Of a stretch of 22,419 bases of DNA, positions 1 through 22,419 are shown in pieces. The notes under the pieces are model-generated. The model did no database searches. It was not told the origin of the DNA and saw nothing but the letters and a program-made list of their open reading frames with translations. Both the position numbers and the translations under genes were made by a program. Each line of letters begins with the position of its first letter. Within the stretch, counting starts at the first letter, position 1. The DNA is from a virus, in the IMG/VR virus record IMGVR_UViG_3300035698_027763, positions 1 through 22,419 of that record. One strand, written 5' to 3'.

Positions 1-158
1 CGGACACTAAACGCTTTCATAGGTGGATTTATCACCAGGCTGAGATACGGTTTATTCCCAGCCGCGTACACTTTCTCAAACCCGACGGGACACCTGCGGG
101 GGCCGCTCCCTTCCCGTCAATGATAGTTATTTATCGCCACTTCTGGAAGGAGCGGTAA
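1..158 (+). CDS. DNA N6-adenine methyltransferase (Dam-like), C-terminal fragment
   Basis: The 3' end of a gene cut off by the window edge, read in frame from base 3 to a TAA at 156-158 (51 codons). The last residues contain a segment like AEIRFIPSRVHFL followed by APFPSMIVIYR. This pattern is typical of the C-terminus of phage Dam-type DNA N6-adenine methyltransferases (the PF05869-like family), where the proline-serine motif precedes a short terminal strand. The catalytic DPPY-type motif would lie upstream and is not visible. Phages use such enzymes to methylate their own DNA against host restriction. The stop overlaps the start of the next gene in a TAATG junction, so the two are probably translationally coupled. 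The family call rests on about 50 residues and on recall of the family pattern. Confidence 0.6.
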   Translation, partial: DTKRFHRWIYHQAEIRFIPSRVHFLKPDGTPAGAAPFPSMIVIYRHFWKER

Positions 159-598
159 TGAAGAAGATCTGGCGTAGGCATAAAGCGGCAAAGACAATCA
201 TGGCTGGCTTGTGTCAGTCCATGAATTCAAATGGAATCGACGCTCCTTATGTTGATTGTGTAATAAGTGACCTGCTGCCCACCACTTTCAACTCAGAGCT
301 CTTTTCTGCACGACTCGATACAGGGGCTGATATAAGTGCTATTCCTAGAACTGCTCTCAAAAGTCTGCCTCAATTACAACGTGGTCGCGAACACACTATA
401 CAAGACTTTGCGGGCACAAAAAAAAAGATGCGAAGCTATTGTTGTGTTCTTACAATAAACATCAACGATCAAAGCAAATCCTTCTATCCAAAGAATGGCG
501 TGGTCTTAACGGCCTCTTCCAGGGGGTGGATCGGTATGGATATCCTCAGAGATGTAAACTTTGCCATGGTTGATGGGAAATTCAAACTGGAAGTATAA
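158..598 (+). CDS. Retropepsin-like aspartic protease
   Basis: A 146-residue protein with an ARLDTGADISAIP segment. D54-T55-G56-A57 matches the catalytic Asp-Thr-Gly loop of single-domain retroviral-type aspartic proteases, which dimerise to form the active site. About 70 residues later GWIGMDIL (G126, D128) matches the hydrophobic-hydrophobic-Gly motif followed by the conserved G-x-D-x-L element of the fold. The length suits a retropepsin-like domain. The ATG is preceded by AAGGAGCGG at good spacing and overlaps the methyltransferase stop. The role is unknown: it could process a phage protein or cleave a host factor. It lies far from the capsid module, which has its own prohead protease, so head maturation is unlikely. 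The fold assignment is fairly firm and the function is inference. Confidence 0.7.
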   Translation: MKKIWRRHKAAKTIMAGLCQSMNSNGIDAPYVDCVISDLLPTTFNSELFSARLDTGADISAIPRTALKSLPQLQRGREHTIQDFAGTKKKMRSYCCVLTININDQSKSFYPKNGVVLTASSRGWIGMDILRDVNFAMVDGKFKLEV

Positions 599-641
599 GG
601 AATGGAGACAGATACTAACTCATAACAAAGGTGGTGAGAAA

Positions 642-995
642 ATGAAGGATCGGAATGAAGCGAATGCGTTTGGAGAAAGACTGTGTGCTCTCCGCAACGA
701 ATGGAATGTGATCTCACAGGATGTAGCCGGCAGGGTTGGAGTACTACCCTCTTATTACTGCGACATCGAAAAGGGAAGACGGATTCCTAGCCAGGTAGTA
801 ATCGCAGAAATAGTGAGAGCGATTATTCCAAATACGGAAGTTCTCCGCCGGCGAATGGCTTTCAATGAACTGCTGGAGCTGTCTGGCAGGGAAAGTAAAG
901 AGCGCAAAGCGCTAAGAAGCGTCTACAAAGGCAAGGCCGAGGCATTGACTATCGAGCGGGGATTATGGGGAGATCTTGAAGTCTTTCCAGAATAA
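642..995 (+). CDS. Xre-family helix-turn-helix regulator
   Basis: A 117-residue protein. Residues about 10-60 have the Xre/HTH_3 pattern: FGERLCALRNEW, then SQDVAGRVGVLPSYYCDIEKGRRIPS, the familiar turn and recognition helix followed by a Glu-x-Gly-Arg-x-x-Pro-Ser loop. The C-terminal half is charged and helical. The ATG at 642 is chosen because GGTGGTGAG lies just upstream. An in-frame ATG at 561 would overlap the protease gene by 38 nt and adds a leader with no family resemblance. It probably binds operator DNA to control phage genes, but no palindromic operator stood out nearby. It lies in the same directional block as its neighbours rather than in a divergent repressor arrangement, so it may be a late or middle regulator. 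Confidence 0.75.
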   Translation: MKDRNEANAFGERLCALRNEWNVISQDVAGRVGVLPSYYCDIEKGRRIPSQVVIAEIVRAIIPNTEVLRRRMAFNELLELSGRESKERKALRSVYKGKAEALTIERGLWGDLEVFPE

Positions 996-1021
996 ACCCA
1001 AAACTGTAGGAGTACAGAACA

Positions 1022-1279
1022 ATGGCTGAAGTATTGGAAAAAACATCGACCCTTTACGAAGATAATTTCCCCAACGACGCGGAACCTGTCCAGCTAAAGC
1101 TCTCATTCGCCAGCAGGTATGACGCTGTAGTGTCTAGCGAAGACGACAAGTTGGTGATGGGCCTTCTGAAAATGTTTGCCTTGCTGCAACTAACACCAGG
1201 CAAAGTGGATGATTTGATGGAAAGTATTTCCGAAGAGGCACCTTCCGTAATGATGCACCGGCTGAAAGTCGTTAAGTAG
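1022..1279 (+). CDS. Hypothetical protein, acidic
   Basis: An 85-residue protein starting at an ATG with GGAG about 11 nt upstream. It is acidic (several Asp/Glu runs such as EDD and SEEAP) and predicted mostly helical in its second half (LVMGLLKMFALLQL). There is no signal peptide, and the hydrophobic stretch is short and amphipathic rather than a clear membrane segment. I do not recognise the family. It lies between the Xre-type regulator and a small zinc-binding protein with gaps of about 25 nt, so it is probably cotranscribed with them. It could be a small phage accessory or anti-host protein, but nothing in the sequence shows that. Confidence 0.55.
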   Translation: MAEVLEKTSTLYEDNFPNDAEPVQLKLSFASRYDAVVSSEDDKLVMGLLKMFALLQLTPGKVDDLMESISEEAPSVMMHRLKVVK

Positions 1280-1303
1280 AACGGCCGGAAAGAGGGCGTA
1301 CAA

Positions 1304-1510
1304 ATGTCTTATGATGAAGAAACCATCCCTAACGAAAACGCCACTGATGCACATGGCGTTAGTCTGTCATTAATGGCGGCACTGCGTTCTTTTGCTCTAG
1401 CGCAATGCTCTCATTGCCATGGCCGTGGTTACACTGGATACAACTACACTACCAAGCAATATGTCTATTGTCGTTGCTTAGATAGAGGCATTAAAAGGGA
1501 GGTGATTTAG
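1304..1510 (+). CDS. Small zinc-ribbon protein (DnaJ-type CxxCxGxG motif)
   Basis: A 68-residue protein. C35-S-H-C38-H-G-R-G is a textbook DnaJ-type CxxCxGxG half-site, and C56-R-C58 supplies a second cysteine pair after a Tyr-rich strand, so it probably binds one zinc ion in a shortened ribbon. Such minimal DnaJ-like zinc knuckles are frequent in small phage proteins and usually mediate protein or nucleic acid contacts. No J domain is present, so it is not a full co-chaperone. The SD site before the ATG is weak (GAGGGCG). The stop at 1510 is followed after one base by the next ATG, which suggests translational coupling. Confidence 0.6.
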   Translation: MSYDEETIPNENATDAHGVSLSLMAALRSFALAQCSHCHGRGYTGYNYTTKQYVYCRCLDRGIKREVI

Positions 1511-1511
1511 A

Positions 1512-1709
1512 ATGTGGGGAATATTCGGAAGAATCTTTAAGGTAGCAGCACATCCAATAACAGCGATGGTCGTCAGGTCTCTTCCAGAAGGCATTGCCTT
1601 CATCGAGTCCTGGATAACAGCGTATGCTGACAAGAAACTTACACCAACGGAAAAGAAGGATGTCGCCGACAAGTTGAATGCGCTGGCTAGATCCGTTCTA
1701 GGTATATGA
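1512..1709 (+). CDS. Hypothetical small phage protein
   Basis: A 65-residue protein with an excellent SD site (GGGAGGTGA) inside the end of the previous gene. The N-terminal half is hydrophobic and basic (WGIFGRIFKVAAHP and MVVRSLPEGIAFIESW). The C-terminal half is helical and charged (KLTPTEKKDVADKLNALA), a pattern seen in small phage proteins coded beside membrane or lysis genes. I do not recognise a named family. The N-terminus could associate peripherally with membrane but does not form a clear transmembrane helix. It is followed four bases after its stop by a membrane protein gene, so the two may work together, possibly in lysis. Confidence 0.5.
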   Translation: MWGIFGRIFKVAAHPITAMVVRSLPEGIAFIESWITAYADKKLTPTEKKDVADKLNALARSVLGI

Positions 1710-1713
1710 AACT

Positions 1714-2001
1714 ATGACTGTAGATGAACGTAACCGGCTACTAATGCACACCCCCCACGGGATCCTGATGACGGTGTTCATAATATTGAATCCGCATCTA
1801 GGTTGGTCTTGGTTGGGGATGTGCATCTTTTATCAGATTATTGAGGAGTGGCGAATCGAAGATCATTCCTATCTGGATGTACGCGGGTACCTGGTTGGAA
1901 TGCCAATAGGAGCCGTTCTGTATTGGATTGGAAGTGTCCTGAAGGATGTCACAATAGAATTCCTTCTCGACTTCCTTGTTGGCTACGGCATGCGAATGTA
2001 A
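1714..2001 (+). CDS. Small phage membrane protein (holin candidate)
   Basis: A 95-residue protein with two or three hydrophobic stretches: GILMTVFIILNPHLGW, SWLGMCIFYQII, and GYLVGMPIGAVLYWIGSVL. These are separated by a polar EEWRIEDHSYLDVR loop. This layout, with the conserved-looking EDHSYLD segment, is a recurrent type of phage inner-membrane protein of unknown function, and a holin or holin partner is a reasonable guess given the lysis-like enzyme at 2867. No clear SD site precedes the ATG, which lies four bases after the previous stop, so translation probably depends on coupling. Holin function is inference from topology and neighbourhood only. Confidence 0.55.
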   Translation: MTVDERNRLLMHTPHGILMTVFIILNPHLGWSWLGMCIFYQIIEEWRIEDHSYLDVRGYLVGMPIGAVLYWIGSVLKDVTIEFLLDFLVGYGMRM

Positions 2002-2019
2002 AGAGCTACAGGAGGAAAC

Positions 2020-2790
2020 ATGAGAGAAAAAGAAAACTGCCACAAGATCCTGAACGTTTACGCTCTATCTGGTGGATGCCAATATAGCTGTTGCCATTGT
2101 TTCCTTAGACGACAGAAGGCCAGAAAGGAATCTTTCAAGATGGAGTATTCAGGCACCCCACATATCAACCCGGATGAATTGAAGCGGATCTGTGGACATG
2201 GCCGCACGGTAGTAGCAAGCAAGGCGGTTGATTTGTTTGCAGACAATGTACCCGACGAGTTGATCGAAATTGTCTTGGAGAGATGCTGCTCGTATGGAAA
2301 GAACAGATACGTGTTCAAGACTATGAATCCAGAGCGTTTCCAGGATTTCCTATGGCAATTCCCGCCGAAAACAATTCTAGCGACAACCGTTGAAGGGCCG
2401 GATGCGGCCAAATACAGCAAAGCTCCGCTGCCCGCTGCACGATTGATAGGGTTACGCAGGATTGCCGGCATCCTAAAGAATCTTCCCAGGCGGCCACAAC
2501 TTATGGTCTCGGTGGATCCGGTTCTGTCCTGGCCTGCTTGTTCCAGCCTTATACGACAACTGCACAGGACATCACCTGACATCATTGAAGTTGGGGCGAA
2601 TACTGCTCGCTGTAAAGTAGACGAACCGACTGGAATAGATCTAGCGTACCTAATAGGCCATTTCCGGGACATGACAAGCGATGTTCGCCTCAACAACAAT
2701 CTTGAACGAATACTTGGTAAAGATACGTTGAGCAAGCTGCAATCCGGAATCAATTGGAATCTGGTGTTAGCAACGAAAGGAGTACACTGA
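2020..2790 (+). CDS. Radical-SAM protein, DUF5131-like (phage Gp37/Gp68 type)
   Basis: A 256-residue protein. C20-x3-C24-x2-C27 near the N-terminus (after LSGG, with an extra C25) is the radical-SAM signature that binds a 4Fe-4S cluster. Later strands match the general DUF5131/phage Gp37-Gp68 layout: a VFKTMNPERF segment like the family's TK-NPERL, an ILATTVEG segment like its WLG-SVEN, and MVSVDPVL like its SIEPLL. It should therefore cleave S-adenosylmethionine to make a radical, but the substrate is unknown for the family. It has a good SD site (ACAGGAGG) seven bases before the ATG. It is somewhat short for the family. An oxygen-sensitive cluster fits a host living with little oxygen. Radical-SAM membership is firm and the subfamily is moderately so. 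Confidence 0.72.
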   Translation: MREKENCHKILNVYALSGGCQYSCCHCFLRRQKARKESFKMEYSGTPHINPDELKRICGHGRTVVASKAVDLFADNVPDELIEIVLERCCSYGKNRYVFKTMNPERFQDFLWQFPPKTILATTVEGPDAAKYSKAPLPAARLIGLRRIAGILKNLPRRPQLMVSVDPVLSWPACSSLIRQLHRTSPDIIEVGANTARCKVDEPTGIDLAYLIGHFRDMTSDVRLNNNLERILGKDTLSKLQSGINWNLVLATKGVH

Positions 2791-2866
2791 AATGTGTGGC
2801 CCAAAATAATTAACGAATCGATGACTCAGCCTCTGTGCGAATTGCTTCCATGAAAGGAGAGGCCTT

Positions 2867-3352
2867 ATGGCCGAAATTGTACTGACCATAAATACAATAT
2901 GCAAAGCGCTTTCCAGTACAGATCAAGCTACCGATCCAGAGCGGCGCTTGCTACTGGGAACGGCTGCTGTTGAATCGAAGCTTGTCTACAGGCGACAGAT
3001 AGGTGGAGGCCCTGCACGCGGACTTTGGCAGATGGAGCCGGCGACGGCCTTTAGCATTACCCGGTATCTGCACCGCCGGCGACCATGTCTATATCTAAGG
3101 ATATTTGGGTTCTTGATGCCTACCCAGGACCAGATCGCTCAACAACTCGAACACAACGATATCTTAGCGTGCGCGCTGGCCCGGGCACACTATCTGAGAT
3201 TTCCAGAACCAATACCGGTTACACTTGCAGACCAGGCTGCCTACTGGAAGATGCACTACAATACCTACCTTGGCAAAGGCACCGTCGAAAAATACGTAGA
3301 AGCCTGGACGGAATGCCACTGTGACTACTTACTGGAGGAAACCCATGGCTGA
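2867..3352 (+). CDS. Lysozyme-like / transglycosylase-like phage lysis protein
   Basis: A 161-residue protein. LGTAAVESKL places E36 like the catalytic glutamate of lysozyme-fold transglycosylases, and GGGPARGLWQMEP (48-58) matches the conserved Gly-x-x-Q-hydrophobic-x-P segment of that superfamily. LACALARAHYLRFPEPIP and AAYWKMHYNTYLGKGTVEKYVEAW fit a recurring phage protein family of this size. It probably cuts the glycan strands of peptidoglycan, either for lysis or as a virion enzyme. There is no signal peptide, so export would need a holin. The start has AAAGGAGAGG upstream. The stop overlaps the next gene by 8 nt. The gene lies upstream of the terminase rather than at the end of the late genes. 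Confidence 0.68.
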   Translation: MAEIVLTINTICKALSSTDQATDPERRLLLGTAAVESKLVYRRQIGGGPARGLWQMEPATAFSITRYLHRRRPCLYLRIFGFLMPTQDQIAQQLEHNDILACALARAHYLRFPEPIPVTLADQAAYWKMHYNTYLGKGTVEKYVEAWTECHCDYLLEETHG

Positions 3353-3596
3353 AAAGCTACGCTTCAAAGACAAAGCCGATCTTGATAAATTTCTAAAAAA
3401 ACCACAAGAACGAAAAGTCAAAGAAGAGTTTGGTACATCTGCAAGCCTCCTGCTTGGAGTCGGAAAGAAGCTCGACAAGATGGATAAGATTCTTAAACAG
3501 ATCCTCGCACAAAACGATATAATGTTTGCAGATTTCTTGCAAACAAGGGGGTATAAACCAAATGATAAACATGGCAAAAAACCAGATCAACCGTAA
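3345..3596 (+). CDS. Hypothetical charged helical protein
   Basis: An 83-residue, lysine-rich protein. The ATG at 3345 is chosen over an upstream in-frame GTG at 3321 because CTGGAGGAAACCC places an ideal SD before it. Residues about 30-60 (GVGKKLDKMDKILKQILAQ) have heptad-like hydrophobic spacing that could form a short coiled coil, and the C-terminus is polar (NDKHGKKPDQP). No membrane segment is seen. The family is not recognised. Its position right after the lysis enzyme, with overlapping ends, resembles the small spanin or regulatory genes that often accompany phage endolysins, but it lacks a lipobox or membrane anchor, so that role is not supported. Confidence 0.5.
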   Translation: MAEKLRFKDKADLDKFLKKPQERKVKEEFGTSASLLLGVGKKLDKMDKILKQILAQNDIMFADFLQTRGYKPNDKHGKKPDQP

Positions 3597-3801
3597 ATCT
3601 ATGGCGACTTGGTCACAATACAGACCGGTAATCAGTTCTGCCTTTGAGACGTTTACTGTCGAAAGTGGGAGCGTGGTTGCACACTCACCTATTCTTGGTG
3701 GAAAAACACTAAAGGCTGGCAAATCTATGTCTTTTCCAAAAGGAACCGAAGTGCTTTTTATCGCCATAGAGCCATCAGAACTGTCCATGGTGGCTTGCTA
3801 A
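3562..3801 (+). CDS. Hypothetical small beta-rich protein
   Basis: A 79-residue protein overlapping the end of the previous gene by 35 nt. The ATG at 3562 follows AAGGGGGT at fair spacing. ATG codons at 3571 and 3601 are possible alternatives. After a basic N-terminus the protein reads as alternating hydrophobic strands (FETFTVESGSVV, GKTLKAGKSMSF, GTEVLFIAIEP), suggesting a small beta-barrel or cupin-like sheet, but no catalytic motif is visible. The family is not recognised. It is the last gene before the promoter of the packaging module. Confidence 0.45.
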   Translation: MINMAKNQINRKSMATWSQYRPVISSAFETFTVESGSVVAHSPILGGKTLKAGKSMSFPKGTEVLFIAIEPSELSMVAC

Positions 3802-3815
3802 TTCCTAAAGAACGT

Positions 3816-3844
3816 TTGACAAACTCGCTCTTGTATGGTAAACT
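3816..3844 (+). promoter_or_regulatory. Sigma70-type promoter of the packaging/head module
   Basis: TTGACA at 3816-3821 is a perfect -35 box. After 17 bases comes TAAACT at 3839-3844, four of six matches to TATAAT. It lies in the only gap of this region (3802-3865) and reads toward the small terminase gene, whose SD (GGGGGTGAC) begins about 8 bases downstream. Transcripts would start near 3851, giving a very short leader, so initiation may in fact use a slightly different -10 (TATGGT at 3834-3839). It probably drives terminase, portal and the following head genes. Confidence 0.6.
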
Positions 3845-3865
3845 TTCTTATGGGGGTGACAGAAA

Positions 3866-4522
3866 TTGCCAAAGACTGATGTTGCTATAACAGAAGAAGA
3901 AGCTCCTGTTACAAATAATCCACACAAACTCCATATCCCAAGAGTAACAATGATCTGTTCTGACGGCAAGAATCGTACGGAAACGGAGCAGCAAGCATCG
4001 GCGTACTACGTCTGGCGCGCTTCTGGTGGCGTTCCCGGCAAGAAAATCATGGAATTAGTCGCCAAACATCCACGGGTGTCTAGCGGTTGGCGTCAGTGTT
4101 ATAATTGGAAATCACTCTTATGCTGGGAGCGACGCTACAAAGAGGACAAGGTACTGAGCGATGTAGATGTAAGCATGATCCTCTGGAGCGGCCTAAGTAA
4201 TGACAATATGGAGGGCATACTGGATGCAGTCAGAACTCCAGAAGAACTCGCCAAAGATGGCGCCCTCTCTCTGGTAGAATATCGCCAGGTTATTCGACGA
4301 TGCGTGAAGAAATATATCGGCGAGTTAAGTGCAGGGCGTATTAAGATAGAAACCGTATCTGATTTCGAGCGACTACTCAAGCTTGATAGGTATCTTGTAG
4401 ATGGAGAAACCGAAGGCGGCGGGCACACGACACAGATAAACATCATCACAGGCATTCAGCGACCCTATACCAAGGAAGAGACTGTTATCGAGGTGGTAGA
4501 CAGCAAGGAGATACCCCCTTGA
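3866..4522 (+). CDS. terS: Terminase small subunit (probable)
   Basis: A 218-residue protein directly upstream of the large terminase, with a 4-nt overlap. It starts at TTG with GGGGGTGAC seven to eight bases upstream. The N-terminal half contains ASAYYVWRASGG, KKIMELVAKHP and SGWRQCYNWKSLLCWERRYKED, compatible with a helical DNA-binding domain that recognises a packaging site. The C-terminal half is helical and charged, as expected for ring formation. No diagnostic motif exists for this divergent family, so the call relies on position, size and composition. The protein would load phage DNA onto the large subunit for packaging. Confidence 0.6.
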   Translation: MPKTDVAITEEEAPVTNNPHKLHIPRVTMICSDGKNRTETEQQASAYYVWRASGGVPGKKIMELVAKHPRVSSGWRQCYNWKSLLCWERRYKEDKVLSDVDVSMILWSGLSNDNMEGILDAVRTPEELAKDGALSLVEYRQVIRRCVKKYIGELSAGRIKIETVSDFERLLKLDRYLVDGETEGGGHTTQINIITGIQRPYTKEETVIEVVDSKEIPP

Positions 4523-5892
4523 GTATCACCCGTATCGACATGCGAGACGTCTATAAGCCTACACTCAGGCAACAGTCGGGACATTCAGAAAAGGCTATGT
4601 ATATATTGCTGGGTGGCGCAATGGGCGGTGGGAAGAGTGTCTTTCTTACCATGGAGGGATTGCAACTAAGTCTAGACTTCCCTGGTAACCGAGGTTTTAT
4701 TTGTCGCTGGGAGAACAAAACATTCAAGAACACGACATTGCCTACCATGCTGGACTTCTATCCAGACTCAATTATAGAAAGTCACCGAGCCAGCGATCAA
4801 GTATTCAGATTGATAAACGGGTCTGAGATATTGTATGGTGGCCTGAAACCATCAGGAAGCTACAAACCAATCGACCGAATCAAATCAATGAACCTTGGAT
4901 GGTTTGCTATCGACGAAGCCAGTGAGATCCCTGAAGAGTTTTTCCTTGTGTTATGCTCTCGATTGCGGCTCAATATCCCACACATGAAGGTCTGCTACAA
5001 AGGACTACTCAGCTCAAATCCAGAAAGCGGCTGGGTACACACCAGATTTATCGAGAACAAACTCCCTAATCACAAATTTATTCAAGCCCTTGCCAGCGAC
5101 AACCCGCATAACCCTTCTGATTACGAACAGCGCCTACGAGATCTATTCCCGCAAGATTGGATTGACCAGTACGTTGATGGTGGTTGGGACATCGCTCAGA
5201 AAGGCTTATTCGCCTTCCCTTCTATGTGGGTTCGTGCAGCACAATTACGCAATGGCGATTCTGGCCCTCTGACGAATATAGGTATAGATATTGGAGCCGG
5301 CGGTGACCCCAGTATTGGGATAGGTCGTTGGGGAGAGGTCTACCGTGAAGTACACAGAAGTCAATATACAAATACAATGAATACTGTAGCGGACTTGTCT
5401 ATCCTAATGGATACGCTCAAGCCGCCAAGAGCTACGATAGATGTAGTTGGTGTAGGCAAGGGAGTCTATGACCGGCTTAGAGAAAAAGGCTACCCTGTAT
5501 TTCCGTATAATGGCGGCTGGGAAGCGGTTGAACCTGATCGGTTTGCCGACAAGCGTTCCGAAGATCACTGGCATCTGCGAGAACTGCTGGAATTTGGGGA
5601 GCCTACCCTCCCCGATAATACCGAGTTGTTGAGCAAAATGGTCGCAATCCATTACGGAAAAGCCAGAGGCGAAAAAGTAATCAAGGTGGAATCCAAAACC
5701 AAACTGCGCTCTCGTGGTATCTCTTCCCCAAACGTGCTCGATGCAATTACGATGGCCGGGTCGGAAGACTCTATGCAGTTTGAAGTTGAAGGCAGCTTTC
5801 TCACCAATTGGTCTGGAAAGGAAAAGGTCCTGGAGAATGAAGCTAGTAAGGAAAAAAGACGAAGTTATCTCGGAGCTAAAGCGGCAGCTTGA
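4519..5892 (+). CDS. terL: Terminase large subunit (ATPase/nuclease)
   Basis: A 457-residue protein with both terminase domains. GGAMGGGKS (32-40) is the Walker A loop and WFAIDEAS (D132, E133) the Walker B with catalytic Glu. LLSSNPE near 165-169 fits the coupling motif. The RNase H-like nuclease domain shows three well-spaced acidic residues: D257 in GIDIGAGGD, D308 in ATIDVVGVG, and D408 in NVLDAI. It pumps DNA into the prohead through the portal and cuts the concatemer. The start is TTG at 4519, overlapping the TGA of the small subunit as TTGA. An ATG at codon 8 is the alternative. The end overlaps the portal gene by 56 nt. The length suits the Terminase_6/PBSX-like group. Confidence 0.92.
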   Translation: MSITRIDMRDVYKPTLRQQSGHSEKAMYILLGGAMGGGKSVFLTMEGLQLSLDFPGNRGFICRWENKTFKNTTLPTMLDFYPDSIIESHRASDQVFRLINGSEILYGGLKPSGSYKPIDRIKSMNLGWFAIDEASEIPEEFFLVLCSRLRLNIPHMKVCYKGLLSSNPESGWVHTRFIENKLPNHKFIQALASDNPHNPSDYEQRLRDLFPQDWIDQYVDGGWDIAQKGLFAFPSMWVRAAQLRNGDSGPLTNIGIDIGAGGDPSIGIGRWGEVYREVHRSQYTNTMNTVADLSILMDTLKPPRATIDVVGVGKGVYDRLREKGYPVFPYNGGWEAVEPDRFADKRSEDHWHLRELLEFGEPTLPDNTELLSKMVAIHYGKARGEKVIKVESKTKLRSRGISSPNVLDAITMAGSEDSMQFEVEGSFLTNWSGKEKVLENEASKEKRRSYLGAKAAA

Positions 5893-7366
5893 AACCGAAG
5901 AAGTCGGACAGGTACTCTATGCAGAAACAACAGTAGAAGCACCTGCTAGCTCTCTGAAAAAACTCGCTGTATTGAAATGTAAGGAAGAAGTGTTTGTTAC
6001 TAAATCAGATCAGAGTGAGTCCAGCCAGATTACAACGGAGGAAACCTGGTGCGATCATAATGGCTTGCTGGAGCACCCATTTTCTGCAAACGCCTTGCTC
6101 ACGCTGGCCGAATCAAACGCCTACTTTCATCGCTGTGTTCGCCAGGCAGCAATTGACGCAGCAGGTCTTGGCTGGACACTTGACTTAACTGAAGGAAGCA
6201 CGGAAAACACCAGACTGAAAGGCGAGTACACCGCCTTCTTGGAACAGCCGAATCCTGATGAATCCCTATACGACATAGGACAGGAGCTGCTCACTGATTG
6301 GGGATTCATCGGCTGGTTTTGCTTGGAGACCGCTCGAGATCTTAATGGGCGAGTGGCAAGAGTTGATCATGTACCGGCGGGCACTATCTGGATCCATAAG
6401 AACAGGAAAAAGTATGCCCAGAAGATGGGCTCCAAGATGGTGTGGTTCAAAAAGTTTGGAGAGGAAGCGGACATCTCCAAAATTACAGGTGAAACGGGAG
6501 ACTTCCCCGATGCCGAGAAAGCTAATGAACTCATCTTTCGCCGGAATTATTATCCCAAGAACAAAAACTATGGTGCCCCTGATGCGATAAGCTGCCTGGG
6601 TGCCATTGTTGGGATGATAGGAATCAGGGACTTCAACATCTCATTCTTTGAAAACTATGGGATCCCGGCTTACCTAATCAAGCTTATCGGCAAATGGAGG
6701 CCTGGATCTGAAAAGCTTATAGAAACCTTCCTGAACACGGAGATAAAGAACTCCGCCAATGCTCACAAGACAATGGTTATGCAGATACCTACAGGCGGAG
6801 AACTAACTATCGAGCGTTTATCCGTTGACACAAAAGAGGGCGGCTTCCGCTTGTTTAATCAAGCTTGGCGAGAAGAGATCCTCACCGCTCACTCCATGCC
6901 ACCTTACCGTGTGGGAATGGCTGTTGTTGGTACCCTTGGTGGCAATGTGGCTACGGAAATGACCGAGATCTACAAGCAAAGTGTTATTGTACCACATACT
7001 CGACGGCTTGAGAATATCTGGAACAGCTTGATATTCAAGAAAGGGATGGATCTAACAGGGTATACGATGACCTATACCAAGCTGGATTCCCGCGACTTGG
7101 ATACAGAAGTGGAACGCGATATGATGTTCATAGAACATAGAGCGATGACACCCAACGAAGCCAGAGCAAAGTACGACCTTGGCGAGTCATACGAAGGCGG
7201 CGATGAGTTTGGACTCACCCCCACAATGACTCCTGCTGTAGAAAAGAGAACCCTCAAACGAATGCTAGTCTCCATGGTGACCGCAAAGGTCGAGGGGCGT
7301 GAAAACGCTCCTGATTACGAGATGATACAGCAATTGCTGGAAGTCATGAAGGAATCTAGCGAATAA
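5837..7366 (+). CDS. Portal protein (PBSX/HK97-like)
   Basis: A 509-residue protein starting at ATG 5837 inside the 3' end of the large terminase gene. An in-frame ATG further upstream at 5714 would add residues that merely shadow the terminase. LLTLAESNAYFHRCVRQAAIDAAGLGW (about 88-114) is the typical entry helix of phage portals. NELIFRRNYYPKNKNYGAPDA and ISFFENYGIPAYLI match the clip and wing region of the Phage_portal/PBSX family. EILTAHSMPPYRVGM followed by the GNVATEMTEIYK helix is also typical. Portals form a dodecameric ring at one capsid vertex, the docking site of terminase and connector. Residues 1-60 are charged and poorly conserved-looking. The gene order terminase-portal-protease-capsid is standard. 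Confidence 0.88.
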   Translation: MKLVRKKDEVISELKRQLETEEVGQVLYAETTVEAPASSLKKLAVLKCKEEVFVTKSDQSESSQITTEETWCDHNGLLEHPFSANALLTLAESNAYFHRCVRQAAIDAAGLGWTLDLTEGSTENTRLKGEYTAFLEQPNPDESLYDIGQELLTDWGFIGWFCLETARDLNGRVARVDHVPAGTIWIHKNRKKYAQKMGSKMVWFKKFGEEADISKITGETGDFPDAEKANELIFRRNYYPKNKNYGAPDAISCLGAIVGMIGIRDFNISFFENYGIPAYLIKLIGKWRPGSEKLIETFLNTEIKNSANAHKTMVMQIPTGGELTIERLSVDTKEGGFRLFNQAWREEILTAHSMPPYRVGMAVVGTLGGNVATEMTEIYKQSVIVPHTRRLENIWNSLIFKKGMDLTGYTMTYTKLDSRDLDTEVERDMMFIEHRAMTPNEARAKYDLGESYEGGDEFGLTPTMTPAVEKRTLKRMLVSMVTAKVEGRENAPDYEMIQQLLEVMKESSE

Positions 7367-7383
7367 CAAGGAGAAAAGCTACT

Positions 7384-7740
7384 ATGGGAAACGCCCGCCA
7401 AGAAACACCGGTTGAAGTTGAAGGTACTATGGAAATCCGTTTGCTGGATGAGAAGAGCGATATTTGGTTTGTCTCTGTCGGTGGCAGATCGTTCGATGTG
7501 ACTGGGAAAGAAAACGTTGCGGCTTGTATCAACGTGAACTTCACCAGCCCACTTGCGAAAATGCTGAAGAAGTTTCATTCAACAGAGTTCAACAAACATG
7601 ATGCCACCTTCATAATCTACGCTCCTGTTCCTGGCCGCCCTTTCTGGGCAACGACTACTGGATCTACCAAGGACTATAACGCAGATGTGCCTTGGTCAAA
7701 AAGCATGAAATCACCCGAAACCCTGGGAGCACTTACGTAA
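7384..7740 (+). CDS. Hypothetical protein between portal and prohead protease
   Basis: A 118-residue protein with an ideal SD (CAAGGAGAAAAGC) before its ATG. It reads as alternating strands and turns: VEVEGTMEIRLLDEKSDIWFVSVGGRSFDVTG, then a helical segment LAKMLKKFHSTEFNKH and an aromatic C-terminal part (IIYAPVPGRPFWAT). No membrane segment or catalytic motif is seen and the family is not recognised. Its place between portal and protease is where minor head or head-morphogenesis genes usually lie, so a small virion or assembly role is plausible. The next gene starts 12 bases after its stop. Confidence 0.55.
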   Translation: MGNARQETPVEVEGTMEIRLLDEKSDIWFVSVGGRSFDVTGKENVAACINVNFTSPLAKMLKKFHSTEFNKHDATFIIYAPVPGRPFWATTTGSTKDYNADVPWSKSMKSPETLGALT

Positions 7741-7752
7741 TAAGGAGAGGCC

Positions 7753-9276
7753 ATGCGGATCGAGGACATAACAGCACAAAAACTAGCCGGTATTGATACA
7801 GCAGAATTGCACCACTTACGCCTGCGATGTTTTCAGCTATGGTCAAAAGTCTACATAGACAGCAGGAGAACCTTCGAGAAGTCTATGTCCCGTGAAGATT
7901 TTCTGGCTAAGTACGTATTGCTGAAACGCGAAATGACCAAGAGGGGACTTCCTGTTTTACCAAAAGAACTCGACCGCGTTATAGTCAAGCAAGGCATCTA
8001 CGGCTTAGATGTACCCGCGCTTCCCGATATGGTCCTCGCGCGCGACTACGTGAGTGTTGCTGGCGACTTTGTTAAAAGTCCACGGCTTTCGGCTGGCGTA
8101 GATGTTGTATTCCATGCACATAGTGGCAGCCGGAACGAATTCTTCGAGAAGAAAGTTACTGAGGCGATAAGGAAGCAAATACCAAACAAAGCCTTACACC
8201 TGATCTATTCTGAAAGCGGTCCCGGTTCCGTCAATATCCCCATTTATGATCTGGTTTTACAGCCAAAAGGAGTTACCCGGAAAGCAAAGGGTGTAGTCAT
8301 AATTGCCGAACGGCAAAATGATGAGTTGAATTACCGGCATCTGGATGAATGGGATTCAAACAAGATGGCCGACTACATGGCTGTATCCAAACATCTGGAT
8401 GGCACAACCGTTTTAGAACTTGGCTGTGGTACAGGTCGAGTGCTTAAAAGACTGTCCCGATCAGGATTTACCGTACACGGAATTGACAAAAACATCATTG
8501 CCCGCAAATACTGCATGGCCAATAAAGTGAAATGCATGATGGGGGATTTAGAAAGAGGCACTCTACAGGAACTTGCAAAGGGGAGTGTTGACAATGTGAT
8601 CGGTTTGTACATCCTGGAATTCCTGGACAATCCGGAGTTGACAATATCCGAAGCCATTAGAATCGCAAAATCGAAAGTGATCTTTGTTATTGCTCTAGGA
8701 AGCAACCCGTCTCCAGGACAGAAGCATGTTTTTCAAACCGTCAGTGACTTGGAGAAGTTCTGCGGTAAGTCCAACCCAGGCAACGTAACAGTTGTAGATA
8801 ATGGCAGCACAGCTACAATAATTATCGAGGCCGACCAGGTGGCAGCCGTCTCTAAGACCGACTCCGGACAAAGCTTCTTCTCCGTCACTAAACAGGATGA
8901 GCAGATTGTTACTGGAGTCGTGTATTCCCCAAATGAAGTTGATACTCAGGGAGATTACACAACGTCTGATGAGATCCGTAAGGCTATGCATTACTTCATG
9001 GAACACGCTCAACAATATGGCGTTAACCATGAAGAAAGCTCGATTACTTTTGGTTTTGGGAAGGATCCCATTGGCAAAGTGCTTGAGTGCTACATAGTTC
9101 CAGTAACCTACAAGGCGGTATGCGCCAATGGAAGGACTGTTGAAGTAACGAAGGGGAGTTGGGTGTTGACCACCCGGGTCACTGACAAGGAGGTATGGGC
9201 TAAAATCAAAGCTGGCGAGATCACTGGCTATTCTTTTGGCGGTACCGCCAAGACAATCGCCGGGGCACATATTTGA
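7753..9276 (+). CDS. Fusion: NTase-like region + class I methyltransferase + XkdF-type prohead protease
   Basis: A 507-residue protein with AAGGAGAGG before its ATG. Residues 1-80 are a helical, basic region. Residues about 81-172 (GIYGLDVPALPD, SVAGDF, GVDVVF with D117, IPIYDLVLQP) resemble a degenerate nucleotidyltransferase-like fold. Residues 215-320 are a Rossmann methyltransferase: LELGCGTG at 221-228, acidic D245 in GIDKN, D265 in MMGDL, and a YILEFLDN motif near 286. Residues 378-500 match the XkdF family of serine prohead proteases: VTGVVYSPNEVDTQGDY, H426, then KGSWVLTTRV with candidate nucleophile S469, and IKAGEITGYSFGGT. The frame stops right after this core. The family's usual C-terminal tail appears instead at 9737. 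The XkdF and methyltransferase calls are strong and the NTase call is tentative. Confidence 0.8.
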   Translation: MRIEDITAQKLAGIDTAELHHLRLRCFQLWSKVYIDSRRTFEKSMSREDFLAKYVLLKREMTKRGLPVLPKELDRVIVKQGIYGLDVPALPDMVLARDYVSVAGDFVKSPRLSAGVDVVFHAHSGSRNEFFEKKVTEAIRKQIPNKALHLIYSESGPGSVNIPIYDLVLQPKGVTRKAKGVVIIAERQNDELNYRHLDEWDSNKMADYMAVSKHLDGTTVLELGCGTGRVLKRLSRSGFTVHGIDKNIIARKYCMANKVKCMMGDLERGTLQELAKGSVDNVIGLYILEFLDNPELTISEAIRIAKSKVIFVIALGSNPSPGQKHVFQTVSDLEKFCGKSNPGNVTVVDNGSTATIIIEADQVAAVSKTDSGQSFFSVTKQDEQIVTGVVYSPNEVDTQGDYTTSDEIRKAMHYFMEHAQQYGVNHEESSITFGFGKDPIGKVLECYIVPVTYKAVCANGRTVEVTKGSWVLTTRVTDKEVWAKIKAGEITGYSFGGTAKTIAGAHI

Positions 9277-9306
9277 CAATGCCAAAAAAAGAAGGAGGTG
9301 ATTACC

Positions 9307-9459
9307 ATGGGTACCGAGGAACTTGAAGTGCTGTTGAATTCCCTGTATAAGGAAGATGATGGGGAGGACGAGATCGCTGTTATAGCGTTTCCCTTCCCAC
9401 ATGGGCCGTCGATTCAGTTTGCGTGTTGCGTATATAGCTATTCTGGATATAGCTCATAA
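9307..9459 (+). CDS. Small 50-residue ORF with ideal ribosome binding site
   Basis: A 50-codon ORF whose ATG is preceded by AAGGAGGTGAT, close to a full match to the 16S rRNA anti-SD, with correct spacing. The protein is acidic in its first half (KEDDGEDE), then has a short hydrophobic strand (IAVIAFPF) and a Cys/Tyr/Ser-rich tail (CCVYSYSGYSS). It has no recognisable relatives from memory. It lies in the segment that separates the two apparent halves of the prohead protease and ends five bases before a strong promoter. The SD argues for real translation. Alternatively the SD is a relic or serves coupling with the protease stop 30 bases upstream. Confidence 0.5.
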   Translation: MGTEELEVLLNSLYKEDDGEDEIAVIAFPFPHGPSIQFACCVYSYSGYSS

Positions 9460-9463
9460 AGCC

Positions 9464-9493
9464 TTGACACACAAACAGCTCGTGTTGTATACT
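9464..9493 (+). promoter_or_regulatory. Near-consensus sigma70-type promoter
   Basis: TTGACA at 9464-9469 (perfect) and TATACT at 9488-9493 (five of six) are separated by 18 bases. This is the best promoter match in the window. Transcription would begin near 9500. What follows is not a gene start but a structured segment of about 200 nt ending in an intrinsic terminator, so it should produce a short RNA, or a longer one reading into the scaffold and capsid genes if the terminator is bypassed. Confidence 0.75.
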
Positions 9494-9539
9494 TAGCACA
9501 TACACAATACAACACCTGAACGACGACAGAACTAGAATC

Positions 9540-9573
9540 GTGGTAGGCTTGAGTATGTGGTAGGCTTGAGTAT
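9540..9573 (+). repeat. Perfect 17-nt tandem repeat
   Basis: Two adjacent identical copies of a 17-base unit, GTGGTAGGCTTGAGTAT, at 9540-9556 and 9557-9573. Each copy carries the half that forms the 12-bp stem (GTGGTAG pairs with CTACCAC at 9593-9599) and the half that can pair with the terminator arm (GCTTGAGTAT). Duplication therefore gives the RNA two equivalent choices for each pairing. Confidence 0.9.
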
Positions 9574-9630
9574 CATGTAAACTCTCTCAAATCTACCACG
9601 ATTCCACGTAAGTTTAGCTAGTTGAGATCT

Positions 9631-9701
9631 AAAAGATTAGATGCTCAAGCTAATGTCTAAGATTACATTGACATTGGCTGGAGCATCCGATCTTTTTTTT
9701 T
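9631..9701 (+). terminator. Strong intrinsic terminator
   Basis: A long hairpin followed by nine Ts (9693-9701). The outer stem pairs 9633-9646 with 9681-9694 (14 positions with one mismatch and one GU). After a single A/G mismatch, the inner stem pairs 9648-9657 with 9670-9679 (10 positions, one GU), with a 12-base loop. It should stop transcripts from the promoter at 9464 and also those coming from the upstream head genes, unless bypassed. Confidence 0.85.
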
Positions 9702-9736
9702 GGATTGCTCCATAAATTAAAAATTGGGTACTTACA

Positions 9737-10564
9737 ATGACATTAGACGAAACGCTACTGTTAATAAGAAAAGCCAGGAAGCTTCTTGATATAGAGGTGA
9801 ATGAGGTGTCTCTCGTCTCTTCACCTGCAACACGCAAGACGTTCCTCATCGTTAAAAGCGATAGTGCTCATGGAGGCACAAATAAAATGAATAAAGAACT
9901 GGTTGAACTATTGAAGAATCTGATTGGGGAAGACCTCGATACTGACCTAGATGCCGTTCTGAAGGGCGGAGATCCTGCTCAGGTCATCACACCCCTCATG
10001 ACTGCCTTGAAGGTGCTGGCTGGATACACAGATTCCGTACCTGATGACTTGCGAAAGTCCATGGTGGTCCTGGCGAAATATGCCGTATCTGGATACGGTA
10101 TGCCTGCACCGGAGAAATCTGCTGGTTTCACGCTGGATGATTTGGAGAAGGCTGGAAAGAAAGTCTCCAAAGACACGATAACCCAAATCGGCGAAGGGAT
10201 CAAAGCCATTTTCTCTGGAGTCAAGACACTGAACGACATTCTCCCTGAAGATAGCAGGATAACCAAGCAGGAAGATGTTCTTACCCCTGAAGCCCAGGTG
10301 CAGAAGACTCTTACTGGCGCTGTCGAAGCTCTACAGATTCAGATTACCACTCTTGAAGCTGACCTCAAGAAAGCAAAGAGTGGGGCTGAAGATGATACCG
10401 ATCCGGATCCACCAGATCCTGATCCAGCAACAAAAGCTCTTGCAGACAGACTTGCCGCGCTCGAGAAAGCAACTGCTGTCAAGAAAAGTATAGACGGTGA
10501 AGACATTCAGGACGATAAGTCCAATAAGGACTGGTGGCCCTCACTGGGACTTCCAGCCGAATAG
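9737..10564 (+). CDS. Prohead protease C-terminal tail fused to scaffold-like protein
   Basis: A 275-residue protein. Residues 15-42 (LLDIEVNEVSLVSSPATRKTF, then LIVKS) match the C-terminal tail of XkdF-type prohead proteases, which normally follows the GYSFGGT strand that ends the gene at 9276. Residues 51-275 are acidic, helical and low in aromatics, with a DPDPPDPDP linker near 225 and a heptad-like helix after it (LADRLAALEKA), as in capsid scaffolds. The ATG at 9737 has no good SD. An in-frame ATG at 9887 has TGGAGG about 10 bases upstream and would make a clean scaffold protein, so two products are possible. It lies just before the major capsid gene, the usual scaffold position. Confidence 0.65.
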   Translation: MTLDETLLLIRKARKLLDIEVNEVSLVSSPATRKTFLIVKSDSAHGGTNKMNKELVELLKNLIGEDLDTDLDAVLKGGDPAQVITPLMTALKVLAGYTDSVPDDLRKSMVVLAKYAVSGYGMPAPEKSAGFTLDDLEKAGKKVSKDTITQIGEGIKAIFSGVKTLNDILPEDSRITKQEDVLTPEAQVQKTLTGAVEALQIQITTLEADLKKAKSGAEDDTDPDPPDPDPATKALADRLAALEKATAVKKSIDGEDIQDDKSNKDWWPSLGLPAE

Positions 10565-10615
10565 GACATCCGACTTCGCCTTGATTGTCATGTAATATAA
10601 AGAGGAGTGATTCTA

Positions 10616-11740
10616 ATGCTAACCAACAGAGACTTTCTCTCCCAAGCAAAAAAGGTATCGACCATCAAGAAGATGATCTCTCTGTCCTCGATAACTCTTT
10701 CCGCGAAAGAAGCGGATAGGTTTCTCTTGGCTGCCTGGGATGAGTCCGTACTGAAAGACAATGCCCGCCTTGTCCTAATGGCTGGCGAAACAAAGAACAT
10801 CCGCGCACTTGGTGCCGGCACAACCAGGATACTCCATCCTGCATCAACTTTCTCTTCGGCTGACTACAAGGAAGCCTTTGATCATGACTTGATCGAACTT
10901 GTAAGCAAGCACATGCGTTGCTGCGTTGTGATTTACGACACTGACTTGGAAGACATCAATGTCGGAACCGAAGCAGAGTTCAAGAATCACATCATGAAAA
11001 TGATCTCCGTCAAGATTGCTTCTGAGTTGGAGGAGTTGTACTGGATCTCCGACGAAGAAGACTTGAGCGAATTCGACGATACGGATGCAAGGAGCCTGAT
11101 GAATGGATGGCGCTACAGGCTGGATCATAGCCAGTCTGGCGAAGCCTACGAAAATGACGTTACTGGCTCCACGGTCATACTGGATGCTAGCAACACGGTT
11201 ACAGCCATTAAAGCCAGCTACTCCCTCAGCACCACTAATGAGATCGTGGAACGCGATTCCAGTGCTCCCTTCGATCAGGAGTACAAGTTTGCAAAGATGC
11301 TGGAATACCTACCCTCCCGATATAAGATTGGCGGGTTGAACAAACTCCGATTCTTTGCGAACGATCAGCATATTGCCAGATACATCGAGGCGCTTTCCAA
11401 AAGGGGAACAATTCTGGGAGATGCCGCCATTCTTGGCACAGCGGCTCCACGATATGGCACTGTCCCTATCGTGCAGGTACCGCAATTCCCCACAACGCTG
11501 AAAATAGCCTCTGACGATGTACAGCATGAACGTATCGACGAGGATAGTCCTGGTGCCCTGTCTGACTGCGTACTTACTACAGCAAATAACTTCGTGGTTG
11601 GTATACAGCGGAAATTGACGATGGAGTCAGAGCGTTCGGCTGCTGACGAAGCAACCTATTTCTTCTTTGGTATCCGAGCATGTGCTGTCCTGGAAGATGT
11701 CGCCGCAGCCGTTCTTCTGAAACGACTCGCACTTCCGTAA
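10616..11740 (+). CDS. Major capsid protein (HK97 fold, probable)
   Basis: A 374-residue protein. The ATG at 10616 is chosen because AGAGGAG lies 8 bases upstream. An in-frame GTG at 10607 falls inside that SD. The N-terminal 50 residues are helical and basic, like the delta or N-arm region. The segment IELVSKHMRCCVVIYDTDLEDINVG resembles the capsid family in which a long spine helix (EFKNHIMKMISVKIASELEELYW) follows the strand and loop. The C-terminal part (TVPIVQVPQFP, NFVVGIQRKLTMESERSA, TYFFFGIRACAVLEDVAAAVLL) fits the P-domain strands and A-domain of HK97-like capsids. Position after scaffold and protease, and before virion proteins, supports it strongly. The fold call is by pattern and context. 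Confidence 0.8.
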   Translation: MLTNRDFLSQAKKVSTIKKMISLSSITLSAKEADRFLLAAWDESVLKDNARLVLMAGETKNIRALGAGTTRILHPASTFSSADYKEAFDHDLIELVSKHMRCCVVIYDTDLEDINVGTEAEFKNHIMKMISVKIASELEELYWISDEEDLSEFDDTDARSLMNGWRYRLDHSQSGEAYENDVTGSTVILDASNTVTAIKASYSLSTTNEIVERDSSAPFDQEYKFAKMLEYLPSRYKIGGLNKLRFFANDQHIARYIEALSKRGTILGDAAILGTAAPRYGTVPIVQVPQFPTTLKIASDDVQHERIDEDSPGALSDCVLTTANNFVVGIQRKLTMESERSAADEATYFFFGIRACAVLEDVAAAVLLKRLALP

Positions 11741-11753
11741 GGGTTGATTGAAA

Positions 11754-12050
11754 ATGACAACATGGAACATTTATAATCACGGTGCCACTCAGATAATCCC
11801 CTCTAGCGTGGGTGCTGTCACCCTGTTGGGAAACGACATGGTGTCCTCCGACGATCCGGAGCTTGTTGAATACTTACGTAAATTCCCCGGGATAGAAGTA
11901 AAGGAGTTCATTCCTGATCCTCGGGAGAAGATGCACGTAAGAGACCTTATCAGCATAGCTTCAAAGAAAGGTCTTCCCGGATTGTTTGGATCGTCCAAAG
12001 CTAAGGTGCTTACACTGTTGCGGCGTCATGACAAAAACGATAAGGAGTGA
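11754..12050 (+). CDS. Small virion-module protein with SAP/Rho-N-like C-terminus
   Basis: A 98-residue protein 13 bases after the capsid stop. AGGG lies about 10 bases before the ATG. A TTG at 11748 is the alternative start. The N-terminal half is beta-like (NHGATQIIPSSVGAVTLLGNDMV). The C-terminal segment HVRDLISIASKKGLPGLFGSSKAKVLTLLRRHD has the helix-extended-helix form of SAP, HeH or Rho-N-terminal domains (Leu-x-x-Ile-Ala-x-x-x-Gly-Leu...Lys-x-x-Leu-x-x-Leu), often seen in small proteins next to phage capsid genes. It could be a head-completion or capsid-associated protein. The function is inferred from context. Confidence 0.55.
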   Translation: MTTWNIYNHGATQIIPSSVGAVTLLGNDMVSSDDPELVEYLRKFPGIEVKEFIPDPREKMHVRDLISIASKKGLPGLFGSSKAKVLTLLRRHDKNDKE

Positions 12051-12055
12051 TACAA

Positions 12056-14212
12056 ATGTCTGCTGTAGATATAGTCACTAGCCTAAAGGAAGGTCGTATC
12101 AGCATAGGTCTTGCCAAGATGCTGTACGATGCTTTCAATGACGGCTTTGACAACGACATAAGACTTGCATATGGCAACAAAATCGTCTTGGAAGATACAA
12201 ATGGGACTGACGTTGAGATATACGTCGCTGGCTCAGTGCTGGTCATTCCCGTAACGTCAGCCACCACAACTGCTGATTCCGTGGCTTGGGGCTTTGGCTC
12301 CGGCACGGATGTCACCTTTACTTTTGATGGGGTGGACACATTGGACATCCTTTGCCCCGTGGCGGATGATACTGTAATCGCCTGGGGCGATGGTACGAAT
12401 AGTTTCGACCAGATATTCTACTTTGAGACTGCGGGCCACCTCGTAACCTTTGACGCCAGTGCAAATTTCATCTACATCAATGGCGTTGATCTGAATTTGA
12501 TGGATAGCGACTTTCTGTACTTTGGCGATGCCTGGGATGTGCAGATCCGGTGGGATGGCACCGACCTCGACATCCTGGCACTTGCCGATGATTCAGTAAT
12601 CAAATTCGGAGATGGCACGGAGAGCTTCGACATCTGGATCTACGGTGAATCCGCCAGCGACAACATCATCTTTGATGCTTCTGGCAAGATCCTGAATTTC
12701 GATGGTATCGACGTTCAATTGGAAGATGACGACATACTGTCCTTCGGAGACTCCAAAGACGTAACCATTACTTGGGCAGCCGGTGGTGGATTGAATATAA
12801 CCTGCGCTGCTGATAACACTGTAGTTACCTGGGGCGCTACAGGCAATTCATTCGACATGGTTTGGTATGGCAGCACTTCTGCCATAACCATGACTGTCGA
12901 CACTTCAGAAAACATACTGACCTTTAACGGTATGGACATATATCTCGATGATGCTGATAATATCAGCTTCGGAGACGATCAGGATGCCATACTCCAGTGG
13001 GATGCTACAATCCTAAGTCTGCTTGCTGCCGCAGATGATTCAGTGTTCAAGATTGGCGATGGTACGGAAAGCTGGGATATCTGGATCTACGGTGAGACTG
13101 CCGATGACAACATCATCTTCAAGGCTTCTAGCAAGATCATGCAATTTGACGGCATTGATCTTATGCTTGAAGATGATGACATTCTCAACTTTGGAAACGT
13201 CAAAGACGTTGGTATTACTTGGGCAGCCAGTGGTGGATTGAATATAACCTGCGCCGCAGACAACACAGTCATTACCTGGGGAGCGGAAGGCAACTCATTC
13301 GACACAATATGGCGTCTTTCCACCGCGGCCACGACAATCACCATTGACGCTTCGGAAGACACCATCACGATGGATGATGTCGATATGTATTTTGGTGATA
13401 ATGACAACATCAGTTTTGGCGATTCGCAGGATTTTGTTCTGCAATTCACCACGAAGCTGACGTTGACCACCGGCACTGATGACTTGGTGTTTGAAATTGG
13501 CAACGGTACGAACTCCATTGACGTTACTGTGTTTGGTAACACAGCAAGCGACTCCATCAAATTCGACGCTTCTGGTAATGTCATGACCTTTAACGGCATA
13601 GACCTGTATTTTGATGACGCCGATGTGCTTGCCTTTGGTGATGACCAGGATGTAACCGTGACCTTCGATGGCACCAGCCTAATCGTAACTGCTGCCGCCG
13701 ACGATGCTGTAATCGAGATCGGCGACTCTGCCGTAACGCAAAAGTCGTTTGACGTGAAAATCTATGGCGATGCTGCTAACGGCGCTGATTACTTCCTGTT
13801 CGACGCTGGAGCATCCGCGCTGAGTTGGGCGGGTGCCGCCAACCTAGCACTGAGCACGTACACGCACAACAAGATCACGGCCAAGACCGCTGACTATACA
13901 GTCGTCGCTGCCGATACTGGCACGATCTTTACCACTGTTGGAAGTGGGGTGGATGTGGAGTTCACGCTTCCCACCGAAGCCGCAGGACTGGTTTACGAAT
14001 TCTACATGGCGGTAGATTTCGAGTTGAAGGTTACTTCCGCAACGGGTAACAATATCATCGGATATAATGATGCTGCCGCAAGCAGCATCGTCTTCACCAC
14101 TGCAACCGAACACATCGGCGCATGGGTCAAAGTGGTCTGTGACGGAACTTACTGGCTCTGTACTTACTCCGGCGGCGGAACTGGCACGGAATACACGATG
14201 TCTTTCGCATAG
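12056..14212 (+). CDS. Large repetitive virion surface / capsid decoration protein
   Basis: A 718-residue protein with an ideal SD (TAAGGAG) 8 bases before ATG 12056. After a short helical N-terminus, residues about 85-593 form seven repeats of about 75 residues. Each unit runs D-V-x-I-x-W, then AADDSVIxxGDGTxSFDIWIYG, then DNIIFDASGxILxFDGIDL, then a D-rich turn ending FGD. The Asp-rich loops may bind calcium. Residues 601-718 form a different C-terminal domain (KTADYTVVAADTGTIFTT, then EFTLPTEAAGLVYEF and WVKVVCDGTYWLC) of a kind common at the ends of phage surface proteins. The position directly after the capsid genes suggests a decoration or capsid-fibre protein. No enzyme motif is present. 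Confidence 0.65.
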   Translation: MSAVDIVTSLKEGRISIGLAKMLYDAFNDGFDNDIRLAYGNKIVLEDTNGTDVEIYVAGSVLVIPVTSATTTADSVAWGFGSGTDVTFTFDGVDTLDILCPVADDTVIAWGDGTNSFDQIFYFETAGHLVTFDASANFIYINGVDLNLMDSDFLYFGDAWDVQIRWDGTDLDILALADDSVIKFGDGTESFDIWIYGESASDNIIFDASGKILNFDGIDVQLEDDDILSFGDSKDVTITWAAGGGLNITCAADNTVVTWGATGNSFDMVWYGSTSAITMTVDTSENILTFNGMDIYLDDADNISFGDDQDAILQWDATILSLLAAADDSVFKIGDGTESWDIWIYGETADDNIIFKASSKIMQFDGIDLMLEDDDILNFGNVKDVGITWAASGGLNITCAADNTVITWGAEGNSFDTIWRLSTAATTITIDASEDTITMDDVDMYFGDNDNISFGDSQDFVLQFTTKLTLTTGTDDLVFEIGNGTNSIDVTVFGNTASDSIKFDASGNVMTFNGIDLYFDDADVLAFGDDQDVTVTFDGTSLIVTAAADDAVIEIGDSAVTQKSFDVKIYGDAANGADYFLFDAGASALSWAGAANLALSTYTHNKITAKTADYTVVAADTGTIFTTVGSGVDVEFTLPTEAAGLVYEFYMAVDFELKVTSATGNNIIGYNDAAASSIVFTTATEHIGAWVKVVCDGTYWLCTYSGGGTGTEYTMSFA
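12308..13834 (+). repeat. Seven-unit coding repeat of about 75 codons
   Basis: The repeat units begin near residues 85, 161, 235, 310, 384, 459 and 532 of the 718-residue protein, spaced 73-76 residues. Units 3 and 5 share almost identical DNA: a stretch starting at 12770 recurs at 13217 (447 bases apart) with the same GGTGGATTGAATATAACC core and only scattered changes nearby. Units 2 and 4 are also similar. This indicates that a two-unit block was duplicated more recently than the rest. Confidence 0.8.
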
Positions 14213-14256
14213 AAACTGTCAACTAACCAACCTACTGTTTCGATCGTCTAGCATTT

Positions 14257-14308
14257 GCGTAAGTAGCTCCGGGTCCTGCAGGACCAGCGTTGGGGGAGTT
14301 ACTTACGC
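14257..14308 (+). other. Intergenic hairpin (possible terminator or RNA processing site)
   Basis: A 14-bp stem with one GU pairs 14257-14270 with 14295-14308. Inside it is a perfect 14-base palindrome, GGTCCTGCAGGACC (14272-14285), that can form its own small hairpin. The next bases are a pyrimidine stretch (CCCTTCTCTTTT) rather than a clean T run, so termination would be partial at best. It lies in the 134-base gap between the repetitive surface protein and the next gene. It could adjust expression between these genes or protect the upstream message. Confidence 0.6.
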
Positions 14309-14346
14309 ATCCCTTCTCTTTTACCTAACGCAAGGAGATATTAAAA

Positions 14347-14733
14347 ATGGCTACATCAAAGGACAAGACCTCGAAAGCAATTAAGGCAATCACCGTTCCC
14401 ACCAACGAGTATCCAATGGCAATTAGCGAGAGATTTGCTGTACTCGCGATCATCCCAAAGAAAAGCAACGTCAACACATTGCGTATTATTCGGGAAGTAT
14501 CCGACCAGGTATCTTTCTCAGAGGAAGAGATTGCCCTATTCGAGTTGAAAAGCATTCAGGGCCGCCCTGCCTGGAACAAAACAAAAGACACATTCAAGAA
14601 GATCATCATCGGCCCTGTCGTCAAGGAGATATTGCTTGACGTCCTGCGGAAGCAGGATGATGCAAACGACATGCCTGATGAATGTCTGGATCTGTACGAT
14701 CTTTTGTCAGAGTCCGGCCTCCATCGCGCGTAG
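14347..14733 (+). CDS. Hypothetical phage protein
   Basis: A 128-residue protein with CAAGGAGATATT before the ATG. The first 25 residues are polar. The rest alternates strands and helices (ISERFAVLAIIPKKSNVNTLRIIREVSDQVSFSEEEI, then GPVVKEILLDVLRKQDD), with a charged C-terminus. The SFSEEE helix start and the nearby W-N-K segment recall a recurring small phage protein family of unknown function, but I cannot name it. It lies between surface-protein genes, and its size would fit an assembly chaperone, which is only a guess. Confidence 0.55.
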   Translation: MATSKDKTSKAIKAITVPTNEYPMAISERFAVLAIIPKKSNVNTLRIIREVSDQVSFSEEEIALFELKSIQGRPAWNKTKDTFKKIIIGPVVKEILLDVLRKQDDANDMPDECLDLYDLLSESGLHRA

Positions 14734-14759
14734 AAACTACATGTTCACACGAAGAGGAG

Positions 14760-14784
14760 GGGCGCTTGCAACGCCCTTTCTCTT
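14760..14784 (+). terminator. Weak intrinsic terminator candidate
   Basis: A short hairpin GGGCG-CTTGCAA-CGCCC (14760-14776) followed by TTTCTCTTT lies between two small genes. The stem is GC-rich but only 5 bp and the T run is interrupted, so it may merely attenuate. The sequence before it (GAAGAGGAGG) looks like an SD with no start codon after it, which may instead block a ribosome site. Confidence 0.4.
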
Positions 14785-14805
14785 TATCACCTCGAGGCTA
14801 CTCCC

Positions 14806-15102
14806 ATGGCTAAACTCACAACATACCACCGAACAACTGACCCTGATGCTTTTGAGGAAGTGACTGAACAGGCCAAGGGTGTGTCTCTTTCCGAATTCGA
14901 GAGGAAAAGGGCGGCACTTATAGTTAGGCTTGATAACCTTCCTGGACCAAAGAGGCGCCCTGATGTCGAAGCAATGGAATTCTGGAATGCAATACACATA
15001 ACACAAGAACAGCGAGAAGCTTTAATCCAGCAAGTAGACATCTTGGATAACATCATAACGCGGTTGAACTCCTTACCAGCACTGGATAGCATCAATGGCT
15101 AA
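14806..15102 (+). CDS. Hypothetical helical protein
   Basis: A 98-residue protein starting 8 bases after GAGG. It is mostly helical and charged (FEEVTEQAKGVSLSEFERKRAALIVRLDNL, then TQEQREALIQQVDILDNIITRLNSL), the latter with leucine/isoleucine spacing fit for a short coiled coil. The family is not recognised. It overlaps the next gene (start 15095) by 8 bases, so it is translationally coupled to the large beta-rich protein that follows. A chaperone or linker for that surface protein is a reasonable inference but is not shown by any motif. Confidence 0.55.
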   Translation: MAKLTTYHRTTDPDAFEEVTEQAKGVSLSEFERKRAALIVRLDNLPGPKRRPDVEAMEFWNAIHITQEQREALIQQVDILDNIITRLNSLPALDSING

Positions 15103-16693
15103 AAGTATAACTTGGACAGCCCCCTACGCAGCTCCAGTAGTAACTCCCTCACTGCAAGCTGGTGGAACGCTTACGTTGGGGACAACGTATTATTACCGCG
15201 TGGTGGCTGTTCTTAATCCAACAAATTACCCATGGAACTTCAATAACGTTGAAAGCCCGGCGTCGGTTGAAGCCTCAGCAACTCCAAGTGGAGCCAACCA
15301 AACAATACGTCTGACGTGGCCGCAAGTCGTAGGAGCAGCCACCTATTGGGTACATAGAACCACGATATCCGGATCGTACCTAGTAAGCAAAAGACTGGGG
15401 AATCCCGTAGCCGATGGCGGCGCTGGTGGCACAACCTATGATGATGATGGCTCGGCCGGTCTGGGTACTACAGTAGCCACATTTGCCGCCCCTGATCTTC
15501 CGCTCGGTTTCAACCCAGCTCTTGGCCGGGGAAGCTTGACTATCTCGGGTGGAAGTTCAGGAGATCCCATAACCTTTGAAGACATCTACACTGCTATCGG
15601 AGATGATAACTTCTGCAAGTACATTGATGATTCTATCTTTGGATTGCTTGGCTACTGGTATCAGAACAACTATGCTGCTGAAACGCATTTTGAGGATACG
15701 ATAAAAACAGTATACACCTTGGGCAGCACTAGATTTGACTTCACTCATGCAGATTCAGAGATTATCTTTGGAGCCTATGACGCCGTATACGAATACACGA
15801 GCAAAGGTTGTGTGTTTTATCATTGCGGGCCATATATGAATGGTTTGGAGTTTGCTGCCGGATGCAAACTGTATGGATGCTCTCTCCGCAGTTACTACAA
15901 TAACACCGCCTTCAGACACTCCTTTTGTGTGTATGGAGAACGATTGTCCTTGAGCGACTTCGAGGAAATGAAGGGCTGCGAAGTTGATGGATTCAACGCA
16001 CCAGTGATTGACGGTGGAGTAAATCAGGGTGCTATAGAAAACACAACTATGCAGATTGATTATCTTTTTCCAGTCAACACAGATATAACTAACGCTGATG
16101 GTGTAACAATAAAGGGTGGGTTTCTACGCGTTTACTATAACAATTTGACCAGGCTTCTGAATTTTAGCTTTTACCCATCCGGGGTTTATGAGTTATATAT
16201 GTGGTCAGGATCTGGTGCCATTGATGATAAAAATGCAACCCTCATCAATCCCTATTTCCATAATCGTACAGGAAACGTTCCTATAATTCACTGGCAATCA
16301 AATTACGACGAACCCGAGGGCTTTGTAGATATTTTCTACGAATTCGATCTCACCATCTTGGATATGAACAGCAATCCAATCGTCGGAGCCACGGTGAAAA
16401 TAGAAGATGTGAATGAGACGGAGATCATAAGCACAACCACTGATGCCGATGGTCAGATCGCCACACAAGAAATCAAGGCTGTCCGCTACACACACAAAGC
16501 TGCTTCGGGAAACGGCTCTGGACCCTCGTATACAGACACAACGGCGCAAGGTGCATTCACTATGTGGATATCACAACCTGGATATCAAACCAGGCACACC
16601 AAATTTAACCTATCGGCAAAGACCGACTGGCTTCTATCATTGTCTCGAGGACCAGGTCCTGGTAGGGAAGCAATGGGGGCTGAATGGCGATGA
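15095..16693 (+). CDS. Large beta-rich surface protein (fibronectin-like start, beta-helix, Ig-like C-terminus)
   Basis: A 532-residue protein. Residues about 10-130 resemble a fibronectin type III-like domain (TLTLGTTYYYRVVAVLNP and IRLTWPQVVGAATYWVHRT). The central part (about 180-390) has short strands with regularly spaced Gly/Cys/Asn (YTSKGCVFYHCGPYMNGLEF, GCKLYGCSLRS), suggesting a right-handed beta-helix. Residues about 410-450 (FDLTILDMNSNPIVGATVKIED, then STTTDADGQIATQEI) form a carboxypeptidase-regulatory or Ig-like domain. No enzyme site is visible. Such mosaics are typical of phage adhesins or capsid fibres that bind host glycans. Its end overlaps the next gene by 10 bases. Confidence 0.6.
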   Translation: MAKSITWTAPYAAPVVTPSLQAGGTLTLGTTYYYRVVAVLNPTNYPWNFNNVESPASVEASATPSGANQTIRLTWPQVVGAATYWVHRTTISGSYLVSKRLGNPVADGGAGGTTYDDDGSAGLGTTVATFAAPDLPLGFNPALGRGSLTISGGSSGDPITFEDIYTAIGDDNFCKYIDDSIFGLLGYWYQNNYAAETHFEDTIKTVYTLGSTRFDFTHADSEIIFGAYDAVYEYTSKGCVFYHCGPYMNGLEFAAGCKLYGCSLRSYYNNTAFRHSFCVYGERLSLSDFEEMKGCEVDGFNAPVIDGGVNQGAIENTTMQIDYLFPVNTDITNADGVTIKGGFLRVYYNNLTRLLNFSFYPSGVYELYMWSGSGAIDDKNATLINPYFHNRTGNVPIIHWQSNYDEPEGFVDIFYEFDLTILDMNSNPIVGATVKIEDVNETEIISTTTDADGQIATQEIKAVRYTHKAASGNGSGPSYTDTTAQGAFTMWISQPGYQTRHTKFNLSAKTDWLLSLSRGPGPGREAMGAEWR

Positions 16694-18480
16694 AGTACAT
16701 TTTCATAAAAGCGGAAACGCAGTCAGAAGGCGACCTCCATCTATCGGATGCAACAAATTGGAATACATCAAAGACTCTGATTAAGACCATCCGTATTGTA
16801 ACCAGTTCGACAGATTGGGATCTGTACATTCTCCAGAATGACAATTCCTTCGCCACGGATGACGCCAACATCCCAAAGATGCAGATCGTGGAAGCTGGGA
16901 ATGGATCCCAGAACATCCAGTTAGATCTTCCATACGAAGATGAGGACGATTCCGGGGAAGTGCACCTTTACTACATAGACAACGACGCCGCTAATACGGC
17001 GGACATATATGTGATTGGGATAGACCTGGTTGAGGTCACTCCCGATGTCGCCGGGACGGCTGCTGCCCTGCACGCTACAACTGACTCTCTGATAACGGCT
17101 GCCTCCGACTTGCTTTATGTGCCCGACGCTTCAAGCACCATTACTGACGGAACGGTACAGAGCGGCACATATGCAAGCTGCGCCTCAGATGATGGTACCG
17201 CCTGGGTTGTCCAACTCGAGACTGATAATGATACGGAAATCGACGTGACCTGCGAATTCAACATGGGCGTGAGTAGAATCGCCACACAAGTTATTATCAA
17301 CGGTCGCTTTGCGGCAGGTGGAGTTCGGGCTTGTCAGGTATATGCTTGGAACTATACAAGTGGCGAATGGGACAAGCTCTCTTCTCCAGGTGCGACTACT
17401 GAGATGCGGAACTCGGTTGGTTTTAACGATTATACATTTGCACTATCGTCATCACACACAGACTCGACAACCACTCCCGGCGAAGTTAAAATACGATTCT
17501 ACACAGATGGCGGTGGAATTGATGAAGACGATCTCCATCTGGATTACGTTGCTGTGTCCGGAACAGTATCTGGCGGCGCCACACCACACGCTATCGCGCT
17601 CGCTGTACATAGTGAGTTGAACACACATCTACAGCACATACCTTGTTATACGGGGGAACTTTTTTATGTCAGCGCTGATAGCGGACATGATTCCTACAGT
17701 GGACATATACCCGACGAAGCGTTTGCTACAATAGGAGCAGCCATTGCAGCTTCATCCGCAGGTGACCACATTGTCGTCAAGGCGGGGACTTATGACGAGC
17801 ACGTTGTTATGAATGTTGTAGGATTGGAGTTGGATGGCGAAATTGGTGCAGTAATAGTTGATAGCAGCGGCAGCACTGAAACGGTTCTTCTGTCTGCTGA
17901 AAATTGCTGGTTTAATGGCTTCATAGTTACTCAGGCGGGCCAAATAGGTGTGAATGTAACAGCAATCAATTGCCGAGTTACTAACATACGCTCGTCAGCA
18001 GCCAATACAATCGCATTTCAATCTTCAGCCTCCAGCACTGAATTCACTAATTGCTTTGCAGGATTACCCAGTCAAGTAGGCTTTAAGTCTTCTGGTGCAT
18101 CAAGGAAATTAAATAATTGTGTTACTCTAGGAAATACAACAACGATAGGCTTCTGGTTTTTGACAGGATCGTTAGGGATTGCGAGATACTGCCATAGCAA
18201 TGGCCATCAAACTCATGGATTCCAGATAGATGCGGGCGCTAATTCTATTATGATTGTTGAATGTTCCTCGGGCAACACTGATGGAGCGATGGTTGACAAT
18301 GGTTCTGAAACGTCCTGGAGAAACTTCACAACAGGCGATGATGGTGTGACTGAGATTAAAGCTGATACCGCCGCCGCCGCAACAGCTTCGGCACTTACTA
18401 CACACGATACTGACATCAAGGCTCTGGAACCACATGGGTCAACACCACAATCGCCACATGAACCAAACTCTAATTTCTAG
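16684..18480 (+). CDS. Right-handed beta-helix surface protein (tailspike/fibre-like)
   Basis: A 598-residue protein. Residues 1-115 form a beta sandwich (IRIVTSSTDWDLYILQNDN, IQLDLPYEDED). Residues about 150-295 form another beta domain with VQLETDNDTEID and a DDLHLDYVAVSGTV end strand. Residues about 326-545 carry a pectin-lyase-like right-handed beta-helix: FYVSADSGHDSYSG, AFATIGAAIAASSAGDHIVVKAGTYDEH, then Asn/Cys-rich rungs (NCRVTNIRSS, FTNCFAG, LNNCVTLGN). The C-terminus is Ala- and Thr-rich. It probably binds or degrades a surface polysaccharide, though catalytic residues cannot be assigned. It follows the preceding adhesin with an overlap. Two ATGs, at 16684 and 16690, are usable. Confidence 0.65.
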   Translation: MAMKYIFIKAETQSEGDLHLSDATNWNTSKTLIKTIRIVTSSTDWDLYILQNDNSFATDDANIPKMQIVEAGNGSQNIQLDLPYEDEDDSGEVHLYYIDNDAANTADIYVIGIDLVEVTPDVAGTAAALHATTDSLITAASDLLYVPDASSTITDGTVQSGTYASCASDDGTAWVVQLETDNDTEIDVTCEFNMGVSRIATQVIINGRFAAGGVRACQVYAWNYTSGEWDKLSSPGATTEMRNSVGFNDYTFALSSSHTDSTTTPGEVKIRFYTDGGGIDEDDLHLDYVAVSGTVSGGATPHAIALAVHSELNTHLQHIPCYTGELFYVSADSGHDSYSGHIPDEAFATIGAAIAASSAGDHIVVKAGTYDEHVVMNVVGLELDGEIGAVIVDSSGSTETVLLSAENCWFNGFIVTQAGQIGVNVTAINCRVTNIRSSAANTIAFQSSASSTEFTNCFAGLPSQVGFKSSGASRKLNNCVTLGNTTTIGFWFLTGSLGIARYCHSNGHQTHGFQIDAGANSIMIVECSSGNTDGAMVDNGSETSWRNFTTGDDGVTEIKADTAAAATASALTTHDTDIKALEPHGSTPQSPHEPNSNF

Positions 18481-18491
18481 AGGAAACGACT

Positions 18492-18746
18492 ATGAGACGG
18501 TATCATCTGAACGTACAATTTGTCAGCCTTGCCCGGGTCACCGTTATTCTCAAAGAATGTAACTGGCGAGGCAAGTGTCGCTATGAATGGGCTGAACCCT
18601 ACGATCCGATCAATGGCGATCCTGGCGAACTTCACCGCAGATTCCTCACCAGGATAAACGAGACGCTGAAGCGGGAAGAGCTTGTCAAAGACATGAGGCT
18701 TTATTTCAGAGGAAAAAAATGGGGGAACCATGGGATTTTCCGCTAA
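18492..18746 (+). CDS. Hypothetical small basic protein
   Basis: An 84-residue protein starting after TAGAGGAAACGAC, a good SD. It is basic and aromatic (RRYHLNVQFVSLARVTVILKECNWRGKCRYEW) with a helical end (ELHRRFLTRINETLKREELVKDMRLYF). Two cysteines (KEC, GKC) are too few to define a zinc site. The family is not recognised. It overlaps the next gene (start 18730) by 17 bases. It lies between the beta-helix protein and the connector genes and may be a small virion component, which is not demonstrable from the sequence. Confidence 0.5.
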   Translation: MRRYHLNVQFVSLARVTVILKECNWRGKCRYEWAEPYDPINGDPGELHRRFLTRINETLKREELVKDMRLYFRGKKWGNHGIFR

Positions 18747-19149
18747 TGAATGGAAAATGGATGAGGTCGAAACGTTTTATCAGACAGAACATTTCGGGGG
18801 ATCCGACACGGAAGTGGCGGCCACTGAGCTATTCTCCGATGACATCGACCTCACTGCCCATAAAATGATTCGGATGACAATCAAGGTCAAACCATCAGAC
18901 TCCACCAATGACATGACGGCGATTTTGTATTCCCGACATGATGATCTCTGGACTGGTAATGAGGCAGCCTGGAAGCCTGAGAGTACCTTGAGTAATGCTG
19001 GGACGGAAAAGGAACATAGCTACATCATCACAGAAGAGTTTGGCCCGGGACATTACCGCTGGGGCTTGAAAAGCGGACTTACTACCACATTTGATGTTGA
19101 AATTGTAGGAATAAAAGGAAGAACGTGGACGGTTAGGAGGAACTCATGA
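18730..19149 (+). CDS. Hypothetical beta-sandwich virion protein
   Basis: A 139-residue protein with GGGGG directly upstream of the ATG. It reads as a compact all-beta fold: VETFYQTEHFGGSDTEVAATELFSDDIDL, KMIRMTIKVKPS, MTAILYSRHDDLW, then HYRWGLKSGL and TTFDVEIVGI. Similar short beta proteins occur among phage head or tail surface parts. Its start and end overlap neighbouring genes (4 bases with the connector gene), which suggests coexpression and possibly interaction with the connector. No specific family is recognised. Confidence 0.5.
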   Translation: MGFSANEWKMDEVETFYQTEHFGGSDTEVAATELFSDDIDLTAHKMIRMTIKVKPSDSTNDMTAILYSRHDDLWTGNEAAWKPESTLSNAGTEKEHSYIITEEFGPGHYRWGLKSGLTTTFDVEIVGIKGRTWTVRRNS

Positions 19150-19976
19150 CAGTATCAGGAAATTTCTTCGATGAAGATGATGTATCCAACTTCACTACTG
19201 AGACAGATAGTGCTAAACAAGCAATCATAGATAGAGTAGAGGACACGATTGCTTCTGTTACCAGAGACAGGTTCTATCCTAAAGCATTCGACCTGTATCT
19301 TGACGGCAACGGAAAGAACCGTATATGCCTTGGGCTAGACCCCAACATACTGCATGTATCCGATATAAACCTCCAAGGCGTTGAAATGTCATCTGACCTG
19401 TGGACATGGGATGATAACTTCGTCTACCTTAATCTGCGTTCTACTTCAGGGACAAGCGTTGAGCTGAGCTACCTGCTGAAGCAGACGTACGCGTGCACAC
19501 TCTTCCCCAGGGGTATTAAAAACTTGCGCCTTCGCGGAACTATGGGGTGGCCAGAACGATTGGATTATGATGGTGGAGAGGGTACCCTCCTCGCTGAAGA
19601 GGAAATAACGGGCGGAACTTCCGGAGCCACTGCAATTATTAAAGAAGTCTTTTCCACATATCTACTGATTGTTGGCAGATCCTCCACTGACTTTTCCGCG
19701 GATGAGGAAATAACTGGTGGAACTTCCGAGGCCACGGCGGATGTGAACAATGCCGCGGGAGCCGTTACCTTTCCACCAACACAAATACTGAAAGCTGCGA
19801 TCATCTTAGCTGAACGGGAGGTCAATCCGACACTCTACTCCTATTACCAACAAGGGTCTGAAAATATCGGCGGCTATGAGTACTCATCTGACCTAGAGCC
19901 TCTTACTGGAATAATGGAAGCGGATACATTACTTCGCCGGTACATACAAAACAAACCCAAGATGGGGGTGGCTTAA
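19146..19976 (+). CDS. Head-tail connector / adaptor protein (gp6-like) with inserted repeats
   Basis: A 276-residue protein. The N-terminal helix region (AKQAIIDRVEDTIASVTRDRFYPK), followed by a strand-rich core and the C-terminal helix ILKAAIILAEREVNPTLYSYYQQ, fits the gp6-like head-tail adaptor family, in which N-terminal helices read an incoming residue set and form a ring under the portal. Residues 152-220 are an insertion holding two copies of EEITGGTS-x-ATA (152-162 and 187-197, 35 residues apart), a beta-hairpin motif often seen as an add-on in phage structural proteins. The protein is longer than the usual family (about 100-200) because of it. It is followed by head-closure and terminator genes, consistent with the role. 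Confidence 0.6.
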   Translation: MTVSGNFFDEDDVSNFTTETDSAKQAIIDRVEDTIASVTRDRFYPKAFDLYLDGNGKNRICLGLDPNILHVSDINLQGVEMSSDLWTWDDNFVYLNLRSTSGTSVELSYLLKQTYACTLFPRGIKNLRLRGTMGWPERLDYDGGEGTLLAEEEITGGTSGATAIIKEVFSTYLLIVGRSSTDFSADEEITGGTSEATADVNNAAGAVTFPPTQILKAAIILAEREVNPTLYSYYQQGSENIGGYEYSSDLEPLTGIMEADTLLRRYIQNKPKMGVA

Positions 19977-19977
19977 T

Positions 19978-20316
19978 ATGCAGCAATTCAATCAATTATG
20001 CACGATAAGCTATTACGCTGAGGGATCGCGAAATGATCTTGGGGAGCCAGCACGCACTTTAACCACAAGAGCATCCAGTGTCCCATGTCGCATTATGACA
20101 AAAAGCGCTAACCTCGCGTATGACTTTCCATTTTACATACGATACAATGATCCCCAGGGACCGACCGTCCAAACAACGCACGTTCTCTTTGTTGGGTTAA
20201 ATCAAACAGTAGCCAACGGTGACACAATAACGGATGCGGCCAGCGAAACATATACAGTTGCCTCTGTAGCATCCAGGAAAAGCCACATTGAAGCATTGCT
20301 TCAGAAGTTTGATTGA
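19978..20316 (+). CDS. Head-closure / head-tail joining protein
   Basis: A 112-residue protein starting one base after the connector stop, with GGGGGTGG about 10 bases before the ATG. CTISYYAEGSRNDLGEPARTLTTRASSVPCRI, then HVLFVGLNQTVANGDTITD and YTVASVASRKSHIEALLQK, match the pattern of phage head-tail joining proteins (SPP1 gp16 / HK97 gp10 kind): a small beta barrel with a gating strand, in which a G-D-x-I step precedes the YxV strand. It would close the portal channel after packaging. Order after the adaptor and before the terminator is canonical, so the call is good despite low sequence conservation. Confidence 0.65.
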   Translation: MQQFNQLCTISYYAEGSRNDLGEPARTLTTRASSVPCRIMTKSANLAYDFPFYIRYNDPQGPTVQTTHVLFVGLNQTVANGDTITDAASETYTVASVASRKSHIEALLQKFD

Positions 20317-20317
20317 T

Positions 20318-20404
20318 ATGGAATCCATTGGAATAATCTTTTTTTGTATAAGCGTCTTTTTCCTATATTCATGGTTTAGGAGCACCTGTGGGAGATTCAG
20401 ATAA
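20318..20404 (+). CDS. 28-residue hydrophobic micro-ORF
   Basis: An ATG one base after the head-closure stop opens a 28-codon frame ending in TAA at 20402-20404, which overlaps the ATG of the next gene. The peptide starts MESIGIIFFCISVFFLYSW, about 16 hydrophobic residues sufficient for one membrane span, and ends in a basic tail (RSTCGRFR). No strong SD precedes it, so translation would depend on termination-reinitiation from the upstream gene. It fills an 87-base gap exactly from stop to start. It may be a genuine membrane micropeptide or just a reading frame that carries ribosomes to the next gene. Confidence 0.4.
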   Translation: MESIGIIFFCISVFFLYSWFRSTCGRFR

Positions 20405-21312
20405 TGCAGCTTTTACATAAAGCCATTCGAAGCCAACTTACTGATGAAACCCTGAATACAGTGGTTCCATTAATCGACATTACCGCAGCGTACAATGCAG
20501 AAAAATCCAACTACCCATGTATTGCCCTCGGTATAGAAGACGGTGGTTCGCTCAACAATCTTGCCGGATTGAAAAGAACAACTCTTTCAATCGACATCTA
20601 CTCAGATGTAAACGTACAACAATGCTACACCATCAATGGATATGTCGAAGGCTTGCTGCACAATAAAGAACGCGAGACTACTACTGCTGACCGGCTGATC
20701 CATTCTATTCGAGCAGTGTCCTTTAACGACCGTTGGGATGCACGGAACTTCATCTGGCGAGTCGCCGTAACTTACGAGATCCTCTATTCTATCGCGGGCG
20801 TCGTGTCCACAATCAACGCTGATGGAGTAGTCTATGCACACGAAAGTGACGTAACGGCTGTCACGGCAAACATAATAGGATCCTTCACAGGAGACTTCAC
20901 GATAAAAGCCGGCTTCGATTCGGCAGGACAATCTGAATCGGAACGGTTCGATAAAGCGAAATACTTCCATGGCGGCTCTGTTGTACTGGTAATAAGCAAG
21001 GTTACTTTCAAGGCAGCAGCCTTCAATATGTTATGGAACATAACCTACAGCGCTTCGGATCTCCTGGCAGACGGTACCACAAGTGCTGTCTCCTACAAGA
21101 TCACACAAGCATCAACTCCGAAAAACCTCCAGTTCCTGTTTAAGATGACGAAGACCGATGATGGGAAATCGCTAGAGGTAGAAGCCGACAAGGCCGTCTG
21201 CCCCAATATGCAAATAGGCTTTACACCAAACGATTTTGTCGTATACGATTGCGAATGGATCTGTCTTGGAGATTCAAGTGATATGATCTTGAAAGTGAGC
21301 GTAGCCAGTTGA
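20404..21312 (+). CDS. Tail terminator-like domain fused to tail-tube-like domain
   Basis: A 302-residue protein with GGGAGA about 10 bases before the ATG. Residues 1-130 match the tail-terminator (gp17/gpU) kind: LHKAIRSQLTDETLNTVVPLIDI, then NYPCIALGIED and TTLSIDIYSDV, with a following helix and a C-terminal strand (WRVAVTYEIL). Residues about 150-302 form a separate beta domain (DFTIKAGFDSAGQSESERF, VVLVISKVTFKAAAFNMLWN, NLQFLFKMTKTDDGKSLEVEADKAVC, FVVYDCEWIC) resembling a tail-tube or decoration barrel. These are usually separate genes in this order, so this looks like a fusion. The terminator call is moderate, and the second domain is tentative. Confidence 0.5.
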   Translation: MQLLHKAIRSQLTDETLNTVVPLIDITAAYNAEKSNYPCIALGIEDGGSLNNLAGLKRTTLSIDIYSDVNVQQCYTINGYVEGLLHNKERETTTADRLIHSIRAVSFNDRWDARNFIWRVAVTYEILYSIAGVVSTINADGVVYAHESDVTAVTANIIGSFTGDFTIKAGFDSAGQSESERFDKAKYFHGGSVVLVISKVTFKAAAFNMLWNITYSASDLLADGTTSAVSYKITQASTPKNLQFLFKMTKTDDGKSLEVEADKAVCPNMQIGFTPNDFVVYDCEWICLGDSSDMILKVSVAS

Positions 21313-21545
21313 GTATCCCTATGAGTCCCTCAACAACACCTTATGTAGCAATGAGGCTTTCAGATTGCAGCCAATCTACTTGTGAAGCTTGTTGGAAGAA
21401 AGACCGCCGCCTTATGTCCGTTGTAGACGCCAGAAGATTCGAGCTAAACAAGGAACACAAGTTCTGTAAATGCGAGGTTGTTTACTTGACTAAAGCGCAA
21501 GCGGACTATGCCAGTGCAAAAGGATGGTTTGAAATAGAAGCTTGA
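21309..21545 (+). CDS. Small cysteine-rich (probable zinc-binding) protein
   Basis: A 78-residue protein if the TTG at 21309 (overlapping the previous TGA) is used, or 74 residues from ATG 21321. C20-x4-C25-x2-C28 near the N-terminus and C53-x-C55 later could hold one zinc ion in a treble-clef or ribbon shape, with a helical linker (DRRLMSVVDARRFELNKEHK). The C-terminus is a short helix and strand (AQADYASAKGWFEIEA). The family is not recognised. Small zinc-ribbon proteins of this type occur among phage structural or regulatory genes. Neither start has a strong SD, so coupling from the previous stop is likely. Confidence 0.5.
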   Translation: MSIPMSPSTTPYVAMRLSDCSQSTCEACWKKDRRLMSVVDARRFELNKEHKFCKCEVVYLTKAQADYASAKGWFEIEA

Positions 21546-21611
21546 GAAGGAATGAAATGGCCCGGTGGGTCATAAACCATTTCTACTGATCGATTGAATG
21601 GGAGTTAAATC

Positions 21612-22419
21612 ATGACGCTAGATAAGGCCGTTGATATTCTGGTAACAGCGATTACGACACAATCTTCTGAAATAAATAGCGCTGTTCTTGTTGAACGCCT
21701 TGAAGAGTTGGCTGCTGAATCTGGATACAGGGACAAGCCCAGCGTGTATAAGGTGCCTTTTAACACTCAGCAGGAAATAGATTCTAAAGCTACACTCTCA
21801 GAGCTCACAGGTGTAACCAGTTCATTAGACATGGTATTCGTGAATGTAAAGCACCATGGAGCTGATGGAGACGCAACAGATGACTATACTGCGATTCTGG
21901 CAGCACACGCAGAGGCTACCACAAATGGCGCCGCCCTTCTGTTTCCGTCGAACAATGCTAACTCCACATATCGAGTTGACACGAACATAACATTTAATGC
22001 AGACACAACCATTGTAATGGCTCCTGGTGCCACACTAAAGCCAGCGTCTGGAGTAACAATTACCATTAATGGTGGGTTGGTCGCTGGGCCCACAAAAATC
22101 TTTGATATGTCTCTTGGCGGGACGATCACCTTTGCAGCAACTGGATATGTGGACCGCGTACTTCCCCAGTGGTGGGGGGCCGTTGGTGACAACAGCACTG
22201 AATGTACTGCCGCCTTCAACTGGGCACTTACCGCGGCTCAAAAAGTTGGAAGGCTGTACATTCCTGCTGGAATTTACAAAATCTCCACACCGATACTGAA
22301 CTTCTCTGCACAAAACTGGTATCTCCATGCAGGAGGCCCTTTAATTGAAGGCGCTGGAATGGAAGATACTATTCTGAAATACTACGGCACGGAGGGATTT
22401 GCATTCGAGCTTGAGAAGC
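21612..22419 (+). CDS. Pectate-lyase-like tailspike protein, N-terminal part
   Basis: The gene runs off the window end with 269 complete codons visible. GGGAG lies just upstream of the ATG. After a helical head-binding region (about 1-70), FVNVKHHGADGDATDDYTAIL (76-96) is the classic pectate-lyase superfamily motif of tailspikes. Beta-rungs follow (YRVDTNITFNADTTIVMAPGATLKP). A second related motif, WWGAVGDNSTECTAAFNWAL (about 184-203), is followed by GRLYIPAGIYKIS and by LIEGAGMEDTILKYYG. It should recognise and perhaps cleave a host surface polysaccharide. Catalytic residues would lie downstream. It starts 66 bases after the zinc protein. Confidence 0.8.
   Translation, partial: MTLDKAVDILVTAITTQSSEINSAVLVERLEELAAESGYRDKPSVYKVPFNTQQEIDSKATLSELTGVTSSLDMVFVNVKHHGADGDATDDYTAILAAHAEATTNGAALLFPSNNANSTYRVDTNITFNADTTIVMAPGATLKPASGVTITINGGLVAGPTKIFDMSLGGTITFAATGYVDRVLPQWWGAVGDNSTECTAAFNWALTAAQKVGRLYIPAGIYKISTPILNFSAQNWYLHAGGPLIEGAGMEDTILKYYGTEGFAFELEK

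Follow-up and report, generated by a model that had tools for sequence, protein, structure and literature searches.

The segment at 9277-9736, between the prohead protease and scaffold genes of this virus, appears to comprise the promoter and an attenuator-type leader of the scaffold-capsid operon, a reading to which we assign a probability of roughly 0.55 from sequence comparison. That the segment belongs to a conserved intergenic unit, made up of a promoter and a structured RNA, is very probable given its recurrence among related viruses. The sequence analysed, hereafter the window, is an IMG/VR virus record in full, 22,419 bases long. The features of the junction and of its two flanking genes are as follows:

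7753-9276, + strand: upstream gene, a methyltransferase domain fused to an XkdF-type prohead protease core (Pfam PF14550, Methyltransf_11)
9292-9302, + strand: AAGGAGGTGAT, ideal Shine-Dalgarno of a small ORF (from the sequence)
9307-9459, + strand: 50-aa ORF upstream of the promoter, candidate cargo or spurious
9464-9493, + strand: sigma-70 type promoter, TTGACA-18-TATACT (from the sequence, and at the same position in relatives)
9482-9515, no strand: perfect 9-bp dyad GTGTTGTAT-N16-ATACAACAC across the -10 box and start site, a candidate operator (from the sequence)
9535-9604, + strand: first hairpin, H1, with two tandem copies of GTGGTAGGCTTGAGTAT (from folding)
9540-9573, + strand: candidates for segment 1, a tandem 17-nt repeat in which GCTTGAGTAT(C) can pair with segment 2
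9621-9631, + strand: alternative candidate partner of segment 2, UUGAGAUCUA, adjoining H2 (from folds)
9631-9696, + strand: terminator hairpin H2, segments 2 and 3 (from folding; ranked first in the window by models R1 and R2)
9640-9657, + strand: segment 2, the 5' arm of H2
9670-9688, + strand: segment 3, the 3' arm of H2
9693-9701, + strand: nine-T run of the intrinsic terminator (from the sequence)
9702-9711, + strand: segment 4, GGATTGCTCC, 3' of the T run, able to pair with GGAGCATCC of segment 3
9737-10564, + strand: downstream gene, EVSLVSSPA motif and scaffold (phrog_3017 positions 256-396)

A promoter-RNA unit recurs at the protease-scaffold junction

Two scans with capsid alignments were used to gather relatives of the locus; both the protease core and the motif-plus-scaffold part were present in 135 loci, or 95 after de-duplication. 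The protease-scaffold gap in these 95 loci is bimodal: it measures 5-58 nt in 31 and at least 164 nt in 64, with none between. When a promoter was defined by at least 10 of the 12 consensus bases, the long gaps were found to hold 2.19 promoters per kb as against 0.128 per kb elsewhere in the same loci, a 17 times greater density, and a promoter on the coding strand was present in 34 of the 64 long-gap loci versus a single one of the 31 short-gap loci over the same stretch. In an earlier set of 29 gaps a promoter was present in 19, where shuffles predicted 2.1, and in three on the opposite strand. Commonly the promoter lies 140-300 nt 5' of the scaffold gene, any extra genes being upstream of it, and that of the window, described in the initial annotation as near-consensus, indeed matches at 11 of the 12 positions. 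Between the promoter and the adjacent scaffold gene, the leaders fold with a mean z of -2.57 (n=64), 59% falling below -2, compared with -0.46 and 5% for coding windows of the same loci; the corresponding stretch of the short-gap loci is intermediate at -1.30. The initial annotation had suggested a regulatory cassette as one of its readings, and this fits the presence of a promoter, structured RNA and terminator at the same position in many relatives.

The segment itself matched nothing by DNA similarity among phage and plasmid records. A first scan of host genomes likewise yielded no match, and a second only two MAG contigs, from Thermoplasmatota and Aminicenantes.

A conserved hairpin with competing partners

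The 64 units form 36 clusters with no obvious DNA similarity between them; despite this divergence a 3' hairpin recurs, often together with a T run, which reads GGCGUUCAAGACUU...AAGUCUUGGAUGCC in one group and GAUGCUUAAGCUU...AAGUUUGGGCAUC in low-GC members. In 17 aligned hairpins, excluding that of the window, 90.7% of the cells of pairing 2:3 are paired as against 73.9% upon shuffling, and sliding the pairing by one column lowers this to 49-55%. The same alignment contains 50 double changes versus 16.0+-3.2 in shuffled versions, none of 500 being as high, though these counts are inflated by related rows. Alignments were made with MAFFT and the covariance models were built with shortened calibration; a MAFFT alignment of the low-GC hairpins was misregistered and entered no model. 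The resulting model recovered further members outside its training set, nearly all of them at the junction and on the + strand, had no match in 29 short-gap loci, and in 28 other phage loci gave only weak matches (E 2.6 or worse). Most members score higher on the + than on the - strand (e.g. L138, 46.8 vs 23.5 bits; L108 is an exception), as expected for an RNA with G-U pairs. Two leaders were seen to carry two family hairpins in tandem (L116:1293-1338 and 1391-1435; L117:4509-4554 and 4614-4665).

The predicted fold of the window RNA has an energy of -72 kcal/mol (z -6.8; none of 200 shuffles is as low), and the terminator is a 27-bp imperfect hairpin followed by nine T, ending at 9701, so that the structured RNA and intrinsic terminator proposed from the bare sequence are both borne out. 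R1 and R2, built without the window, rank 9638-9689 on the + strand first within it, albeit weakly (12.4 and 14.0 bits; E 0.37 and 0.12); L040, the nearest relative of the window, is matched with E 0.0037, and a GATTAC in the hairpin loop is common to the window, L040 and L042. H2 is a probable member of the conserved family, to judge from its fold and its placement by the models. Scans of the window and of 16 relatives against Rfam found no family that reached its gathering score, and permissive scans nothing near it.

Upstream of the hairpin the leaders contain a further segment, 1, with the consensus AGUUUGAAGCC, that is complementary to the 5' arm of the hairpin. Across 20 aligned leaders 87.9% of the cells of this pairing 1:2 are paired versus 75.0% in shuffles and 30-52% in slid versions; it shows 51 double changes against 13.7+-3.2, with none of 1000 shuffles as high, a count again inflated by related rows. 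As the rows are related the covariation figures are not to be read as probabilities; the drop seen when the pairings are slid is the more reliable guide. Pairings 1:2 and 2:3 are mutually exclusive because both use the same bases. A segment downstream of the hairpin, GGGGAUUCAAG, can in turn pair with its 3' arm (3:4). Duplex energies over 30 loci give a Stouffer Z of -5.8 for 1:2 and -8.6 for 3:4, and the covariation of 3:4 is modest (12 vs 5.4, with the row L165 misanchored on segment 3); support for 3:4 is modest, and weaker than for 1:2 and 2:3.

For the window these pairings represent pairing potential, with the covariation support lying at the level of the family. Its 1:2 duplex, formed with the tandem repeat, reaches -20.8 kcal/mol (z -4.75), far stronger than shuffles, and pairing 3:4, with segment 4 as GGAUUGCUCC, has a z of -2.3 (p 0.03). 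Folding predicts H1 to be so stable that segment 1 would normally be hidden, and UUGAGAUCUA pairs with segment 2 in folds of transcripts ending at 9650-9670; segment 1 of the window may be either the 17-nt tandem repeat in H1 or UUGAGAUCUA. A search of viral contigs for the tandem-repeat 15-mer pattern returned 25 matches, which is the chance level, and nothing alike beyond the repeat.

A putative attenuator ahead of the scaffold and capsid genes

Comparison of the loci brings out the promoter, the hairpin and the competing pairings, and from these we infer an attenuator-like working of the RNA. The promoter, perhaps controlled via the dyad over its start, would make the leader. Formation of 2:3 would stop transcription and release an RNA of about 200 nt, leaving scaffold and capsid silent or supplied solely by transcripts that read through from upstream; capture of segment 2 by segment 1 would let the polymerase continue into both genes. 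Termination is not universal among the members, as a T run is found by an automatic test in about a third of the long-gap relatives (22/64, the window having one). In members without it, the same switch probably acts on translation, via ribosome binding, or on Rho.

The arrangement resembles trp-type attenuators and leader switches in having a promoter, mutually exclusive pairings (1:2, 2:3, 3:4) and a terminator hairpin before the first regulated gene. It differs from them in that the unit is embedded among phage head genes, many members lack the T run and the window RNA has no evident leader peptide: no ORF with a ribosome-binding site occurs between 9500 and 9640 in the window sequence, and the only ATGs in the RNA read ATG TGG TAG and ATG TAA. 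In the late leader of lambda (pR'-6S RNA-tR'), which is subject to Q antitermination, a strong promoter gives rise to an RNA of about 200 nt and a terminator precedes the late genes. The window shows the same order, but the unit has a conserved, covarying structure and precedes scaffold and capsid rather than lysis genes, and no antiterminator gene was identified. T-boxes, riboswitches, group I/II introns and other Rfam families are likewise structured leader or intervening RNAs.

The main rival to the attenuator is that the terminator releases an independent small RNA of the phage, which would act in trans, either on targets of host or phage or in virion assembly, and for which the site upstream of scaffold would be no more than a safe harbor. 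A strong promoter with its own terminator would suit such an RNA, and so would the high stability of the fold seen in the window and among relatives of low GC content. However, in the approximately two thirds of the relatives that have no T run it would run into the scaffold gene, the unit stays next to scaffold also in loci with cargo genes inserted 5' of the promoter, and the covarying competing pairings are better suited to a switch in cis; we consider this alternative unlikely. It is more doubtful still that the unit is a plain promoter and terminator that shields the capsid genes and starts their transcription anew, with no switching by the RNA. These are the two parts that recur most, but the 5' arm of the hairpin has a covarying alternative partner, which a terminator does not need, and the hairpin is retained in members without a T run.

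Inheritance of the unit and cargo at the junction

The long-gap state can be placed on a capsid tree with 93 rows by 5 changes, as opposed to 24.8 when shuffled, and the window groups at 99-100% support with its three nearest relatives there, L040, L042 and L089, all of which carry a unit at the same place. Because the trait follows the capsid tree, the unit is old rather than a recent insertion, and to judge from these sequences it has mostly been inherited vertically, with few losses or gains. This largely refutes the proposal that the segment is a mobile moron-like cassette inserted at the junction, which we now regard as very improbable, even though the unit is missing from 31 of the 95 relatives, the junction collects cargo genes (including an HNH-like gene) in other loci and the 50-aa ORF has no detectable homolog. 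The initial annotation had seen no clear terminal repeats: the only ones found are the A/T-rich arms at 9277-9290 and 9694-9707, which are unconvincing.

The 50-aa ORF noted earlier does lie behind its ideal Shine-Dalgarno sequence, and the extra 180 nt that contain it, 5' of the promoter, are the only part that could be moron-like cargo. Its likeness to the scaffold start, suggestive by eye, was equalled by 107 of 2000 shuffles and is not claimed. Varied cargo ORFs occupy the junction in other loci, mostly 5' of the promoter (L098:2548-3201, L115:4605-4913, L101 and L102); by eye, one of their products resembles a sulfotransferase and another a protein with a cysteine cluster. In L057 an ORF that resembles an HNH endonuclease by eye (1004-1627) interrupts the motif at the scaffold start, the scaffold resuming at 1666.

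We also consider it highly improbable that the palindromes are read by a protein as a DNA-level element, either an operator or a recombination site: the 9-bp dyad over the promoter and repeated TTCAAG/CTTGAA motifs might be so interpreted, but G-U pairs are kept on one strand, and model scores on the + strand are well above those on the - strand. Dyads in the promoter spacer (CAAAG..CTTTG, CAAAT..ATTTG), which differ from the window dyad at 9482-9515, are seen in L140, L144, L145, L147, L149, L151, L154 and L155; their arms seem to change together in this group, making an operator possible there.

The protease and scaffold are separate genes

The initial annotation had taken the segment to split the protease gene, with the EVSLVSSPA motif as a displaced C-terminal tail. 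The protease ORF does end at 9276 as it stated, and contains an XkdF match (PF14550, E 8.7e-32) and a match to phrog_3017 at 47-155; this 3' end, at GGTAKTIAGAHI in the GGTA region, is a natural one, since homologs stop at the same place. The gene at 9737-10564 has the EVSLVSSPATRKTF motif first and scaffold after it, and in none of the 135 loci (95 non-redundant) do the protease core and the motif plus scaffold form one ORF. An insertion into the gene is thereby refuted by the very observation that the initial annotation had named as arguing against it. Moreover, XkdF from cultured phages of Bacillus and Lactococcus carries the supposed tail motif, HVSYVDKAANQKKFF, at its N-terminus, ahead of the core. 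The one-base frame shift and the 3n+1 length that splicing would call for are consequently without meaning, and a spliced or translationally bypassed insertion, suggested by two ORFs 460 nt apart in different frames, is refuted by the separate genes of all relatives, the N-terminal motif of cultured XkdF and the lack of any Rfam intron. What looked like a broken gene is hence a normal gene boundary.

The protease core and a VSxVDxxANxKxFF motif are common to the window and XkdF of PBSX-like phages. In the latter motif, core and scaffold belong to one protein, whereas in the window the core is in its own upstream gene and the motif opens the scaffold gene. This rearranged XkdF (8869-9276 and 9737-9868 in the window), with the core fused to a methyltransferase upstream and the motif of the cultured N-terminus beginning the scaffold gene, was likewise seen in L002, L003, L004, L035, L038 and L039. 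In L002 the homologous fusion protein (2283-5339) runs to 1018 aa and includes, between its methyltransferase and protease parts, a long additional stretch that looks by eye like ligase-like domains. Inside the scaffold gene of the window a second start, at 9887, is served by a GGAGG ribosome-binding site of its own (9872-9889), and comparable internal starts occur in L002 (~5845-5862) and L035, the three reading MNKELVELL, MDDELAKLL and MNEDIKKQL. By analogy with Nu3 of lambda, this suggests a shorter scaffold product. Elsewhere in the window, a large ORF (12047-14212) contains a 300-nt direct repeat, 74% identical (12546-12845 and 12993-13292), and the ORF at 2020-2790 has a weak DUF5131 similarity (E 8.9e-5) that falls under the cut-off.

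Implications for head assembly

Of the 95 non-redundant loci from related viruses, 64 have the long promoter-RNA gap; its RNA is absent from Rfam, and open-literature searches found no description of such a leader. Phages have to produce plenty of scaffold and capsid, in balance with each other and when they are needed. We tentatively propose, as a possibility somewhat short of even odds, that the unit is an ancient RNA switch of many uncultivated tailed phages, which times or balances the synthesis of scaffold and capsid and perhaps senses an assembly protein. If this is true, a conserved RNA switch driven by a dedicated promoter at precisely this junction would constitute a direct and testable control of head assembly.
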